DNA of 64,000 bases. It comes from Bacteroidia bacterium (GTDB lineage: Bacteria; Bacteroidota; Bacteroidia; J057). The notes below the pieces were generated by a model. That model was not told the origin of the DNA. It searched no databases and saw only the letters and a program-made list of their open reading frames with translations. The number at the start of each line of letters is the position of its first letter. The stretch's first letter is position 1. Location of the stretch: positions 5,766,001 to 5,830,000 of the forward strand of contig JAWPMV010000001.1 in assembly GCA_033391075.1 (NCBI GenBank), in the 5' to 3' direction. Shown here one piece after another: positions 1 through 64,000 of this stretch. Both the position numbers and the translations under genes were made by a program.

Positions 1-1
1 C

Positions 2-1258
2 TTGTATAAATTAGCCACCAGCTCTGAGTACTATTATGCAGGCGGTACGGAGAATCCCGTAGAAAACAATATCAGTTTTACCCTGGGCTTTGGAATCATC
101 CAACTTATCTGCATGGTCTATTGGGGAGTAAAGGCACATCTAACTGGCCATAAAACAGCAAAGTATTTACTTATAGGATTGGCAGTTATGCTCTTTGGAA
201 TAGGTTTTCCTCTCCTCAGCCCTATTTTGAAAACAAACTGGGTGAGTTTTGACAATGCCATCCTTTCCAGCCAGGTAAGCATCATAGCCCTCCTCGCTTT
301 CTTTGGATTAGCCATTGGACAGCAAAGACGAGAACTGGAAGAAGAAAAAAGAGCTGCTTTGGAGGAAAAGCTGGATCTCCAGGAAAAAATCAATGCCGCA
401 TCTGCCAAATTTGTTCCCTTCGATTTTATCCGCTCTTTGGGAAAGGAAAATATCCTGGATGTGCAGCTGGGTGATGCCACTGAAAAAGAAGTAACCGTCT
501 TTTTCTCTGATATTAGGAATTATACTACGATGGTTGAAGAGTTGAGTCCAGAGGAAAATTTCCGTTTTATCAATGACTTTCACCGAACCATAGGCCCAAG
601 CATCACAGAGCATAAGGGTTTCGTAAATCAATACCTGGGAGATGGGATCATGGCGATCTTTCTCCAGTCTCAGGATCACGCCCTTCAGGCTGCGATAGAC
701 ATTCAAACACGTATCCGTACATATAAACCTTTGCTGCCCGGAGAAAATGGTAACCTGATCCGTATGGGAATGGGTCTCCATGCAGGAAGTCTGATGATGG
801 GGATTATTGGGGACGATAAACGCACAGATGCAGCTACCGTTTCAGATACTGTAAATACAGCCTCTCGCATGGAAGGGCTTACCAAGTATTATGGAGCTTC
901 TATCCTGCTTTCCGGGGAAGTAAAAACAAAACTTTCAGAAGAAGATAGTTATGCCCTCAGGTATTTGGGGAAAGTTCAGGTAAAAGGGAAGCAGAATTTG
1001 GTTGAAGTATTTGAATGTTTGAATGGAAGGAAGCCGGAAGAAGGGGAAAAATTGATGGAAAGCCTTGCAGAATTTCAGGAAGCGGTTAACAGTTATTTTG
1101 CCAAAGATTTTAAAGCTGCCATTGACTTATTTGAAAGTGTTCTCAGTAAAAATCCACAGGATACAGCAAGCCGTATTTATCTGGAAAAAGCCCAACAAAA
1201 TTTACAAAGCGGAATCGCTGATGATTGGGATGGTGTGCTGACAATGAAAGAAAAATAG
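2..1258 (+). CDS. Membrane-anchored class III adenylate/guanylate cyclase (5' truncated)
   Basis: This is the 3' part of a signalling cyclase; the reading frame is open to the window edge and the first readable codon is a TTG that is probably internal. Residues 28-105 hold about three membrane segments, most likely the end of a 7TMR-DISM type sensor. A short charged coiled coil (about 107-132) leads into a class III cyclase domain (about 137-335). Both metal-binding aspartates are visible, in FFSDIRNYT (D170) and QYLGDG (D214). The position that is Lys in many adenylate cyclases is Gln (Q210), so the substrate cannot be assigned. The tail (about 350-415) looks like a TPR hairpin. The cyclase and tail closely resemble the C-terminus of the 1104-residue kinase at 22932-26246, even in the final DWxGV motif, so the two are paralogous modules. 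Family assignment is secure; substrate and sensor input are not. Confidence 0.85.
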   Translation: MYKLATSSEYYYAGGTENPVENNISFTLGFGIIQLICMVYWGVKAHLTGHKTAKYLLIGLAVMLFGIGFPLLSPILKTNWVSFDNAILSSQVSIIALLAFFGLAIGQQRRELEEEKRAALEEKLDLQEKINAASAKFVPFDFIRSLGKENILDVQLGDATEKEVTVFFSDIRNYTTMVEELSPEENFRFINDFHRTIGPSITEHKGFVNQYLGDGIMAIFLQSQDHALQAAIDIQTRIRTYKPLLPGENGNLIRMGMGLHAGSLMMGIIGDDKRTDAATVSDTVNTASRMEGLTKYYGASILLSGEVKTKLSEEDSYALRYLGKVQVKGKQNLVEVFECLNGRKPEEGEKLMESLAEFQEAVNSYFAKDFKAAIDLFESVLSKNPQDTASRIYLEKAQQNLQSGIADDWDGVLTMKEK

Positions 1259-1284
1259 GCCTTTCCCCAAAAGAAGAAAGGCCT
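1257..1284. terminator. Bidirectional terminator hairpin
   Basis: AGGCCTTTC (1257-1265) and GAAAGGCCT (1276-1284) form a perfect 9-bp stem with a 10-nt loop between two convergent genes. It overlaps the stop codon of the cyclase gene. A T-run follows on the plus strand after a short gap (1295-1300), and ATTTTTC follows on the minus strand, so it can serve both genes. Confidence 0.75.
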
Positions 1285-1304
1285 GTAAATATGAGTTATT
1301 TTTT

Positions 1305-2084
1305 CTACTCTTCTTTCGGAGAAGTCGTGCTATAAATAAAGGTGTCTCCCTTAGAACCTTGTATAAGCTTGAGCTCGGTTTCTGAAATTCCGACCACATG
1401 CCACACTTTACTTTCTCCATTTGCTGTATATATCAGTTTAGAGCTTTCCTCATCAAAGGTCCATGTGCCCTCTTCATCCATAATCATCAAGTGCATAGAA
1501 TAGGTACCATCTTCCTTAAAATCAATGTAGGTTCCCGCCATAAGCGCTAGTGCTGTTTCGGATATGGTTTCCCCATTGGCTTTAATTCGGCTTACCATGT
1601 ACCACTTCTTCGAAAGCTCTTTGACTGTCGTCTTGACAACTTCTGGAGGACCGGGAGCTGCTGAAACCGAGATTTCGGATGATTCTTCCGGACGCATCAA
1701 ACGCATGGCAGCCCCTGAAGATCCTACCGTAGTATGAAGCATACCGTTCTCATCGAATTTAAATTCAATATTGTTTTCCTGGCCTTTGTCATTCAGAAAC
1801 TTGATGTGTGTACCGGGTTCTTCAATGCTCCAGTTCCCTTCTTCTTTCTTCCCAAAACCATCCATCAAATAACGACCATCCTCCTGATAGAACATACTGA
1901 CGTTTTTCATGATGTTATTCATCATCTCCAACTTGGACTTCTCTTCCTCTGAAGCTTCTTCTGTGAGAACCATCGTATCAAAGACCCACTCTCCTACAAG
2001 TTTGGATTTCAGCTCTGCTACATCTTGTGCATAAGTACATACAGCTCCTGCCAGTAACAGGAGTGTTACGAGTGTTTTTCTCAT
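1305..2084 (-). CDS. Secreted protein with two lipocalin-like repeats
   Basis: A 259-residue protein with a Sec signal peptide (hydrophobic core, then ...CTYAQ). The mature part holds two similar segments, about 25-125 and 155-250. Each has a W-containing opening (LVGEWVFD; LSKKWYMV), an E-D-G-x-Y strand pair and a closing GxW motif (EGNWSIEE; EGTWTFDE), which is the pattern of bacterial lipocalin-like (calycin) domains. The segment between them is proline/glutamate rich. It lies 39 bp downstream of the DsbD gene on the same strand and may be cotranscribed with it. A ligand cannot be inferred. Periplasmic or exported location follows from the signal peptide; the fold is an inference from pattern. 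Confidence 0.6.
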   Translation of the reverse strand: MRKTLVTLLLLAGAVCTYAQDVAELKSKLVGEWVFDTMVLTEEASEEEKSKLEMMNNIMKNVSMFYQEDGRYLMDGFGKKEEGNWSIEEPGTHIKFLNDKGQENNIEFKFDENGMLHTTVGSSGAAMRLMRPEESSEISVSAAPGPPEVVKTTVKELSKKWYMVSRIKANGETISETALALMAGTYIDFKEDGTYSMHLMIMDEEGTWTFDEESSKLIYTANGESKVWHVVGISETELKLIQGSKGDTFIYSTTSPKEE

Positions 2085-2123
2085 GGTTAATAGTTTTATG
2101 TGATTTAAAATGAAAATTGAAAT

Positions 2124-4721
2124 TTACTTTTCTGCGGTCTGTTTAAATGCTGATAAGCCACAATCGAGGAAGTTGAGATATTCACTCACTTCAGGAGTAT
2201 AGGCTACCGGATGATTCAGAAGTTTTTCATCCGGACTTATCAGGACGTAGTACGGCTGGGTATTATGCTGGAAGTTTTGCGTCTGAAAAGTGGACCATTT
2301 ATTTCCGATGGTCCTGATCTTCACCTTACTCCCATTCGCCATCTGAATTTCTCTTTGTTCTGACTGTGGCAATTTGGTTCGGTCATCCACATAGAGGGAA
2401 ATCAATACATAATCTTTGCTGATTCGGTCGAAAACGGTATTGTCTACCCAGACATTTTCCTCCATCCGGCGACAGTTTTCACAAGCCAATCCGGTAAAGT
2501 CCAGCATCACAGGTTTATTGACCTTTTTTGCATGAGCCATTCCTTCTTCATAATCCTTGAAACAGTCGATACCCAATGGACATTTATTTTCTTTATCGTA
2601 AATGCTGTAGTAAAGCGGCGGAGGGAAGCCACTGATCAGGGAAAGGTTGGCTTTTTTATCGTCTTTGGATAGGCCAGGAACGAGGTAAATCACAAAGGCC
2701 AGAATCAAGCCACTACCGATCAGGTGTTTGGCTTTGATCTTTTGTAAAGGAGTATCATGAGGAAAACGAATCCAACCCATATTGTAAGCGATCATCGCTA
2801 TACCTATGATGATCCACAGTCCGATAAATATTTCTCTAAGAAGTAATTCTGCATTCCAAACGAGGTCGGCACGAGATAGGAATTTGATCGCAAGTGCCAA
2901 TTCTATGAATCCCAGATTCACTTTCAGATTGGTCATCCATCCTCCTGATTTGGGAAGGGTATTTAACCAACTGGGGAAGATGGCGAATAGCGCGAAAGGA
3001 AGTCCCAATCCTACCCCAAATCCTCCCATGCCTGAGGTCAAATGCATGGCTCCGGAATCCGGGCTCATGCTGGTGGCTCCCAAAAGTCCTCCCAAAATGG
3101 GACCGGTACATGAGAAAGAAACCAGCACAAGTGTCAGTGCCATAAAGAATATTCCTACCAGTCCTCCTAAATCAGAAGCCGAATTGGCTCTATTGGTCCA
3201 CTTATGTGGAATCGTTAATTCAAAGTAGCCAAAGAAAGATATGGCAAAGACCACAAAGATCAGGAAGAAGAAGAAATTCAACCAGGGTTCAGTCGAAATA
3301 ATATTGAGTATATCTGATTGTACGCCTTCCAAAAGATGGAAAGGCAGACTCAATAGCACATAGATCAGAAAGATCATCAGGCCATACATAACCCCCTGGC
3401 TTACGCCTTTACTTTTATTCTCTGATCCCTTGGTAAAATAGGAAACCGTCATCGGGATCATTGGAAATACACAAGGAGTCAGCAAGGCAACAAAACCCCC
3501 AACCAAACCGAGCAAGAAAGTAACCCAAAGGCTATCGCTTTGCTTGATCGCCTCTATACAAGATGAAATAGGATTCTTGAGATCTATGGAACCTATCATG
3601 AAACTTTCGTCCACAGGTCCAGCGGCAATTTCTTCCAGTACAGCGGTATTTTCATCCAAAGCAATGCTAAAAGAAACCGTGGGAGGAAAAATACATTGGC
3701 TTTTATCACAAGCCATATAGATCAACTCTCCATCTATAGCCAGATTTGGATCTGTGCTTTTGATTTCCTGGGTGTATAATGCCTTTCCCTTTAGAGAAAG
3801 TACATCCATATCAAAAACCTCATCATGTCCCCCCTTCGCTTTGGGGCTCTCCTTCATTTCTCCAATCAGTTCGTAAGCGCCTTCTTCCAGAATTATCTCT
3901 GTAGGATTGGGGCCACCTTCTTCCTGATGCATAGAGTATATTTTCCAGCCTTCATCTATCTCAGCCTCAACCCTCAATTCATAAGTACCTTCTCCTGTTT
4001 TCTGCGAACGAAAACTCCAGCTTACCGGATCGAGAATATCATTGGATAGGCCGCCTAAGGTTGAATTGCCGAAAGGTGAACTTGATTGCTCTTCTTCCTG
4101 AGGGATATTTATCAGAGGACTCGGTCCGCTTTGTTCTGGACCTTGAATTTGTACCTGATCCTTCTTCTCCTTTTTAGGTTTTGCTGGCGGCGGGGGTGGA
4201 GCTTCTACCTGAGGTTCTTTGACCTGCTCTCCTGCTGGCTCTTCAGCCAACAAGCTTTTCAGTTCAAAATTGAAATCCACCGAACTGGGAGGCAAACACT
4301 TTTCATCATCACAAACCATATACTCCAGATAGCCGGAGATTTTTCCTATGGGTCCCGTTGTTTTTACTTTTTTGATGAAAGTTGCTTTATCCGAAAAATA
4401 AGCCACCTCCATATCAAAAATCTCATCATGCTTACGGGTTATCTTGCCCAACTCCCTGGCTGCTTCCTCACTGACTTCCGCAGCTTCTGTGCTTTCGAAA
4501 TAAAAAGCTGTTGGCACAGGCCCACCTTCTTCTATAAACTGAGAGTAGAGATGCCATCCCGGATCTATTACAGCCTGAAAGGTCAACTCAAACTCATTAG
4601 GACCTACTTGTTTGCTATTGTAGGACCAATCAACGGGTTGAACAATCTGTGCAGACAGAAAAGAGAACATTCCTGTCAGGAAGATCAAAAGAAAGGAACA
4701 ACGCAGACTATATAACTTCAT
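2124..4721 (-). CDS. dsbD: DsbD-family thiol:disulfide interchange protein with duplicated N-terminal domain
   Basis: An 865-residue inner-membrane reductase that would pass electrons from cytoplasmic thioredoxin to periplasmic thiol proteins. After a signal peptide come two homologous DsbD-alpha-like domains (about 28-155 and 231-355), each with its own cysteine pair (C137/C142 in a VCDDEKC motif; C338/C343 in an ACDKSQC motif). A proline/lysine/glutamate-rich linker (about 165-225) separates them. The transmembrane beta part (about 395-690) carries the expected reactive cysteines in LTPCVFP (C417) and SFSCTGP (C538). The C-terminal thioredoxin-like gamma domain has CENC (C747/C750). Typical DsbD has one N-terminal domain, so the duplication is notable. 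The next gene upstream on this strand (4934-5731) is a TlpA-like thioredoxin, a plausible client. Confidence 0.9.
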   Translation of the reverse strand: MKLYSLRCSFLLIFLTGMFSFLSAQIVQPVDWSYNSKQVGPNEFELTFQAVIDPGWHLYSQFIEEGGPVPTAFYFESTEAAEVSEEAARELGKITRKHDEIFDMEVAYFSDKATFIKKVKTTGPIGKISGYLEYMVCDDEKCLPPSSVDFNFELKSLLAEEPAGEQVKEPQVEAPPPPPAKPKKEKKDQVQIQGPEQSGPSPLINIPQEEEQSSSPFGNSTLGGLSNDILDPVSWSFRSQKTGEGTYELRVEAEIDEGWKIYSMHQEEGGPNPTEIILEEGAYELIGEMKESPKAKGGHDEVFDMDVLSLKGKALYTQEIKSTDPNLAIDGELIYMACDKSQCIFPPTVSFSIALDENTAVLEEIAAGPVDESFMIGSIDLKNPISSCIEAIKQSDSLWVTFLLGLVGGFVALLTPCVFPMIPMTVSYFTKGSENKSKGVSQGVMYGLMIFLIYVLLSLPFHLLEGVQSDILNIISTEPWLNFFFFLIFVVFAISFFGYFELTIPHKWTNRANSASDLGGLVGIFFMALTLVLVSFSCTGPILGGLLGATSMSPDSGAMHLTSGMGGFGVGLGLPFALFAIFPSWLNTLPKSGGWMTNLKVNLGFIELALAIKFLSRADLVWNAELLLREIFIGLWIIIGIAMIAYNMGWIRFPHDTPLQKIKAKHLIGSGLILAFVIYLVPGLSKDDKKANLSLISGFPPPLYYSIYDKENKCPLGIDCFKDYEEGMAHAKKVNKPVMLDFTGLACENCRRMEENVWVDNTVFDRISKDYVLISLYVDDRTKLPQSEQREIQMANGSKVKIRTIGNKWSTFQTQNFQHNTQPYYVLISPDEKLLNHPVAYTPEVSEYLNFLDCGLSAFKQTAEK

Positions 4722-4933
4722 GTTCTATAAGATCGGATTAGACTCCCTTTGTTTGTGCAATGTTTCCGGGAAAATGTAAGAGAGATCAATTCATGTATCT
4801 CTTCCCCACTTTCCTATACGCAAAAATAAAAAAATAATTTCAAGCGAATTTGTCAGGAAGCGAACTCAATCAAAATATCTCCCTGCTTTTGCCGCTATTT
4901 TTGTTTTGAGCTTACTTTGCTCTTGAACTTTCC

Positions 4934-5731
4934 CTATTCCTTTGCAGAAAGTTGACTCTCAATCTGATGATCCAGACTCTCTACCGTCGTAGGTCCTAAG
5001 CCCGTAGTAGCCCAAACAACTGTTCCTTCCGGATCGATGACAATATGCGTGGGAAAGCCCATCACTTCAAAGGCATTTGCTAATTGCCCACTATTGGGTA
5101 CGATTTGATAGTTGAAAGGGGTTTTTTCGAGGAAAGGACGCAATCTCGATTCTCTATCCGTCGCAAGCCCCAGAAAAACTACCTCTTTGCCTTTGTATTT
5201 TTCGACCAGCCCATTGAGCTCCGGCATCTCCATGATGCAGGGTTTACAAGCGATAAACCAAAAGTTTAGCACTACGACTTTTCCCTTCAGTGATTCTTTG
5301 CTGTATTCATTTCCATCCAGATCAGTCCCCGAGAAATCAGGGGATTCTTTTCCCAGAAAATCAGAGGACTCATCCATCATGGCTTGTGCATTGGCCATGG
5401 CGGCTTCCATCATCTTTTTCTCTTCAGCAGTGATGGGTCTTAGGAGAAAAGCTTTGATCTCCTTGGATTCGTCTATATAAATATCCGGATAGTACTCATT
5501 TTTCATCATCATTTGCATCAGCTCCATTCCTTTTACTCGGGTACCATCTGTTCTGTAAACCGGTATACTTTCTCCGTCCAGCATGATTTGTTGCTGCCCC
5601 AAATCTTCTTCATTTGCCTTTACCAGCCCTTTGAGAAATTCTGGCTGTTCTGTTAGTTGGGCTTGAAGGGGATGGATAAGGGCAAAAAAGAGGAGGAGGA
5701 AGAAATAGTTGCTTAGCTTACTGAAATCCAT
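4934..5731 (-). CDS. TlpA/ResA-family periplasmic thioredoxin-like protein
   Basis: I place the start at the internal ATG at 5731, because the signal peptide (MDFSKLSNYFFLLLFF...LQAQ) begins there and AAAGGA lies just upstream; a longer frame reaching 5788 only adds a polar leader. The protein is 265 residues. The C-terminal half (about 125-262) is an AhpC/TSA-Redoxin-type thioredoxin fold with WFIACKPC (C162/C165) and a cis-Pro loop (GFPTHIVID). The N-terminal half (25-120) has no domain I recognise and is methionine rich. Such proteins reduce disulfides or deliver electrons in cytochrome c and metalloprotein maturation. DsbD lies 212 bp downstream on the same strand and is the likely electron donor. 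Family certain; specific client unknown. Confidence 0.85.
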   Translation of the reverse strand: MDFSKLSNYFFLLLFFALIHPLQAQLTEQPEFLKGLVKANEEDLGQQQIMLDGESIPVYRTDGTRVKGMELMQMMMKNEYYPDIYIDESKEIKAFLLRPITAEEKKMMEAAMANAQAMMDESSDFLGKESPDFSGTDLDGNEYSKESLKGKVVVLNFWFIACKPCIMEMPELNGLVEKYKGKEVVFLGLATDRESRLRPFLEKTPFNYQIVPNSGQLANAFEVMGFPTHIVIDPEGTVVWATTGLGPTTVESLDHQIESQLSAKE

Positions 5732-5785
5732 ATTTCCTTTGATAAGATTAAAGGTGAGTGAATAATTGCCATTTGATGCAATTCC

Positions 5786-5793
5786 CAAAGGTA
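5786..5793 (-). promoter_or_regulatory. Candidate -7 element for the TlpA-like gene
   Basis: The minus strand reads TACCTTTG, an exact match to the Bacteroidota -7 consensus TAnnTTTG, 55 bp upstream of the chosen start at 5731. No clear TTG-type -33 element sits at the usual distance, so support is partial. Confidence 0.4.
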
Positions 5794-5860
5794 AGCTTTA
5801 TCAGAGGTCGAAAAGGTTAAAGGATTGTTAAAACCTTTAAAAAAGAAAAATAGAGCGTTC

Positions 5861-5884
5861 AATCCCCCAGAGAAAGAAGGGATT
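5861..5884 (-). terminator. Terminator downstream of the sulfatase gene
   Basis: AATCCC and GGGATT (5861-5866 / 5879-5884) pair. On the minus strand the hairpin is followed by a stretch with several T-runs, just after the sulfatase stop at 5891. Confidence 0.55.
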
Positions 5885-5890
5885 AAGTCC

Positions 5891-7471
5891 TTAGTATATA
5901 GGCGCACTCCTTCCGCTTTTTTTAAATTCCTCTAGTTTGGCTTTAAGCTTTTTAACCTTTTCCGGATACTTACTAAATAAATTCGTTCTTTCTCCGGGAT
6001 CAAGCTCCAGATTATAGAGTTGGCCTGGTGCTTCGGGATCAGTATCCTCCAATTTATAAGGCTTCATACCCCATTCCCCATCCCTATCATAATTATTGCC
6101 GCCTGATCCCTGATGATCCAGATATTTCCATTTGCCTTCACGTATTGACATATCCAGGGAAATCGTTTGTTGCAAAATATATTGTCTCACGGGCTTATTA
6201 GCTTCCTTATCCAAAAATACCCTCAGAATACTATAACTATCTTCAGCAGCATTGTTTGGCAGTTTTTCTTCCACAATCTCAGCACAGGTTGCCATTACAT
6301 CTGTAAGACTTATCATTTGATCACTAGTCGTATTTGCTTTGACTTTCCCTGGCCAGCGAACGATAAAGGGCGTACGATGTCCTCCTTCCCATTGGTCTCG
6401 TTTTACCCCTCGCCACGGCCTCGCACCATCATGTCCATAGGTCTTTCTCATATCCAGCACTGTCGGAACTTCCGGCCCATTATCACTTGCAAACATCACA
6501 AGGGTATTTTCTGCCAAACCAAGTGCTTCAAGCTTGTCTAGAAGTTCCCCAACTATGTAATCCATTTCAAAAATAAAATCTCCATGAGGACCTGCGGAGG
6601 TCTTTCCTTTAAACTGATCTGCAGCAAAAGAGGGAAGGTGCACGGCCTGCATCGAATGATAGAGAAAGAAAGGTTTGTCTGGATTAGTTTTTACATGCTC
6701 ATCCAGAAATGCTTTGCTTTTTTCAAGGAAAACCAGATCAACTTCTTCATGATCAAAATTTTCCGCAAGCATACCAGGGCGGCAATCGTTGGCATATGGA
6801 TGCCTGGGAAGCTTGCTTTTATCAAGCAGTTGGCTGGCGGGAACAGGAATCCTGTCTCCTTCTACATAAGCATAAAGCCAATCGGTAGTAGGGCAGGCAA
6901 CTGTTCCATAGAATTTATCAAACCCACGATGGATGGGACCATCGGGTATAGGGCGGCTATAATCGATTTGTTGAACCCCTTTCACTCCAGCCTCCTTTAT
7001 GCTGTCTCCCTCTGCATCAAAAAAAGTCATGCCTATATGCCATTTACCCATACAAGCCGTGCGATATCCCTTATTACGGAGCATTTGCGGCAAGGTCAGG
7101 CGATCTTTATTGATGAGAGAAGAACCCTTTACCCCGGCAAAAACTCCTCGCATACCTGTTCGAAAAGCCATGCGACCGGTGAGGATACTATATCGAGTCG
7201 GTGTACATACTGTGGAAGGGCTATGGGCATCCGTAAATCTCATTCCTTCTTGAGCAAGTTTGTCAAGATTTGGGGTCGGAATTTTGGAAGCAGGATTGTA
7301 ACAAGCAAGATCTCCATAACCAAGATCATCAGCGAGTATAAACAATATATTTGGTAAGGATTGAGCCTTCTCTTTAGGAGGTGAACAAGAAAGGAGGCTC
7401 ACAAAAGCTATACATAAAAAAAGTACAGGTTTGGATATGAGTAGTTTTTGCATCGTAGGAGTTTGCTTCAA
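5891..7471 (-). CDS. Sulfatase (S1 / arylsulfatase-like lipoprotein)
   Basis: A 526-residue type I sulfatase that would hydrolyse sulfate esters, probably on polysaccharides or glycans. The N-terminus has a lipoprotein signal with lipobox LLSC (C29); the start could also be the Met at residue 7 (7453). The catalytic formylglycine site is C89 in CTPTR, a C-x-P-x-R variant of the usual C/S-x-P-S-R, so it needs anaerobic or FGE-type maturation. The metal-binding DD (ILADDLGYGD, about 48-49) and the later FASDNGPE motif are present. Length matches the family. No polysaccharide-utilisation neighbours (SusC/SusD) are in view, so the substrate is open. A 171-residue lipoprotein gene ends 63 bp upstream on the same strand. 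Confidence 0.93.
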   Translation of the reverse strand: MKQTPTMQKLLISKPVLFLCIAFVSLLSCSPPKEKAQSLPNILFILADDLGYGDLACYNPASKIPTPNLDKLAQEGMRFTDAHSPSTVCTPTRYSILTGRMAFRTGMRGVFAGVKGSSLINKDRLTLPQMLRNKGYRTACMGKWHIGMTFFDAEGDSIKEAGVKGVQQIDYSRPIPDGPIHRGFDKFYGTVACPTTDWLYAYVEGDRIPVPASQLLDKSKLPRHPYANDCRPGMLAENFDHEEVDLVFLEKSKAFLDEHVKTNPDKPFFLYHSMQAVHLPSFAADQFKGKTSAGPHGDFIFEMDYIVGELLDKLEALGLAENTLVMFASDNGPEVPTVLDMRKTYGHDGARPWRGVKRDQWEGGHRTPFIVRWPGKVKANTTSDQMISLTDVMATCAEIVEEKLPNNAAEDSYSILRVFLDKEANKPVRQYILQQTISLDMSIREGKWKYLDHQGSGGNNYDRDGEWGMKPYKLEDTDPEAPGQLYNLELDPGERTNLFSKYPEKVKKLKAKLEEFKKSGRSAPIY

Positions 7472-7534
7472 AAAGAAAGATAGGCTTTGCCAGGATCAAT
7501 TAGATGGGAATCTTCCAGAAATTTAATTCACTTT

Positions 7535-8050
7535 TTATCGTTTGGCTTTAAATTCCCCACTAACCTGAACTTTAGGATGAGGAGGAGTCCCACTTAATAG
7601 TTCCATCATGGAGATGCTGAAACTTCCTTCTATTTCGCTATCCGAGACCTTACTGATTGTTACTGTTCCTCCATCAGCAGAAGCCGTATTAAAACTTTGG
7701 CGGCCTCCTCCCAAGGAGCTTCCGATGCCTAATTCAGCAGTCGCATCTCTTTCTACCAGGGGAAGAACATTTCCATTTACAAATTCCGGGTTAATGTTGT
7801 AGGTACCTTCCACCAGAGGATCGATGATAATGCGAATCGTCAATTCATCTGGATTAGAATTTAGTCCAATAGAAAAGACTCCATTCAGGCTTCCAGTTGT
7901 AGGGTTTTCACCAGAAACACTTGCCGAAGCAGCGCCAGAAACGGTATAGGAAAAGGATCCATTGGCACCCATATTATCTCCTTCACAAGAAACAAAAGGA
8001 AGGGATAAGAGGATTGCAGCCAAGAACAGAAAAAATCTTGTGCTAGTCAT
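7535..8050 (-). CDS. Hypothetical lipoprotein
   Basis: A 171-residue protein with a signal peptide ending in a lipobox-like VSC (C22), so probably an outer-membrane lipoprotein. The mature part alternates short beta-prone strands with Gly/Ser-rich turns (GSFSYTVSG, EGTYNINPE, GEFKAKR at the end), resembling small calycin- or immunoglobulin-like Bacteroidota lipoproteins (DUF6252-like pattern), but I do not recognise a named family. It precedes the sulfatase gene by 63 bp on the same strand and could share its transcript. Confidence 0.6.
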   Translation of the reverse strand: MTSTRFFLFLAAILLSLPFVSCEGDNMGANGSFSYTVSGAASASVSGENPTTGSLNGVFSIGLNSNPDELTIRIIIDPLVEGTYNINPEFVNGNVLPLVERDATAELGIGSSLGGGRQSFNTASADGGTVTISKVSDSEIEGSFSISMMELLSGTPPHPKVQVSGEFKAKR

Positions 8051-8285
8051 AAGGCAACATTTAGAGCGTGGAAATTTTCTTGAGTTTAGAAAGAGCGATT
8101 GGGGGAAGGACTAGCTATAAGGTAATCAATTCAGGCCTATAAACAGAAGAATTCAGGAGATATCCTTTGTCCAGCTTGATTTTAAGGCTTTCATAATCAA
8201 ACAGATACTGATATCAGCGCTTATAAAACAGCTTTTCTCACATTCTCTGAAAAAGAGAAGCTGGAGATAAAATAATGTAAAAACA

Positions 8286-8311
8286 CCCCCTTCAAGAAGC
8301 AATCCAGGGGG
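8286..8311 (-). terminator. Terminator downstream of the YwqK-like gene
   Basis: CCCCCT (8286-8291) and AGGGGG (8306-8311) pair with a 14-nt loop. On the minus strand the hairpin is followed by GTTTTTAC, 15 bp after the stop codon at 8327. Confidence 0.55.
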
Positions 8312-8326
8312 GATAAAAAGGATGTT

Positions 8327-9100
8327 TTATTCTCCGATAGGAATCCGAATCTCCCGGGTTTCTACTTTCATTTTTTTGCCTTCCGGAGTGATGCGAATTT
8401 TCAAAAGAAATTCTTTTTGGCCGGGATTGGGGCGAAGGATCAATGAGTATTTAGGATCGGTACTAAAGGAAATTCTGCCTGAGGGACTTTCAAAGCTCAG
8501 GTATCGTTGGGGAATTTTCGGGATAAAGACCTGTACCAGGTTTACCCCTTGTTCCAGTTTTTCTCCTTTTTTGAGGAAATAGCGAGGCTTCATGATCCGC
8601 TCAAATTCCATGGGAACGCTTACTGCGGAAATTCTTTCGGTCAGCAACATTCCTTTCTCATCAAATCTTTGGGCGAATTCCAGATCATCTCCATCGACCA
8701 GACCATACATACGCATATTCTGACCGGGATAATATACGCTTACTTCTCCCTTACGTTGACCATAGTACCAGTTCTCTTTGAGTTTCATATCCCCATTCTG
8801 GTAATATTCAATGCGAAGTCCATGAATACGACCATAGGCATAATTGCATTCTGCTTTAAGCTTGCCGGAGGGATAGAATTCCTGCTCCAGTCCACTTTGC
8901 TGGCCATCCTTGAATTGTCGCTTTTTAGCCACCGCTCCGGATTTGTAATAGGTGAAGGCTGTGCCTTCAAAAATTCCTTTATCATTTAGAGGAGTTGCCG
9001 ATTTCAGCTCACCACTTTCGTAATAAGCTTCTTCAATTTGGGCGTGGGAGAATACAGGGAAACTGATCAGCAAACAGCTGACCCAGATAAGCATCTTCAT
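8327..9100 (-). CDS. Secreted YwqK/MORN-like repeat protein
   Basis: A 257-residue protein with a signal peptide (...FPVFSHAQ). Residues about 22-150 carry tandem repeats of roughly 22-24 residues with the core Y-x-S/N-G-x-x-K and G-x-x-G-x-x-x-x-Y (YYESGELKS, YYKSGAVAK, FYPSGKLKA, YYQNGDMKL). This is the YwqK-type MORN_2 pattern often annotated as 'toxin-antitoxin system YwqK family antitoxin', a name that implies no such role here. The C-terminal 100 residues are beta-rich and unrecognised. It stands alone between terminators. Confidence 0.75.
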   Translation of the reverse strand: MKMLIWVSCLLISFPVFSHAQIEEAYYESGELKSATPLNDKGIFEGTAFTYYKSGAVAKKRQFKDGQQSGLEQEFYPSGKLKAECNYAYGRIHGLRIEYYQNGDMKLKENWYYGQRKGEVSVYYPGQNMRMYGLVDGDDLEFAQRFDEKGMLLTERISAVSVPMEFERIMKPRYFLKKGEKLEQGVNLVQVFIPKIPQRYLSFESPSGRISFSTDPKYSLILRPNPGQKEFLLKIRITPEGKKMKVETREIRIPIGE

Positions 9101-9232
9101 AAAGGGTAGTTTTCCGGTGTATATATTTTGAACAGTAAATTAATAAATCAGCCTTCAAATTCCATTTCGTGTTGCAATAAATTCCAAAATTTCAGAATAG
9201 ATGGTTGAAATAGCTACCTGTATGGAAAAGAA

Positions 9233-9261
9233 AAGGGGCTTGCCTATTAGACAAGCCCCTT
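9233..9261 (-). terminator. Terminator downstream of the PorU2-like gene
   Basis: AAGGGGCTTG (9233-9242) and CAAGCCCCTT (9252-9261) form a perfect 10-bp stem with a 9-nt loop. On the minus strand it is followed by TTTTCTTTTCC, 20 bp after the stop at 9281. Confidence 0.85.
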
Positions 9262-9280
9262 ATGCAAAATGCATGTATTT

Positions 9281-12200
9281 TTATCGCATGATGTACATTT
9301 TCCCAAAACCATTGTTGAAATATTGCTCCAGGCCTTCATCCCGAAGCTTGAGCTCCTGTTCAGGCATGCGGATCACAGTTTTGTATAAATAGACACCATT
9401 AGCGAGTTTATCTCCGTATTCATCTGTTCCATCCCAGGCATATTCGGTGATATTATGCCCAAAGTTCACATCGCCCATTTCTATTAAGTCTATCACTTTC
9501 ACCAATTTACCACTGATGGTATAGATATGAATCTGGAATACCTCTGGCAGTTCGACTCCGGATAAGGTATAGACAAAGCGGGTAGAAGTGGAGAATGGAT
9601 TGGGATAATTGAGAATGCGGGTCAACTTACTTTCTGTTTCTACCTTGAAGGTAATCTCATAGAAATTCTCTCCTTGACCCGCTGAATTTCCGCGCTTGTC
9701 TTTCCCTTGTACACGCAAGGTGTATTCTCCTTCTGCCAACCAATAGTTCTTTCCCGGACGGAAATACAAACGGGCCTTATTATCCGGCAATTGAGCAGCT
9801 TGCCATTCAACTCTTTCGTCATCCATAAAGATGCGTTCAAAATTGATTCCGGCAGAAACTCCCTGCTTCCAGTATAATTCAAAAGTGGTAGAGTCATCCA
9901 GTGCTACCAATGGATTTTCATCATTCACCTCCACCAGAATTTCAGGTCTTGGAGAAACAATATCTCCATTGATGATATGCTTCCCATCGAAGGTTACATC
10001 CATGATCGGATTGTAGCGATCAACAATGACCTCAAAGGCCTGAACGAAAATATTATTGAAATAATGGGTTTCAACTTGATCCTGGAAAGGATTGATCTCA
10101 ACGATCAGATTTACCTGACCCTCCAGACTTTTATCCAGTGTATTGAATTCATAGTCGAACTCTATACTCGGCCCATCAGAAATGAGTGGAGCAATCCTCA
10201 GGGTGTCCAATCTTAAGCGTGATCGATCTTCCCTTTGCAGCGAGATCAGTACATCCACACTATCCATATCTCGTATGGAGATATTCTTAGCGGCCATATG
10301 AATAAATACATCCTGGCCTTCAAATACCGTATCTGCACGGAATTCAAAGGTACTAATCGGATCTACTACAGCATCCGGCGCAGGATCAAAGAGTACATGC
10401 CAATTGTCCAATTGAGGTGCTGTCCTGAATAAAGTATCCAGCAGATTGGCCTGTACACGCAAATAGGGAAATCTGTTGGCATCCAGTAAGCTGAGGTCAT
10501 AAGAACCCCCACTGAAGTTGTCCAAAATCAGAGAATCACCATTTGTTCTGCCAATTGCATATACTGAGAGATTGACTTTTTCCTCGCGAACCGGATCTAT
10601 TGTATTCCATCCCCAGAAGAGTTCCTTCCAATTCAAGGCAGGGCCTATGCGTGTAGAGCTAATACTTCCTCTATCAAAGGCAGAACTCAAACGGGTATTT
10701 AAGACAAATTTATTTTCTGAAGTAGGTGCATAAATTTCGGTAGCACCCGAACTCAATCCTTTTCTCCCCATAAGCAGAAAAGAATCTCCATCATTAAGCA
10801 AACGGATATTATCAGAAACCCCGATTTGCTTGAGGGCATTGAACACATCCTCTGTCCAGTTTTGGACCTGGGGATTGAAATGGCTACTAACGATGATATA
10901 ATCACCATCATTGGCATTCTGGATAGCATTTTTCAACTTAAAAAGCTGTCCCGGAGCTACTGCAGCTCCTATATTTACCGGTCCCCCAATATCAGTGGTG
11001 ATACTGGAAGTCAGGGTAAGTTTATCTAAAACGACAAAACCAACTCCTCCTGAAGAAAACCCTTGCAAGGCAAGGTCAGCCTCTAAAGATCCATTGACTG
11101 AATAGAGAAAGCCTCCATTACTCGCAATGATAAATTCAAACTCTTTGGCAAAGGTGGAGAATTTCCATTCGTCCTGAAATTCATCTGCCTGTACCTTGTC
11201 CATGCTATTTTTGATAAACTGGTGCAGACGAGATTGGGCCCAGCCTTCCTGGTCCTTGATATATTTAAAAGAGGAAGTGGACCAAACACTGGGATCGACT
11301 CCACTCAGTCTGACTCGCCAATAGTAAACCGTACTATCTGTCAGGGTAAAGGGAACTTCCCAGGATGCCTGAATTGAACTACCTCTGACAACTCCGGATT
11401 CAACTTTTGCGGAAGAATTGAATTTATGGGTAGTATCTATCTCAAATACATAGGAGACATCATCATCGGTGGTCATAAATACCGTAGAAGCCTGTAAATT
11501 CACTTTATCAGTCCCCACTACTGCATATTCAGTCGGATACAGGATAGCCGGGATATTTCCGGGAACTACCTGCGATTTGGAGACAAAGTTATTATCCTCC
11601 CGATACTCAAGAATCACATCTGGCGCATCTACAGAAACCTCAAAAAAGTTCTGACCGGCCAAAGCGTTTCCAAAGGTATTTGTAATGGTGTAGGTAAAGG
11701 TATCTACATAAGCCACCATCGGCATCTTGAGTCGAACATGCTCTTTAACAGAATTATCCGGCAGTCGCTGGATGATCTTTAATTCAAAACTATCTGACTC
11801 AACCAGCCCAAGGTTGTTGATGATGACATTGATATTGAAAGAGTCATCCTGAGCCGTAAAGTTTGCGGGCTCAAAGAAGATATTGCTTTCCGTAATCTCA
11901 ATATCCGGGCGACTCGGTGCGTACATGATGATCGCAGGATCTCCCTGTAGATTCATCTGCCGACTATGATTTCTGTATTGAATACCGGATAGAGAATCTG
12001 TATAAGTAATGATAGAATTACGAATCGCATCTCCCAGCGGCTCGGATAAGGCTCTATCATACAGGATGCGGTAAAACACCTTTCCATAATCCCTCAGGGG
12101 ATTAAGATAACCTGCACTGGAGTTCCCGATATACGCAATTGCTCCCCGATTGGGTTCCAGCAACCACCTTTCACCGAAACTTTGTCCTACCGTAAAGTCT

Positions 12201-14209
12201 CCCCCAAAACATCCCATCGCCAACATAATTGGATAACGATTGAAGTTATTGTATTCAAAGGGTTCACGGATGGATACGTCATTGATATTTGAAGTAGAGT
12301 GTCCAAAGAAATGTATAATGGAAACTCCGTTTGAGATTTCGTCATGATAGGAAGCCGCCTCGGGATCAATAACTTCCTGTGCGCTATTTTTCTGGAAGTA
12401 GAATGAACTCCCTCCGTAAGGCCTTCCTTCAAATACATCGATCATAAAATTGAAGGCATTGGAGATCGCATTCTGCTCTCCCAATGTACCTCCCCCTCCG
12501 AGGAAAGTACCCTTCTTCATCCAGGCTTCCCAATCGGTATGCTCGTATTCATTTACTTTCGCCAGATAAGCCAGTCCTTCATCATTATTGAAAAGGTTGA
12601 CCCTTCCAATAGAGGCCTCTGGATTGATTTCACTACTATTTTGGTCGAAATGGCTGATAAACTCATAGTCTGTAGCCGGGAAACCAAAAGTGGGTACCAG
12701 GGCTAAATTGGTATCCAGGTTTCTAAGGCGGTATTTCCCTTTCCCCCACAAGAGAAAGTAGCGAGGTTTGATCACCCAATTATCGAGGGCATCTTTACAA
12801 AATCGCTTGATGGCCCAGGGAGTGATAGATCCGTAACTGTATTCGTCATAGATCTCATCCGTATATACCACCTTTACCGAACCAATGGGAGTAACTGTAG
12901 CCGTATCGCGATAATTTGCATATGCATTCGCAGAACTGGCCAGACTTCTGTGCGTGATGATCACATAGTCTGCTCCCTGATTGGAATCAAAAAGTTGAGA
13001 AAGATTGGAACTCTCTATACGAGGTTTCCGAATTCCTCTATCTGTTGCCAGGTAAAGATCACGGGTATTGGGAAATCCCTGAACAAGGACTTCTGCAACT
13101 CCATTACTTACTCGTCCTACATTTCTAAATCTATTTTTACGGTCATAAACAATCACATCAGCATCCCCTGCAGCATTCTCCAGTCTATAGTAGGATTTGT
13201 TTGTGCCTGCTCCCTGATCAGATATTTTCAGTACAGAGTCTCCGACCATATCTGGCAAGCGCTGATACAGGATAGAAGACCATACCACATGATTATTGTC
13301 CGTATTGGCTCTTAAAGCATGGAAGGTAATATCTGTATTATCTATCAGGTTCCCATTAGGTATATAATTGCGCTCATAGGTCTTGATATAGATCGCACTG
13401 GTATTGATCGTGGTATCAATAATGGGGTTGCTACTATTTCCATTGAAATCAGCCCTGAAATGGTGTTGCGTTCTGGAGCGACCAAAAACCCTCATTTTGA
13501 TATTCAGCGGAGCAGCTGTATTGGCAGGAGCAGGAGTGGGAATGTTGATCGTCCGGGAAGTACCAAAGGCAAAACTGGGACCTACATATCCTTCACTGGG
13601 TCCGTAATCACAATTCAGGGTATAAAATGGCTCATATGGTCCACCACCTCCCTGAATATAAGTTGCTCCGGGACTTCCATCTGTATACTCTATTCGAGAT
13701 TCATAGGCAAAAGAACTCACAGGAGTTCTACCGCTATAAGTTGGGTCAAAATTGCTGAAGTAGCGGTTGGGAGAAGGGGTATTATCCCAGCTGAGATAAT
13801 AGATCGCATCATCCGTAAAAAGACTTAGGTTTTTATTGGGCTGCAATCCATTTATATGATTGCCCGTATTGGGGTCTCTATACATTATAGAGTCTACCCG
13901 ACCGTCATTCCTTTCTCCGAAAAACTCCAGGTAATCAAGGGTACTCCCATTCTTTTGAGTGAATATGGGCACCTCTTCTCCCCGATAAAAGAGTTTCAAA
14001 TTGTCCGCATTTACGGCACTCAAATCAAAGCCAGCAGCCTGAAGTTCAGCCAAACTGACACGGTAGATACCATCTGTATCGACAATAAGTTTTACGTAGG
14101 TTCTATTAGGAGCGGCCTTATACCAGTCATTCCCGTAGAAAAAGTTTTGGGCCTGTACACCTGATAGTAGAAGAAGCAAGCTAATGTGCAGAAAAAGCTT
14201 TTTGATCAT
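9281..14209 (-). CDS. porU2: PorU2-like C25 (gingipain-type) peptidase, putative T9SS sortase
   Basis: A protein of about 1642 residues. I start at the ATG at 14209, where a clean signal peptide begins (MIKKLFLHISLLLLL...VQAQ); an upstream ATG at 14236 adds nine polar residues. A beta-rich N-terminal region precedes a peptidase C25 domain (about 430-790) with the catalytic His in FFGHSTSN and the Cys in AMGCFGGDF. Long CARDB/Ig-like beta regions follow, and the C-terminus (about 1545-1642) is a FlgD/T9SS-type sorting domain (NYPNPFSTST ... ANGVYLYKT). PorU cleaves sorting domains and attaches cargo to A-LPS at the cell surface. This one is much longer than classical PorU and matches the PorU2 form. 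The PorV/PorQ-like gene lies 68 bp upstream, pointing to a sortase-shuttle pair. Confidence 0.85.
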   Translation of the reverse strand: MIKKLFLHISLLLLLSGVQAQNFFYGNDWYKAAPNRTYVKLIVDTDGIYRVSLAELQAAGFDLSAVNADNLKLFYRGEEVPIFTQKNGSTLDYLEFFGERNDGRVDSIMYRDPNTGNHINGLQPNKNLSLFTDDAIYYLSWDNTPSPNRYFSNFDPTYSGRTPVSSFAYESRIEYTDGSPGATYIQGGGGPYEPFYTLNCDYGPSEGYVGPSFAFGTSRTINIPTPAPANTAAPLNIKMRVFGRSRTQHHFRADFNGNSSNPIIDTTINTSAIYIKTYERNYIPNGNLIDNTDITFHALRANTDNNHVVWSSILYQRLPDMVGDSVLKISDQGAGTNKSYYRLENAAGDADVIVYDRKNRFRNVGRVSNGVAEVLVQGFPNTRDLYLATDRGIRKPRIESSNLSQLFDSNQGADYVIITHRSLASSANAYANYRDTATVTPIGSVKVVYTDEIYDEYSYGSITPWAIKRFCKDALDNWVIKPRYFLLWGKGKYRLRNLDTNLALVPTFGFPATDYEFISHFDQNSSEINPEASIGRVNLFNNDEGLAYLAKVNEYEHTDWEAWMKKGTFLGGGGTLGEQNAISNAFNFMIDVFEGRPYGGSSFYFQKNSAQEVIDPEAASYHDEISNGVSIIHFFGHSTSNINDVSIREPFEYNNFNRYPIMLAMGCFGGDFTVGQSFGERWLLEPNRGAIAYIGNSSAGYLNPLRDYGKVFYRILYDRALSEPLGDAIRNSIITYTDSLSGIQYRNHSRQMNLQGDPAIIMYAPSRPDIEITESNIFFEPANFTAQDDSFNINVIINNLGLVESDSFELKIIQRLPDNSVKEHVRLKMPMVAYVDTFTYTITNTFGNALAGQNFFEVSVDAPDVILEYREDNNFVSKSQVVPGNIPAILYPTEYAVVGTDKVNLQASTVFMTTDDDVSYVFEIDTTHKFNSSAKVESGVVRGSSIQASWEVPFTLTDSTVYYWRVRLSGVDPSVWSTSSFKYIKDQEGWAQSRLHQFIKNSMDKVQADEFQDEWKFSTFAKEFEFIIASNGGFLYSVNGSLEADLALQGFSSGGVGFVVLDKLTLTSSITTDIGGPVNIGAAVAPGQLFKLKNAIQNANDGDYIIVSSHFNPQVQNWTEDVFNALKQIGVSDNIRLLNDGDSFLLMGRKGLSSGATEIYAPTSENKFVLNTRLSSAFDRGSISSTRIGPALNWKELFWGWNTIDPVREEKVNLSVYAIGRTNGDSLILDNFSGGSYDLSLLDANRFPYLRVQANLLDTLFRTAPQLDNWHVLFDPAPDAVVDPISTFEFRADTVFEGQDVFIHMAAKNISIRDMDSVDVLISLQREDRSRLRLDTLRIAPLISDGPSIEFDYEFNTLDKSLEGQVNLIVEINPFQDQVETHYFNNIFVQAFEVIVDRYNPIMDVTFDGKHIINGDIVSPRPEILVEVNDENPLVALDDSTTFELYWKQGVSAGINFERIFMDDERVEWQAAQLPDNKARLYFRPGKNYWLAEGEYTLRVQGKDKRGNSAGQGENFYEITFKVETESKLTRILNYPNPFSTSTRFVYTLSGVELPEVFQIHIYTISGKLVKVIDLIEMGDVNFGHNITEYAWDGTDEYGDKLANGVYLYKTVIRMPEQELKLRDEGLEQYFNNGFGKMYIMR

Positions 14210-14277
14210 ATAAGAACCCGGGTATTTTCTTTTCACATTAATTTCAATAAAGTTGCTGACTCACATTGTCAGATAGT

Positions 14278-15408
14278 TTACTGAACATGAAATTTCAGCG
14301 AAACGATGTGAGAATGTAAGTTTTCGGAAAGGTTTCCAATATTTGCCAATGCATAATCGATGGTAAAGTTTTTCACCACGATTCCTACTCCGGCAGTGGG
14401 AAATACTTGTGTATTTTCCTGCCCATTTATGTCCTGAATGCGCTGTACATTGTATGCACCTGCTCGCAGGAAGGCAACTTTCCGATACTGATCATTTAAA
14501 TATGCAATTTCCAGTCCAGCTCTCGGTTCCCAACTCACTGTCCTGCTTGAAGCAAGTGAACCTACTCTTTGTCCATCAAAGTAGAGGTCATTGTCCATAG
14601 CCGCCAGCAAATTGATCCTTCTACTCAGTTTTAGTGTATATGCTAAACCAAAGCGTACAGCTGGTTTGGTAATTTCGATAGAATTTTGATAAACCGTATT
14701 TCCGGTATTGATGAAATCCTGTTCAAAGGTTTCTGTATTGTAGGTCCAGGCATTGTAGGTTTGGGTAGCATCTGTTACGACCAGTCCCAAAGCCAGGCCT
14801 CCTACTTTGTATTTTGCAGCCAAATCCAATCCAAATCCCCAGGCATTTCCAAAACGCCCCACTCCTCGATAGATCAATTTCACATTGGCTCCGAAAGACA
14901 ATTGCGGGATAGATCTGGGGCTCCATGCATAAGAGAATATGCCGGCCAGATTGGTTACAGAAAAAGATTCAACTTTTGAATAGTCTATGGTCCCATCAGG
15001 CTGCACAAGTTGCAGGGTGTTGGGGATATCATCGATTCCCATTCTGATCAGGGTAACAGCAAAGCGTCTCCGAGAAGCTGTGTCCACCGGAATAGAAAAA
15101 CCGAGGTAATTGTAATTGGCAATATTGGCGAAATAGGAAGCATGCATCAGGGCTACCTCAGGATACTCAAGAGCCCCTTCACTTGCCAGTCCTGCAGGAT
15201 TCCAATAGCCCGCTGTAACATCATTTGCTCCGGCTATCTGGGCATTTCCCATACCAAAGGCGCGAGCCCCTATTCCGATTCGTAAGAATTCATTGGAATA
15301 TTTAGGAGCATTATCAGCCAAAGGGTCGTTATCCTGGCCTAAAACCTGTGTGGATAGCAGAGAGCAAGATAAGAGTAAGGTAAAAAACCTGATTATGTTT
15401 CGTAACAT
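14278..15408 (-). CDS. PorV/PorQ-family outer-membrane beta-barrel protein
   Basis: A 376-residue outer-membrane protein with a signal peptide (...STQVLGQ). The opening of the mature protein, LRIGIGARAFGMGNAQIAGA with WNPAGLA, is the hallmark of the PorV/PorQ (UPF0164) family, which forms FadL-like 14-strand barrels. PorV carries T9SS cargo from the translocon to the PorU sortase. Alternating hydrophobic strands run through the chain, which ends with a beta-signal-like VSLKFHVQ. It is the upstream gene of the pair with the PorU2-like peptidase, so it most likely acts as that peptidase's dedicated partner. No other T9SS core genes (porKLMN, sov/sprA) are nearby. Confidence 0.85.
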   Translation of the reverse strand: MLRNIIRFFTLLLSCSLLSTQVLGQDNDPLADNAPKYSNEFLRIGIGARAFGMGNAQIAGANDVTAGYWNPAGLASEGALEYPEVALMHASYFANIANYNYLGFSIPVDTASRRRFAVTLIRMGIDDIPNTLQLVQPDGTIDYSKVESFSVTNLAGIFSYAWSPRSIPQLSFGANVKLIYRGVGRFGNAWGFGLDLAAKYKVGGLALGLVVTDATQTYNAWTYNTETFEQDFINTGNTVYQNSIEITKPAVRFGLAYTLKLSRRINLLAAMDNDLYFDGQRVGSLASSRTVSWEPRAGLEIAYLNDQYRKVAFLRAGAYNVQRIQDINGQENTQVFPTAGVGIVVKNFTIDYALANIGNLSENLHSHIVSLKFHVQ

Positions 15409-15599
15409 GATTTATTCTGACCCGAGGGAGCAATCAATCAGCAATTAAGGATTAAAAATACGTTTATCCAATGCAATCAAAAAGCCCCTTATTCCCCAGC
15501 TATTACATTTGCAAAGCCGATGGCTTTGAATAGTAACGCTTAGCCTTATCCCTTAGTTTAAATTTACCCTAAAATGTAGATTATTCTTTACGAAAGCTG

Positions 15600-16289
15600 C
15601 TAGATCTTTAATAGCTGACGATTTAGTTGACTAAATCCGTAAAAACATCGCTCGCTAAGGCCATCCTCATATCCTTGCATGAGATCGATGAACCTCCTAT
15701 CGTGAAGAAAATCTATGGGTTTGACGCCTACACCCATAAGTATTTTTTTCAATACATAGACGACATGATCCCAGTCGGTGTAGTGTGAGAGGTATTTTCT
15801 ACTGATAAACTTATGGAGGAAGCCTTTATAGCCGGGTAAAGAGGTTTTGGTAACCCATTCTGTCATCTTGAGTTGTTGATCCAGGCTAAATTTCTCCATA
15901 TGCTCATAAAAGCTTTCAACCAATCCTGGAGTTTCCTGTATTAGAATCTTATCCAAAATGAGTTCAAAGGCAACATGAGCAATGAAAAAAACGCGATTCA
16001 ATTCCTCTTTATCATAGGCATCTACCAGCAGTTTGCTGATGATAGCGGTTTCTTCTTTAAAGAAATCAGAGGTGTGAAAAATGCCATCAACTTCTATGTG
16101 TCTCAGACATCCATTATAAAAACTTATTTCCGCTTCACTGTTTTCGTTCTCGCGGATGAGTGGCATTTTATTTTTTTTCAAACGCACATTCCGATCAAAA
16201 ATGGAAACCAGATCAGGAGTAGATACTCCGACAAAGAACCAACTGTCCTTACGGTCTCGATCTAGATAATAGTGTGAAAGAAAATTCAT
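15600..16289 (-). CDS. ACP phosphodiesterase-like (AcpH-like) protein
   Basis: I start at the ATG at 16289, giving 229 residues beginning MNFLSHYYL, which resembles the MNFLAHLHL opening of AcpH-type acyl-carrier-protein phosphodiesterases (PF04336); a longer frame reaching 16346 adds an unconvincing leader. A histidine-aspartate motif, LRHIEVDGIFH (about residues 65-75), fits the HD-like metal site of that family. The rest is helical with aromatic residues. AcpH removes phosphopantetheine from ACP. The similarity is remote and the usual GDF motif near residue 20 is replaced by GVSTPD, so a different hydrolase of the same fold is equally possible. Confidence 0.5.
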   Translation of the reverse strand: MNFLSHYYLDRDRKDSWFFVGVSTPDLVSIFDRNVRLKKNKMPLIRENENSEAEISFYNGCLRHIEVDGIFHTSDFFKEETAIISKLLVDAYDKEELNRVFFIAHVAFELILDKILIQETPGLVESFYEHMEKFSLDQQLKMTEWVTKTSLPGYKGFLHKFISRKYLSHYTDWDHVVYVLKKILMGVGVKPIDFLHDRRFIDLMQGYEDGLSERCFYGFSQLNRQLLKI

Positions 16290-16492
16290 ACCCGGGTTGA
16301 AAACAGATCTTTGTTCAAGGCGCAAATATGCAAAAATCTGACGCATTAAACTAAGTAAATCGACACGTATCTTAGCTCTCCTTTTTATTTTAAGGGCAAA
16401 TGGCCTATTTTACAGGATGTATTGGGGAGTTTTCTCTTCATCTTTCGAAGCATGAACCCCCTACGTGAGGAACTTAAAACTACATCTAAATG

Positions 16493-16515
16493 AACGGGCC
16501 GGAGAAGCGGCCGTT
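16493..16515 (+). promoter_or_regulatory. GC-rich hairpin in the leader of the POT transporter gene
   Basis: AACGGGCCG and CGGCCGTT pair around GAGAAG with one bulged G, ending 27 bp before the start codon at 16542. It has no T-run, so it is more likely a leader structure than a terminator. Function unknown. Confidence 0.3.
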
Positions 16516-16541
16516 ACACCAATCTCAATTAATTAATCACT

Positions 16542-18308
16542 ATGACAAATTCGAACCTGGGGCCTAATGGCTTTCTATACGGGGGTTCAGCCGAAAATCA
16601 GAAGACGGTGCTGGATCATCCGGTAGGGCTATTTGTGCTCTTTTTTACGGAAATGTGGGAACGATTCAGCTACTACGGTATGCGGGCGCTCTTAGTACTC
16701 TTTTTGGTAACAGAGATCGCCGGTGGTGGCTGGGGATGGGAAAGAAGCACGGCCCTTACCTTATATGGATTTTATACCGGCCTTGTGTATTTGACTCCCA
16801 TCTTTGGAGGATTTATAGCAGATAAGTTATTAGGATATCGGAAAGCCATTGTTTTAGGTGCTCTGGTCATGACTTTGGGTCATGCATCTATGGCCATAGA
16901 AACAGAGGTATTCTTCTATTTGGGCCTAGTGTTGTTGATTCTGGGTAATGGTTTGTTCAAGCCCAATATTTCAGCTGTCGTAGGTCAGCTTTACCCCAAT
17001 AGTGCTGAAAAGAAAGATGCAGCATACACGATTTTCTATATGGGAATCAATGCAGGAGCCTTCCTCGGTATTTTGCTTTGTGGGTATATCGGTGAAAAAG
17101 TAGGCTGGAGCTATGGCTTCGGACTTGCAGGTATATTCATGTTCCTGGGTATGTTACAGTTCCATTTTGCACAAAAGATATTTGGAGATATTGGACTGGA
17201 ACCTAAGAAAGAGACTCCCACAGAAAAAATGGATCGGATTGAGGCGGAAGAAAAAGCGGGAACGGCTGAATCACCAGCAGTTAGTAGAGACCGTATCATT
17301 GTTATTTCAGTATTCGCCTTCTTTACCATCTTCTTCTGGATGGCATTTGAACAGGCAGGTGGTTCGATGACCATTTTTGCCGATGATTATACGCAAAGAA
17401 TCCTTACCGGCTCAGCCGCAGAAATATTCTTCTGGACAAATACGATCCTGACCATTGCACCCCTGGCCATTGTGACCTGGGTACTCTGGCAACTCTTTAG
17501 CCAGATTTTTGCCAAATACTCTACGTCCAATCTCTTCCTGGGATTAAGTTTTGTCATTATCTGGGGCATCGCATTATGGATGCTCAATAAAGAATACAAT
17601 ACCAAGACCTATGAAATCCAGTTGGCAAATCAGGAAACTGGAGAACTACGGATTGACCAACAATATACAGAAGGTGATCAAGTCTTTGTTTGGGGAGAAA
17701 CCGACAAACTGAAGGTTGTTGCCGATAGTCGGAAAGGAAGTTATTCTTCTGAACAAGAGGTAACAGTCGTTGCCCAGAAAAAAGACACCCTGGAAGTTCC
17801 TGCTTCCTGGTTTGGTATCCTGAATTCATTTTTCATTATATCCTTTGCCCCCATTTTTGGTAAAATTTGGGAAAGTAAATACAATCCTAGTGGACCTACG
17901 AAGTTCGGAATTGGCTTGATCCTGCTGGGATTAGGTTTTGCAGTTCTGGCTTATGGTGGTATGGATATTGGAAAAGGTGCCCAGACCGCTTCTGTAAGTA
18001 TGTGGTGGCTAATCATCGCTTACTGGCTACACACCATGGGTGAGCTTTGTGTATCTCCGGTAGGACTTTCCTATGTGAGTAAACTGGCTCCGGTCAAACT
18101 GGTAGGTTTGATGTTTGGAATCTGGTTTGTTGCAAACTTTATCGCAAATACCCTTGCAGGTCTTTCCGGTAGTTTGATCGACAAAATCAGTGAAGCCTAT
18201 TCAATCTCTGGCTTCTTCCTGATTTTCACCGCGATTCCGGTAGCTGCAGGCCTGGTTATGCTGGCCCTCAATAAGACCCTGATCAAGAAGATGCATGGGT
18301 ATAGGTAA
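16542..18308 (+). CDS. POT/PTR-family proton-dependent oligopeptide transporter
   Basis: A 588-residue MFS-type inner-membrane symporter that would import di- and tripeptides with protons. The family signature ExxERFxYYGMRA is intact in TEMWERFSYYGMRALL (about residues 33-48), and the second PTR motif is seen around YMGINAGAFLG. About 12-14 membrane segments are visible. An extended polar stretch (about 355-425), rich in charged residues and predicted beta strands, interrupts the second half; this extra domain is common in Bacteroidota POT proteins and probably faces the periplasm. The gene is monocistronic, with a strong terminator at 18421-18461. Confidence 0.93.
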   Translation: MTNSNLGPNGFLYGGSAENQKTVLDHPVGLFVLFFTEMWERFSYYGMRALLVLFLVTEIAGGGWGWERSTALTLYGFYTGLVYLTPIFGGFIADKLLGYRKAIVLGALVMTLGHASMAIETEVFFYLGLVLLILGNGLFKPNISAVVGQLYPNSAEKKDAAYTIFYMGINAGAFLGILLCGYIGEKVGWSYGFGLAGIFMFLGMLQFHFAQKIFGDIGLEPKKETPTEKMDRIEAEEKAGTAESPAVSRDRIIVISVFAFFTIFFWMAFEQAGGSMTIFADDYTQRILTGSAAEIFFWTNTILTIAPLAIVTWVLWQLFSQIFAKYSTSNLFLGLSFVIIWGIALWMLNKEYNTKTYEIQLANQETGELRIDQQYTEGDQVFVWGETDKLKVVADSRKGSYSSEQEVTVVAQKKDTLEVPASWFGILNSFFIISFAPIFGKIWESKYNPSGPTKFGIGLILLGLGFAVLAYGGMDIGKGAQTASVSMWWLIIAYWLHTMGELCVSPVGLSYVSKLAPVKLVGLMFGIWFVANFIANTLAGLSGSLIDKISEAYSISGFFLIFTAIPVAAGLVMLALNKTLIKKMHGYR

Positions 18309-18420
18309 AACAATGAATGAAGAATAAAGAACAAGGAATGTAGAAGTAAGAAGTAGTTTCCAGATTCTATTCTTTTCTTCAATCTCCAACCCTTGTTGCT
18401 TGTTCTTACTTCTCTTTTAA

Positions 18421-18461
18421 AAAAATGCCATCTTGTAGCAAAGGCTCGGGATGGCATTTTT
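18421..18461. terminator. Terminator after the POT transporter gene
   Basis: AAAAATGCCATC (18421-18432) and GATGGCATTTTT (18450-18461) form a perfect 12-bp stem with A/T tails on both sides, typical of a bidirectional intrinsic terminator. It lies 113 bp after the transporter stop codon. The spacer before it contains another inverted pair (AGAAGTAAGAA / TTCTTACTTCT). Confidence 0.85.
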
Positions 18462-18524
18462 CATTAGAAGTAAACCCATTCATTTAGAAAAAGAAACTAA
18501 TTTCCATTGAGTCCGTATCAATAA

Positions 18525-18540
18525 CCGAACGATCGTTAAA
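18525..18540. promoter_or_regulatory. Candidate TetR operator upstream of the TetR gene
   Basis: The site reads CCGAACGATCGTTAAA, with a perfect 10-bp palindrome AACGATCGTT at 18528-18537, ending 11 bp before the regulator's start codon. The half-site ACCGAACG recurs in the operator at 19131-19148, which argues for autoregulation. Confidence 0.55.
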
Positions 18541-18551
18541 ATATAAACTAT

Positions 18552-19109
18552 ATGCGTCCCCAAAAAGTCAATAATGAGAGCCTGATGGCCGGTTTATTAG
18601 AAGTCTTGCGAAACAAAGGATATGATGGCGCTAGTTTGGCGGAACTTTCTATGGCGACGGGTTTGAAAAAAGCCAGCCTTTATCATCGTTTTCCAGGGGG
18701 AAAGAAACAGATTGCAGAATCGGTAATGCAGGAGGTGAGGGCATGGATCAAACTAGAGGTGCTGGATGTTCTGAAAAATAAAAAACTCAACCCCCAGGAG
18801 AGATTAACTATTGCATTGAATAAAATTGAAGAATTTTATGCCTGGGGAGAAAAGTCCTGTATCCTTAGGGCTCTTTCTATGGACAGCGGAATGGAACAGG
18901 TAGGAGATTTGGTTCAGGCGAGTATGGAAAGTTGGCAAAAAGGCTTTCTGAAACTAGGTCAGGATATGGGACTTTCAAGGAAGAAAGCTGAAAAGAGAGC
19001 ACTTGAAAGTCTGATTTTGATTCAGGGTAGTTTAGTAGTTGCGAAAGGCAGTAGATCGCCGCAGGCTTTCAAATATGCCATCGAAAAAATTAAAAGCATT
19101 TATCTCTAA
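18552..19109 (+). CDS. TetR/AcrR-family transcriptional regulator
   Basis: A 185-residue repressor. The N-terminal helix-turn-helix is clear (about 12-58: LLEVLRNKGYDGASLAELS, then KKASLYHRFPGGKKQI). The C-terminal ligand-binding half is helical and resembles the LmrA/YxaF type. A palindromic site sits immediately before the gene and a related, nearly perfect one before the next gene, so it probably represses itself and the flavoprotein gene at 19159. The inducer is unknown; for this family it is usually a small hydrophobic or flavonoid-like molecule. Confidence 0.9.
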   Translation: MRPQKVNNESLMAGLLEVLRNKGYDGASLAELSMATGLKKASLYHRFPGGKKQIAESVMQEVRAWIKLEVLDVLKNKKLNPQERLTIALNKIEEFYAWGEKSCILRALSMDSGMEQVGDLVQASMESWQKGFLKLGQDMGLSRKKAEKRALESLILIQGSLVVAKGSRSPQAFKYAIEKIKSIYL

Positions 19110-19130
19110 TAAAAAAATTTATCTATTATT

Positions 19131-19148
19131 TTACCAAACGTTCGGTAA
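19131..19148. promoter_or_regulatory. Candidate TetR operator before the PNPOx-like gene
   Basis: TTACCAAACGTTCGGTAA is an 18-bp palindrome with 8 of 9 base pairs matching, ending 10 bp before the start codon at 19159. Its right half (reverse complement TTACCGAACG) matches the site in front of the TetR gene. The spacing would let a bound repressor block transcription or early elongation. Confidence 0.65.
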
Positions 19149-19158
19149 TTAACTTCGT

Positions 19159-20076
19159 ATGGCAAATACATTTCATCAAGGAGAACTCAAGGTACAGGAA
19201 ATGAGCGGTGAAGCTTTGATTGCTCAATCCCGTACAGCTATGATAGCGCCTCAAATTATGTCCGGGGTCATTCCATTCCTGGAGAAGCAGGCATTGCTAT
19301 TTCTCAGCTCTGCCAATCAGGCAGGGGAAGTCTGGATTTCAGCCCTTTTGGGAGATCCGGGTTTCATACAGGTGCCAAATAAAACCGAGCTTTCCGTATT
19401 GCTTCCTTATGTTTTTAGTAGCAAAGAGGATATCCTGTTTGAGAACCTTGGCGAGAAACCTGAATTAGGAGCTTTAGTTATGGATTTCAGCCATAGACGA
19501 CGCTTTCGCATCAATGGCTCAGCCAGCCTTGATGAAACAGGCATACATCTGGGAGTTCGCGAAGCTTATGGAAATTGTCCCAAATTTATCCAGCGGAGAC
19601 TCATTCATGCCATGAGTCCTTTCGAAGAAGTACAAGCAGAACAAAGCAGAGGAGTAGCCTTAAAAGAATCCCAGAAAGCCTGGATATCAGAAGCAGATAC
19701 GTTCTTTTTAGGAAGCAGAAGCAAAGAAGGGAAAATGGATGCGTCTCATCGAGGAGGTAAGCAGGGTTTTGTCCAGATTCTTGATAATAAGCTCCTCAGA
19801 GTACCTGATTACCCTGGCAACAGCATGTACAACAGTCTGGGCAACATCTTAGAATATCCACAAGTAGGATTACTCTTTCTTGATTTCGAGCAGGGAAAAA
19901 CTTTACAACTCAGTGGAAGAGCAGAACTTCAAATGGATCAAAATTCTCCCGATGATTTGGAAAGATCGGGAGGAAGTGGACGTTTCTGGACTTTTGAGGT
20001 AGAAAAATGGATAGAAACTAAAAACCATCATAAGGTGGATTGGGAATTGATAGATTATTCGCCTTACAATCCTTAA
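19159..20076 (+). CDS. Pyridoxamine 5'-phosphate oxidase-related flavin-binding protein
   Basis: A 305-residue cytoplasmic protein of the PNPOx-like split-barrel group (COG3576 type). The start resembles others in the group (FHxGE, then a segment on catalytic-site beta strands with FLSSANQAGEVWISALLGDPGFI). Two barrel-like halves are visible, about 30-140 and 165-295; the second includes GGKQGFVQILDNKLLRVPDYPGNSMYNSLGNI. Such proteins bind FMN/FAD or F420 and act as small-molecule oxidoreductases. It sits 49 bp after the TetR gene, behind its own operator, so it is the probable target of that regulator. Substrate unknown. Confidence 0.75.
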   Translation: MANTFHQGELKVQEMSGEALIAQSRTAMIAPQIMSGVIPFLEKQALLFLSSANQAGEVWISALLGDPGFIQVPNKTELSVLLPYVFSSKEDILFENLGEKPELGALVMDFSHRRRFRINGSASLDETGIHLGVREAYGNCPKFIQRRLIHAMSPFEEVQAEQSRGVALKESQKAWISEADTFFLGSRSKEGKMDASHRGGKQGFVQILDNKLLRVPDYPGNSMYNSLGNILEYPQVGLLFLDFEQGKTLQLSGRAELQMDQNSPDDLERSGGSGRFWTFEVEKWIETKNHHKVDWELIDYSPYNP

Positions 20077-20094
20077 CCATAAGCCTAAACAACT

Positions 20095-20198
20095 TGTCAT
20101 CGCGAGTACAAATGTTGGGCGAAGCAATCCCCTTGATTACTATGAATCATTTGCTTTCAAGGAGATTGCTTCGTCTGTAATACAGACTCGCAATGACA
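20095..20198. repeat. Intergenic palindromic repeat, family A copy 1
   Basis: A ~104-bp element with terminal inverted repeats TGTCATCGCGAGT (20095-20107) and ACTCGCAATGACA (20186-20198), one mismatch in 13. Internal arms also pair (CGAAGCAATCCCCTTGA with CAAGGAGATTGCTTCG), so the whole unit can fold into one long hairpin. It is a MITE- or REP-like interspersed repeat; a degraded relative lies at 45893-45994. Confidence 0.75.
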
Positions 20199-20314
20199 GC
20201 TTTGCTGGATGCGTCGAAGTCCTCACTCAATTTTCCAATTGCATTTTCGATCAAAATTCCCCACTTTCGTTCCCATTTTTAGCACAATCATTTAACACAA
20301 TTAATTGGAAACAC

Positions 20315-21316
20315 ATGAAAAAGATTCAAGTAATCCTCCTATTCCTGCTCTTCCTCAATTACCTTCCAGCCCAAAAATCCCATACCATAAGCAAACTGAT
20401 TGAGGGCATTCCTACTACCGACAGCCTCCACAAAGATATCAACCTCCTTTGGGGACATTTCGATATCGATAAAAGTCAGTTATTGCCTTTCAAAAAAGAC
20501 TTGAGTAAAAGCATGAATCAGGTACTGGCAAAAAAGTCCAGCCCTTTTAATGTCTTTCACTTCGCACTGGAATTGAGCAATGCAGATTTACTAAAGATCA
20601 ACAAAGCTGCAGACCAGCATATCATTGCGACTCAGCAGAGAATTCGGGAGGTACTCAAACAAGACGCAGATTATCAGCAATGGATTTGGGATGACTCAGT
20701 CTATAACGATCTTCGTTATCAAAGTGGCGTTTTGCTGGATCTGATGAGTCATTTGAAAAGCAAAGCAAGCACTGTTGAACTTCTTGCAAGCTATAGTCAT
20801 TTCCAGGATACCCGCCTCAAATTTTTCGCCCTGAAATCTTTATTGGAGAAAGGCATAAAGGTAAGTCCTGCAAGTTTTCTTTCGATAGCAGAAGCAGATG
20901 AAAGCCGGGAACTTTTATTTGAACTGCTGGAAACCCATGAGATGCTTGAGCAATTTCCCCAAAAATACAAGAATCAGGAAGCGCTTTCTCGTTCAGACAT
21001 GGTCAATTGGTTGGTCTATCCCACGGAACTGGGTCGCATTCCAGACGAGATTGAACTCATGGAAGTAATCAGCATCAATTATGAAGATGTGGGAGAAACG
21101 GAGTACTATCTATGGAAATTCAGAAGTGATACAGAAGCCTGGAAAGAAGAAGGATGGATGGTTGGTATGTCCGGGCCTTATGTAAAAAAAGAAAGCCCTA
21201 GCACAAAGTCTTATGGACATACGTTCAGTCAGTTCAGCAAACTGGAGGAAATGACTCCCCAGGAGCATTTTGAACACATCATGGAAATTCTGAATAAGGC
21301 CTATGAGGAGAAATAG
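20315..21316 (+). CDS. Hypothetical secreted protein
   Basis: A 333-residue protein with a signal peptide (MKKIQVILLFLLFLNYLPAQ). The mature part is mainly helical, with a HEAT-like stretch around residues 145-215 (HLKSKASTVELLASYSHFQDTRLKFFALKSLLEKG). The C-terminal third has the sequence WLVYPTELGRIPDEIELM and an acidic tail. I do not recognise a family. It stands alone between the family-A repeat and a strong terminator. Periplasmic or surface location is all that can be inferred. Confidence 0.7.
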   Translation: MKKIQVILLFLLFLNYLPAQKSHTISKLIEGIPTTDSLHKDINLLWGHFDIDKSQLLPFKKDLSKSMNQVLAKKSSPFNVFHFALELSNADLLKINKAADQHIIATQQRIREVLKQDADYQQWIWDDSVYNDLRYQSGVLLDLMSHLKSKASTVELLASYSHFQDTRLKFFALKSLLEKGIKVSPASFLSIAEADESRELLFELLETHEMLEQFPQKYKNQEALSRSDMVNWLVYPTELGRIPDEIELMEVISINYEDVGETEYYLWKFRSDTEAWKEEGWMVGMSGPYVKKESPSTKSYGHTFSQFSKLEEMTPQEHFEHIMEILNKAYEEK

Positions 21317-21334
21317 GAAATGAAATCATTTCGA

Positions 21335-21368
21335 TAAGGAGGGGCAGATACTAATCTGCCCCTCCTTA
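21335..21368 (+). terminator. Strong intrinsic terminator
   Basis: TAAGGAGGGGCAGAT (21335-21349) and ATCTGCCCCTCCTTA (21354-21368) form a perfect 15-bp stem with a 4-nt loop, followed by TTTC, 18 bp after the stop codon of the hypothetical gene. Confidence 0.9.
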
Positions 21369-21393
21369 TTTCAAAATATCCCTACCTTTAAGC

Positions 21394-22251
21394 ATGCAAG
21401 TCATCTCGATTCCGGAAACACTGCTGCCTTCTACTTCCAGAGGGCCTGGGTCAACTATCCTCTTTCATAGCTATGAAAGTGAAATAGAACACTCCAAGGT
21501 GAAGGTCGAAATGGGGAGTCATCTGATCAGCTTTATCCTTGAAGGACAAAAACAGGTATTTCAGCATGCTTCTTCTGCTGTAGTTGACCCCCACAGCTTT
21601 CTCATGCTTCGAGGCGGTAATTGCCTGATGACAGAACGCCTTTCTGAAAACAGGAGTTATAAGAGTTTCCTTTTTTTCTTTGATAAAGAAGTAATTACTG
21701 ATTTTATGGTCAAACATAAGATCAAAGCAAAAGTTCCTGTTGAGAATCCCGATTATCTGGTATTACAAAAAGATCCGTTCATCAAGCATTTCCTGGAATC
21801 CCTCCTCCTGCTTATCCATGAAATGGGTGTTATTCCACAAGCCCTCAAAAAGGCCAAGTTTGAAGAACTCATGCTCTACCTGATTGATCGACATGGCGAA
21901 GGAGTAGTCCAGTTTTATTTAGAGAAAAACACATCCTCTCAGGAAATAAATTTCAAAAAGGTCATAGAGCAAAACCTGGACAATAAACTCAGTCTCGAAG
22001 AATTGGCTTTTCTCTGCAACATGAGTATTTCAACTTTTAAGCGAAAATTTGCCGAGCATTACGAAAGTTCGCCTAGCAAATGGTTTCTCCAAAAACGCAT
22101 GGAGCAAGCGGAATACATGCTAAGGGTTCAAAAACTCAAACCGAGTGAGATTTATTTCGAACTAGGCTTTTCCAATCTCTCCAGCTTTAGCCAGGCCTTC
22201 AAAAATCGCTACGGTAGTTCTCCGGCCAAATACAGCTCTCAAGTGGATTGA
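21394..22251 (+). CDS. AraC-family transcriptional regulator
   Basis: A 285-residue regulator. The C-terminal 100 residues hold the double helix-turn-helix (about 187-283): LSLEELAFLCNMSISTFKRKFAEHY, then the second HTH with IYFELGFSNLSSFSQAFKNRYGSSPAKY, an almost ideal AraC signature. The N-terminal part (about 10-165) looks like a cupin-type sensing domain. The PEBP gene follows 89 bp downstream on the same strand and is the most likely target or partner. The inducing signal is unknown. Confidence 0.92.
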   Translation: MQVISIPETLLPSTSRGPGSTILFHSYESEIEHSKVKVEMGSHLISFILEGQKQVFQHASSAVVDPHSFLMLRGGNCLMTERLSENRSYKSFLFFFDKEVITDFMVKHKIKAKVPVENPDYLVLQKDPFIKHFLESLLLLIHEMGVIPQALKKAKFEELMLYLIDRHGEGVVQFYLEKNTSSQEINFKKVIEQNLDNKLSLEELAFLCNMSISTFKRKFAEHYESSPSKWFLQKRMEQAEYMLRVQKLKPSEIYFELGFSNLSSFSQAFKNRYGSSPAKYSSQVD

Positions 22252-22306
22252 GCTTTTATCGATACATTTTGATCTGATTTCGAAAGCGGGGAATTCTCCA
22301 CAGCTC

Positions 22307-22314
22307 TAATTTTG
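22307..22314 (+). promoter_or_regulatory. Candidate -7 element for the PEBP gene
   Basis: TAATTTTG matches the Bacteroidota -7 consensus TAnnTTTG, 26 bp before the start at 22341. The -33 region is poor, consistent with a promoter that needs an activator such as the neighbouring AraC protein (inference). Confidence 0.4.
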
Positions 22315-22340
22315 TAGAAGTTTATTAACCATAAATTTCT

Positions 22341-22886
22341 ATGAAAAGATTAGCCATTTTATTGATCAGCATTCCATTTTTCATTGGAAACACCTTCGGA
22401 CAAACATTCACCCTAAGCACAAAAGATGTAGGAGGACAAGCTAGCCTTAAGCAAGTGTTTAAAGGTTTTGGTTGCGAAGGAGAAAACATATCCCCTCAAC
22501 TCAGCTGGGAACATGCACCGGAAGGCACCAAAAGTTTTGCTATCACGATGTACGACAAAGATGCTCCTACCGGAAGTGGTTGGTGGCACTGGCTGGCTTT
22601 TGATATTCCTGCCTCTACTTCAGAAATCCCAACAGCTGCAGGTGATCCGGCCAGAAATCTGATGCCTGCAGGCACGATTCAGAGTCTGACCAATTATGGG
22701 GTTCCCGGCTTTGGAGGACCTTGCCCACCGGAAGGACATGGACCGCATCAATATGTAGTTACGGTATATGCACTAAATGTCGATAAACTTGGTCTGGATG
22801 CTAATACCAATCCAGCCATCGTAGGATACTACCTGAACAATGCCAGCATCCAAAAGGCATCCATTGTATTCTACTACCAAAGATAA
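22341..22886 (+). CDS. YbhB/YbcL family (PEBP, Raf-kinase-inhibitor-like) protein
   Basis: A 181-residue protein with a signal peptide (...FFIGNTFGQ). The PEBP fold signatures are intact: GENISPQLSWEHAPEGTKSFA (about 50-70), MYDKDAPTGSGWWHWLAFDIP (about 72-92), and GFGGPCPPEGHGPHQYVVTVYAL (about 128-150), which form the anion-binding pocket. Bacterial homologues are periplasmic or cytoplasmic with no settled role. The signal peptide indicates the periplasm here. It follows an AraC regulator and ends at a terminator. Confidence 0.9.
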   Translation: MKRLAILLISIPFFIGNTFGQTFTLSTKDVGGQASLKQVFKGFGCEGENISPQLSWEHAPEGTKSFAITMYDKDAPTGSGWWHWLAFDIPASTSEIPTAAGDPARNLMPAGTIQSLTNYGVPGFGGPCPPEGHGPHQYVVTVYALNVDKLGLDANTNPAIVGYYLNNASIQKASIVFYYQR

Positions 22887-22900
22887 TCCTATGTAGCTTT

Positions 22901-22932
22901 GAACCCGGGGGGGACAATTGCCCTCTGGGTTC
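22901..22932. terminator. Hairpin between convergent PEBP and hybrid-kinase genes
   Basis: GAACCC (22901-22906) pairs with GGGTTC (22927-22932), and the stem continues inward through G/C-rich bases around ACAATT. It abuts the stop codon of the minus-strand kinase gene. TATTT follows on the plus strand; the minus side lacks a T-run, so it mainly serves the PEBP gene. Confidence 0.6.
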
Positions 22933-25900
22933 TATTTGCTTTGCATCATCTCTACCCCTGTCCAATCCTCCGGAACGCCCTTTCCTCTATGTTCAGTAGC
23001 CTTCAATAGATACATAGATGCAGGCTTATCGTCGGGGTTAAAGCGGATAATTTCTGCAAATGACCTCAGGGCCGTATCAAAATCTTTTTCAAAGTAGGCA
23101 GTAAGTGCTTTTTCAAAAATATCCTGGGTACTCTCCTTTTTCTGTCGAATATCTTCAGGATCACCATCGAAACACTCAAACAGTCCGATTGCCTTGTTCT
23201 TGCCTTTGGGCATAACTTTGCCTAAAAACCGGATTTTATGCCCATGATCTTTGCCAAGCTGGGCACAGGTGTATTCGCTCAACAAAATATTGACTCCAAA
23301 ATGCTTGGTCAGGCCTTCGATCCGAGCAGCTGTATTCACAGTATCTGAAATTGTAGCGGGTTCCATGCGTTCTTTATCTCCAATTATCCCCATGATCAGT
23401 TTACCCGTATGTAATCCCATTCCTACCCTCACAGCTATCTTTCCTTTCTTTTCCCTTTCAATATTATAAGTACTTAAGGTTTTTTGCATTTCCACCGAAG
23501 CCCCCAAAGCATCTCTTCCATTTCCTAAAAAAATCGCCATAATACCATCGCCCAGATATTGATGAACAAAGCCATTATGTTGATTGATAATTGGTCCCAT
23601 CCGACTGGAATAGGCATTTACAAATCGGAAATTCTGATCAGGGCTCATACTTTCAGACAGACTGGTATAAGCACGTATATCTGAGAAAAATACGGTCACC
23701 TCTCTTTCTACATTATCTCCCAGGCTGAGTTCAAGAATACTCTCATATCCCAGGGTTTGCAAGAAGGAGCGGGGAACGAATTTACTTGTAGCTGAGTTGA
23801 TATTGTGGAGATTGAGCTGGGTAGTAGTTCGGGCTAAAAATTCACTTCTGGTAAAAGGTTTTGATATATAATCATTTCCTCCCAGGCTCAAGCCCTGTAC
23901 CAGATCATTGACCTGATTTTTTGCCGTAATAAAGATGACAGGCAACTCACTAACCAAATACTTCTCTCGGATCATCTGACAAACTTCATATCCAGACATT
24001 CGAGGCATCATGACATCCAGCAAAACCAGATCATAACTCTCCTCTGATTCGATGAGTTGGAGGGCTTCCGGTCCATTCATAGCAGAATCTAGCTGATAGT
24101 TTTTGTGGATCAAATGATTGCGCAATACCTGATGATTGATCGGCTCATCATCAACAATCAGAATACGAAAGACCGAATTCCCATGGGTCGACAATATCTC
24201 TTCCGGTTGTTTTACCAGAACTTCAGTTGTCGCACTTATACTGGATAATTCCTGAAAGCTGGGGACAAATTCGAGTGGGACGGCCTTTTGACTGCTGATC
24301 GGTAGGGTAAAGAAAAAAGTCGACCCTTTTCCCAGAGAAGAACGGACCCACATCTCTCCTGCATGAAGTTCCACCAATTTTTTACTAATACTAAGCCCCA
24401 AACCTGTCCCGGCAAATTTTCGCGAAATTGAACCATCCGCCTGCTCAAATTCGTCGAATATAAGTTCTCGTTTATCTTCAGGTATGCCAATTCCTGTATC
24501 TTCAACCCGAACCTCCAGCATCTCATTTTTCTCTACCGCGTGGATGGATACGGAGCCTTTTTCGGTGAACTTGATCGCATTTCCGATAAGGTTATGAAAA
24601 ATTTGCTGAATACGCCCTTCATCTCCTTCCACAGCTGGCAAATGCCGGGGAACACGATTTTCCAGCTCTACTTCCTTTCCTTTCAATAGGGGTTGATGGA
24701 TTTTAATCACAACATCCGTAATGCTATAAAGATCCAGTGCCTTCTTCTGTACCTCAAGTTGCTTATTCTTAATCCGTGAAAAATCCAGGAGATCCCCCAC
24801 CAGACTATTTAAGCGATGGGAGGAGGAAACCACCATTTGCAGGTTTTCTCTGATAAAATCCTCTTTGAAATTATTTAGGCCATCCAATAGAGATTCTGTG
24901 ATCCCAATAATTCCATTTAAAGGGGTCTTCAATTCATGGGAGGTATTAGCAAGGAACTGATCCTTGAGTTTATCCATGTGCCTTAATTGTTCATTTGCTT
25001 TCTCCTGAACTTCCAGTTGCATTTTTCGGTTCAGGTCCTGCCGATAGCCAAGCCCCAGAGAAAAGGTCAATACTTCTGCGATAAAGAAAGATTCAATCAC
25101 CCCCAGATAATCCCGGATATTAAACAGCAGATCAGCTGACAGGCCTACGATTCCGGCGAGCACCAGAAAAAGGGTTCCAAAAATCATGATCTGTGCCAGC
25201 CGTTCTTTCGTCCGGAAAAAACGAAGAGATACAACCAACAAAAAGAAGATAGAAGCTCCCACCGAAACATTGATGAGAAAATCTATATAAGGTTCATGAA
25301 AGGCAAAAAAGAGGATACTCAATTCAATCCCCATTACCAGCAAGATAATCTGTTGCCAGGCCAAACAAACTCGATCCCATTTAGGGATGAGGCTCTTTGT
25401 ATCTACAAAAATGCGAACGAATTGAAAATAGGTAACCACCAAGGCATTGATTGACAGAATCCAGACCAGTAGTTGTAATTGGGGAAATTGATGGAAGAAT
25501 AATTCGAAAAAAAGTCCACTGCGATAGAGGAAATAGATGGAGGAAGAAAAAAGGAATAATACGTAGATGAGATAGGATCTGTCTCGACTTCCTACAAATA
25601 CAAGGGCTGAGAAAAATATCATGATCCAGAGCATTCCCTGAAAAACTCCCTGACCAATTCTGAAAGCTACTTCTGAACGTTGAACACTGTCTTCACTTTG
25701 CAAATAAATGTCAAAAAAGGGGGAAAGCTTATTGATTTGTCTAACCTTGATATAAACTAGCAGCTTCTCACCGGGAGCAAATTCCAATTTGAAATGATTG
25801 GCAATAGTGCTTCTATGTGACTTCTGATTGTATGGCAGGAATCTCCCACTTTTAAGGGAAGCAACTATTTCGCCCTCTTTTTCGAGCAGGAGCTCAACAA

Positions 25901-26246
25901 AACTATTCCCGCTCAGCACTTCTTCTCCATCCGGGAGAAGAATAAGGCTTTGAGCAGCATGGAAATCATTTTGGAGGCTCAACTTTGCCCAATAAGAAAC
26001 TTCTTCATTGAGCTTGAATCCTAATTCTGATAGGTGAATCCAGGATGTTGAATCTTCCTGCAGGGAAGCGATTTCACTTTCCTCCGCAGCACTCTGGTTT
26101 ATATAGAGATATGAATTGAGGGAAATTGCTGAAGAGATTGAATCAAAAGAAAAAGTCTGGATCTCCTGTGCCGGGGAAATGGAAGAGCAAAACAGCATGC
26201 ATAAGCAAGCTATTGCTAGAATTCTTAGGGCTTTCAAAACATTCAT
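22932..26246 (-). CDS. Hybrid histidine kinase / receiver / class III cyclase with 7TMR-DISM sensor
   Basis: An 1104-residue multidomain signalling protein. In order: signal peptide (1-27), 7TMR-DISMED2-like periplasmic domain (about 35-185), 7TM region (about 198-400), coiled coil, HisKA with His437 in TSHELKTPLNG, HATPase_c with N556 (NAIKF) and G-boxes (DTGIGIP, GTGLGLS), receiver with phospho-acceptor D744 (VLLDVMMPRMSG), class III cyclase (about 820-1025; metal aspartates D856 and D900), and a TPR-like tail. It would couple phosphorelay to cyclic-nucleotide synthesis in one chain. The residue usually Lys in adenylate cyclases is Gln896, as in the paralogue at 2-1258. The gene is monocistronic and convergent with the PEBP gene. 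Domains are certain; the nucleotide made is not. Confidence 0.9.
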   Translation of the reverse strand: MNVLKALRILAIACLCMLFCSSISPAQEIQTFSFDSISSAISLNSYLYINQSAAEESEIASLQEDSTSWIHLSELGFKLNEEVSYWAKLSLQNDFHAAQSLILLPDGEEVLSGNSFVELLLEKEGEIVASLKSGRFLPYNQKSHRSTIANHFKLEFAPGEKLLVYIKVRQINKLSPFFDIYLQSEDSVQRSEVAFRIGQGVFQGMLWIMIFFSALVFVGSRDRSYLIYVLFLFSSSIYFLYRSGLFFELFFHQFPQLQLLVWILSINALVVTYFQFVRIFVDTKSLIPKWDRVCLAWQQIILLVMGIELSILFFAFHEPYIDFLINVSVGASIFFLLVVSLRFFRTKERLAQIMIFGTLFLVLAGIVGLSADLLFNIRDYLGVIESFFIAEVLTFSLGLGYRQDLNRKMQLEVQEKANEQLRHMDKLKDQFLANTSHELKTPLNGIIGITESLLDGLNNFKEDFIRENLQMVVSSSHRLNSLVGDLLDFSRIKNKQLEVQKKALDLYSITDVVIKIHQPLLKGKEVELENRVPRHLPAVEGDEGRIQQIFHNLIGNAIKFTEKGSVSIHAVEKNEMLEVRVEDTGIGIPEDKRELIFDEFEQADGSISRKFAGTGLGLSISKKLVELHAGEMWVRSSLGKGSTFFFTLPISSQKAVPLEFVPSFQELSSISATTEVLVKQPEEILSTHGNSVFRILIVDDEPINHQVLRNHLIHKNYQLDSAMNGPEALQLIESEESYDLVLLDVMMPRMSGYEVCQMIREKYLVSELPVIFITAKNQVNDLVQGLSLGGNDYISKPFTRSEFLARTTTQLNLHNINSATSKFVPRSFLQTLGYESILELSLGDNVEREVTVFFSDIRAYTSLSESMSPDQNFRFVNAYSSRMGPIINQHNGFVHQYLGDGIMAIFLGNGRDALGASVEMQKTLSTYNIEREKKGKIAVRVGMGLHTGKLIMGIIGDKERMEPATISDTVNTAARIEGLTKHFGVNILLSEYTCAQLGKDHGHKIRFLGKVMPKGKNKAIGLFECFDGDPEDIRQKKESTQDIFEKALTAYFEKDFDTALRSFAEIIRFNPDDKPASMYLLKATEHRGKGVPEDWTGVEMMQSK

Positions 26247-26444
26247 TACTTAGGGGAAGGAGCGTGTGTATACCATTGAAAGATCCCATCAATGCCGGGA
26301 GCTAACTTTTATAAGATAGGAAAAATCTACCAAAGAAGGTTGAATTTAGGGTAAAGTCGGACTCGTCCATATATAAAGTAGCGGACTTCAACTTCATGGC
26401 ATTGTAACCAACTCAGAATCATTCATTCTGTAATAAAAGCTTCC

Positions 26445-27818
26445 ATGAAAAAGACCGCCTCCCTTCAGGATTCGCCCCTCACCTTCCAAATCCAAAAACT
26501 CAAGCGCCCCGGAAACCTGGTCCCCGAACTTCCCTATGAAGAGGTTTTGCAGGGATTTAGTAAAAAAATAAAAGTCTCCGCACCCGGACCGGAACAACTC
26601 GCCAACTTTGGCAGGCATCCTTTTATGAGGAGCTTGTATGCAGCCTATGCTGAACACAGGCCGATCGTACTTTCTCCGGACATGATCTGGCTCTTGATTT
26701 TGCAGGGCTTTTCCCGACATGTCAACTATAATTCCGCAAAGATGTCGGTGCTTTTAGGCCTGGATAAAGAGAAAGTCGAATTGAAATTAGAATATCAATC
26801 AGAATTTCTAGAGGGAGGATATGAAGTATGGGAAAATGCCGTTCTGGATTTTGAAACAGCTTTGCGGGGGCATATGGGCAATGAATTTATGGATAAGCTC
26901 CTCCCGGATTTTTCCACTACGGGGCACAGAGAATACATTGCCGGAATGATCAGTGTGATGGATAGCCTTAAGCCTTTTTTCAGATACCTTATTGATGTCT
27001 GTGTTTGTGGAATACCAGCTATAAGTCTGGAAGGTCAGCAAGAAGATTGGATACATCTAAGGGAAAAAAGCCTGGCATTAAAAAAGTATGAACTCAATTG
27101 GTGGATCAATGAGTTAGAGCCTGTCCTCAATCAGTTTATCCATGCTTTTGATGCTGAGATTGATAAGGATTTCTGGAGAAATATTTTCAAAATCCATAAG
27201 CCACAAATGTGCGGCGATCCAGAGAAGATTGATGGATGGATCACTCAATTTTTTCCCTATGATCGTTTTGGAAGAAGAAGAGCAGGAGAAGTGATTCTCG
27301 ATATCAATGATTTACCGGAAGAAGTTCTGAAAGTGGATTTCAGCTTGCGCCTGATTTCCCCTGAGAGGACAGAGGAACTTCCCATGCAATTGATCTCAGG
27401 ATTTGTGGGGGCTGAGCAAAAAGAATCAGATTTCAGCCTAAGACCTTATATATCCTGGATGGTAGCAGAAGCGGAGGAGGAAAATAAGGTAAAAGGTTTA
27501 CCTCAGGATGGATTCTTTTACTCCTATGCAAATCTTCGGGAATTTCCGGAAGAAGTATTATCTCTCAAAAAAGCCTTCAATCTTGAGCTATACTTCATCG
27601 ATAAGATTGATATCCCAAAAGCCCTCTCGAAAAAGGAACTTCATTATTTACACATCAGAGGCAATATTTCACACAAAGAAACAAGATGGCTCTTACGAAA
27701 CTTCCCTTTTACCAGCCTGGAGATCAATGAGGAATATTATCATGAATTACCAAGAAGGGGATGGTTTTACCGGATCAAAAGGATCGCCTGGTATCAATTC
27801 AAGAGACTTTTGCCTTAA
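26445..27818 (+). CDS. DUF4419-domain protein
   Basis: A 457-residue protein without a signal peptide. Residues about 30-340 match the DUF4419 pattern, including HPFMRSLYAAYAEHRPIVLSPDMIWLLILQG near residues 53-83 and a conserved CGDPEKIDGWITQFFPYDR block (about 256-275). The fold and function of the domain are unknown; eukaryotic and bacterial homologues exist. The C-terminal 110 residues are rich in K/E/Y and unrecognised. A possible beta-propeller gene follows 69 bp downstream on the same strand. Divergently placed from the hybrid kinase gene (198 bp between starts). Confidence 0.8.
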   Translation: MKKTASLQDSPLTFQIQKLKRPGNLVPELPYEEVLQGFSKKIKVSAPGPEQLANFGRHPFMRSLYAAYAEHRPIVLSPDMIWLLILQGFSRHVNYNSAKMSVLLGLDKEKVELKLEYQSEFLEGGYEVWENAVLDFETALRGHMGNEFMDKLLPDFSTTGHREYIAGMISVMDSLKPFFRYLIDVCVCGIPAISLEGQQEDWIHLREKSLALKKYELNWWINELEPVLNQFIHAFDAEIDKDFWRNIFKIHKPQMCGDPEKIDGWITQFFPYDRFGRRRAGEVILDINDLPEEVLKVDFSLRLISPERTEELPMQLISGFVGAEQKESDFSLRPYISWMVAEAEEENKVKGLPQDGFFYSYANLREFPEEVLSLKKAFNLELYFIDKIDIPKALSKKELHYLHIRGNISHKETRWLLRNFPFTSLEINEEYYHELPRRGWFYRIKRIAWYQFKRLLP

Positions 27819-27887
27819 TCCGATTTCCACTGGGAATATGTTTTGCCAGCCTGCTTATATTGCGGCCCCTTTTTATTCGGCCTCTTT

Positions 27888-28871
27888 ATGATATTTTCTC
27901 AGGCAAAAGAAATTCCTCTCCCTTTCAACCCGGATCTTGGCATAATTCAGGGAGGCAAAGCTGAATTTTTATTGGCCAATTCATTTGGAAAACTGCTGTT
28001 GCTTAATGCTGAGCTGGAAGTACTCAATGAAATAAATCTGGCGAAGCGTCTGCTAGCTATTGATTATTCTTCCCGCTATAAAATAATCGGTACAGCAAAT
28101 GAGAATGCCCTGAATATTCATGATCCAAGTGGCGAGATTCTTCACATACTTTTGGGAGACTATCAACAGCTAAAAATCTCGGGAGACAAAATTTGGGCGA
28201 TAAAAAAGCAAAGCCCTCACAAAAAAGTCCTTGAAATTTATAGCATAGGCTCCTGGAATCAGCTAGCCAAACTTGAGTTTGCGGACCCTTTCGGAGCTAG
28301 CCAAATTAGCTTTGGACAATTAGCCCTCGAAAATAGAGATGCCCTCCTTATGGAATTTAGCGAGGGAACGGATAATCGCAGAATTATAGTCTGGGAACTC
28401 ATCGGCAAGAAAATTCGGGCGAGACATTCGGAACTTGACATCCATTTTCCCGAATCCTACAGTCCTTCCGCTAAGAAATACCTACAATCAGATATCCACC
28501 ATCTAGCCGTCTATCATTCAGATTCCCACCAGAGAATATATGCGTATGAAATTCCTGCGGATTTAGGATCGGTAATAAGCCCCTTTTTTTTATCCGAGAA
28601 CAGAATCCTTTTACCTACTGAAGAAGGGCAATTCTATATTTTCGACCTTTTTTCTAAAAAAATCATAGATAACCTGAGATTAAAAATTCCCCAATCTGAT
28701 GGATTGGAGAATTTAGGTTCATCTGTTCCGAATATGATAAGTCGAATAGATAAATGGGTTTTTGCACTTTATCAAATAAGTAGAGGCAGTAAGAAGAACA
28801 TCTGTTTTCTTTATGCTTTTGACTTAGATGAATACGAGATTGAGGGAAAGCAACTCAAGCTGTTTCGGTAA
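27888..28871 (+). CDS. Hypothetical beta-propeller-like protein
   Basis: I start at the ATG at 27888 (327 residues); a longer frame from 27843 adds an unlikely leader. The chain shows repeated strand patterns of about 40 residues, such as LGIIQGGKAEFLLANSFGK, YKIIGTANENALNIHDPSG, LKISGDKIWAIKK and RILLPTEEGQFYIFDLFSK, which resemble WD40/PQQ-like blades. No canonical WD dipeptides are present, and I assign no family. It follows the DUF4419 gene closely and ends 4 bp from a convergent beta-lactamase-like gene. Confidence 0.6.
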   Translation: MIFSQAKEIPLPFNPDLGIIQGGKAEFLLANSFGKLLLLNAELEVLNEINLAKRLLAIDYSSRYKIIGTANENALNIHDPSGEILHILLGDYQQLKISGDKIWAIKKQSPHKKVLEIYSIGSWNQLAKLEFADPFGASQISFGQLALENRDALLMEFSEGTDNRRIIVWELIGKKIRARHSELDIHFPESYSPSAKKYLQSDIHHLAVYHSDSHQRIYAYEIPADLGSVISPFFLSENRILLPTEEGQFYIFDLFSKKIIDNLRLKIPQSDGLENLGSSVPNMISRIDKWVFALYQISRGSKKNICFLYAFDLDEYEIEGKQLKLFR

Positions 28872-28875
28872 GGGT

Positions 28876-30288
28876 TTAATCAATCTTCTTCGGAAAAACC
28901 TCTTCCCCATTTTGCCAATAAGTAGTTTTGTTGATCGAACCGTCTGCATTGAAATCAAATTCAAAATAGGCATCAAATTCCCGGTAGTAAAAGACCTCAT
29001 TGGATTCGGGATAGAGTTTTAGGGCCGGATATTTATTCATCTGAGAAAATAGATTTTCTCCTTTACGGCTAATCTTTAGGATTTGACCTTTACCAAAATC
29101 ATAACTACCCAGAATACGGTCCATATCTTGTGTGCTGATCTTAGCAACTTTCTGTACAGGCTCTTGCAGGTCTTCTGTTGAAAAACTCTTATTGATCAGG
29201 AACCAGCTTGTCATGAACAATTGATTCCAGGAGCGGCGAGTATTGCTCATTACAGCTACAACAATCTTTGCATCCAGGAGAATCATCAATTGAGAACTTG
29301 TGCCTGATTGCGATCCACTATGTCCGATGATTCGTCCCCTGCGATCATTCTCATCTTTATACAGGAACCAACCCATGCCATAAGGATTTCCTTGCTTTTT
29401 TAATCCAGAGCGTGTGGTCATCAATTCCAGGGTTTCAGCTTTTATGAGCTTATTATCCAAAATGGCCTGGCCAAATTTCAGGAGGTCATGCGAAGTAGAA
29501 AGAATACCTCCACCTGGCGTCTTCATACTCAAATTGGTTTTGAGGTCTTTTTTCAATTCTCCTTTGTCTGTTCTTTTATAGAGTTTGGATGAATTAGCTA
29601 GCTCAACTCCTTTTCGTTCAATGGAGGTATGCATCATGCCCGCAGGTTCCCACACATGTTTTTTCATATAGGCCTCATATTCCATTCCACTTAGCCTTTC
29701 AATTACCACTCCTAAAACCACATATCCATAGGTAGTGTAACGATAAGCAGTACCGGGTTCAGCCACCAGTTTCCTTTCCCAGAATCTCTTCATCGCATCA
29801 TCCAGTTTAGGGAAGTTTTTAGTCGAGAAGCTATCCATATCTCCTTTATAATGATTGGTGCCAGAGGTATGGGTCAGGAGTTGCCGAACCGTAAACGTCC
29901 CTTTTTCATGCTTGGGGTATTCCGGAATATAAGTATGAATAGGCGCATCAAGATCGATCTTCCCTTGCTCATACAATTGTAAAATAGCGATAGCAGTCAT
30001 AGGCTTGCTGATCGAAGCAATGCGATGGATCATATCAGCTTCAGCCACTTCTCCCGCTTCCTTATCTCTCCAGCCAGCACCATTCTTCCAAAGAAGTTCA
30101 CCTTCTGACATAATACCTGCAGTAATACCCATATGCTCCTGAATGTCTATCGCAACTTCCAGAATGCTATCCGCTTTCAGGGCAAGCAAGTCCTTATCTG
30201 CTGTAGATTGCAGTTGGGCCATTGCAGGTTGTGGAATCAGGAATAATCCTGAAATAATATTGACAATAAGGGTGATCATGCGTTCCAT
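28876..30288 (-). CDS. Serine hydrolase of the beta-lactamase (class C/EstB) family
   Basis: I start at the ATG at 30288, giving 470 residues with a signal peptide (MERMITLIVNIISGLF...AMAQ); the frame extends upstream without a convincing leader. The class C-type motifs are visible: SISK (S92-x-x-K95), the tyrosine motif in RYTTYGYVVLG (about 175), and HSG in IGHSGSQSG (about 350) in place of KTG. A C-terminal ~100-residue lipocalin-like domain follows, as in many family members. Likely periplasmic D,D-peptidase or esterase; genuine antibiotic resistance is not implied. It stands alone, back to back with the LytS gene. Confidence 0.88.
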   Translation of the reverse strand: MERMITLIVNIISGLFLIPQPAMAQLQSTADKDLLALKADSILEVAIDIQEHMGITAGIMSEGELLWKNGAGWRDKEAGEVAEADMIHRIASISKPMTAIAILQLYEQGKIDLDAPIHTYIPEYPKHEKGTFTVRQLLTHTSGTNHYKGDMDSFSTKNFPKLDDAMKRFWERKLVAEPGTAYRYTTYGYVVLGVVIERLSGMEYEAYMKKHVWEPAGMMHTSIERKGVELANSSKLYKRTDKGELKKDLKTNLSMKTPGGGILSTSHDLLKFGQAILDNKLIKAETLELMTTRSGLKKQGNPYGMGWFLYKDENDRRGRIIGHSGSQSGTSSQLMILLDAKIVVAVMSNTRRSWNQLFMTSWFLINKSFSTEDLQEPVQKVAKISTQDMDRILGSYDFGKGQILKISRKGENLFSQMNKYPALKLYPESNEVFYYREFDAYFEFDFNADGSINKTTYWQNGEEVFPKKID

Positions 30289-30411
30289 GAGAATTTTATT
30301 TTTTGGTGAATACTTACCCAAGGATAAGGAAGGGCGGAAGATTTGTTGCAGAGAAACATGCCAATGGCACGGAGGACTTTTGAATGGCACGGCTTAGAGG
30401 CTAAGCTTGCC

Positions 30412-30419
30412 TATCTTTG
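30412..30419 (+). promoter_or_regulatory. Candidate -7 element for the LytS-LytTR operon
   Basis: TATCTTTG matches TAnnTTTG exactly and lies only 7 bp before the chosen ATG at 30427, implying a very short leader or leaderless mRNA. No well-spaced -33 element is evident. Confidence 0.35.
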
Positions 30420-30426
30420 TTATGTT

Positions 30427-32127
30427 ATGAAAAATATACTGCTTCTCTGCCTCTTTCTTTTTAGCCTGAATCCAGCTTCAGCCTATGATGGGATTATATA
30501 TCCGGATAAACGGGTGCAGATGCAAGGAGACAATCCTTTGTGGGCAAGTAAGGACTTGAATGACGAAAGTTGGGTGGATCAGGATATCGATGGCTACGGA
30601 TATTTTTGGGTGCGCTTCTCCTTCGAGGTCGATGAGGAGATTTTTGAATTGAAACATCCCGGCCTCCACATCATCAGTTTGGGTTCTTATGAGGTCTATT
30701 GGGATGGAGTCAAGATAGGCGAAAATGGGAAAGTGGGCGAAACGGTGGAAGAAGAAGTTCCGGGCAATTTTATGAGCCAGGTTTTGATTCCCGACTCATT
30801 GGCAACAATAGGTTCGCACATTGTAGCCTTCAGGGTTAGCAATGTGCATATGCCCACCTACATCCTGGGAAGCTGGAATGCCTGTTATATAGAAGAGTAT
30901 AAACAAACGGTTGAGGAATACCTGCGCGTAACCGCCTTTATTTTCATTCTTGCAGGAATCTATTTGATGGCAGGAACCTACTATCTCTTTCTGTTTATCA
31001 TGAGAAACAGAGAGAAAGAGGAACTTATATTTAGTCTTCTTTGTTTTCTCTTCTTTGGGCTGATATTCGCAGAGTATTTCAAATTTCTTTACCTCTATCC
31101 CTACCCCTTCCATATCAAACGATTGGGAGTGATTTATTTTCTCACCCTCTTTATTTCTTTTCTCACTCCTTACTTCTTCGTCAATTTCTTTGAGCTCCCA
31201 AAAGCACTCCTGATCAATCTCACAATCCTGGTCTTGCTCATTGCTTCCAGCTTCATTTTAACAGTTGGAACTGACCCAGCTGCCCGAGTCATGTCTTTGG
31301 TTGGCCTGATTTCTTCCTTGGGAATTGCTTTTTATGCGGTCTATAAAAAGAAGCAACATGCCTGGGTGGTATTTAGCGCCTTGAGTATATCGGGGATGGT
31401 GATTCTTTTTTACCAACTAAGCTTTCGATTTTTGCTGTATGCATATGACGTAACCCTATTCATTAGCTTTAGCATACTTGTCCTCTCTATGATGTATGTT
31501 CTGGCTCGGCGTGCACGCGACCAGAAAGAAGCCTATGAAGCTTCAGTCATCCTTTCTTCCCGTCTCCAAAATGAGCTACTTAAAAAGAATATTCAGCCCC
31601 ATTTCATCATGAATACCCTTACTTCTTTGATGGAGTGGATAGAAGAAGCTCCGGGCGAAAGCATTCAATTTATTGAGGCTTTATCTGGAGAGTTTGAAAT
31701 CATGAGTGAGATAGCGGAAGAAAAACTCATTCCGATCATGCAGGAAATCGACCTCTGTAAATACCATATTGAGATCATGCGTTTCCGAAAGGAATTGAAC
31801 TATATTTTTATACAGGAAAACATTGATCCGGAGGAGAAAATTCCCCCTGCCATTTTTCACACCCTGATCGAAAATGCCATCACACATAGTTATCCGGATA
31901 AAGAAAATCGCATCAAAATTTTCTTGCGATTTTTCCGTGTAGAAGATCATCGCTATTACGAATTGGAAGTGGTTGCTCGAAATAAGAAAACAGAAAAGAA
32001 AGAAGAAGGTACCGGTTTCAAATACATCCGTTCTCGACTTAGCGAAAGCTATGGAGAACAGTGGACCCTCGACAGTAGTCCTACGGAAAGTGGCTGGATC
32101 ACGCGCATCAAATTATTAAACGCATAG
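30427..32127 (+). CDS. LytS-type sensor histidine kinase with 7TMR-DISM-like sensor
   Basis: I start at the ATG at 30427, where the signal peptide begins (MKNILLLCLFLFSLNPASA), giving 566 residues. A beta-rich periplasmic domain (about 20-160) that resembles a jelly-roll DISM sensor is followed by seven membrane segments (about 165-365). The cytoplasmic part has the His_kinase (PF06580) signature with the phosphorylated His in NIQPHFIMNTL, and an HATPase-like region with TLIENAITHSYP and GTGFKYIRSRL. The response-regulator gene follows 2 bp downstream, so the two form one operon. The stimulus is unknown. Confidence 0.9.
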   Translation: MKNILLLCLFLFSLNPASAYDGIIYPDKRVQMQGDNPLWASKDLNDESWVDQDIDGYGYFWVRFSFEVDEEIFELKHPGLHIISLGSYEVYWDGVKIGENGKVGETVEEEVPGNFMSQVLIPDSLATIGSHIVAFRVSNVHMPTYILGSWNACYIEEYKQTVEEYLRVTAFIFILAGIYLMAGTYYLFLFIMRNREKEELIFSLLCFLFFGLIFAEYFKFLYLYPYPFHIKRLGVIYFLTLFISFLTPYFFVNFFELPKALLINLTILVLLIASSFILTVGTDPAARVMSLVGLISSLGIAFYAVYKKKQHAWVVFSALSISGMVILFYQLSFRFLLYAYDVTLFISFSILVLSMMYVLARRARDQKEAYEASVILSSRLQNELLKKNIQPHFIMNTLTSLMEWIEEAPGESIQFIEALSGEFEIMSEIAEEKLIPIMQEIDLCKYHIEIMRFRKELNYIFIQENIDPEEKIPPAIFHTLIENAITHSYPDKENRIKIFLRFFRVEDHRYYELEVVARNKKTEKKEEGTGFKYIRSRLSESYGEQWTLDSSPTESGWITRIKLLNA

Positions 32128-32129
32128 CT

Positions 32130-32831
32130 ATGCACATCCTGATAGTTGAAGACGAACCAATCATCGCTCGCAGGATTTCTCGTATCCTCCGAGAACAATT
32201 GGCCGAAAGCCCAAAGCAGATAGCCGTACGCCATCACCTGGAAGATGCGCAGGAGTATATAGCCGAAAACGAGATTGATCTCCTCTTTCTCGACCTCAAT
32301 TTGCAAGGAGATAATGGCTTCGAAATGTTGGAATCGGTTTCCGCTGCCTCTTTCCATACCATCATCGTTTCCGCCAATAAAGATCAGGCCCTCAAAGCAT
32401 TTGAATATGGGGTATTGGACTTTGTGGGAAAACCCTTCAATGAAGAGAGGTTGGCCAAGGCCTTGCGCAGGCTGCGAGGTACAGAAAGTGTAGATCAGCA
32501 AGGACGTAAATATCTATCCATCCAAAAAAGAGGGCGCCATGTCCTTAGAGAAATTGAGCAATTGATCTATGTGAAAGGAGCCGGCATCTATGCAGAACTT
32601 TTTTTCGAGGACGAAAGCAAGGAAATCCACAATAAAAATCTGGACAAACTTTCGCAGCTCCTCCCTCCCCATTTTGAGCGCATCCACAAATCCTATATCG
32701 TCAACAGCCAAAAAATCAAAAGTCTGAAGGCAGAAGCAGGCGGAAAATATACTCTGGAAATGGAAGGGGGAGCCTTGCTTCCGGTAAGTCGGAGTCGATA
32801 TAAAGACTTGAAGGAAAAGTGGGCGATATAA
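32130..32831 (+). CDS. LytTR-family response regulator
   Basis: A 233-residue regulator, cognate partner of the preceding LytS kinase (2-bp spacing). The receiver domain (1-118) has the acidic pocket (VEDEP), the phospho-acceptor D55 in LLFLDLNLQGDNG, and K105 in VGKPFNEE. The C-terminal LytTR DNA-binding domain (about 135-233) contains IQKRGRHVLREIEQLIYVKGAG and the FERIHKSYIVN motif typical of the family. Targets are not visible in the window. Confidence 0.95.
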   Translation: MHILIVEDEPIIARRISRILREQLAESPKQIAVRHHLEDAQEYIAENEIDLLFLDLNLQGDNGFEMLESVSAASFHTIIVSANKDQALKAFEYGVLDFVGKPFNEERLAKALRRLRGTESVDQQGRKYLSIQKRGRHVLREIEQLIYVKGAGIYAELFFEDESKEIHNKNLDKLSQLLPPHFERIHKSYIVNSQKIKSLKAEAGGKYTLEMEGGALLPVSRSRYKDLKEKWAI

Positions 32832-32965
32832 AAAACTGCTCTTAAGACCTGCGGCATTACGAGTCTGTCCATCAAGTTACCCCTAAATTTTCTTAAACTT
32901 AATAGAGAAATCCCACAAAAAATCCCACTTTTAAGGGAATAAATCCTGGCTACAACCCATACTCC

Positions 32966-33964
32966 ATGAAAAAAATACAAGGCGAAACCGTAAACTGGGG
33001 CATCATCGGTGTAGGTGATGTCTGCGAAGTAAAGAGCGCCCCGGCCATGAATAAAATTCCGGGCTCGCGCATCGAGATCGTCATGCGTCGCAATGCTGCC
33101 AAAGTAGAAGATTATGCTAAGCGACATGGGATAAGTCGATGGACTACGGATGCAGATGCAGTCATCAACGATCCCAAGGTAAATGCCATTTACATTGCCA
33201 CTCCTCCACAATCTCATCGGGAATATGCCCTGAAAGCTGCTGCTGCTGGCAAGCCGGCCTATGTAGAAAAACCCATGGCTCGCACCTATGAGGAATGCAA
33301 GGATATGGTACTGGCTTTTGAGGAAGCTGAAATCCCGCTTTATGTCGCATACTATCGTCGAACTTTGCCCAATTGTTTATTTGTTAAAGAGCTTTTGGAG
33401 AAAGAGACCATCGGAGATATTCGCATGCTCAAAATCGAAATGGTCAAGCCTTTACAACCAGATCTGATTGCAAATTCGGAAGAGAATTGGCGTGTGGATC
33501 CAGAAATTGCCGGTGGCGGATATTTTTTCGACCTCGCTTCTCACCAATTAGATCTCATGGACTTTCTTTTTGGTCCTATCGGCTGGGTAGATGGACATGG
33601 AGGCAATCAGGCAGGTATCTATCCCGCCAATGACATCGTAGTATCTTCTTTTCGTTTTGAAAATGGGATCATGGGTACGGGAAGTTGGTGTTTCAATGCG
33701 GGGGCAAGTGGCCATAAAGAGATGACGGAAATCATCGGTAGCAGAGGGATCATTCGATTCCCCACTTTTGGTAAACCCTGGGTAGAAGTAGAGCTGGATA
33801 GTGGGGAAAAGGATAAGAGCCACTTCATCATGCCTCAACATATCCAACAGCCCCTGATCGAAAACATCGTTGCAGAATTATTGGGAAAAGGAACTTCTCC
33901 CAGTACAGGCCAAAGTGCCATACGTACCAATTATGTCATGGGCCAGATGATTGAAAAGGATTAG
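32966..33964 (+). CDS. Gfo/Idh/MocA-family NAD(P)-dependent oxidoreductase
   Basis: A 332-residue cytoplasmic dehydrogenase. The Rossmann half (about 8-125) has a GVGDV nucleotide-binding loop and the family motif EKPMART (about 97-103). The C-terminal half has the conserved DLASHQLDLMDFLFG stretch, whose His is the likely catalytic residue. Members oxidise or reduce sugars, inositols and related substrates. The 3' end overlaps by 4 bp the convergent phytanoyl-CoA dioxygenase-like gene, which is probably unrelated functionally. Substrate unknown. Confidence 0.9.
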   Translation: MKKIQGETVNWGIIGVGDVCEVKSAPAMNKIPGSRIEIVMRRNAAKVEDYAKRHGISRWTTDADAVINDPKVNAIYIATPPQSHREYALKAAAAGKPAYVEKPMARTYEECKDMVLAFEEAEIPLYVAYYRRTLPNCLFVKELLEKETIGDIRMLKIEMVKPLQPDLIANSEENWRVDPEIAGGGYFFDLASHQLDLMDFLFGPIGWVDGHGGNQAGIYPANDIVVSSFRFENGIMGTGSWCFNAGASGHKEMTEIIGSRGIIRFPTFGKPWVEVELDSGEKDKSHFIMPQHIQQPLIENIVAELLGKGTSPSTGQSAIRTNYVMGQMIEKD

Positions 33965-34746
33965 ATTTCCACTCCCAGGATTTGCTCTGCTCCGGCTTTT
34001 AAACGAGCCAAGGTTTCGGATTGAATGTAGCGTTGCTGGTCAATCTGTTGTGGCATTCCTTTTCCACAGAAATAGCTATGAATCGCCCGTCTGGGCTCAT
34101 TCGAAGCATTATTAGTTCCTCCATGCCAGGTATGCGAATTGAAAATGAAGACACTTCCTGCTGCAGCCTTGATGATTTCTTCCTCCGGATGACTTCTCCA
34201 GGGATCATCCATGACCTCCTCTGGGGTTTTCCCCCATAAATGTGTACCCGGGACTATACGTGTTGCTCCATTCGCAGCCGAAAAATCATCCAGCAACCAA
34301 ATGGAATTACACACTTTATAGGCTCCGGGATTCACAGCCTCATGCCAATCCACATGCAGTTTCTGCAAGCCCATGCCCGGCTTAGCAGATCGATAGTTAA
34401 GCGAGCTCAGGATAAAGCCTTCGCCCAGTACATGATACATAGCTGCCAGGACACGCGGATGGGTGTAAAAAACATCGAATTCCGGCCCTTTATTGACCAG
34501 ATCCGCCAGGCGATCCGCACCTGCTTCTTTGGGATGACGAATATGAGGGGATTCTGCCAGCTCTGCTCCCGCCTTTTCTCCTTCCTCCTGCAAGAGGGTC
34601 TGCACTCTTTCTCTAATAGTCTTTAATTCTACTTCCGACAATAATTGCCCCAGATTAAGGTAACCGTTTTGATCCAAAAATTGGATTTCATCTTGAGAGA
34701 GGGTATTCGATTTTACCCCCAAACTTTGCAATAGGGAGTTTACCAT
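33961..34746 (-). CDS. Phytanoyl-CoA dioxygenase-family (PhyH) protein
   Basis: A 261-residue Fe(II)/2-oxoglutarate-dependent oxygenase. The 2-His-1-carboxylate facial triad is visible as LHVDWHE (H-x-D) and the distal His in NSHTWHGGTNNAS. An Arg that could bind 2-oxoglutarate follows (EPRRAIHSYF). Bacterial PhyH proteins hydroxylate diverse small molecules such as ectoine, so the substrate cannot be assigned. Cytoplasmic, monocistronic; the gene is divergent from the Asp-box protein gene at 34864. Confidence 0.87.
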   Translation of the reverse strand: MVNSLLQSLGVKSNTLSQDEIQFLDQNGYLNLGQLLSEVELKTIRERVQTLLQEEGEKAGAELAESPHIRHPKEAGADRLADLVNKGPEFDVFYTHPRVLAAMYHVLGEGFILSSLNYRSAKPGMGLQKLHVDWHEAVNPGAYKVCNSIWLLDDFSAANGATRIVPGTHLWGKTPEEVMDDPWRSHPEEEIIKAAAGSVFIFNSHTWHGGTNNASNEPRRAIHSYFCGKGMPQQIDQQRYIQSETLARLKAGAEQILGVEI

Positions 34747-34863
34747 GATACAGGTATTAATGTAAAGAATAATTGCCGTCGAGAACCTTTAAACTTATAT
34801 TAAAAAATTCCCACTACACATAAAAGCTCGTTCCAGTACTTTCAGTCTATATCTACCCGATCC

Positions 34864-37437
34864 ATGAATCTAACTTTTACAAGCAACATCAAAAAGCGAG
34901 GCATCCTGTGGCTATGCCTCCTGGGAATCCTCACTACCTCCACATTCTATCTCTATGAAAGTCAGGAGAAGAAAAAACAAAGGGAAATTTATCAGCAAAA
35001 ACTTCAGCCCAATGAATGGCAATTCAGACAGAGGGCTTACCCGTCTGGAGAAATAGACATGCAGGCTTATCAGAAAGCTCAAAAATTTCGAAAGCTGAAG
35101 ATTGCACAAAAAAAACTCCAGACAAAAGATGGAATAGCCGAAAACCCATGGGAATTTGCCGGCCCCTTCAACATTGGCGGGCGGATCACAGATTTGGAAA
35201 TGACCGCTAGTAGTCCCCAAAGGCTCTACGCAGCAGCAGCCTCCGGAGGAATATTCCTCTCGACGGATATGGGCGCCAATTGGAATCCCATTTTTGATGA
35301 CGAAAACAGCCTCTCTATTGGAGACATGGCCATTGCCCCCAGCAATGATTCTGTGATTTATGTCGGTACAGGAGAACCCAATGCGGGAGGCGGATCTTTG
35401 GCTTATGATGGACTCGGGGTGTACAAAAGCACCGATGCAGGTTCCAGTTGGACTTCTAGAGGCTTGACTGAAATTGGAAGCGTAGGTCGGGTACAAGTTC
35501 ATCCCGATGATCCCGAAACTGTCTATGTCGCAGCCATGGGGCCCTTGTTTAAAAACAGCCCGGACAGAGGGGTATATAAAAGCACAAATGGAGGATTTAG
35601 CTGGACAAAGGTTTTATACAAAAATGATTCTACGGGTTTCATTGACTTTGCCATTCATCCCGATAATCCTGATACGCTCTATGCGGCGGCCTGGGAAAGA
35701 ATCCGTCGTCCGGATCGCCGGGATTATGGGGGAGCTTCTTCCGGCATTTGTCGCTCCTATAATGGAGGCGCCAGCTGGGAAGAACTGAATATAGGCCTGC
35801 CTCCTTATGGAGGAAGAATAGGAATCGCCATTTCCCCTTCTTCCCCAAATATCCTTTACGCTTATTTCGTAAATCCTGACAATGGTTATTTGGAGGGAAT
35901 TTATAAGACAACAGATCATGGGGACAATTGGACTGCCATGCCGATCATGGGAATATCTGATGTTCCCTTTATGTGGTGGTTTGGGAGAATATTCGTCGAT
36001 CCCCTCAATCCGGATATCGTTTACACCACAGCCCTCAATATGCATAAGTCCGTCGATGGAGGAAATAGCTGGACAGAAATCTTTGCTAATGCCCATGTCG
36101 ATCAACATGCTATCGCGATCAATCCCCTCAATAGCAATGAGCTTTTTCTCGGAAATGATGGCGGAGTTTATTTCAGTGCGGATCAAGGCGCTACACATAC
36201 GAAAATCAACAATCTTCCGATCACTCAATTTTACGCACTAGAAATAGACGAAAGTTTCCCGAACAGACTGTATGGAGGTACGCAGGACAATGGAACAAAC
36301 CGGACACTTACGGGCTCGCTGGACGATTGGGAGAATATCTTTGGCGGGGATGGATTCTATGTGCTGGTCGATCCCAATGATAATAATTTTATTTATGCAG
36401 AAGCTCAGAATGGTTTCTTTGCAAAGTCCTCTAATGGAGGTACTACCTTCCTGTCTTCTTCTCTTGGTATTGTAGGTACCCGCAAAGGCTGGAATTCTCC
36501 TTTTGTCTTTCAGCCCAATAATTCCCGCATTTTATACTTTGGGGGGAGTAAATTATTCAAATCCACAGATCGGGCCGAAAACTGGACGCCCATCAGTCCT
36601 GATCTGACGCAAGGGCCAGGAATGGGCAATCTGACGGTCGGGGTATTAACCAGCCTGAGTGTTTCCTCCCAGAATACCCAAACAATTATCACTGGGGCCG
36701 ATGATGGAACTCTCAGTGTCACCCGAGACGGCGGTACAAACTGGTCAAGCGTTTCTGATGCCCTTCCCGACCGTTGGATCACTCGCGTATTAGCTGACCC
36801 CTCTTTTTCCCGGGGGATTTATGCTACCTTCTCCGGCTATAGATTTGGAAGCAATGAGGGGCATGTCTACAAAAGCCTGAATTTGGGTTCAAGTTGGACG
36901 GATATCACAGGAGATCTGCCCGACATTCCCATCAATGATATCATCAAAACTCTTCCAGACAATCGCCTTTATATCGCAACGGATATTGGCGTTTATTTCT
37001 CCGAGAACGATGGCACAAATTGGGAGCTTTTAGGGCTGGGTTTGCCCAATGTGGTAGTTACCGACCTGGATTACCATGAAGCTAGCAATGTTCTGGTGGC
37101 AGCAAGCTATGGGCGAGGCTTGTACCGGATATCCCTGGAAGAAGGAATCGCCTCTTCTATAGAACCGAGCTTTCAGTTCCTTCCTTTACAAGCTTTTCCG
37201 AATCCCTCCACAGAGATCAGTAGCCTGCGACTCCATCTGGAAAAAGCCGGAAAATTCAGTCTCAGCATTCGAGACCTGCAAGGTGCCCTGGCAAAACCCA
37301 TAGAAGAGCTGCTGCTTCACGCAGGGCGTCATGAGATTGAACTTACATTGGGAAAGCTGGCTGCCGGGATTTATCTTATTGAACTGACAGAAGAAGCGCA
37401 GGCATTGCGAGGGACTATTAAAATAATGAAACACTAA
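34864..37437 (+). CDS. Secreted Asp-box (sortilin/BNR-type) beta-propeller protein with T9SS sorting domain
   Basis: An 857-residue exported protein. An N-terminal hydrophobic segment (about 14-28) directs export. The body (about 95-760) holds at least eight Asp-box repeats of the form S/T-x-D/N-x-G-x-x-W (KSTDAGSSW, KSTNGGFSW, RSYNGGASW, KTTDHGDNW, KSVDGGNSW, KSTDRAENW), as in VPS10/sortilin and exo-alpha-sialidase-like propellers. The C-terminal 85 residues form a type A T9SS sorting domain (AFPNPSTEISS ... LAAGIYLIEL). Enzymatic activity cannot be claimed, because the Asp-boxes are structural. The gene at 37444 follows after 6 bp, probably cotranscribed. Confidence 0.88.
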   Translation: MNLTFTSNIKKRGILWLCLLGILTTSTFYLYESQEKKKQREIYQQKLQPNEWQFRQRAYPSGEIDMQAYQKAQKFRKLKIAQKKLQTKDGIAENPWEFAGPFNIGGRITDLEMTASSPQRLYAAAASGGIFLSTDMGANWNPIFDDENSLSIGDMAIAPSNDSVIYVGTGEPNAGGGSLAYDGLGVYKSTDAGSSWTSRGLTEIGSVGRVQVHPDDPETVYVAAMGPLFKNSPDRGVYKSTNGGFSWTKVLYKNDSTGFIDFAIHPDNPDTLYAAAWERIRRPDRRDYGGASSGICRSYNGGASWEELNIGLPPYGGRIGIAISPSSPNILYAYFVNPDNGYLEGIYKTTDHGDNWTAMPIMGISDVPFMWWFGRIFVDPLNPDIVYTTALNMHKSVDGGNSWTEIFANAHVDQHAIAINPLNSNELFLGNDGGVYFSADQGATHTKINNLPITQFYALEIDESFPNRLYGGTQDNGTNRTLTGSLDDWENIFGGDGFYVLVDPNDNNFIYAEAQNGFFAKSSNGGTTFLSSSLGIVGTRKGWNSPFVFQPNNSRILYFGGSKLFKSTDRAENWTPISPDLTQGPGMGNLTVGVLTSLSVSSQNTQTIITGADDGTLSVTRDGGTNWSSVSDALPDRWITRVLADPSFSRGIYATFSGYRFGSNEGHVYKSLNLGSSWTDITGDLPDIPINDIIKTLPDNRLYIATDIGVYFSENDGTNWELLGLGLPNVVVTDLDYHEASNVLVAASYGRGLYRISLEEGIASSIEPSFQFLPLQAFPNPSTEISSLRLHLEKAGKFSLSIRDLQGALAKPIEELLLHAGRHEIELTLGKLAAGIYLIELTEEAQALRGTIKIMKH

Positions 37438-37443
37438 TACTAG

Positions 37444-39048
37444 ATGTCGCGAAAAAGAAAATTTTGGGGATGGGGGTATGAAGATTTCCCCCTCAGTCCG
37501 GGAATCCTGGAGAATTACACCAATATGTTGAAATTCAGTTTGGGGATAAAAGAGTTTGAAGATATACCGGAACCCAAAATTGAAAACCTGAACCTAAAGG
37601 AAGCTCGTTTCAGCCTTCCTGCAGAACTGGCCGAAATATGTTCTTCGGATCCCTTTGATCGGGCTTCTCATACCTATGGAAAGTCCTTTCGGGATGTATG
37701 GCGAGGATTGATGGGGCGATTTGAGCATGCGCCGGACTATGTAGCTTTCCCCAAAACAGAAACAGATATTCTGGCCCTAATGCGTTTTTGCAGTGCTGAA
37801 AATATTTCCCTCATTCCTTTTGGGGGAGGTTCAAGCGTTGTAGGAGGGGTAGAGCCCAGCCAGACTGATAAATATACGGGAAGCATCAGTCTCGACATGA
37901 AGCACTTTGATCAGATCCTGGAAATTGACAAGGCCAGTCGATCGGTGCGCGTGCAGGCAGGAATTTTTGGGCCAGCACTTGAACAAGGCCTAAAGGCTCA
38001 TGGACTGAGTCTCAGACACTATCCGCAGAGCTTTGAATTTTCTACGGTTGGTGGTTGGATCGTCACTCGATCCGGAGGTCATTTCGCTACGCTTTACACC
38101 CATATTGATGAATTTGTCCAAAGCGTCCGCATGATCAGTCCCAGCGGAATCATGCAAACCCGCAAACTTCCCGGATCGGGAGCAGGGCCAAGTGAAGAAC
38201 GCCTCCTTTGTGGATCAGAGGGAATATTCGGAGTGGTAACAGAAGCCTGGCTACGGGTCCAGGATATTCCGACCTTTAAAGAAGCTCAGACCGTAAGTTT
38301 TGATTCTTTTGAAAAAGGAGTAGAAGCTTGTCGGCAAATCGCTCAGTCTGGCCTCAATCCCAGCAATGCTCGCCTGGTAAGTCCCCTGGAGGCTTTGTCA
38401 AATGGCCTGGGTAAAGGAACAGACACGGTTTTGATTCTTGGCTTCGAATCCCATGACCATGAATTGGGAAAATGGATGGAACGAGCCCTTGAGATTTGTA
38501 AAGAGCTGGGAGGATACTGGAAAGTAAAAGAGAAGAAAACAGGAGCTCCAAGGGATAAGGCAGCCGATGCCTGGAAGAAGTCTTTTTTGCAAGCGCCCTA
38601 TATGCGAGATGAATTGATCAAAAAGGGGATGGTGGTTGAAACCTTTGAAACTGCGGTCACCTGGGATCAGTTTGATGCTTTCCATAAAGGAGTCGAATCC
38701 GCTACCCTGGCTGCTTTAAAAGAGCATTGCGGAGGGGGAATTGTCACCGTGAGATTCACGCATTTGTATCCGGATGGACCGGCACCTTATTATACGGTAA
38801 TTGCAAAGGGGGAAAAAGGTCGTCAACTGGAACAATGGGATTTCGTAAAAAAAGCCGCTTCAGATGCCATCATTAAATATGGAGGAACTATCACCCATCA
38901 CCATGCTGTGGGCAAGGATCATCAGCCATTTTACGAAAAGCAACATAGCGCAGCTTTCAAGACGGTCCTGAAGAATGTCAAAAAGGGATTTGATCCGGCA
39001 GGAATTTTGAATCCGGGGGTTTTGTTGAGGGAGGAGGATTTGGAATAG
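37444..39048 (+). CDS. FAD-linked oxidase of the alkyl-DHAP synthase type
   Basis: A 534-residue flavoenzyme. The FAD_binding_4 domain (about 95-275) has the PFGGGSSVVGGVEP motif and a later GSEGIFGVVTEAWLR stretch. The C-terminal FAD-oxidase_C domain contains ITHHHAVGKDH, the histidine triplet typical of alkyldihydroxyacetonephosphate synthase (AGPS), and the opening WGWGYED resembles AGPS as well. AGPS exchanges an acyl for an alkyl group in ether-lipid synthesis. Bacterial members also include other D-2-hydroxyacid-type oxidases, so the reaction is probable rather than proven. It starts 6 bp after the T9SS Asp-box gene. Confidence 0.85.
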   Translation: MSRKRKFWGWGYEDFPLSPGILENYTNMLKFSLGIKEFEDIPEPKIENLNLKEARFSLPAELAEICSSDPFDRASHTYGKSFRDVWRGLMGRFEHAPDYVAFPKTETDILALMRFCSAENISLIPFGGGSSVVGGVEPSQTDKYTGSISLDMKHFDQILEIDKASRSVRVQAGIFGPALEQGLKAHGLSLRHYPQSFEFSTVGGWIVTRSGGHFATLYTHIDEFVQSVRMISPSGIMQTRKLPGSGAGPSEERLLCGSEGIFGVVTEAWLRVQDIPTFKEAQTVSFDSFEKGVEACRQIAQSGLNPSNARLVSPLEALSNGLGKGTDTVLILGFESHDHELGKWMERALEICKELGGYWKVKEKKTGAPRDKAADAWKKSFLQAPYMRDELIKKGMVVETFETAVTWDQFDAFHKGVESATLAALKEHCGGGIVTVRFTHLYPDGPAPYYTVIAKGEKGRQLEQWDFVKKAASDAIIKYGGTITHHHAVGKDHQPFYEKQHSAAFKTVLKNVKKGFDPAGILNPGVLLREEDLE

Positions 39049-39062
39049 AGATATGGTGTTTT

Positions 39063-39080
39063 AGTGTTGTGGTGTTATAG
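39063..39080 (+). repeat. Short intergenic repeat, copy 1
   Basis: AGTGTTGTGGTGTTATAG recurs on the other strand at 43208-43225 (17 of 18 identical). Low-complexity G/T-rich sequence; the two copies are in opposite orientation about 4.1 kb apart. Confidence 0.45.
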
Positions 39081-39127
39081 TTGGTTTTTTTGCGAAGCTT
39101 CAGACTATTAACAACCCTTTCAAGGCT

Positions 39128-39823
39128 CTATCCCACAAATCGATATCCTACACGATGAACCGTAAGGATATGTCTGGGCTTGGAGGGAATTTTTTCGATC
39201 TTTTGTCTGAGTTTGGTGATGTGGGTATCAATGGTTCGCATGGAGTACAGATGATCATGTCCCCAGATATCCTGAAAGATCTCCTCTCGGCTGAGGATTT
39301 TCCCTTCATGATGAACCAGATATTTGAGGAGGAGAGTTTCCTGTTGAGTCATGCTTAGGAGCTCGCTTCCTTTGGCGATTCTTTGCTCCTTAAAATCGAT
39401 ACGAATTTCTCCTAAATGATAGACTTCTTTATAGCCTTTATTAGCTTTCCCCCTTCTTAAAACAGCTTCTATACGGGCCAGCAGTTCCATCAAATCGAAG
39501 GGTTTGCTGAGATAATCATCAGCTCCCGTCTTCAGTCCTCTGATTTTATCTTCAGTAGCATCTCTGGCGGTAAGCATGATAATGGGTACACTATTGCCCT
39601 TTGCCCGAAGCTGCTTACATAATTCTATTCCACTCATTTTCGGCAACATCAGGTCCAACAAAATCAGGTCAACATTTTCTGTTTCGATCAGTTCCATCGC
39701 CCGGAAACCATCCTCTGCAAGCAAAACCTCATAGCCTTCAAACCGAAGATTCTGATCAATCAGGCTCCGTAAAGAAGGATCATCCTCCACGCAAAGAATA
39801 TGTTGTTTAAGCAGTTTATCCAT
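39128..39823 (-). CDS. OmpR/PhoB-family response regulator
   Basis: I use the ATG at 39823 (231 residues), whose first bases overlap the kinase stop codon by 8 nt and imply translational coupling. An ATG at 39835 is also possible. The receiver (about 8-120) has VEDDPS, the phospho-acceptor Asp in [15 protein letters not shown], and the [12 protein letters not shown] lysine. The winged-helix DNA-binding domain (about 135-230) ends with [17 protein letters not shown] and VHRVGYRF. Cognate partner of the kinase at 39816-41435. Confidence 0.94.
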
Positions 39824-41435
39824 CTGTTTCAACAATTGGAAGTTGTATGCTAAAGCGACTACCTTTTCCTTCTTCTGATTTTAGGAGAATTTTCCCTCCA
39901 TGTGCCTCCACTATTTTTCGGGCAATAGATAAACCCAATCCATCTCCTTTTATATCATGGGTATCTACTTCTACCGCTCTTACAAACTTCTCAAAAATAT
40001 CTTTTTGCCTATTCAAGGGAATGCCTATCCCCTTATCATGTAAGGAAATCAGCAGCTGCCCCGATCTTTCCTTTAGCTCAACAAATAGTTCTTTATTTCC
40101 TCCACTATACTTCAAGGCATTATCCAGCAAAATATCTAACACATCTTCCATAGCCTGTACATCCATTTCGACATAGGCTGTTGGGAAAATCTGGTTGTGG
40201 TTCAAATTAAATCCCTGCAATTTCACTTTCTCCCTCACCGGTTTTAGCCAGCTTTTCATCCAATCTCCCGCTTGAATACGTGCCTTGCGATACACTTTTG
40301 TTCCGGACTCCAAACGAGCATAATCCATCAGTTTATGGATCTTCTGCTCTAATTTTCTACTTTCCTTATCGATGATCTCTATTGCCATTTCTTGCTCTTT
40401 TTCGTCCTTCAATCTTCCCAATCGCATTCCATCATTTGCCAATTTAATTCCACTGAGGGGAGTCTTTAATTCATGCCCTACATTCGCTAAAAATTCCCGT
40501 TTGAAGGCATCCAGTTTTTGAGCCCGTAGCTGGATGAAATAAAGTGCAAGAATCAGCAGGATCAGGATTCCGAAAACCAGACAAAGAAGCCAAATATTTC
40601 GCCGATATAAGGAAGTTGCTACGGCATCGGCATCTTTCCCCAAAAAGCCCATTTCTATCTGATACCATTCCCAATAAGGACTGATGTCGCGCAAAGAAAT
40701 TCTGGACGAACCTTTTCCGCCGAGCAGTAAAGCAGAATCATACACTTTCCGCCCCTCCTCATCTCTGATATGTATATGCAGGTAATCTTTACTAATTCCA
40801 TCTATTCGCCCTAAATCCGGGCCAGATAAATAACTGCTGAAAAAGGCAGGGAATAATTCTTTTTCCAGGTATAAAGCCGATATTTCAAAACCGACAAAGC
40901 CCTGAAAACTATTATTTTCTTCCTCAAAAAACGGATGCAAGGCAAGGCGAGTAGCAGAAGAGAAAGAGCTTTCCTTTAAGAAAAAAGTGAGGGTACTATC
41001 TATGCTATTGGCCCAAAATAAGGACAAACTATCGTTCCAGGGTTCGTAGACAGCTGCTACTCTTTTGCGGAGAGTCCTTGTTGTATATTCATCCAAAGGC
41101 TGGTTTTCTTCAGCTGTAAAAGGCAGAATTCTCCAAACTTCCTGACTTGAATCCGGCAGTAGGACAAAAGGAGAAACTGCAAGATTTGATTTTTCCCTGC
41201 CCAGTCCCTTTTTCTTCTTATCTACCCACGCTATCGCAACTTGCTTGATTTCCTTTTCATAGGCCCTGCTTAGGGAAATTGCAAGCGATCTATTGACCTC
41301 CTCCAGGCCTGCCGATAAACCTGCTGAAACCTGCTGCCGAATTTGCGGCAACTGATATAGCTGGACCCCAAAGATTCCCAGAACCCAAATGAGAACAAAT
41401 AACAGCAGCCATTTTATACGTGCGCCCAGCTTCAT
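39816..41435 (-). CDS. Membrane sensor histidine kinase
   Basis: A 539-residue kinase. One membrane segment at about 8-26 and a second at about 288-308 enclose a ~260-residue periplasmic sensor domain that I do not recognise. HisKA follows with [11 protein letters not shown], and HATPase_c shows DNALKYS (N-box), DKGIGIP and [11 protein letters not shown]. Kinase comes before regulator, with overlapping ends, so this is a single two-component operon. Signal and regulon unknown; the divergent lipoprotein gene at 41580 is a candidate target. Confidence 0.92.
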
Positions 41436-41579
41436 ACTGAAAAATCACAGAATTTTACCTTCAAAACAAAGATTTAACAACTTTGACAAAACTTGACACT
41501 AGATTTACAGCAGTGATTACATGAGTCTCTAGATTTGAAGCATGAGATCTCAACCAATATTCACTAAAAAACAGAAATC

Positions 41580-42629
41580 ATGAAATCAATCATTGTAGGG
41601 CTCTTGAGCCTGCTTGTCCTTACAGCATGTACTGTCCCCAGTCCTTCTGACTTTGAGAGCGCAAATAGTCCCTTAGCAAAAAACGAATTTATCGCTATGT
41701 GGCGGATTCCGGGAGAAGGTTCTATCCGGGAATCTTATAAACAAGAGCAGAGTCATTTGGAGGAGATGGATAAAGTTCTTCAGCCTTTCTTTCAGCAGTT
41801 GATCACTCAGGTATTTAAAGATGCGAAAGATGGAAAGCTCCAAATTCAGGAGGCAGAAGACATTATGGATCTCGAAGAAAAAGTAATCGAGGACTTACCC
41901 AGTAGAATGTCCCGAAGATTCGGAGCTACTTATCAAAACCTTAAGCCTTTTATGGGTGCCATTCACATTATTCAGAAAAGAAAAGAGAATGCGAAAGGAT
42001 TGCCGGGGAATGATCTCGAATTGATGCTCATTGAGCAGGATCCGGAAGGCCAGGCTCCCGAAGCCTATTTCGGAGCCGTAAAAGTATCCGATTTGCAGGA
42101 ACTCGACTATAGCTTCGAAATAGAAGGAAATACCTATGACCTATCCAGTTTCATGGATAGATACAAAGAATTTGTCTATCCCATCTTTTTCAAAAACACA
42201 GAACGGGAAGTCGGCCTGCGTTCGCTGGATCAGGCATTTAAGATGAAACAGATCGTACTTGATGGAGAATGGAAGTCTATAGAATGGCTGAATGATGAGC
42301 CCAATTTAACGGAGCATAGGGCAGTCAAGCTATCAAGCAATGATCTTTCTCGCTTTAGTGGGACTTATATATTCAAAGAAGGTGCAGGCTTCTTTTTTAA
42401 TCCTGGTGCAAAGGATGTACGGGTTGATATAGAAGCAGAGAAGGAACATCTCTCCCTAAGCTGGGATGATGGAGGGCCTTTTTATGGCATCTCTTTTTTC
42501 CCCAGTGCAAAGGATCATTTCTTCACGGTATATGGGGATCAAGTCAGTTTTTTCACAGAAGAATCGGGAAAAGCAGGAATAAAATATACAGACTTTAATG
42601 GCGAGGCATCCATTGCCTATAAGCAATAA
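41580..42629 (+). CDS. Hypothetical lipoprotein
   Basis: A 349-residue protein with a lipoprotein signal and lipobox LTAC (C17). The mature part is mixed alpha/beta, with a helical, charged N-terminal half (45-190) and a beta-rich C-terminal part (about 255-349) that resembles a lipocalin-like tail (LSRFSGTYIFKEGAGFFF). I recognise no family. It starts 144 bp from the divergent two-component operon, and TAGATTTG at 41530-41537 fits the -7 consensus. A good terminator follows. Confidence 0.65.
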   Translation: MKSIIVGLLSLLVLTACTVPSPSDFESANSPLAKNEFIAMWRIPGEGSIRESYKQEQSHLEEMDKVLQPFFQQLITQVFKDAKDGKLQIQEAEDIMDLEEKVIEDLPSRMSRRFGATYQNLKPFMGAIHIIQKRKENAKGLPGNDLELMLIEQDPEGQAPEAYFGAVKVSDLQELDYSFEIEGNTYDLSSFMDRYKEFVYPIFFKNTEREVGLRSLDQAFKMKQIVLDGEWKSIEWLNDEPNLTEHRAVKLSSNDLSRFSGTYIFKEGAGFFFNPGAKDVRVDIEAEKEHLSLSWDDGGPFYGISFFPSAKDHFFTVYGDQVSFFTEESGKAGIKYTDFNGEASIAYKQ

Positions 42630-42639
42630 ATTAACCGAT

Positions 42640-42667
42640 AGAAGGCAGGGACTAAGCTCTGCCTTCT
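42640..42667 (+). terminator. Terminator after the lipoprotein gene
   Basis: AGAAGGCAG (42640-42648) and CTGCCTTCT (42659-42667) form a perfect 9-bp stem with a 10-nt loop, followed by a T-rich stretch. Confidence 0.75.
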
Positions 42668-42745
42668 GTCATTTCTATTTTTCTCTCTACAAAGATCCCA
42701 ACGACTGCCTTTAACTTGCGTTCAAGTACTTATACACCAAGACTT

Positions 42746-43186
42746 ATGGACGCTACTATACTTTCCTGGATCAATCCGCTCCGCGATAAGAAATTATTTA
42801 AGCTCGCCTATCTGGGCCTGAAAATTGGTATGGGCTTGACCTTTATCATCTCCGGCCTTCGAAAAATGCCGGGAGTTAAATTCACCACCTTACCCATAGA
42901 AAATCCCGTGGGTGCCTATTTTCAAGCCATGCACGACACCGGTTTTTACTGGAATTTCATCGGCTTCTTTCAAATCTTTCTCGGCCTGCTCATTTTCAGC
43001 AAGCGATTTAGCGCACTGGCATCTCTACTTATGATGCCTGTTACAGTCAATATCTTTTTGGTTTCTCTGGCCCTCAACATGAGAGGCACACCTCTCATCA
43101 CAGCTTGTATGCTGCTGGGGAATGTGGCGCTGATCCTGTGGCATTATGAGCGTTATTTGCCCATGGTGAGGAAGGAAGTGCTGTAG
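42746..43186 (+). CDS. DoxX-like small membrane protein
   Basis: I start at the ATG at 42746 (146 residues); the frame opens at a TTG ten codons upstream. Four membrane segments are visible (about 20-38, 68-85, 92-112, 115-132), with LKIGMGLTFIISGLRKMPG resembling the opening of DoxX/DoxD-type proteins. Members are quinone-linked or of unknown role. Monocistronic; its end faces the convergent M14 carboxypeptidase gene. Confidence 0.6.
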   Translation: MDATILSWINPLRDKKLFKLAYLGLKIGMGLTFIISGLRKMPGVKFTTLPIENPVGAYFQAMHDTGFYWNFIGFFQIFLGLLIFSKRFSALASLLMMPVTVNIFLVSLALNMRGTPLITACMLLGNVALILWHYERYLPMVRKEVL

Positions 43187-43207
43187 TGAAGCACAACTGC
43201 CGCACTA

Positions 43208-43225
43208 AAACACCACAACACTTCC
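43208..43225 (-). repeat. Short intergenic repeat, copy 2
   Basis: Reverse complement AGTGTTGTGGTGTTTTAG, 17/18 identical to the copy at 39063-39080, in inverted orientation, between the DoxX-like and carboxypeptidase genes. Confidence 0.45.
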
Positions 43226-43234
43226 CCAACCGAA

Positions 43235-45766
43235 TTAGAAACTCAAAAACACCGCATTCCCCAACAAGAGTTTCCCCACATGCCAGAAGCTCCTGAAATT
43301 TGGGTCTTCCGGAAAATAAACGATGGTTCCTCGTCCCAAGGATTCCGTTCCGAATGCCAGGGTATTCGCTACTTTTTCTTCGAGTTTTGCTCCGGTAAAT
43401 CCACTAACGGCCTCGGCTGATTTATAGGCCCCGACATTCCAGCCATCTTCCATATAGGGGTAAATACTGGAACTTTGTTTGATGAGATGCATTTTTGAAC
43501 CCAAACCGAAGGCAAGGGGATGAGAATCATCCAGGCTGATTTCATACACACTACCTGGGGCAGATTCTGTTACGTATGCCTTTACCTGATCTTCATACCT
43601 TTTGAGTTTGGAATCAGGAGTTGCTGATTCGGCCTCCTTCGCCTCCTTTTTAGTTTGCTTCGAATTATAGGCTGCCAGAGAAGATGAAAGAGCGGTTCCT
43701 TGTTCATCTTTCCCGAATCGACTAAATATTCCCATCGCTCTTTGAAGCGCAATTACTTTTCCTCCTCCCCTTACGAATTCCAATATCTGGTTTTTAAACC
43801 TTCCATAAGAACCTGAAGGCAGCACCAGCACATCGTATTCCGATAAATCTACTCCTCCCAAATACTGCGTATTGAGCACATCTATCGGATAGTTGATGTC
43901 CTGTTCAAAGTAGTACCAAAGATTGCCAAAAGCAGTTGGAGAAATTCCCTCTCCATTTACTACAGCAACTTTCGGAATTCCTATCAATCTCACACTTCGG
44001 GAACCAAAATCTTTTCCTTTTTCTACCCGACCATTTTGGGTGATTTGCATAGCTTTTCCCTGATCGGCTGCTACGCTCTGTACTTTTTCGACAAAATCAG
44101 CCTGGGGATTGTCAGCACGGGTAATAATAAGGGTTCCTTTTCCAAAGGTTTTTCCTCCCAGACTAAATGGCTCACTGGCAAAACGACTCTTGATCCCTTC
44201 ATTGGCCAGGGCTGCGAGTAAAGCCACATCTGAAATATCTTCCCATTCGGCTACAAAGGCATACACCTTTCCATTCACCGAAGTTCCCGCCTGTCTATTT
44301 TGAACCTTTCTTTCTGATAAAGAAATCCGGTCAGTAGTCGCATAAGATTCCAAACCATAGGCAAAAGGCATCGCCCAGGCTGTGAGGTCATAGGTGATCG
44401 AATCTTCTATCTCGGGTTTAGGCTCGAATAATGCCTGTACCAGTCTCGACCTGGCCTGGTAAGCTGATATGACAAGATCACTTTCTTCTAAATCAAAAAT
44501 CCGATTCCCATCTTCCATAAAAGCATATCCTTGCATGCGGTTTGCAGATTTTGCGGGATATCCGTACTGGATTTGGTTGCGATCCAATAAGGTCTTCAGC
44601 GCACTTAGACGAGAAGCATCATTGCCTGCTTTTATGACATAGGCTTTGTACTCACCAAAAGGATTGGTTCTTGCCTCTTCAAAATATTTTACAAACTCAT
44701 CTACCATTCGATCTTTGTTCTTAACGGCCGTTTCTATCGTAGAGAGACTGGTAGTAAAGTGATGGGCGATTCGATCAGACAGTTTCAGTTCTGTACCATT
44801 GTTGATTTCGATGCCCAGGCCTCCACGACCGCCACCACCTTGCTCATAGGTAAGCCCAATTGCTCCTTGAAAAGTAGGCCAGGTATCTCCATAACTGGGG
44901 TAAAAAAGATCATAAACTTCTTTGGTGAAATAGAGCCATCCTTCCCGATTGAAATAGTAGGCATGATTTTCACCCAAGGCTTCGTGAAACTCTTTTTGCC
45001 AATCTGTAATCAGATTGTGCAGAGGTTTGGAAGGAGGGGCAAAAAAGTAGGGAGAATTGGATCCCATTTCGTGAAAGTCAATGTGTACATGCGGCATCCA
45101 TTCCTGATACCTTACTGCTCTTTCACGACTTTCTTTCTGACTCTGCCAGGCCCAATCTCTATTTAGGTCAAAGAGGTAATGATTATACCTGCCGCCTGGC
45201 CAGGGTTCTCTATGTTCCCAGGAGCTTCCATGGGGATTATAGGTTTTGTTTCGTGCCTGTTTATACCAGTTGACATATCGGTCCCTTCCATCCGGATTGA
45301 TACAGGGATCCAGGATGACAATCATATCTTCCAGCCAATTGGCCGTATCATTTGTTACCAATTGATAGAGGGTTGCCATTGCGGCTTCTGTAGAAGAGGT
45401 TTCATTTCCGTGAATGTTATAGCTCAGGTATACAATCGGCACCTTTCCATCAGCTTCTCCCTCCATCAAACCAATACTTTTGAGGTGATCGGTCCGAATC
45501 TCTTCCAGGCGATCCATATTCTTTTTCGAACTCAATACAGCGGTCAGGAGTTTTCGGCCTTCATTGGTACTTCCATAAGGCTGGATAAGCACTTTTTCAG
45601 AATTATCGCCTACATATTCAAAATAAGAAACCACCTGATGGTGCCAGGTGAATTTTTCGCCCAGTTGGTAGCCCAGGAATTCTGCAGGAGATTGAAGGCT
45701 TTGGGCAGATAAGAATAAAGGACTCAGTAGTAGAGCCAGATAGATAGTTAGCTGTAGTTTCTTCAT
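43235..45766 (-). CDS. Secreted M14-family zinc carboxypeptidase
   Basis: I start at the ATG at 45766, where the signal peptide begins (MKKLQLTIYLALLLSPLFLSAQ), giving 843 residues. The peptidase M14 domain (about 50-350) has the zinc ligands in NIHGNETSS (H-x-x-E) and the distal His in HIDFHEMGS, substrate-binding NPDGRDRY, and a candidate catalytic Glu in TYEQGGGG. The C-terminal 450 residues are a ClassI-GAT/DPP-like region often seen in Bacteroidota M14 proteins (KVAVVNGEGISPTAFG ...). It would remove C-terminal residues from peptides in the periplasm or outside the cell. No T9SS tail is visible. Confidence 0.87.
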   Translation of the reverse strand: MKKLQLTIYLALLLSPLFLSAQSLQSPAEFLGYQLGEKFTWHHQVVSYFEYVGDNSEKVLIQPYGSTNEGRKLLTAVLSSKKNMDRLEEIRTDHLKSIGLMEGEADGKVPIVYLSYNIHGNETSSTEAAMATLYQLVTNDTANWLEDMIVILDPCINPDGRDRYVNWYKQARNKTYNPHGSSWEHREPWPGGRYNHYLFDLNRDWAWQSQKESRERAVRYQEWMPHVHIDFHEMGSNSPYFFAPPSKPLHNLITDWQKEFHEALGENHAYYFNREGWLYFTKEVYDLFYPSYGDTWPTFQGAIGLTYEQGGGGRGGLGIEINNGTELKLSDRIAHHFTTSLSTIETAVKNKDRMVDEFVKYFEEARTNPFGEYKAYVIKAGNDASRLSALKTLLDRNQIQYGYPAKSANRMQGYAFMEDGNRIFDLEESDLVISAYQARSRLVQALFEPKPEIEDSITYDLTAWAMPFAYGLESYATTDRISLSERKVQNRQAGTSVNGKVYAFVAEWEDISDVALLAALANEGIKSRFASEPFSLGGKTFGKGTLIITRADNPQADFVEKVQSVAADQGKAMQITQNGRVEKGKDFGSRSVRLIGIPKVAVVNGEGISPTAFGNLWYYFEQDINYPIDVLNTQYLGGVDLSEYDVLVLPSGSYGRFKNQILEFVRGGGKVIALQRAMGIFSRFGKDEQGTALSSSLAAYNSKQTKKEAKEAESATPDSKLKRYEDQVKAYVTESAPGSVYEISLDDSHPLAFGLGSKMHLIKQSSSIYPYMEDGWNVGAYKSAEAVSGFTGAKLEEKVANTLAFGTESLGRGTIVYFPEDPNFRSFWHVGKLLLGNAVFLSF

Positions 45767-45892
45767 CGTGTGTATCGGATTTGATCCAAAGTAGAACAAT
45801 TTTGAAGAAAATCTAATGCCAATTGGGCGTTGATAGGAGTAGAGTCACCGAATTGAGGAGAGAAGCATGCGATCATAAACTCAAACAATACC

Positions 45893-45994
45893 GGCATTGC
45901 GAGTTCTGATTAAGGACGAAGTAGCTCCTTGGCTATAAGTAGTTTTTGGGATTAAAGGAGATGGCTTCGCCGGAGATTCCTGTTCACAATTACA
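45893..45994. repeat. Intergenic palindromic repeat, family A copy 2 (degraded)
   Basis: The sequence follows the reverse complement of the copy at 20095-20198: GGCATTGCGAGT at the left edge, GACGAAG and CTCCTTGG inside, then AAAGGAGATGGCTTCG and ACAATTACA at the right. The arms are partly eroded. It lies in the 572-bp gap between the M14 and toxin genes. Confidence 0.55.
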
Positions 45995-46033
45995 GCTGCG
46001 CTGAATTTCTTTTTGAATCCTTCCGCTCATAGC

Positions 46034-46164
46034 CTTTTTTCCTTTATGTAAAAAAAGGGAAACGACCTGCCTGGCCAAACTAAAAAAGACTTGTAGGGCG
46101 CATTTCCATAAATCGAGCATTAAGGGAAATGGAGCTTGCACGAAAGGGTTCAGGGATCTCCCAT
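46034..46164 (+). repeat. Intergenic repeat, family B copy 1
   Basis: About 130 bp. Shared landmarks with copy 2 (50188-50316, opposite strand): GGGAAACGACCTGCCTGGCC, GACTTG, CATTTCCAT, GAGCATTAAGGGAAATG and GAAAGGGTTC, in the same order and spacing. Inner arms CATTTCC and GGAAATG can pair. With copy 2 it brackets the 46.2-50.2 kb segment. Confidence 0.75.
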
Positions 46165-46238
46165 GAATCCGTGGGGTTTTTACGCAAAAAAAAGAAAAAG
46201 ACCACTAATTAATAAGATTTACTAAATAAATAATCCTC

Positions 46239-46264
46239 AAAACACAACTCTATCGTTGTGTTTT
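46239..46264. promoter_or_regulatory. Perfect inverted repeat upstream of the toxin-antitoxin genes
   Basis: AAAACACAAC (46239-46248) and GTTGTGTTTT (46255-46264) form perfect 10-bp arms around a 6-nt spacer. It lies 74 bp upstream of the toxin start and just before the candidate promoter. Antitoxins with HTH domains usually autoregulate at such palindromes, so this is the best operator candidate. A terminator is the alternative, but no gene ends immediately before it. Confidence 0.5.
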
Positions 46265-46297
46265 GTCAAAAAATATGGAATTATTTTCACTAAATAG

Positions 46298-46327
46298 TTG
46301 CATTATTAAATATTTCACCCTAATTTG
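46298..46327 (+). promoter_or_regulatory. Candidate promoter of the toxin-antitoxin operon
   Basis: TTG (46298-46300) then 20 bp then TAATTTG (46321-46327) fits the Bacteroidota -33/-7 layout with a one-base shorter -7. The TTG start codon of the toxin follows 11 bp later, so the transcript may be nearly leaderless. Confidence 0.45.
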
Positions 46328-46338
46328 CAATCATAAAG

Positions 46339-46722
46339 TTGGAAATCACCAAAAAGAACGCTTTGAAATCTAAAGATCCGGCAAGTCGAGATGAAGTAGC
46401 ACGCTTTCTGGAAGTGTTTGTCCAACAGAAAAAAGAATTCGGAATACGATTCTACCAGCGGAAAAAAAATGTGCAGGCCCTGCTGGATTTGGAAATCAGT
46501 GCTCGAAGAAGAGAAAAAATATTAGAAAGTCTGCAGATAGAAGATTATTACAAGGGACCGAGGGAAGATGGAGTGAATAAAGGAGCCGAGTTTTGGGAAT
46601 TTGGTGTATATCTCAAAAAAAAAGATGTCTACATCAAGATTTCCATCGGCCTGGGAGAAGAAGCGGTAAGATGCTTTTCCTTTCATGAAGCAGAAAGGCC
46701 CATAAAGTATCCCTACAAATAA
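46339..46722 (+). CDS. MqsR-like toxin of a Panacea toxin-antitoxin pair
   Basis: A 127-residue basic protein without signal peptide. No ATG exists in the frame; the TTG at 46339 is the best start after the upstream in-frame stop. The C-terminal half has the pattern LQIEDYYKGP, then WEFGVYLKKKDVYIKISIG and SFHEAERPIKYPYK. It resembles the MqsR-type RNase toxin group (DYYKGP/DFYKS, W-x-F, VYIKI, SFHxAE). The next gene, 119 bp on, is an HTH-Panacea antitoxin, and such pairs are known toxin-antitoxin modules. Toxicity by mRNA cleavage is inferred from family, not shown. A palindrome upstream suggests autoregulation. Confidence 0.7.
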   Translation: MEITKKNALKSKDPASRDEVARFLEVFVQQKKEFGIRFYQRKKNVQALLDLEISARRREKILESLQIEDYYKGPREDGVNKGAEFWEFGVYLKKKDVYIKISIGLGEEAVRCFSFHEAERPIKYPYK

Positions 46723-46841
46723 ATTATTAGAAGAAGAGAGCTGAGAGACAGCTGAGCAAACAGCAACAACCATGGACACAAGCACAACTAGAAACACACA
46801 GATCGCTCGCTGGACTCTCCTCCTTCCTCTAACAAAACCAA

Positions 46842-47840
46842 ATGTATATGAAAGGTTCAACAGGAAATAAAAATTCGAAATTGATGCAGGAATGGGTGGA
46901 ATACACATTCCGTAAAGAGCCCTTCAAGGTATTTGGCTCCTATTATGTAGATGAAAATGGAGAAGAATATACGACTACAGAGCTGGATGAATTTAAAGTA
47001 ACCCAGGCACAAAATCTGTATCGTACCAAATATCACATTCCCTTTCCCGAAGAAATCAAAGCTATTCGTGAGAAGTACGGACTTTCGGCTGCAAAAATGG
47101 CAGAAGTACTGGATTTCGGAATCAATAGCTATCGACAATATGAAGACGGAGTGGTTCCCAGCCTCGCCAATGCCAAGCTCATTCGCCTGGCTGGAGAACC
47201 CAAACATTTCCTGGGATTTGTAGAGGAAAAAGAAAATATTTTTTCCCCTAATAGTTACCGCAAATTACTGGATCGCATACATGGGTTGATGGGAAGTAAC
47301 AAACTGGAACAGGTCGTCAAATACATATGGAACTTCCACCTCGAGGCCAATGCCTTTACAGGATTTGTAAAGCCCAGCTTTGAGAAAGTCGCCCATTATG
47401 TGATCTATTTCGCCCAGCAGACCCAGCCGATGAAAACCCGTCTGAACAAACTCTTGTTCTATGCAGATTTTCTGCACTTCAAGCATACGGGCTATTCCAT
47501 TTCCGGCTGCAATTACCGAGCGATTCCCTATGGACCGGTTCCCTCTCATTTCAGAGAACTTTTTGGCGTCCTGGAAACAGAAAAATATATCCAGATCGAA
47601 GAAGAATTATCTGATAGTGGACATATGGGTGAAAGGTTCCTGGCCCTTCAGGAATTTGATGCCAGTCTCTTCAGTGAGCAGGAACTGAAGCATATGGAAG
47701 AGGTAGTGGAAAGTATGGGTGAAATGAAGACAAAGGATCTCATTGAGCTTAGCCATGAAGAAGAAGCCTGGCAGGAAAATGAAAAAGAAAGAGAATTGAT
47801 CGATTATCAAGCATATGCCTTTCACCTGAAAGGAATATAG
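46842..47840 (+). CDS. HTH-Panacea (DUF4065/SocA-like) antitoxin, PanA type
   Basis: A 332-residue protein. Residues about 60-125 form a Xre/MqsA-like helix-turn-helix (EEIKAIREKYGLSAAKMAEVLDFGINSYRQYEDGVVPS). The C-terminal half (about 180-320) is a Panacea (DUF4065) domain, with the core KLLFYADFLHFKHTGYSISGCNYRAIPYGPVPSHF broken here into KLLFYADFLHF, TGYSISGCNYRAI and YGPVPSHF. Panacea domains neutralise many unrelated toxins. It follows an MqsR-like gene, giving a complete module. The unusual order, toxin first, also occurs in mqsRA. The start ATG at 46842 could alternatively be the ATG two codons later (46848). Confidence 0.8.
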   Translation: MYMKGSTGNKNSKLMQEWVEYTFRKEPFKVFGSYYVDENGEEYTTTELDEFKVTQAQNLYRTKYHIPFPEEIKAIREKYGLSAAKMAEVLDFGINSYRQYEDGVVPSLANAKLIRLAGEPKHFLGFVEEKENIFSPNSYRKLLDRIHGLMGSNKLEQVVKYIWNFHLEANAFTGFVKPSFEKVAHYVIYFAQQTQPMKTRLNKLLFYADFLHFKHTGYSISGCNYRAIPYGPVPSHFRELFGVLETEKYIQIEEELSDSGHMGERFLALQEFDASLFSEQELKHMEEVVESMGEMKTKDLIELSHEEEAWQENEKERELIDYQAYAFHLKGI

Positions 47841-48093
47841 ACACAACACAATCAAACTAACAACACAGCACAACCCTGAAAAATTTTTTGTCCGATAAGT
47901 ATTCATGCGTTTGATTGAGGGGAGAGCGAATTATTCGCCTCCCTTTCTTTTTTTGCCCTCCATCCCCAAAAGCTTACATCGGTAAGGCCTGCCTGATATT
48001 TGGTTCAATTAAATTCGTTTAATCGTATATTTTTATGAATGTATTAAATGAGTTTATAAACCAAATCGATCTTTTTTATCCTCAAAACAAACC

Positions 48094-48951
48094 ATGGCAA
48101 AAAATAGAAACCAGGCAAGCTTGCGGACAAGGGCCTCAAGAATCGGAGGCGGAGCTATCCTGCTCTGCGCCTTGCTCATAGGGGTACTTTCAACCCAAAG
48201 AAATAATGAACTTCCCAATATTAAGGATACAGATAGTCCTGAGGTCCTTGAAACGGAATCTCTGAATAAAGTCGAGAAACCTCTGCTAACAGAAGCTCCG
48301 GCTGAGACAGAAGTAATTGAAATCACGGCTAGACGGACAGAGTCTGAAAGTACAACAGCTGTCGCTTCCGTTGAGCAAACAGCCTCTAGTGTTCAATACG
48401 GAAGTTTCCAGGCAGAAGTAGAAGGCAATGATGGCAAAGTGCGTTGGAGCACCTTATTTCAGCGACATATCAAAACCTTCGAAATACAGCGCTCCCTGGA
48501 TGATGAAAATTATGAAGTAATCGGGAGAGTAGATGGAGAAGGTTCAGGCTCGTATAGTAAAGAACAGGTCTATGAATACATAGACAATAGCCTTGCTACG
48601 GTTCAAATGCCCCGGGTTTATTACCGAGTCAAACAGATCGGCTTCGATGGCCTGGAAGATTTCAGTGATGTAATCGAATATGAATTTGGACTGGATCTGG
48701 GCCTTTATTCCAGAATTGAAGAAATCCAGGACGGAAAAATCAAGTTGCTCTATGCTGCCGACAGAACTGGCCCTATTTCCTTGCGTTTTTTAAATGTAGC
48801 GGGAGAGATCATCGATAGCCACGAATTGCAGGCGGATTTTGATCCTCAGGCTCTCGCCATTGATGCAAGCAGCTGGAAGGAAGGCAAATATTTTTTGCAG
48901 CTACAAGATGAAGCTACCTCTGTGATGGAGCAATTTATTTACAAAAAATAA
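48094..48951 (+). CDS. Surface protein with FnIII-like domain and T9SS-type C-terminus
   Basis: A 285-residue protein. An N-terminal membrane segment (about 18-34, GGGAILLCALLIGVLS) acts as anchor or signal. Then come a Glu/Thr-rich spacer (about 40-100), a fibronectin-like domain of the kind common before T9SS tails (FEIQRSLDDENYEVIGRV ... YYRVKQIGFDGLEDFSD, about 125-205), and a C-terminal ~75-residue strand-rich region ending in YFLQLQDEATSVMEQFIYKK that resembles a weak type A sorting domain. Function unknown. It ends at a strong terminator, just inside the family-B repeat-bounded segment. Confidence 0.65.
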   Translation: MAKNRNQASLRTRASRIGGGAILLCALLIGVLSTQRNNELPNIKDTDSPEVLETESLNKVEKPLLTEAPAETEVIEITARRTESESTTAVASVEQTASSVQYGSFQAEVEGNDGKVRWSTLFQRHIKTFEIQRSLDDENYEVIGRVDGEGSGSYSKEQVYEYIDNSLATVQMPRVYYRVKQIGFDGLEDFSDVIEYEFGLDLGLYSRIEEIQDGKIKLLYAADRTGPISLRFLNVAGEIIDSHELQADFDPQALAIDASSWKEGKYFLQLQDEATSVMEQFIYKK

Positions 48952-48975
48952 AGACTAATACTTATATATAGAGGA

Positions 48976-48995
48976 AGACACCCTACGGGGTGTCT
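48976..48995 (+). terminator. Terminator after the FnIII-like protein gene
   Basis: AGACACCC and GGGTGTCT (48976-48983 / 48988-48995) pair around a TACG tetraloop, followed by ATTTTATTTT. Textbook intrinsic terminator. Confidence 0.9.
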
Positions 48996-49403
48996 ATTTT
49001 ATTTTCAATAGTTGGTGTGCTCCTGCACGCTTGCACAAAAGAAGCGCACGCTTATTCGTTTGCAGTGGTTTATAAGTGACCAAAAGCCGTACTTATGGTC
49101 GATTTAAAATTAACCATGGAAACTACTGATTATCCATTTGCATTACGAAAACGAGCCTTATTTTTGATCAAAGGCTTGTCTGCAAAATCAGCAATTCCTG
49201 CCAAACGCTCTGTCATCGACTCGACAACTATCACTCAACAGAGCCCTGATCAAAGCCCTTATCGCAAGACCCCATATCCGACTTTTAGTCGGCAAGTAAC
49301 TCTCTACAGCCTCTCTTTGAGCAAAGGGCTTCTGGTACCTCTAAAGAAATCTAATACATCTAGTCTGAATTAAGCTAGGAATTAGCACATATGCATTAAT
49401 GAA
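48996..49403 (+). other. Intergenic interval that may hold a small gene or ncRNA
   Basis: About 410 bp between two plus-strand terminators. It contains a 92-codon frame (49095-49373) ending 30 bp before the second terminator; its protein is Ser/Thr/Lys-rich, has no domain I recognise and looks weakly gene-like. Inverted pairs are also present: GCTCTGT...ACAGAGC and CCGACT TTT AGTCGG (49278-49292). I cannot decide between a small protein, a structured RNA and neutral spacer. Confidence 0.3.
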
Positions 49404-49445
49404 GGCCAGGTCAGGGAATAAAGTATTTCCTGAACCTGGCTTTTT
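49404..49445 (+). terminator. Terminator with no annotated gene immediately upstream
   Basis: GCCAGGT (49405-49411) and ACCTGGC (49434-49440) close a long stem that continues through GGGAATA/TATTTCC, followed by TTTTT. It implies a plus-strand transcript in 48996-49403. Confidence 0.75.
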
Positions 49446-49485
49446 ATATTCCAACTTCCTCTCTCAATTCCCGTCTTTAAACTGG

Positions 49486-49770
49486 ATGAAGCGAAAACCT
49501 CTCATGAGATTTTTCGAACCTGCATTTTGGATTGCAGGCCTAAGTTTCCTGGCATTTTCCAACCCGGAGGAAGAGCATATGTCTTTATGTGTGTTTAAGA
49601 ATCTCGGATGGGAGAATTGTTGGGGATGCGGGATCGGGCATTCAATCTCCTATATTTTCAGAGGAGAATTTGCTGCCTCTTTCGAAGAACACATCTTTGG
49701 AATTCCCATATTCATCATCCTGGTATTTCACATTGTTCACACATTAATCAAGATAAAAAAGACGCTATGA
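49486..49770 (+). CDS. DUF2752-domain membrane protein
   Basis: I start at the ATG at 49486, giving 94 residues. The DUF2752 pattern is clear: CVFKNLGWENCWGCGIGHSISYIFRGEF, quoted here as CVFKNLGWENC followed by WGCGIGHSI, with the family's CxGCGxxR/H motif. Two membrane segments frame it. In Bacteroidota this gene is commonly paired with a TM2 gene, as here, where stop and start overlap in ATGA (49767-49770), a sign of translational coupling. Function unknown. Confidence 0.8.
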   Translation: MKRKPLMRFFEPAFWIAGLSFLAFSNPEEEHMSLCVFKNLGWENCWGCGIGHSISYIFRGEFAASFEEHIFGIPIFIILVFHIVHTLIKIKKTL

Positions 49771-50123
49771 GCCAAGATCTAATCATGTTCTTCCCCGATG
49801 CAGATCCAGAAGAATTACACTATTTGGAAGACGTAACAGAGGGATTTGATGAAAAACAGCTCCAGATGTTTGCTGCCATGTATCGCACCAAACGACAAAG
49901 CACCCAAACCATCTTACTGACTACGCTTCTCGGTTTTATTGGACTTGCGGGAATCAACCGTTTTCTGATGAATCAAATCGGAATGGGTATTGCCTATCTC
50001 CTGACCGGAGGATTTTGCCTGATCGGTACCATCATTGATGCCATCAATCACAAAAGAATGACCCTCGATTTCAATATTGCCCAAATGAATGAATGCGCAA
50101 GCATCGTTATGAGAAGAGGGTAG
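49767..50123 (+). CDS. TM2-domain membrane protein
   Basis: A 118-residue protein that starts inside the stop codon of the DUF2752 gene (ATGA). The N-terminal 45 residues are acidic and helical. The TM2 domain (about 48-100) has two membrane helices joined by the conserved GxxRFLxxxxxxGI turn (GLAGINRFLMNQIGMGIAYL) and ends in a basic tail. Role unknown; TM2 domains occur in small envelope proteins. The coupling suggests a complex with its neighbour. Confidence 0.8.
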   Translation: MSQDLIMFFPDADPEELHYLEDVTEGFDEKQLQMFAAMYRTKRQSTQTILLTTLLGFIGLAGINRFLMNQIGMGIAYLLTGGFCLIGTIIDAINHKRMTLDFNIAQMNECASIVMRRG

Positions 50124-50187
50124 AAAAGTCAGAATAAGGATTAGCGATTGGAGAAGGGAGAGGGAAGTCGTAAAGTGATTTCACTTT

Positions 50188-50316
50188 CTCCCATTTGAAC
50201 CCTTTCCCGCGAGCCTCATTTCCCTTAATGCTCAATTAATGGAAATGTGCTGCAAGTCCTTTTATCTTATGGCCAGGCAGGTCGTTTCCTTTTTTTCATA
50301 CAAAGGGAAAAGGGCC
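50188..50316 (-). repeat. Intergenic repeat, family B copy 2 (inverted)
   Basis: The reverse complement matches the copy at 46034-46164 along its length, including GGAAACGACCTGCCTGGCC and GAGCATTAAGGGAAATG. It fills much of the 389-bp gap after the TM2 gene; I see nothing else in that gap. Confidence 0.75.
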
Positions 50317-50512
50317 ATGAAGGGAAGGATTCAAATCTGGCCAGATAAATAATTCTTTATCTGAGTTAGCAGTCAGAAAGCTCTTGCTTTCCCTTCAATA
50401 AAATATCCTAGTAAGTTTTATACTATGCAGGCTTCTTTCATAGAGGGCTGCATTTTGTTTTCTGCCTGAAATATGGGATTTTTAGGAGCATAAGAAGAAA
50501 ACACAAAATCAT

Positions 50513-51139
50513 ATGAAAAAGCTAGCTATCACCTGTCTAATCCTAAGTGGATGGTTTACACAACTGGGAGCACAAGACCTTCAAGATCAATTGGTTGATG
50601 AACTTTGTACCTGCGTCACGGAAGAAGTAAGCCCGGATGCAGATGCAGAAACGGTAAAAATGGAACTGGGCCTTTGTATGCTCAACATTACCTCTGGCCG
50701 TAGCAAGGAAATTGAAGAAGAAATGGGCATAGACCTCAGTTCGCCGAATGGATTTCGAGAATTTGGCGAACAACTCGGAGGCGTACTGGCCCTGAAATGT
50801 GAAAAATTTGTCGAACTCCTTTTCCAGGCAAAAGATGGAGAAGCCAGCCTGGCCGATGAAGCCATGGAAGAACGAAAGGGAGAGGTCAATAGAAAAAATA
50901 CACGCAGCTACGAAGGAAAAATAGAAAAACTTGCCGGAAATGATATCATGATCCTTCGACTGAGTGGAGGCGAGGAATTCTATTGTATAGACGAATTTAC
51001 AGGCTTTGGCTTACTAAGATTTAAAAAGGACCTTATTGGAAAAGAAGTTCAACTTACCTACTTCAGCCGAAAAGTCTTTGATAAAGATTCTTTTGAATTT
51101 GTCGAACGAAAAATCGTCAGTACGTTGGAAATGAAATAA
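50513..51139 (+). CDS. Hypothetical secreted protein
   Basis: A 208-residue protein with a signal peptide (MKKLAITCLILSGWFTQLGAQ). Residues 25-115 are helical and acidic with Cys at several places (ELCTCV, GLCML, LKCEKF), hinting at disulfides. Residues 120-205 are strand-rich. I recognise no family. It lies 13 bp before the DUF2306 gene and shares strand with the three genes that follow, so 50513-53121 may be one operon. Confidence 0.65.
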   Translation: MKKLAITCLILSGWFTQLGAQDLQDQLVDELCTCVTEEVSPDADAETVKMELGLCMLNITSGRSKEIEEEMGIDLSSPNGFREFGEQLGGVLALKCEKFVELLFQAKDGEASLADEAMEERKGEVNRKNTRSYEGKIEKLAGNDIMILRLSGGEEFYCIDEFTGFGLLRFKKDLIGKEVQLTYFSRKVFDKDSFEFVERKIVSTLEMK

Positions 51140-51152
51140 TTTCCCCTAATCC

Positions 51153-51803
51153 ATGTCCGCACACACACAAAAGTTCCTGAGGAATCCTTCGCTCTTATGG
51201 TCAGGAGGCATTCTCATGGCCTATCTCTACTTTTGTTATCTGATGCTGGATATCAGCTTGCAGTACATTCCCTTTGATACAGATGTCGCCTTTCTACGAA
51301 TCAAGCAGGATTACATAGAACTGAAGCATTATAAGCTGGCCTTCTTTACCCATGTCTATACCTCTTTTTTCTGTTTACTAGCAGGCTTTACCCAATTTTC
51401 TCCCTATGTCCGTAAAAAACTCCCGGCCTTGCACAGATCCGGAGGATGGCTCTATGCAGTAAGTATCCTCTTTCTGGCTGCTCCTTCCGGTTTTATAATA
51501 GGCATTTATGCGAATGGAGGCCTTCCCTCGCAAATCGCCTTCTGCTTATTGGCTTTGCTCTGGATATGGACGACGGGAAAAGCGATTTGGGAGATCAAAG
51601 CGAAAAACTACCAGGCACATAGATTCTTTATGATTCGAAGTTTTGCCCTGACGATGAGTGCCATTACGCTCAGGGCCTGGAAATACATTATCGTTGCCTT
51701 ATTCCACCCCAGACCTATGGATGTTTATATGATCGTAGCCTGGTTGGGATGGGTACTCAATCTTTTACTAGCAGAATACATCATTTATAGATTAAAAAAA
51801 TGA
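51153..51803 (+). CDS. DUF2306-domain membrane protein
   Basis: A 216-residue inner-membrane protein with about six membrane segments. The DUF2306 signature is present (HVYTSFFCLLAGFTQF, HRSGGWLYAVSILF, HRFFMIRSFALTMSAITLR), with conserved His and Arg residues that could bind haem or a metal. Its stop codon overlaps the next start in ATGA (51800-51803). Function unknown. Confidence 0.8.
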   Translation: MSAHTQKFLRNPSLLWSGGILMAYLYFCYLMLDISLQYIPFDTDVAFLRIKQDYIELKHYKLAFFTHVYTSFFCLLAGFTQFSPYVRKKLPALHRSGGWLYAVSILFLAAPSGFIIGIYANGGLPSQIAFCLLALLWIWTTGKAIWEIKAKNYQAHRFFMIRSFALTMSAITLRAWKYIIVALFHPRPMDVYMIVAWLGWVLNLLLAEYIIYRLKK

Positions 51804-52693
51804 AACGATTCATCTTTCCCCTGCTCTGTCTTTTCCTCTTCGCATGTGGAGAAGAAAAACAAGCTCCAGAGACCGCAGAAACAAGCGCAAGTGAGCAAGC
51901 TCCTTCAGAAGAAATTGCTGTCTCAACGCCTCCTTCTTCTGAAAATCCAGCTGTCCTGGACCATGATCCCCTGGGCATGTATGTGGGTTCTTTTGAAGCT
52001 GCAAAATATGGGGCAGGCAATGCTCCCTCTTATAGCAATCTGATCAATATCTCCATCAATCGGATAGAGGAAGATAAAGTCTATGGTCATAGCGTAGTAG
52101 CTGGAAATATCCGCCCATTTGAAGGTAGTTTAAAAAAGGTCGGTGATACCAATTATATGGTAGAGGCCAAAGAACCCGGTGATGATCGCTATGATGGTTC
52201 ATTCAAATTTTCGATCATACTGGGAACAAAACCTTCTATTAATGGAACCTGGGTAGCCAATGATACAAAGCTTGCCGTAACAGAACGTAAGTATGAGTTG
52301 CAAAAAAGGAAGTATGATTATAATCCCGAATTAGATTTGCCAGAATCTGTCACCTATGATGGGCTCTATGATACCTGGAGTGGAGATGAAGCAGAAACCC
52401 TCACCTCTTCGGTAACACAACTCAATGCCTCCAAAGCTTTACTCAAAAAACAAGAGGTTGAAAATCTGTATAAAGCCGATTTAGAATTTATCAGAAATGC
52501 AGTATATGCCCGTCATGGATACTCCTTCAAAAATCGTAGGGTTCGTTATGTCTTTGACAACTATGTGGACTGGTATATCCCGATTTCTACTGACATCCGT
52601 GATCAATTAACAGAAGTAGAAAGAGAAAACATTGCCCTACTCAAACGCTATGAAGAACATGCTGAGGAGTATTATGATTCTTTTGGTCGATAA
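51800..52693 (+). CDS. YARHG-domain lipoprotein
   Basis: A 297-residue lipoprotein with lipobox LFAC (C16). A Glu/Ser/Pro-rich spacer follows (about 17-55), then a beta-rich middle domain (about 60-170). The C-terminal YARHG domain (about 213-285) has NAVYARHGYSFKNRRVRYVFDNYVDWY, seen as AVYARHGYSF and VFDNYVDWYIP. It is translationally coupled to the DUF2306 gene. YARHG domains are extracytoplasmic and of unknown function. Confidence 0.85.
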   Translation: MKRFIFPLLCLFLFACGEEKQAPETAETSASEQAPSEEIAVSTPPSSENPAVLDHDPLGMYVGSFEAAKYGAGNAPSYSNLINISINRIEEDKVYGHSVVAGNIRPFEGSLKKVGDTNYMVEAKEPGDDRYDGSFKFSIILGTKPSINGTWVANDTKLAVTERKYELQKRKYDYNPELDLPESVTYDGLYDTWSGDEAETLTSSVTQLNASKALLKKQEVENLYKADLEFIRNAVYARHGYSFKNRRVRYVFDNYVDWYIPISTDIRDQLTEVERENIALLKRYEEHAEEYYDSFGR

Positions 52694-52734
52694 ATAGAAT
52701 ATTCCTTTTTTTGAAAAAAATTATCCCCTCAATT

Positions 52735-53121
52735 ATGGGTAGTAAAGTAAAATTATACGACGTATTTGGTGAATTGCTCTATGTCCTGGCTATGGCGGAT
52801 GGAGTGATTCAGGAAGAAGAAATTGAAACTCTGGAAAAGATGCTTGCGGATCATCCCTGGGGTAAGGAGATCAAATGGTCCTTCGATTATGAGCGCAAAC
52901 AGGAGAGCGACATAGAAGACCTCTACAAAAAGGTAATCCTCTTTTGCCAGGACTATGGTCCTGATCCTGAGTATCAGGCCATGTTGGATGTCATGGAGAA
53001 AATGGCAGAGGCTTCTGCCGGCGTAGACAAATCAGAAAAAACAGTTATGGACAGCTTTACCAAAGGGCTGACCGAGCGTTTTAAAAAGGATATTAAAAAT
53101 TTGAGAGATTCAGGTCAATAG
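52735..53121 (+). CDS. TerB-like (tellurite resistance TerB family) protein
   Basis: I start at the ATG at 52735 (128 residues); the frame also opens at an upstream TTG. The helical chain has the TerB-type opening LYVLAMADGVIQEEEIETLEKML, an EF-hand-like acidic loop. Such domains bind metals and occur in stress and conflict contexts. The 3' end overlaps by 7 bp the convergent haloperoxidase gene, and the overlap forms the hairpin at 53106-53131. Confidence 0.65.
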   Translation: MGSKVKLYDVFGELLYVLAMADGVIQEEEIETLEKMLADHPWGKEIKWSFDYERKQESDIEDLYKKVILFCQDYGPDPEYQAMLDVMEKMAEASAGVDKSEKTVMDSFTKGLTERFKKDIKNLRDSGQ

Positions 53122-53131
53122 ACCTGAATCT
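53106..53131. terminator. Terminator built from overlapping coding 3' ends
   Basis: AGATTCAGGTC (53106-53116) and GACCTGAATCT (53121-53131) form a perfect 11-bp stem with loop AATA, followed by TTTTCTGTTTT on the plus strand. It lies inside the ends of both the TerB-like gene and the convergent haloperoxidase gene, so it is coding and terminating at once. Confidence 0.85.
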
Positions 53132-55316
53132 TTTCTGTTTTATCAATTCCCTCACCTTTCAGCTTCAGGAAATATACACCTGGGGCTACCCGCGCCAAAT
53201 CCAGTTCGAGGTATACAAAATTACCCGCTACAGGCAGGTTTTGATACAAAACTCTCCTTCCATCCGCAGCGATCAGCTCTGCTTCAATTTCCGGAGCTTC
53301 CTGATCTATCGCTACATATAGGAAGCTACCGCTTCTTACAGGATTAGGATAGGCAAACTGATCGGGATTATCCAAGGCAGGATTTTCTACTCCCTGGAAA
53401 AGATTCTTGGCTTTAGTGAAGGCATCAACGCCTACTTTTTCCCCAATCAATCTTCCTGGGATATCATCTGCAGGTGGGTGAATCCCTCCCCAGATACGCG
53501 AGAGACTGGTCTGGTCTGATGCATCTCTATAAGTCGCCCATTGCAGAATAATGTCCTGACTAGGCCCATCTTCAAATACCAGAAATTCATTTTGCCTGGC
53601 TACAAACTCTCCCATACCTCCCGGAAAAAACGGATCTCCCGTAAACATAGTCAGGACTTCAGATGCCGCTCTCGAATAGGTTGAATGCCCGGAAACATAT
53701 CCAGCAAAGTTTGGGGTAACAAAACTGGGCCGCTGATAGGGCCACCAATTTTCCCCCAGTATCCATCCTACCCCGGCAACTGATGTATCCGGATCAATGA
53801 TGAAATCCGGTCCTCTCCAGGCCTTTATTTTAATTTTACCAATATTCTGCTGTTGAATCCCTGCAAGTGGATCACCGGCTCGTACCAGTTCCACCAGGCC
53901 TGGCGTAAGCTCGATCCCATTAGGATCGTAGTTCTCGTCATTGGGATCAGAAGCCTGTCCTCTCGCGATCATCAATCGTAAAGCAGAAACAGGCCGTACA
54001 TAATCATAATATCCTTTGATTCCCCAGGCGGAGATGGCAGCATCATGCATGGCCCCACCCAATGTCAGATAGGTTTTCACATCCCATTCCAAATCATCCA
54101 GGATATCTCCCTGTCCTTCAAATCTTTTCACCAAATCAGGATGATCCGACACATAGTTTAGAATCGTAAACCAGTGTCCGGGAGGCGTTTCAGAATCCGG
54201 ACCATCGGCCCAAAATTCAGCCAGAACCCGAGCATAATCCCCACGAGGAACCATTTGAGGTTCATAAGGCTGTCCGGTAGCTGGATTGAGTGCATGTCCC
54301 GTACCAATATCACCTCCCTCCAGTTCTTTATAGAAGTTAGGAAGGTCTTCTATGGTTTGCGGAAATTCATCAATATTGGTATTGCCCAAAGCTCCCGGAG
54401 AGATGTCCCACATCACTCCATCACTGGGATCAAGATGGGAAGACCAGAGGGCTACAATTTCGAAGCCCCATTGATAATCAGTGTAATCATTATTTTCACG
54501 ATCCGTAGGCAAATAGGGCGGCGGACCGGGATCATGGTAGACATAAAAGTCGGTTCCGAATTTCTCATATAGAGTCAGATCAGATCGATTCAGGGCAAAA
54601 GGCAATACTTTCCCCCATTCTGGACTGAGGAAAGGAGGCACATCTCCAGGGATGGGATTTCCGGATTGATCAATGAATATCTGAAAAGTAAGGGGTTGCC
54701 AGCGATTGGGATCCGTGATAAAGGGGTTTCCCTGATCATTGGGATCCATGGGGAAGTTTAGGGGAACATAGTATTCATTTCTATAGTCCTCTTCCTCATT
54801 TGATCCATCGGTTCTCCCGTAGTTGATCAGACCCTGACCGACATAATTACCCAGAGCAGAAGGATTGCCATTTTGATAGGCAACAGAAATATCATTGATA
54901 TCATAACCCAGAGCCGTCATGAGGGAATCGACTCTATCCATGGTTTCCTCAGCACCTGGAGAATTTTGAAAACGATGTCTGATTAAGCGAGCCATAGCAA
55001 AACTCATGGCCTCTTCTCTTGCTTCCTGAATATCTCCGGTATAAGGAAAATCTTCAAAGGGCAAGGGAAAACTATGGAGGTTCTTTCCGAGAAAATAGGT
55101 TTCTGCCCCATCTTCAAAAACTGCCCATATATCATACATGGCAACCGATGAATGAAACAGATTTCGGGCATGTACAGTAGGCCGGGCAAAATCTGTCCGG
55201 ATCGCTTCCAGCAAAACTTCATTCCATTTACGGGCCACAGAATGTTGAGCCAGAATATCCTGGGGAAAGAGGATCAGAAAAGATAATAACAGGTACAGGC
55301 AGGCTAAAATTCTCAT
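53115..55316 (-). CDS. Vanadium-dependent haloperoxidase-like (PAP2) protein with T9SS sorting domain
   Basis: A 733-residue secreted protein with a signal peptide (...ILFPQDILAQ). The vanadate/phosphate pocket of the PAP2/VHPO superfamily is visible: NFAGYVSGHSTYSRA (SGH) and SRIWGGIHPPADD (R-x3-GIHP-x2-D), with a likely upstream Lys/Arg site. The C-terminal ~80 residues form a type A T9SS sorting domain (AYPNPVRSGSFLYV ... LARVAPGVYFLKL). It would oxidise halides or act as an acid phosphatase outside the cell; which cannot be told. Monocistronic, with CAAAGATA at 55458-55465 (minus TATCTTTG) as a possible -7. Confidence 0.88.
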   Translation of the reverse strand: MRILACLYLLLSFLILFPQDILAQHSVARKWNEVLLEAIRTDFARPTVHARNLFHSSVAMYDIWAVFEDGAETYFLGKNLHSFPLPFEDFPYTGDIQEAREEAMSFAMARLIRHRFQNSPGAEETMDRVDSLMTALGYDINDISVAYQNGNPSALGNYVGQGLINYGRTDGSNEEEDYRNEYYVPLNFPMDPNDQGNPFITDPNRWQPLTFQIFIDQSGNPIPGDVPPFLSPEWGKVLPFALNRSDLTLYEKFGTDFYVYHDPGPPPYLPTDRENNDYTDYQWGFEIVALWSSHLDPSDGVMWDISPGALGNTNIDEFPQTIEDLPNFYKELEGGDIGTGHALNPATGQPYEPQMVPRGDYARVLAEFWADGPDSETPPGHWFTILNYVSDHPDLVKRFEGQGDILDDLEWDVKTYLTLGGAMHDAAISAWGIKGYYDYVRPVSALRLMIARGQASDPNDENYDPNGIELTPGLVELVRAGDPLAGIQQQNIGKIKIKAWRGPDFIIDPDTSVAGVGWILGENWWPYQRPSFVTPNFAGYVSGHSTYSRAASEVLTMFTGDPFFPGGMGEFVARQNEFLVFEDGPSQDIILQWATYRDASDQTSLSRIWGGIHPPADDIPGRLIGEKVGVDAFTKAKNLFQGVENPALDNPDQFAYPNPVRSGSFLYVAIDQEAPEIEAELIAADGRRVLYQNLPVAGNFVYLELDLARVAPGVYFLKLKGEGIDKTEKIQVY

Positions 55317-55596
55317 GCTCTGGTTGATTAGTAAAGGTTAAGTGCAATATCAATCATTTTCTATACTTGATCCAGACTCTTGTATGTGCTCTTCCTCTAA
55401 AAAAGAAATACAAAAATCAATTTCAAGAATAATGATGGCTACTAAATTGGGTGAAAACAAAGATACATATAATCTCCTGTATATGACATAAAGGCTAGAT
55501 GCTAATTCAATTGCTTTTTGTCACTATTAGAGTCGTAATTTTCTTTAATTTCGCTGCGCATACCTAAGACAATTATCCAAGTTCAAAGCCCTATTT

Positions 55597-56136
55597 ATGA
55601 AGTATATTATTGAAAGCGAAAGAGTAGGCATGAGAGCCTGGAAAGCTTCTGATCTCGATGAATTAGCGGCCATTAATGCCGATCCTGAAGTCATGAAATA
55701 TTTCAACAGAAGTCTGAATAAGGAGGAGAGTGGAATCATGATGCAGCGGCTGCAAAAACAGTTGGAGGAAAGAGGCTATACCTATTTCGCTGCCGAGGAA
55801 AAATCCACAGGAGGATTGCTGGGATTTGTAGGCTTACACTTCCAGGATTATGAGGCTCCCGTCAGGCCTTTTGTAGACATTGGGTGGAGGTTAAAAAGAG
55901 CAGTTTGGGGAAAAGGATTTGCTCCCGAGGCTGCTAAAGCCTGTTTAGCCTTTGCTTTTGAAGAATTGGGCCTGGATGCGATTTACTCCGTAACTCCTTT
56001 ACAGAATTCCCCCTCGGAACGGGTCATGCAAAAAATCGGCATGAAGAAAATCGCAGAATTTGGACATCCCAAAATTCCGGACGACAGTGAGATCAAAGTC
56101 TGCGTCTTTTACGAAATCAAGAAAGAAGATTTCTAA
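55597..56136 (+). CDS. GNAT-family N-acetyltransferase (RimJ/RimL type)
   Basis: A 179-residue acetyltransferase. The Acetyltransf_3 pattern is seen: VGMRAWKASDLDELAAINADPEVMKYF at the start, GWRLKRAVWGKGFAPEAAKA (acetyl-CoA loop) and NSPSERVMQKIGMKKI near the end. Cytoplasmic; substrate unknown, commonly protein N-termini or small amines. Its stop codon directly abuts the stop of the convergent nuoM. Confidence 0.9.
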   Translation: MKYIIESERVGMRAWKASDLDELAAINADPEVMKYFNRSLNKEESGIMMQRLQKQLEERGYTYFAAEEKSTGGLLGFVGLHFQDYEAPVRPFVDIGWRLKRAVWGKGFAPEAAKACLAFAFEELGLDAIYSVTPLQNSPSERVMQKIGMKKIAEFGHPKIPDDSEIKVCVFYEIKKEDF

Positions 56137-57786
56137 TTAATCCTTAGCGATCAAGTCTTCCTCCGTCAATTCATGAACCGTAGTCTTGTCTCCATCCGGA
56201 GTCAAGGGAAGATTGTTGGCTTCGCGTACTTGCTCTACAATGATGCGGGAACTTGGTGCGATGTGATCCAACCAGGGCTTGGCATAGAGTCCCATAGTAA
56301 TCATCAATACAACCAAAGGCATCATCACGAATACTTCGCGTCCAGTCAGGTCGACCAGGTTCTTGTTCTCCTCTTTATCCAGCGTACCAAACATTACGCG
56401 ACGGAACATCCAGAGTAGATAAACTGCAGCGATTACCACACCGGTTGCGGCCAGAATCGGGAAGACGTTTGAAATGATCTCAGAATCGAAGGAACCGAGC
56501 AGGATCATAAATTCTCCCACAAATCCATTCAATCCTGGCAGACCTACTGAGGCCATAACGGTGATCAGGAAGATAAAGGTATAGCGAGGCATCTGCTTGG
56601 CTATCCCCTGATAGTCAGAAATCTTACGGGTATGGCGACGATCATAAATCATTCCTACCAGTAGGAAGAGTCCACCCGTAGCGATACCGTGGCTCACCAT
56701 TTGGATGACAGCTCCACTCAGGGCTTCTTCTGTAAAGGCAAAAGTACCCAGAACGATAAAGCCCATATGAGAGACCGAAGAATAGGCCACCAGTTTTTTG
56801 ATGTCCTTTTGCACCATAGCCGCCATTGCTCCATAGATAATTCCTACTACTCCAAGTATGGCCATATAAGGCGCAAACTCTACAGAGGCATGCGGGAAGA
56901 GTGGGAGACAAAATCTCACCAATCCATAGGAGCCCATTTTCAAGAGTACCCCTGCCAGAATTACCGAACCAGCAGTAGGTGCCTGAACGTGAGCATCCGG
57001 CAGCCAGGTATGTAAGGGAAAGAGCGGAACCTTGATGGCAAAACTTAAGGCAAATGCCAGGAAGAGCCAGGTTTCGGCCGAAGCAGTTATGTCCGAATAC
57101 TTAACCATCACATTGTAATCCGTAGTGAAATAGACATTGGCCATTTCAGGATTTGCTGCGAGGAGTTCCGGATTATTGAAGTCGATATGTGAACCCAGGT
57201 AAATGATGGCTACCAGCATCAGGAGGGAGCCGACCAGGGTGTAGAGGAAAAACTTTAGAGAAGCATATACTCGATCCTTTCCTCCCCAAATCCCAATCAG
57301 GAAATACATCGGGATCAGTACCATCTCGAAAAAGATGTAGAAAAGCAGCATATCCAGCGAAACAAAGAAGCCCAAAACCCCTACTTCCAGCAATAAGAGC
57401 AAGAAATAATAGGCTCGAGGACTTTTATCAATGCCCCAGGAAAAGTATATGGATAAAGGGAATATCAGGGTCGTCAGCATAATGAGATAAATAGATATCC
57501 CATCGACTGCCATCGTAAAGTTTATGTCAAAATTTCCCGCCGTGAGCCAGTCAAAACTGAAGTAGAATGCAAATCCTTCCGGGTCAGCGTATAAGGTATC
57601 ACTAGACATCCTGCCAAAGAATTCATACAGGACAACCAAACTCAAAACAAAAGGTATCATCGAAACCCAAAGAGCTATCGTTTTGGATAGGTCTTTTTGA
57701 CCGGGTTTTAGAAAAGCAATGATAATAGAACCAATTAGCGGAGAGAATACTAATATGGGAATCAGTTTTTCCGAAAGGAGATTCAC
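56137..57786 (-). CDS. nuoM: NADH-quinone oxidoreductase subunit M
   Basis: A 549-residue antiporter-like subunit of respiratory complex I. About 14 membrane segments, the functional Glu in FFEMVLIPMYFLIGIWG, and the broken-helix lysine region FAIKVPLFPLHTWLPDAHVQAPTAGSVILAG are all present, together with GLNGFVGEFM. Length is normal. It stands alone: the next genes are GNAT and amidase, and no other nuo gene occurs in the window, whereas nuoM normally lies in an operon. It could be a displaced subunit or a second copy (see findings). Confidence 0.93.
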   Translation of the reverse strand: MNLLSEKLIPILVFSPLIGSIIIAFLKPGQKDLSKTIALWVSMIPFVLSLVVLYEFFGRMSSDTLYADPEGFAFYFSFDWLTAGNFDINFTMAVDGISIYLIMLTTLIFPLSIYFSWGIDKSPRAYYFLLLLLEVGVLGFFVSLDMLLFYIFFEMVLIPMYFLIGIWGGKDRVYASLKFFLYTLVGSLLMLVAIIYLGSHIDFNNPELLAANPEMANVYFTTDYNVMVKYSDITASAETWLFLAFALSFAIKVPLFPLHTWLPDAHVQAPTAGSVILAGVLLKMGSYGLVRFCLPLFPHASVEFAPYMAILGVVGIIYGAMAAMVQKDIKKLVAYSSVSHMGFIVLGTFAFTEEALSGAVIQMVSHGIATGGLFLLVGMIYDRRHTRKISDYQGIAKQMPRYTFIFLITVMASVGLPGLNGFVGEFMILLGSFDSEIISNVFPILAATGVVIAAVYLLWMFRRVMFGTLDKEENKNLVDLTGREVFVMMPLVVLMITMGLYAKPWLDHIAPSSRIIVEQVREANNLPLTPDGDKTTVHELTEEDLIAKD

Positions 57787-57916
57787 GTGCGGTAATTATT
57801 AAGTAGTAGAAATAGCTTTTTTCAAGCTTTAAGGTATGTAATATATAACCTTTTTCACGGATTACCAATCTGGAAAATAGGGCTTGTGCATTATCAAAAA
57901 CAGGCCCATCAAAGGA

Positions 57917-58041
57917 TGTCATCTCGAAGCTTGCCAGTGCGCGGAAATGCGGGCTGAGAGATCATGTATTAGTAGAGAACACAGAAATACAAGTTCCCTC
58001 GGCGCACAGGAGCCAAAGCGCATTCCAGCCTCAGGATGACA
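57917..58041. repeat. Intergenic palindromic repeat, family C
   Basis: A ~125-bp element with terminal TGTCATC (57917-57923) and GATGACA (58035-58041). It resembles the common GTCATCCTGAG-type interspersed repeats and lies in the 373-bp gap between nuoM and the amidase gene. Single copy in the window. Confidence 0.55.
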
Positions 58042-58097
58042 AGAGGTTTTGTGGCTTTTGCGCCATCTGTCCCTTCTATTGCATGATATAATTATAT

Positions 58098-58160
58098 GGC
58101 CTGCGCGCACATTCCCATTTCAAGGGGAATGGGGATCGCGCGAAGGGGTCAAAAGGAGGT
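58098..58160 (+). repeat. Intergenic repeat, family B-like copy 3
   Basis: The order GCGCACATTCCCATT, GGGGAATGGGGATCGCGCGAAGGGGTC parallels the inner part of family B (CATTTCC ... GGGAAATG ... GAAAGGGTTC). It is G/C-richer and lacks the outer CGACCTGCCTGGCC block, so it is a distant or partial member. Confidence 0.4.
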
Positions 58161-59515
58161 CAAAGCCCCCTCGCGTACTCTATCGTCGCATTGATATAGG
58201 CCTGGGCGATCTGTTTCACCCGTGAAGAGACCACAATCCCTTCAATCTCAAAATCCTTTTGATTGAACATCAGACTCTCAGCAGCATTGTCCTGACAAAG
58301 GCTTTCCCCATACACAAGCGGACCTTTAATCATCCGACTCAAACTCAGGTTGCGGGCATACACCCCTTTCTTATCCGCAAGGATAGAGGCATTCGTCAAA
58401 TAGCCCAAATCCTGACTTTCTTCTACAATGGGAACTTCCGTAAGAAATAGAGAATGCCGAAGAAAAAGATCAGAAAGCTTAACAGAAGCTTCAATGTCTT
58501 CTGGGCTAAGCAGCAAACGCAGAAAATCCACCCGATCTACTCCTTTGCTCAATTCCCCTTTCATAAAAGAACCCGGCACAAAAGCCATAGCGTAATTTTC
58601 TTCGGTAGGGATAAACTCTCCCTCCTCATTGCGATTGAGCCAATTGGGCGCATCGACATTGTAGTGGATGATGAGGGTGAGGTCCGGTTGATAATTGTTG
58701 ATGATCCTTGCGCGATTGTTGAGGTCTTGTCGGACGAAAAAGTGATTGAATATCTTATCCTCGGGCGCTTTCTTTCGATAATATACTTCTTGCTCTTCCG
58801 TGATCACTCCTTCCTTCAAACTTGCTTTCAAGGTACTGTCCCATTTTTCCTCCTTCCAATCCCAATACTCATATCCCTGCGTACTCAAGCCGGCCTCTCT
58901 TCGGCTCATAAAGACCTCTGCCCCCAATTTCTCCAACTCTTCCCGAACCACATGCGCCGTAGACAGATTGAGGTTAGCTTCGAAAAATGAAATGGCCTCA
59001 TTATCCGAACGAGGACTTCCCGCCATTTTTACATACTTCCCTTCCAGTTCGGCGATTTGCATATTTCCTGCCATATGTCCGGGATCGAGGGCAACTTTCA
59101 AACCCTGAAGCGGAAGATCGCTGCTATCCTGGTAGTGAAAAGAAGTCTGCTTCCTTTCGCCCGAAAATCCCTTGCTTACATATTCCCCCCAAGGCTGACT
59201 TCCTTTTTCATCCAACAAGTCCAACATCTCCTCACTATCCTTAGCCTTGAGCAGGTTTCGGGTGAGTTCATATTCTTCGGGATAAATTTGCCACATAGCC
59301 AGGCCTTCCTCCGTCGGGAGAAAGCGAATGCCCTGTTCATCGATCTCAAATTCTTCCAGGAGAATGGGATCTTTAATGAGCAAATCCAATTGTTTCTGAA
59401 AATCAATGCCGGGAGCAGGGGCTTGTGTTTGCCCTTTCAATTCAGGTTTACAGCTTTGCATCCCCAAAAGAAGAAATGGGAGGAGGAGGTAGAGAATGTG
59501 ATTCTTTCTTTTCAT
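58160..59515 (-). CDS. N-acetylmuramoyl-L-alanine amidase (Amidase_3), lipoprotein
   Basis: I start at the ATG at 59515, where a lipoprotein signal begins (MKRKNHILYLLLPFLLLGMQSC, lipobox MQSC), giving 451 residues. The zinc ligands of the Amidase_3 fold appear in VALDPGH, in the Glu of FEANLNLSTAHVVREEL, and in LIIHYNVDAPN. The N-terminal 140 residues are unrecognised. It would cut the amide between MurNAc and the stem peptide, in cell separation or wall remodelling. Monocistronic. Confidence 0.85.
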   Translation of the reverse strand: MKRKNHILYLLLPFLLLGMQSCKPELKGQTQAPAPGIDFQKQLDLLIKDPILLEEFEIDEQGIRFLPTEEGLAMWQIYPEEYELTRNLLKAKDSEEMLDLLDEKGSQPWGEYVSKGFSGERKQTSFHYQDSSDLPLQGLKVALDPGHMAGNMQIAELEGKYVKMAGSPRSDNEAISFFEANLNLSTAHVVREELEKLGAEVFMSRREAGLSTQGYEYWDWKEEKWDSTLKASLKEGVITEEQEVYYRKKAPEDKIFNHFFVRQDLNNRARIINNYQPDLTLIIHYNVDAPNWLNRNEEGEFIPTEENYAMAFVPGSFMKGELSKGVDRVDFLRLLLSPEDIEASVKLSDLFLRHSLFLTEVPIVEESQDLGYLTNASILADKKGVYARNLSLSRMIKGPLVYGESLCQDNAAESLMFNQKDFEIEGIVVSSRVKQIAQAYINATIEYARGL

Positions 59516-59826
59516 CAGAAATAGAAAGAACAAAATTTAGTCCAAAAGAAAAAAAGGGAACCTTGGAAAAGATTCCCTTAAAACGGATAAGAAACTACTA
59601 CTACTTACTATGCGCAACTATTAAGATTCTATAACGCCTCATAAATCCATCATTCACTATACAAATCTATGTCTCTGAAACAGAATTACATAGGCATTTT
59701 AGGGGCATTACTTTCATGGAAAAATCGCAACAGCAGGCAGGATATTTCGACAGAATTAAACATTTAGGTCCTTATTCATCAATTTTTCCTAAGAATAGGG
59801 TAAAATTCTTGCGTTAGTTGCCAAAC

Positions 59827-59856
59827 TTGCAGGACAGGGATTTTTGCATATTTTTG
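59827..59856 (+). promoter_or_regulatory. Candidate pgk promoter
   Basis: TTG (59827-59829), 19 bp, then TATTTTTG (59849-59856) fits the Bacteroidota consensus TTG-N17-23-TAnnTTTG, 96 bp before the pgk start. The rest of the 437-bp gap (59516-59952) shows only a weak GGGAA...TTCCC pair. Confidence 0.6.
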
Positions 59857-59952
59857 CCTCTGAAAAGAGAAATTCAATTCGCCGCCTTTTGTAGCGGCCC
59901 AATCATACTACTGAATCCATTCGCCCCTCGATTCACGCTTATTTCAAGATTT

Positions 59953-61137
59953 ATGAAATACATTAACGAAGCAAACTGTAAAGACCGCAGAGCCCTGATC
60001 AGGGTTGATTTCAATGTGCCCCTCGATGGCGACCTGAACGTAACGGATGATCGCCGGATTCGTGAGGCGGTTCCTACGATCAAACATATCCTGGAAAATG
60101 GAGGATCGGCTGTGCTGATGTCTCACCTCGGCAGACCCAAATCCGGTCCTGAAGATAAATTTAGTTTAAGGCATGCGATTTCTACTTTAAAAAAATATGT
60201 GGATGCGCCCATTCATTTTGGAGAAGATTGCATCGGAGATGAAGCCTTTGAAATGAGTGCAAATCTCAAGCCTGGCGAATTATTGCTTCTCAACAACCTT
60301 CGTTTTTATGGAGAAGAGAAAAAGGGAGATGAGGCTTTTGCTGAGAAGCTCTCCAAGCATGGAGACTACTACGTGAACGATGCTTTCGGTACAGCACACA
60401 GAGCCCATGCAAGTACGACCATCGTAGCCCAGTTTTTCGAAGAGAAATATTGCGGGTTTTTGTTGAAGAAGGAGATCGAAAATGCCGAAAAAGTAGTCAA
60501 CAATAGCGAGCGTCCGGTTTGTGCGATTATGGGTGGGGCGAAAGTATCTGACAAAATTCAGATCATTGAGAACCTGTTGCCGAAAGTAGATTACCTCCTC
60601 ATCGGTGGAGGAATGGCCTTTACCTTCCTGCGAGCCAAAGGATACAAAATCGGAAAGTCTCTGTTGGAAGCTGATAAAATTGCCACAGCCGCTTCTCTTT
60701 TGAAGCGTGCAGTTAGAGAAAACACCCAAATCCTGACGCCGGTGGACTCGGTAGTTTCGGATGTATTTGGCGAAGATGGAAGAGTCGACATCGTCCGCAA
60801 TGAAAACTTCCCGGATGATATGATGGGACTGGACATTGGGCCACAGACCTTCGACTACTATTTCGACACCATCGTCAAGTCCAAAGTCATCTTGTGGAAC
60901 GGCCCTATGGGTGTATTCGAAATGGAGAAATTCGCCAAAGGAACCCTGGCCGTAGCCGAAGCCGTAGTCGAGGCCACCAAAAACGGCGCCTTCTCCCTCA
61001 TCGGTGGAGGAGATTCCGCAGCCGCCATCGCCAAAGCCGGACTGGAAGCCGAGGTTTCCTATGTGTCCACAGGTGGAGGTGCTTTGTTGGAGTATCTGGA
61101 AGGCAAAACCTTGCCGGGTATAGCTGCCTTGGGCTAG
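59953..61137 (+). CDS. pgk: Phosphoglycerate kinase
   Basis: I start at the ATG at 59953 (394 residues), where family similarity begins (MKYINEANCKDRRALIRVDFNVPL); the frame runs further upstream without homology. Signature motifs: RVDFNVPL, HLGRP, the substrate-binding arginines, LLNNLRFYGEEKKGDEAF, the FGTAHRAHASTT region, IMGGAKVSDK, and the C-terminal GGGDSAAAI and VSTGGGALLEYLEGKTLPG. It makes ATP from 1,3-bisphosphoglycerate in glycolysis. Normal length; ends at a terminator. Confidence 0.97.
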   Translation: MKYINEANCKDRRALIRVDFNVPLDGDLNVTDDRRIREAVPTIKHILENGGSAVLMSHLGRPKSGPEDKFSLRHAISTLKKYVDAPIHFGEDCIGDEAFEMSANLKPGELLLLNNLRFYGEEKKGDEAFAEKLSKHGDYYVNDAFGTAHRAHASTTIVAQFFEEKYCGFLLKKEIENAEKVVNNSERPVCAIMGGAKVSDKIQIIENLLPKVDYLLIGGGMAFTFLRAKGYKIGKSLLEADKIATAASLLKRAVRENTQILTPVDSVVSDVFGEDGRVDIVRNENFPDDMMGLDIGPQTFDYYFDTIVKSKVILWNGPMGVFEMEKFAKGTLAVAEAVVEATKNGAFSLIGGGDSAAAIAKAGLEAEVSYVSTGGGALLEYLEGKTLPGIAALG

Positions 61138-61163
61138 AGTTACTTTTACTGAAAATCAGAAAG

Positions 61164-61195
61164 GCGTCATTCCCGGAGGGGGGTGGCGCATTTTT
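61164..61195 (+). terminator. pgk terminator
   Basis: GCGTCATTCC (61164-61173) pairs with GGGGTGGCGC (61180-61189) using a few G-U wobbles, followed by ATTTTTG. It lies 27 bp after the pgk stop. Confidence 0.7.
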
Positions 61196-61354
61196 GTTTA
61201 GGGGAATGAAATTTTGTAGTATTGGAATAAGTTGCGGGTGTGAAGAACTCCTATTTCACTTTATTTTTTCACAGTGTGATAGTATCCTTACTGCTTGAGG
61301 GTATTTAGTACCTAAAAAGTGTGGATAGCTAGGATATAATAAGAGCTAAACGAA

Positions 61355-61384
61355 ATAACTTCGTATACGCTAATGTTAGGTGGC
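61355..61384 (+). other. 5' boundary of the cassette: attC-type core word GTTAGGT
   Basis: GTTAGGT (61375-61381) fits the integron R' core site GTTRRRY, and the wider TGTTAGGTGGC (61374-61384) is the exact reverse complement of GCCACCTAACA at the 3' side of the following gene. Upstream I find no convincing hairpin that would complete an attC, but the 13-mer ATAACTTCGTATA (61355-61367) lies here. Confidence 0.45.
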
Positions 61385-61411
61385 ATTATAAACAAAAACT
61401 AAACTTTCAAA

Positions 61412-62845
61412 ATGAAGTATCCGAGTTCAATTGATAAAGAAATTCAAATAGTAAAAGAAATAGTTTCTGATTGGCCTGTTGAAGTCGATTTCAACAATGT
61501 AATTAAATGGATTCTTCAGTTTGACACAGAAGATTTTGAAATTCCTCTACGAATAATTAAATATTTGAATGTCGTTGGATATGATGATTTAAACAATGCT
61601 CTTACTGTTGCATATAGTAAGCTTGAGAGGATGGCTAATGAAAAAGGCACAAAAATCACCAACAAAAATACTTTATTTGCGGGTATTGGAGATGGAGGGA
61701 AAAGTGGTGCAATGATTAGCTATAACTTTAGGTTAACCAATGAATTATCTGAGGAGAATTTTTTAGATGATGAATCAATAATCTTCATTGAGGAAGGACG
61801 GATAGAAAACATTGTCTTAGTAGATGATATTGTAGGAACAGGTAATCAAGCAGTAAAAGAGATAAATAAATTAGCAGAAAGCGTTATTCCTCTTGGAGTT
61901 AAAAATATTTTCTTATTGACTGCTATTGGAATGAAAGAAGGAATAAGAAAAGTTGAAAAGGAAACAAGTGCCTTCATTTTTTCTGCATTCGAATACGATA
62001 GTATTGATTCAGTTAGTTCATTGGATTCAGTATTTTATGAAGGTATTGAACACGAGCAAAGAAGTATCTTAAAAGAGAGAATAGAGTATTATGGAAAAAG
62101 TGTTTCAAAATCGCCATTAGGTTATGGAGGCTTAGGACTGTTAATAACTTTTTATTACAATACTCCTAATTCAACACTGCCTGTTATATGGAGTTCATTA
62201 AATTCTTGGATACCACTATTTAAACGTGTAAGGAAAATAAACGGAATAGCATCTTATTATCGCCAAATTGATGGAGCAAAACCCAAAAGAAAAACAAGGA
62301 AAGATTCAAAAGAACTAATCTTATTCGTTGAAGGGAAAACAGATGAAATATTCTTTGAACTTTTATCGCCAAGAATAAAAGAAGAATTAGGCGTTGAAAA
62401 AATTAATGTTATATCATTAGGTGGAGGATATCGCTCAGAGAAACTTATTAAGAATTTAGAGAAGTTTTCAATTTCAACATACATCTATGTGATTGAAAAA
62501 GACGAACGCTCAATAGGCTACATGGAGATATCAAAAGAATATTTAAAAAATTCACCATTTATCGAAGCTCCAATTCTTGCAAAATATTTTGATTTAGTAA
62601 AGGTTTGGAATGATGAAGAATACAGAAGAGCATTTCATAGACTTAGGCTAAAAGAGATAGAGTTAACTGAAGAATCAATGCCAGAGTTTGAACGACATTT
62701 CTTAAGAGGGCTTCCTATGTCAATGAGACAGAGATATTTAGAAAAACTAATAATTAAATATCCAAACATTGAAGAAATAGATAATTTAATTCAATTAATA
62801 AAAGAAAAGTTTATTGAAATAAAAACGCCACCTAACAAAAGCTAA
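61412..62845 (+). CDS. PRTase-CE-like / TOPRIM-like fusion protein, putative conflict-system effector
   Basis: A 477-residue protein without signal peptide. The N-terminal region (about 25-290) is a phosphoribosyltransferase-like domain with the PRPP-loop motif VLVDDIVGTG (136-144) and the tail motif YYNTPNSTLPVIW (248-260), together the pattern of PRTase-CE domains linked to bacterial conflict systems. After a basic linker (about 288-299) comes a TOPRIM-like domain: LFVEGKTDEIFF (Glu307) and a second acidic motif IEKDE (361-365) in place of the usual DxD. A charged helical C-terminus follows. The gene is visibly AT-rich compared with pgk next door, and lies between integron-type core words, so it was probably acquired. 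Role in defence is inference; the domain pairing is read from motifs. Confidence 0.7.
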   Translation: MKYPSSIDKEIQIVKEIVSDWPVEVDFNNVIKWILQFDTEDFEIPLRIIKYLNVVGYDDLNNALTVAYSKLERMANEKGTKITNKNTLFAGIGDGGKSGAMISYNFRLTNELSEENFLDDESIIFIEEGRIENIVLVDDIVGTGNQAVKEINKLAESVIPLGVKNIFLLTAIGMKEGIRKVEKETSAFIFSAFEYDSIDSVSSLDSVFYEGIEHEQRSILKERIEYYGKSVSKSPLGYGGLGLLITFYYNTPNSTLPVIWSSLNSWIPLFKRVRKINGIASYYRQIDGAKPKRKTRKDSKELILFVEGKTDEIFFELLSPRIKEELGVEKINVISLGGGYRSEKLIKNLEKFSISTYIYVIEKDERSIGYMEISKEYLKNSPFIEAPILAKYFDLVKVWNDEEYRRAFHRLRLKEIELTEESMPEFERHFLRGLPMSMRQRYLEKLIIKYPNIEEIDNLIQLIKEKFIEIKTPPNKS

Positions 62846-62898
62846 AAACGTCCATAGTTCCCATACGGTCACTACGGCGTTTAGCTTGAACGTTAACT
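62830..62898 (+). other. attC-like imperfect palindrome at the cassette 3' end
   Basis: The 69-bp site begins ACCTAAC (R'' core RYYYAAC), which is still inside the gene's final codons, and ends with GTTAACT (one base off GTTRRRY). Between them, AAGCTAAAAACG (62840-62850 region) pairs with CGTTTAGCTT (62878-62887) leaving two extrahelical A, and CCATAGT (62852-62858) pairs with ACTACGG (62871-62877), with loop TCCCATACGGTC. Length, arm order and bulges fit a folded attC site. No integrase or second cassette is visible, so a different mobile-element end is possible. Confidence 0.55.
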
Positions 62899-62982
62899 TT
62901 AAAAAAACTCCCTCTAAATCAATTTAGGGGAGAATAAAGAATTAGTAGTTCTAAAGTTCCTTTAATGCTTGTTTGTTAATCT

Positions 62983-63327
62983 TTAAAAAATAGCTAATGT
63001 TAAATCTTCAATTGGAGCACTGGGTGCTACCAGTTTTACAGAATTAATACCTACTTCTCGTGATTGTCGAGACGAATATAATTCACTCACTCCTATGATC
63101 TCACCATTCGCTGCTTTCAAGACGAAATAATACTTTTGGTTGGTGGATATTTTTCGCTCATACCTATTATCATAGGGGGAATTACGTTTTACAGATTCAA
63201 TTCCAGATAAACAGGATGATTTAGAAGTATAACCTTCACTTTTCAATATTATTTCACCATTTCTTGCTTTCAATCTAAATCTGTATTCAGATCCAGATTT
63301 ATAAAGTTGATACTTTGGATTTTTCAT
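62983..63327 (-). CDS. YegP-family protein (two DUF1508 repeats)
   Basis: A 114-residue protein made of two DUF1508 repeats, about 6-50 and 57-105. Each shows F-x-L-K-A-x-N-G-E-I-I (FRLKARNGEIILKSEGY, FVLKAANGEIIGVSELY) and a closing S-K-x-x-C/R-x-x-G-I-x-S-V. The domain is found in small stress-related proteins of unknown function. The gene is AT-rich like its neighbours and transcribed towards the cassette. Confidence 0.88.
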   Translation of the reverse strand: MKNPKYQLYKSGSEYRFRLKARNGEIILKSEGYTSKSSCLSGIESVKRNSPYDNRYERKISTNQKYYFVLKAANGEIIGVSELYSSRQSREVGINSVKLVAPSAPIEDLTLAIF

Positions 63328-63354
63328 AATGATTTTTTTTAAAATGAATTTGAA

Positions 63355-63501
63355 TTAAGATGATCTTACAACAGAACTTAGAAAATAAAGCAAAGCACTG
63401 ATTACTAAGGAAGCAACAATTGCTTCGGCTAACTCACCTTTTGCATTTAAGCACAAATTTCCTTTGCAGATTGAAATTTCTTGATTTGAAAACTTCTTCA
63501 T
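63355..63501 (-). CDS. Small membrane protein of 48 residues
   Basis: A short frame with a good ATG: MKKFSNQEISICKGN, then CLNAKGELAEAIVASLV, then ISALLYFLSSVVRSS. One membrane helix (about 24-45) follows a polar N-terminus with two Cys (C12, C17). It lies 27 bp upstream of the YegP gene on the same strand, so the two may be cotranscribed. I recognise no family. A real peptide is plausible but unproven. Confidence 0.5.
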   Translation of the reverse strand: MKKFSNQEISICKGNLCLNAKGELAEAIVASLVISALLYFLSSVVRSS

Positions 63502-63686
63502 TGATTTAATATTTATATATTGATTAATATTTTACCTCAACATTTGTCATGAGGCATTTGACAAGAACATTTTATTTAAACTCTAAATATTCTATTAACC
63601 AATGCTGAAAGATTTCTATTTTTTGCCATCGGAATGGAAAAATAATTTGGATTCTCAGCTATTATGATTGAGAATGTATTATTCTA

Positions 63687-64000
63687 ATGAATGAAGAAGC
63701 TGCTAATAAGTTGAATTCGATTGATTTAGAGGATTTAATCCCTCGAATGGAATATTATCTTCTTTTTCGATTGAAGGGAATTGGAGAAAAGGATCTAGGA
63801 GGATTGACTCTGCAAGATTTTATTTTTAATGTTATTGAAAAAGTCCTTTTAGGTGTTCGTCATTGGGATGAATCTAAAGGAATTAAGTTTGAGGAATTTC
63901 TTTTTGGCTGCCTGAAAAGTGAGATATCTGAATTCTATCGAAAACAGAGAAACACAACTTCACAAATACCAGAAAATCATGTTAGTTCTTCGGAAAGCGA
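63687..64000 (+). CDS. Sigma-70-like RNA polymerase factor (3' truncated by the window)
   Basis: An open frame from ATG 63687 runs off the window after about 104 codons. The segment LGGLTLQDFIFNVIEKVLLGVRHWDES, then FEEFLFGCLKSEISEFYRKQR has the region-2 pattern of sigma-70/ECF-like factors (D-x-x-Q/N-D-x-F, W-D-x-S, FLxxCLKSEI, R-K). The N-terminus is short and acidic. Probably an ECF-type regulator; its targets and partner anti-sigma lie outside. The AT-rich composition continues from the cassette region. Confidence 0.6.
   Translation, partial: MNEEAANKLNSIDLEDLIPRMEYYLLFRLKGIGEKDLGGLTLQDFIFNVIEKVLLGVRHWDESKGIKFEEFLFGCLKSEISEFYRKQRNTTSQIPENHVSSSES

Follow-up and report, generated by a model that had tools for sequence, protein, structure and literature searches.

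The window, by which we mean the whole stretch of 64,000 nucleotides that was analysed, holds on its minus strand a gene that runs from ATG to stop without a break and encodes a protein of 1104 residues, in which a membrane sensor, a histidine kinase, a receiver and a class III nucleotide cyclase follow one another in one frame. The left edge of the window holds the C-terminal part of a paralogue in which the same type of sensor leads straight into a cyclase of the same group. In the features below, residue numbers are those of the 1104-residue protein, "rows" are the 29 receiver-cyclase rows labelled kinase-receiver-cyclase, and "domains" are the 91 cyclase domains collected.

22932..26246, minus strand: complete gene, 1104 codons and stop (translated frame)
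26169..26246, minus strand: probable signal peptide, residues ~1-26 (sequence judged by eye)
25719..26018, minus strand: 7TMR-DISMED2 periplasmic sensor, residues 77-176 (Pfam PF07696, 21.9 bits against a cut-off of 22.0)
25041..25652, minus strand: 7TMR-DISM seven-transmembrane part, residues 199-402 (Pfam PF07695, E 1.2e-22, 81.3 bits against a cut-off of 29)
24765..24965, minus strand: HisKA, residues 428-494, with the H437 codon at 24936-24938 (Pfam PF00512, E 1.3e-17)
24297..24626, minus strand: HATPase_c, residues 541-650, with N-box N556 (Pfam PF02518, E 4.8e-31)
23829..24164, minus strand: receiver, residues 695-806, with D699, D700, D744, T774 and K796 (Pfam PF00072 Response_reg, E 8.2e-30)
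23715..23828, minus strand: receiver-to-cyclase linker, residues 807-844, with FVPxxF from residue 823 (K796-D856 spacing)
23190..23705, minus strand: class III nucleotide cyclase domain, residues 848-1019 (Pfam PF00211 Guanylate_cyc, E 5.1e-16; fold matches to Cya2 and CyaC)
23679..23681, minus strand: metal ligand D856 (29/29 rows, 91/91 domains)
23559..23561, minus strand: Q896, first substrate-specifying position (Q 25, K 3, H 1 in 29 rows)
23547..23549, minus strand: metal ligand D900 (29/29 rows, 91/91 domains)
23355..23357, minus strand: A964, second substrate-specifying position (A 15, G 7, T 6, S 1 in 29 rows)
23322..23336, minus strand: transition-state N971 to R975 (both in 29/29 rows)
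22935..23156, minus strand: C-terminal helical tail, residues 1031-1104, with W1096 near its end (model helices and Trp conservation)
2..1258, plus strand: C-terminal part of an 867-residue paralogue, 7TMR-DISM fused directly to the same cyclase group (left edge of the window)

Five domains within this frame score above their Pfam cut-offs (7TMR-DISM_7TM, HisKA, HATPase_c, Response_reg and Guanylate_cyc), which rules out chance or a frame artefact. A preliminary description of the locus had read kinase, receiver and class III cyclase as a single chain of 1104 residues, and this is borne out by an intact frame with those four domains above cut-off and with H437, D744, D856, Q896 and D900 each at its given position in the translation. 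The strand of the gene was absent from that description. Its 7TMR-DISM sensor is borne out for the seven-transmembrane part, and the periplasmic 7TMR-DISMED2 domain falls marginally under its cut-off here and exceeds it in the relatives L010-L013. "TPR-like", the term it used for the tail, is fair given the confident helices of the model (block mean pLDDT 89-97 as far as model residue 290, and 70 over the last ten) and the TPR_2 matches of paralogue L042 (16.9 bits) and relatives L011 (17.3) and L013 (18.0), but a TPR motif in the tail of the protein itself found no Pfam match at E 0.01, and with all scores under the cut-off of 27 bits we reject a TPR domain as the identity of the tail. At position 1096, 24 of 29 rows have Trp and the remaining five a gap.

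Phosphotransfer, catalysis and receiver-cyclase coupling

The chain contains the parts of a hybrid histidine kinase, namely HisKA with a phospho-acceptor His, HATPase, and a receiver with an acidic pocket and phospho-accepting Asp. At least part of the kinase is present in 27 of the 29 rows; five rows begin at contig ends and lack the H437 position, with part of the kinase in L018, L025 and L030 and none in L027 and L033, all of which carry the kinase-receiver-cyclase label. The phospho-acceptor His is conserved in 23 of the 24 rows that have its position, the N-box Asn in all 25 that have theirs, and the G(T/S)GLGL box in 26 of the 27 that include that region. The receiver pocket (D699, D700, D744, K796) is complete in 29/29 rows, and T774 is kept in 28, with Ser in the other. 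Pfam at E 0.01 found neither an Hpt domain nor a second receiver in the chain, so that a single His-to-Asp transfer would be the simplest scheme.

Downstream, the chain has the two metal Asp residues, the transition-state Asn and Arg and the fold of a class III nucleotidyl cyclase. D856, D900, N971 and R975 occur in every row, and across the collected domains both metal Asp residues and the Arg are found in 91/91 and the Asn in 90/91. The predicted structure, a monomer with a mean pLDDT of 82.6, superposes in its cyclase part on OaPAC (Z 25.2), Cya2 (23.4) and CyaC (23.3), with Z between 20.7 and 25.2 across the 50 entries listed in the fold search; the closest solved chain was Cya2 (PDB 2w01, E 2.8e-21) in a single-sequence search, and a 5-sequence profile placed OaPAC first and Cya2 a close second.

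Receiver and cyclase are held at a constant distance, with exactly 60 residues from K796 to D856 in 29/29 rows (25 by one pattern, four by a looser one), and the spacing is still fixed in relatives from the genome search that are 43-56% identical to the 1104-residue protein over the matched parts. This argues for rigid coupling. The FVPxxF stretch of the linker is common to the 7TMR-DISM- and GAF-fused relatives; linker residues 805-822 have low confidence in the structure model, so a continuous helix from receiver to cyclase has no support from the model. The preliminary description had placed the cyclase under an "internal phosphorelay", a term that overstates a chain with no Hpt domain or second receiver, yet its substance, control by the in-chain kinase and receiver, is supported by the conserved phosphotransfer residues, the invariant spacing and the precedent of CyaC.

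We favor, as the probable reading, a receiver-gated and active class III cyclase of CyaC-like logic, predicted to give a membrane hybrid kinase a cyclic-nucleotide output. The 7TMR-DISM part would sense a ligand or membrane signal and alter the activity of the HisKA/HATPase core, whereupon H437 would be phosphorylated and would pass its phosphate to D744 of the receiver, on its own chain or on the dimer partner. The phosphorylated receiver may then re-orient the stretch that begins in its last helix and continues into the FVPxxFxxLG segment, allowing the cyclase homodimer to close into its active form and release a diffusible 3',5'-cyclic nucleotide. We infer the direction of control (activation), the coupling helix, dimer closure and cyclase activity.

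Substrate-specifying positions and the predicted product

Gln896 had been noted at the position of the substrate-specifying Lys, and the translation has this residue there. As a peculiarity of the 1104-residue protein it is rejected, since Gln is usual both in the rows (25/29) and in the 45 class III cyclase domains of the same genome, where it occurs in 34 and where 41 lack the canonical Lys. The second substrate-specifying position, A964, is changed too, a point missing from the preliminary description. Class III adenylyl cyclases canonically pair Lys with Asp or Thr, and guanylyl cyclases pair Glu with Gly or Cys; Q896 with A964 is neither, so the product is unreadable from motifs. The pairs Lys/Thr (as in L112), Gln/Thr (L110), Gln/Ala (the 1104-residue protein) and Gln/Gly (L121:11482-14796) all occur within one architecture.

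Changes around the base site appear to be joint in the 58 domains used for trees, where related rows are not independent. Among the 16 Lys rows, residue 895 is Asp in 15 and Glu in one, and residue 901 is Ala in 15 and Ser in one, whereas none of the 35 Gln rows has Asp at 895, 30 having Asn there and 33 having Gly at 901. The trees cover 58 of the 91 domains, having left out 32 other paralogues of the same genome and L100, a near copy of L099; the set of 91 itself was reached after 24 locus ids were dropped as duplicates or shorter versions of genes represented by other entries. With the specificity columns included, 33 Gln/His rows form one group (97/96); without them the border to four Lys/Thr rows is unsettled, within a 37-row group (90/95) from a run whose bootstrap did not converge. 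We make no claim of a single origin of the Lys-to-Gln change, because the border of the Gln/His group is blurred once those columns are removed.

We predict cAMP as the likeliest single product, made with loose base selection, and regard cGMP as a serious alternative. It is conceivable, though we lean against it, that the same gated machine has had its base specificity switched by a pocket in which Q896 is accompanied by a residue 895 other than Asp, by Gly901 and by a small residue 964. Its product would then be chiefly cGMP or some other nucleotide than cAMP, a shift toward Cya2. The joint change of 895 and 901 with Lys or Gln speaks for this, as does Gly at 901, which is common to both E/G rows of the tree set and to Cya2; the latter, reported as a guanylyl cyclase in passages of PMC4284465, has Glu at the first and Gly at the second position in the alignment. 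In Ma1120, according to a part of PMC4215837, placing guanylyl-cyclase residues for Lys and Asp raised GTP turnover and lowered ATP turnover. Against it, residue 896 is Gln and the guanylyl-cyclase residue is Glu. The literature matches listed in a search for a characterized Gln-type cyclase were unrelated. Extended to the lineage, the idea would be that several replacements arose jointly (Lys by Gln, the Asp beside it by Asn, the Ala that follows the metal Asp by Gly, and Thr by Ala or Gly), so that a sensor-swappable line of hybrid kinases now makes cGMP or a pyrimidine cNMP, which we put forward only tentatively.

Relatives with swapped inputs

The cyclase group also occurs behind other inputs. 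A second member lies at the left edge of the window, an observation absent from the preliminary description, and no kinase or receiver was found in this 867-residue paralogue. Direct fusion to 7TMR-DISM is seen in L039, L042, L043, L092 and L120:10744-12894, fusion to GAF in L044 and L123, and in relatives the kinase and receiver stand behind other sensors, either Reg_prop/Y_Y_Y or TPR. From these direct fusions and swapped sensors, the receiver is one of several interchangeable inputs to the cyclase group, with at least six or at least five changes between the kinase-receiver and other forms on the two trees, counting architecture-labelled rows only. The genome searches scored the best 9 or best 4 candidates per genome, making per-genome numbers lower bounds, and a genome-contig scan with a single cyclase sequence gave three relatives; Pfam covered 17 of the genome's 45 cyclase proteins at E 0.01, and further Pfam runs used E 0.0001. 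The genome has 33 cNMP_binding matches, 32 of them above cut-off, whose proteins are possible receptors; no receptor gene lies beside the 1104-residue gene, the nearest such match being ~52 kb away.

These relatives bear on a further reading, in which an active cyclase either runs constitutively or answers to nothing but the sensor, with the receiver serving as an in-chain brake or as a phosphate sink for a partner response regulator. Fusion straight to 7TMR-DISM or GAF suggests that the module is able to function with no receiver, and a tandem paralogue in a relative (L120:5599-7767) keeps receiver and cyclase with Tyr in place of the phospho-acceptor His, so that not every member needs kinase activity; but the invariant spacing fits a driving receiver more than a passive sink, and with the receiver pocket intact in all 29 rows we consider this reading unlikely. 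Less probable still is a pseudo-cyclase that binds nucleotide or merely dimerizes as a regulatory or scaffold module: it is true that neither specificity position matches established adenylyl cyclases, which have Lys and Asp or Thr there, but a dead enzyme would be expected to show decay of the metal site, and on the conservation given above for rows and domains we reject a dead cyclase.

If the receiver-gated cyclase that we favor is active, a single membrane protein would unite signaling by His-Asp phosphotransfer with signaling by cyclic nucleotides, and the window would offer a natural experiment, with the same sensor type and the same cyclase group present with and without the kinase-receiver part. 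The natural series from Lys/Thr to Gln/Gly would make base selection readable from few proteins, and with so many of its own cyclase domains lacking the canonical Lys, motif-based product prediction fails for most cyclases of this genome. Were the switch in specificity true, there would be two-component systems whose output is their own diffusible messenger and not a transcription factor.

Comparison with known systems

Pycsar pyrimidine cyclases combine UTP/CTP-selecting residues with a PycTM or PycTIR effector encoded next to them. The residues of characterized PycC are given in a part of PMC11224242, and the cNMP_binding match nearest to the 1104-residue gene is ~52 kb off. Like other 7TMR-DISM receptors, the protein has a 7TMR-DISM_7TM domain upstream of catalytic signaling modules, and it differs in having kinase, receiver and cyclase all behind one 7TMR-DISM. 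We know of no characterized protein with this arrangement, and none appeared among the literature matches listed, as judged by titles and the beginnings of abstracts. The hybrid two-component systems (HTCS) of Bacteroidota have the order Reg_prop, Y_Y_Y, HisKA, HATPase, receiver and end in an AraC-type DNA-binding output; paralogues and relatives share that order up to the receiver, with a nucleotide cyclase in place of the AraC-type output, whereas the 1104-residue protein has another sensor, Pfam finding in it neither Reg_prop nor an AraC-type output.

Rv0386 of Mycobacterium tuberculosis has Gln at the first and Asn at the second specificity position, sharing the first with our protein and differing at the second, which is Ala here. 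It also differs in its fusion to AAA-ATPase and HTH domains (described in a part of PMC3938503), and the part of PMC6027212 consulted holds nothing on its specificity residues. Cya2 (PDB 2w01) is alike in its small second specificity residue (Gly in Cya2) and in the Gly after the second metal Asp, and differs in having Glu where our protein has Gln and in being a solved chain without kinase or receiver.

A known parallel in design is CyaC of Spirulina (Arthrospira) platensis and Anabaena, which we take to combine kinase, receiver and a C-terminal class III cyclase in one chain. CyaC is soluble, has a further receiver at its N-terminus and pairs Lys with Thr. The two are alike in having kinase and receiver upstream of a cyclase whose catalytic domain superposes, and they differ in that our protein has a 7TM receptor sensor (7TMR-DISM), the single receiver found by Pfam and a Gln/Ala pair in place of the soluble sensor, extra receiver and Lys/Thr pair of CyaC. 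The title of the 1999 CyaC paper, as it stands in the reference list of PMC1183210, names activation by autophosphorylation and phosphotransfer; where PMC1183210 cites that paper, it refers to the protein as a hybrid HK-STYK. The kinase-receiver-cyclase design is known from cyanobacterial CyaC, and what the present locus brings to it is a conserved cyclase group with changed base-choosing residues.

Domain order and predicted fold

We consider the 1104-residue protein most likely to be a 7TM-sensing hybrid kinase that switches a predicted active class III cyclase via its receiver. Two cyclase genes lie in the window, the second being the locus L043, whose direct sensor-cyclase fusion makes it a natural comparison for the first:

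22932-26246 (-): 1104-residue protein with sensor, kinase, receiver and class III cyclase
2-1258 (+), overlapping the left edge: L043, 867 aa, Gln/Ala group (residues at the specificity positions 896/964), with 7TMR-DISM directly on the cyclase and neither kinase nor receiver

Within the longer frame, Pfam matches above their own cut-offs follow in the order 7TMR-DISM_7TM, HisKA, HATPase_c, Response_reg and Guanylate_cyc, and 7TMR-DISMED2 scored 0.1 bit below its cut-off. Translation bears out the residues named in the preliminary description (H437, D744, D856, Q896 and D900). The TPR-like tail also described there is helical in an AlphaFold model, but no TPR cut-off was reached in this protein; single TPR_2 matches at the tails of three relatives (L042, L011 and L013) are likewise all below cut-off. 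The model, a monomer of residues 805-1104 built from a five-sequence input (mean pLDDT 82.6, pTM 0.80), matches OaPAC (Z 25.2), CyaB (23.8), Cya2 (23.4) and CyaC (23.3) in fold comparison. The active site of class III cyclases forms between two chains. Because residues 805-822 (model residues 1-18) mostly have pLDDT below 50, the linker is not reliably modelled. Elsewhere in the window (30343-32831, +), a LytS-like sensor kinase with several hydrophobic segments adjoins a response regulator whose output domain, judged by eye, appears to be LytTR.

A constant core behind changing sensors

Among relatives, HisKA-HATPase-receiver-linker-cyclase forms the invariable part, and the sensor ahead of it varies.

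Sensors of the 1104-residue protein and related cyclase loci
7TMR-DISM, kinase-receiver-cyclase behind: 1104-residue protein, L010-L013, L119
Reg_prop + Y_Y_Y, kinase-receiver-cyclase behind: L038 (Y_Y_Y below cut-off), L046, L110, L111, L114-L118
TPR, kinase-receiver-cyclase behind: L014
Cache match below cut-off, kinase-receiver-cyclase behind: L029
Sensor not recognised, kinase-receiver-cyclase: L040, L112, L113, L019
7TMR-DISM fused directly to the same cyclase group, without kinase or receiver match: L039, L042, L043, L092, L120:10744-12894
GAF fused directly to the same cyclase group, without kinase or receiver match: L044, L123

Genome G010 carries a tandem of four such cyclase genes, comprising a 7TMR-DISM, kinase and receiver form, a Tyr-for-His member, a kinase-receiver form without a recognised sensor and a direct 7TMR-DISM fusion. 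The Tyr-for-His member, L120:5599-7767, keeps HATPase, receiver and cyclase and has Tyr at the phospho-acceptor His.

Searches with the full-length query at E 1e-100, scoring the best nine candidates per genome, matched four proteins of its own genome (itself among them) and 9 of 12 other genomes of the same family, with no match in 67 genomes outside the family; identity over the matched parts was 43-56%, and contig ends truncate a number of the matches. Among 395 genomes drawn from across the phylum, its own included (best four candidates scored per genome), the matches listed spanned both receiver and cyclase in the own genome, G251, G210, G456 and G296; one more, in G140, took in the receiver and the greater part of the cyclase of a 480-aa protein without kinase. 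Relatives L034 and L035 are Bacteroidetes and Schleiferiaceae records, which makes Bacteroidota the probable phylum.

In the tree that includes the specificity columns, one group (97/96) of 33 Gln/His rows stands among Lys/Thr rows. Removing these columns gave a group of 37 rows (90/95, from a bootstrap that had yet to settle), its inner order largely unresolved, which adds L111, L112, L113 and the direct 7TMR-DISM fusion L092, itself bearing a Lys/Thr pair. The minimum number of changes between kinase-receiver and other forms was six with these columns and five without them.

The genome itself (9.49 Mb) encodes 45 class III cyclase domains. L041 (G000:C3:146211) is the only one in which the transition-state Asn is replaced, by Ile. 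A 455-aa chain (L047:2016-3380, G000:C1:5142411) joins a 2Fe-2S ferredoxin domain, a class III cyclase and a C-terminal globin, which suggests a cyclase that senses redox state or a gas. L048 and L056 (G000:C1:7295500-7328500) hold ten proteins with N-terminal cyclase domains within about 30 kb; their specificity pairs are Glu/Asn (five), Gln/His (four) and Gln/Lys (one), and TPR repeats lie behind the cyclase in the one protein scanned. The GAF-cyclase L037 (G000:C1:1511407), with a Glu/Gly pair as in Cya2, is followed after about 1 kb by a cNMP_binding match, making the two a candidate cGMP pair.

Conserved residues and proposed receiver-to-cyclase coupling

Residues were counted over 29 rows that carry the label kinase-receiver-cyclase; in two of them, L027 and L033, the contig begins too late for the kinase to be visible, and in L018, L025 and L030 it is visible only in part. 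D699, D700, D744, K796, D856, D900, N971 and R975 are present in every row, and T774 in 28, with Ser in the remaining one; where the position exists, H437 is kept in 23 of 24 rows and N556 in 25 of 25.

From the receiver Lys, K796, to the metal Asp, D856, the spacing is 60 residues in all 29 rows (25 by a first sequence pattern, four by a looser one), even though identity of the matched relatives to this protein is 43-56%. Similarity to the cyclases fused directly to 7TMR-DISM or GAF sets in at the FVPxxF stretch and continues after it. Together, this fixed spacing and likeness suggest that a helix would leave the receiver and enter an input element common to these cyclases. In the published account of the S-helix, receivers occur upstream of helices of that type, by which they are joined to downstream catalytic domains (PMC1592074).

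Gln896, correctly named in the preliminary description, is nevertheless the usual residue: of the 29 receiver-cyclase rows, 25 have Gln there, three Lys and one His, and of the 45 own-genome domains 34 have Gln, seven Glu and four Lys. At position 964 the same 29 rows have Ala 15 times, Gly seven times, Thr six times and Ser once. The three Lys rows (L111, L112 and L113) have a Lys/Thr pair in the same kinase-receiver-cyclase order, so this architecture does not depend on Gln. Among the rows of the trees, where 896 is Gln, Asp is absent from 895 in 35 of 35 rows (Asn in 30) and 901 is Gly in 33 of 35; the 16 rows with Lys have Asp/Glu at 895 and Ala/Ser at 901.

Phosphotransfer, product and known systems

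The proposed internal phosphorelay says too much: it would require an Hpt, and judged by the chain the transfer is a one-step one. The product is uncertain, because both specificity positions differ from the adenylyl and guanylyl cyclase signatures, and the precedents point both ways: Cya2, which makes cGMP (PMC4284465), has a Glu/Gly pair in our alignment, unlike the Gln/Ala found here, and Rv0386, with a specificity pair of its own, is named an adenylyl cyclase in a cited title (PMC3938503). Neither the 7TMR-DISM or propeller version nor the Gln/Ala group was found, by title or abstract opening, among the openly licensed papers listed. The kinase-receiver-cyclase fusion is already known from CyaC, a cyclase switched by phosphotransfer according to a paper title in the reference list of PMC1183210.
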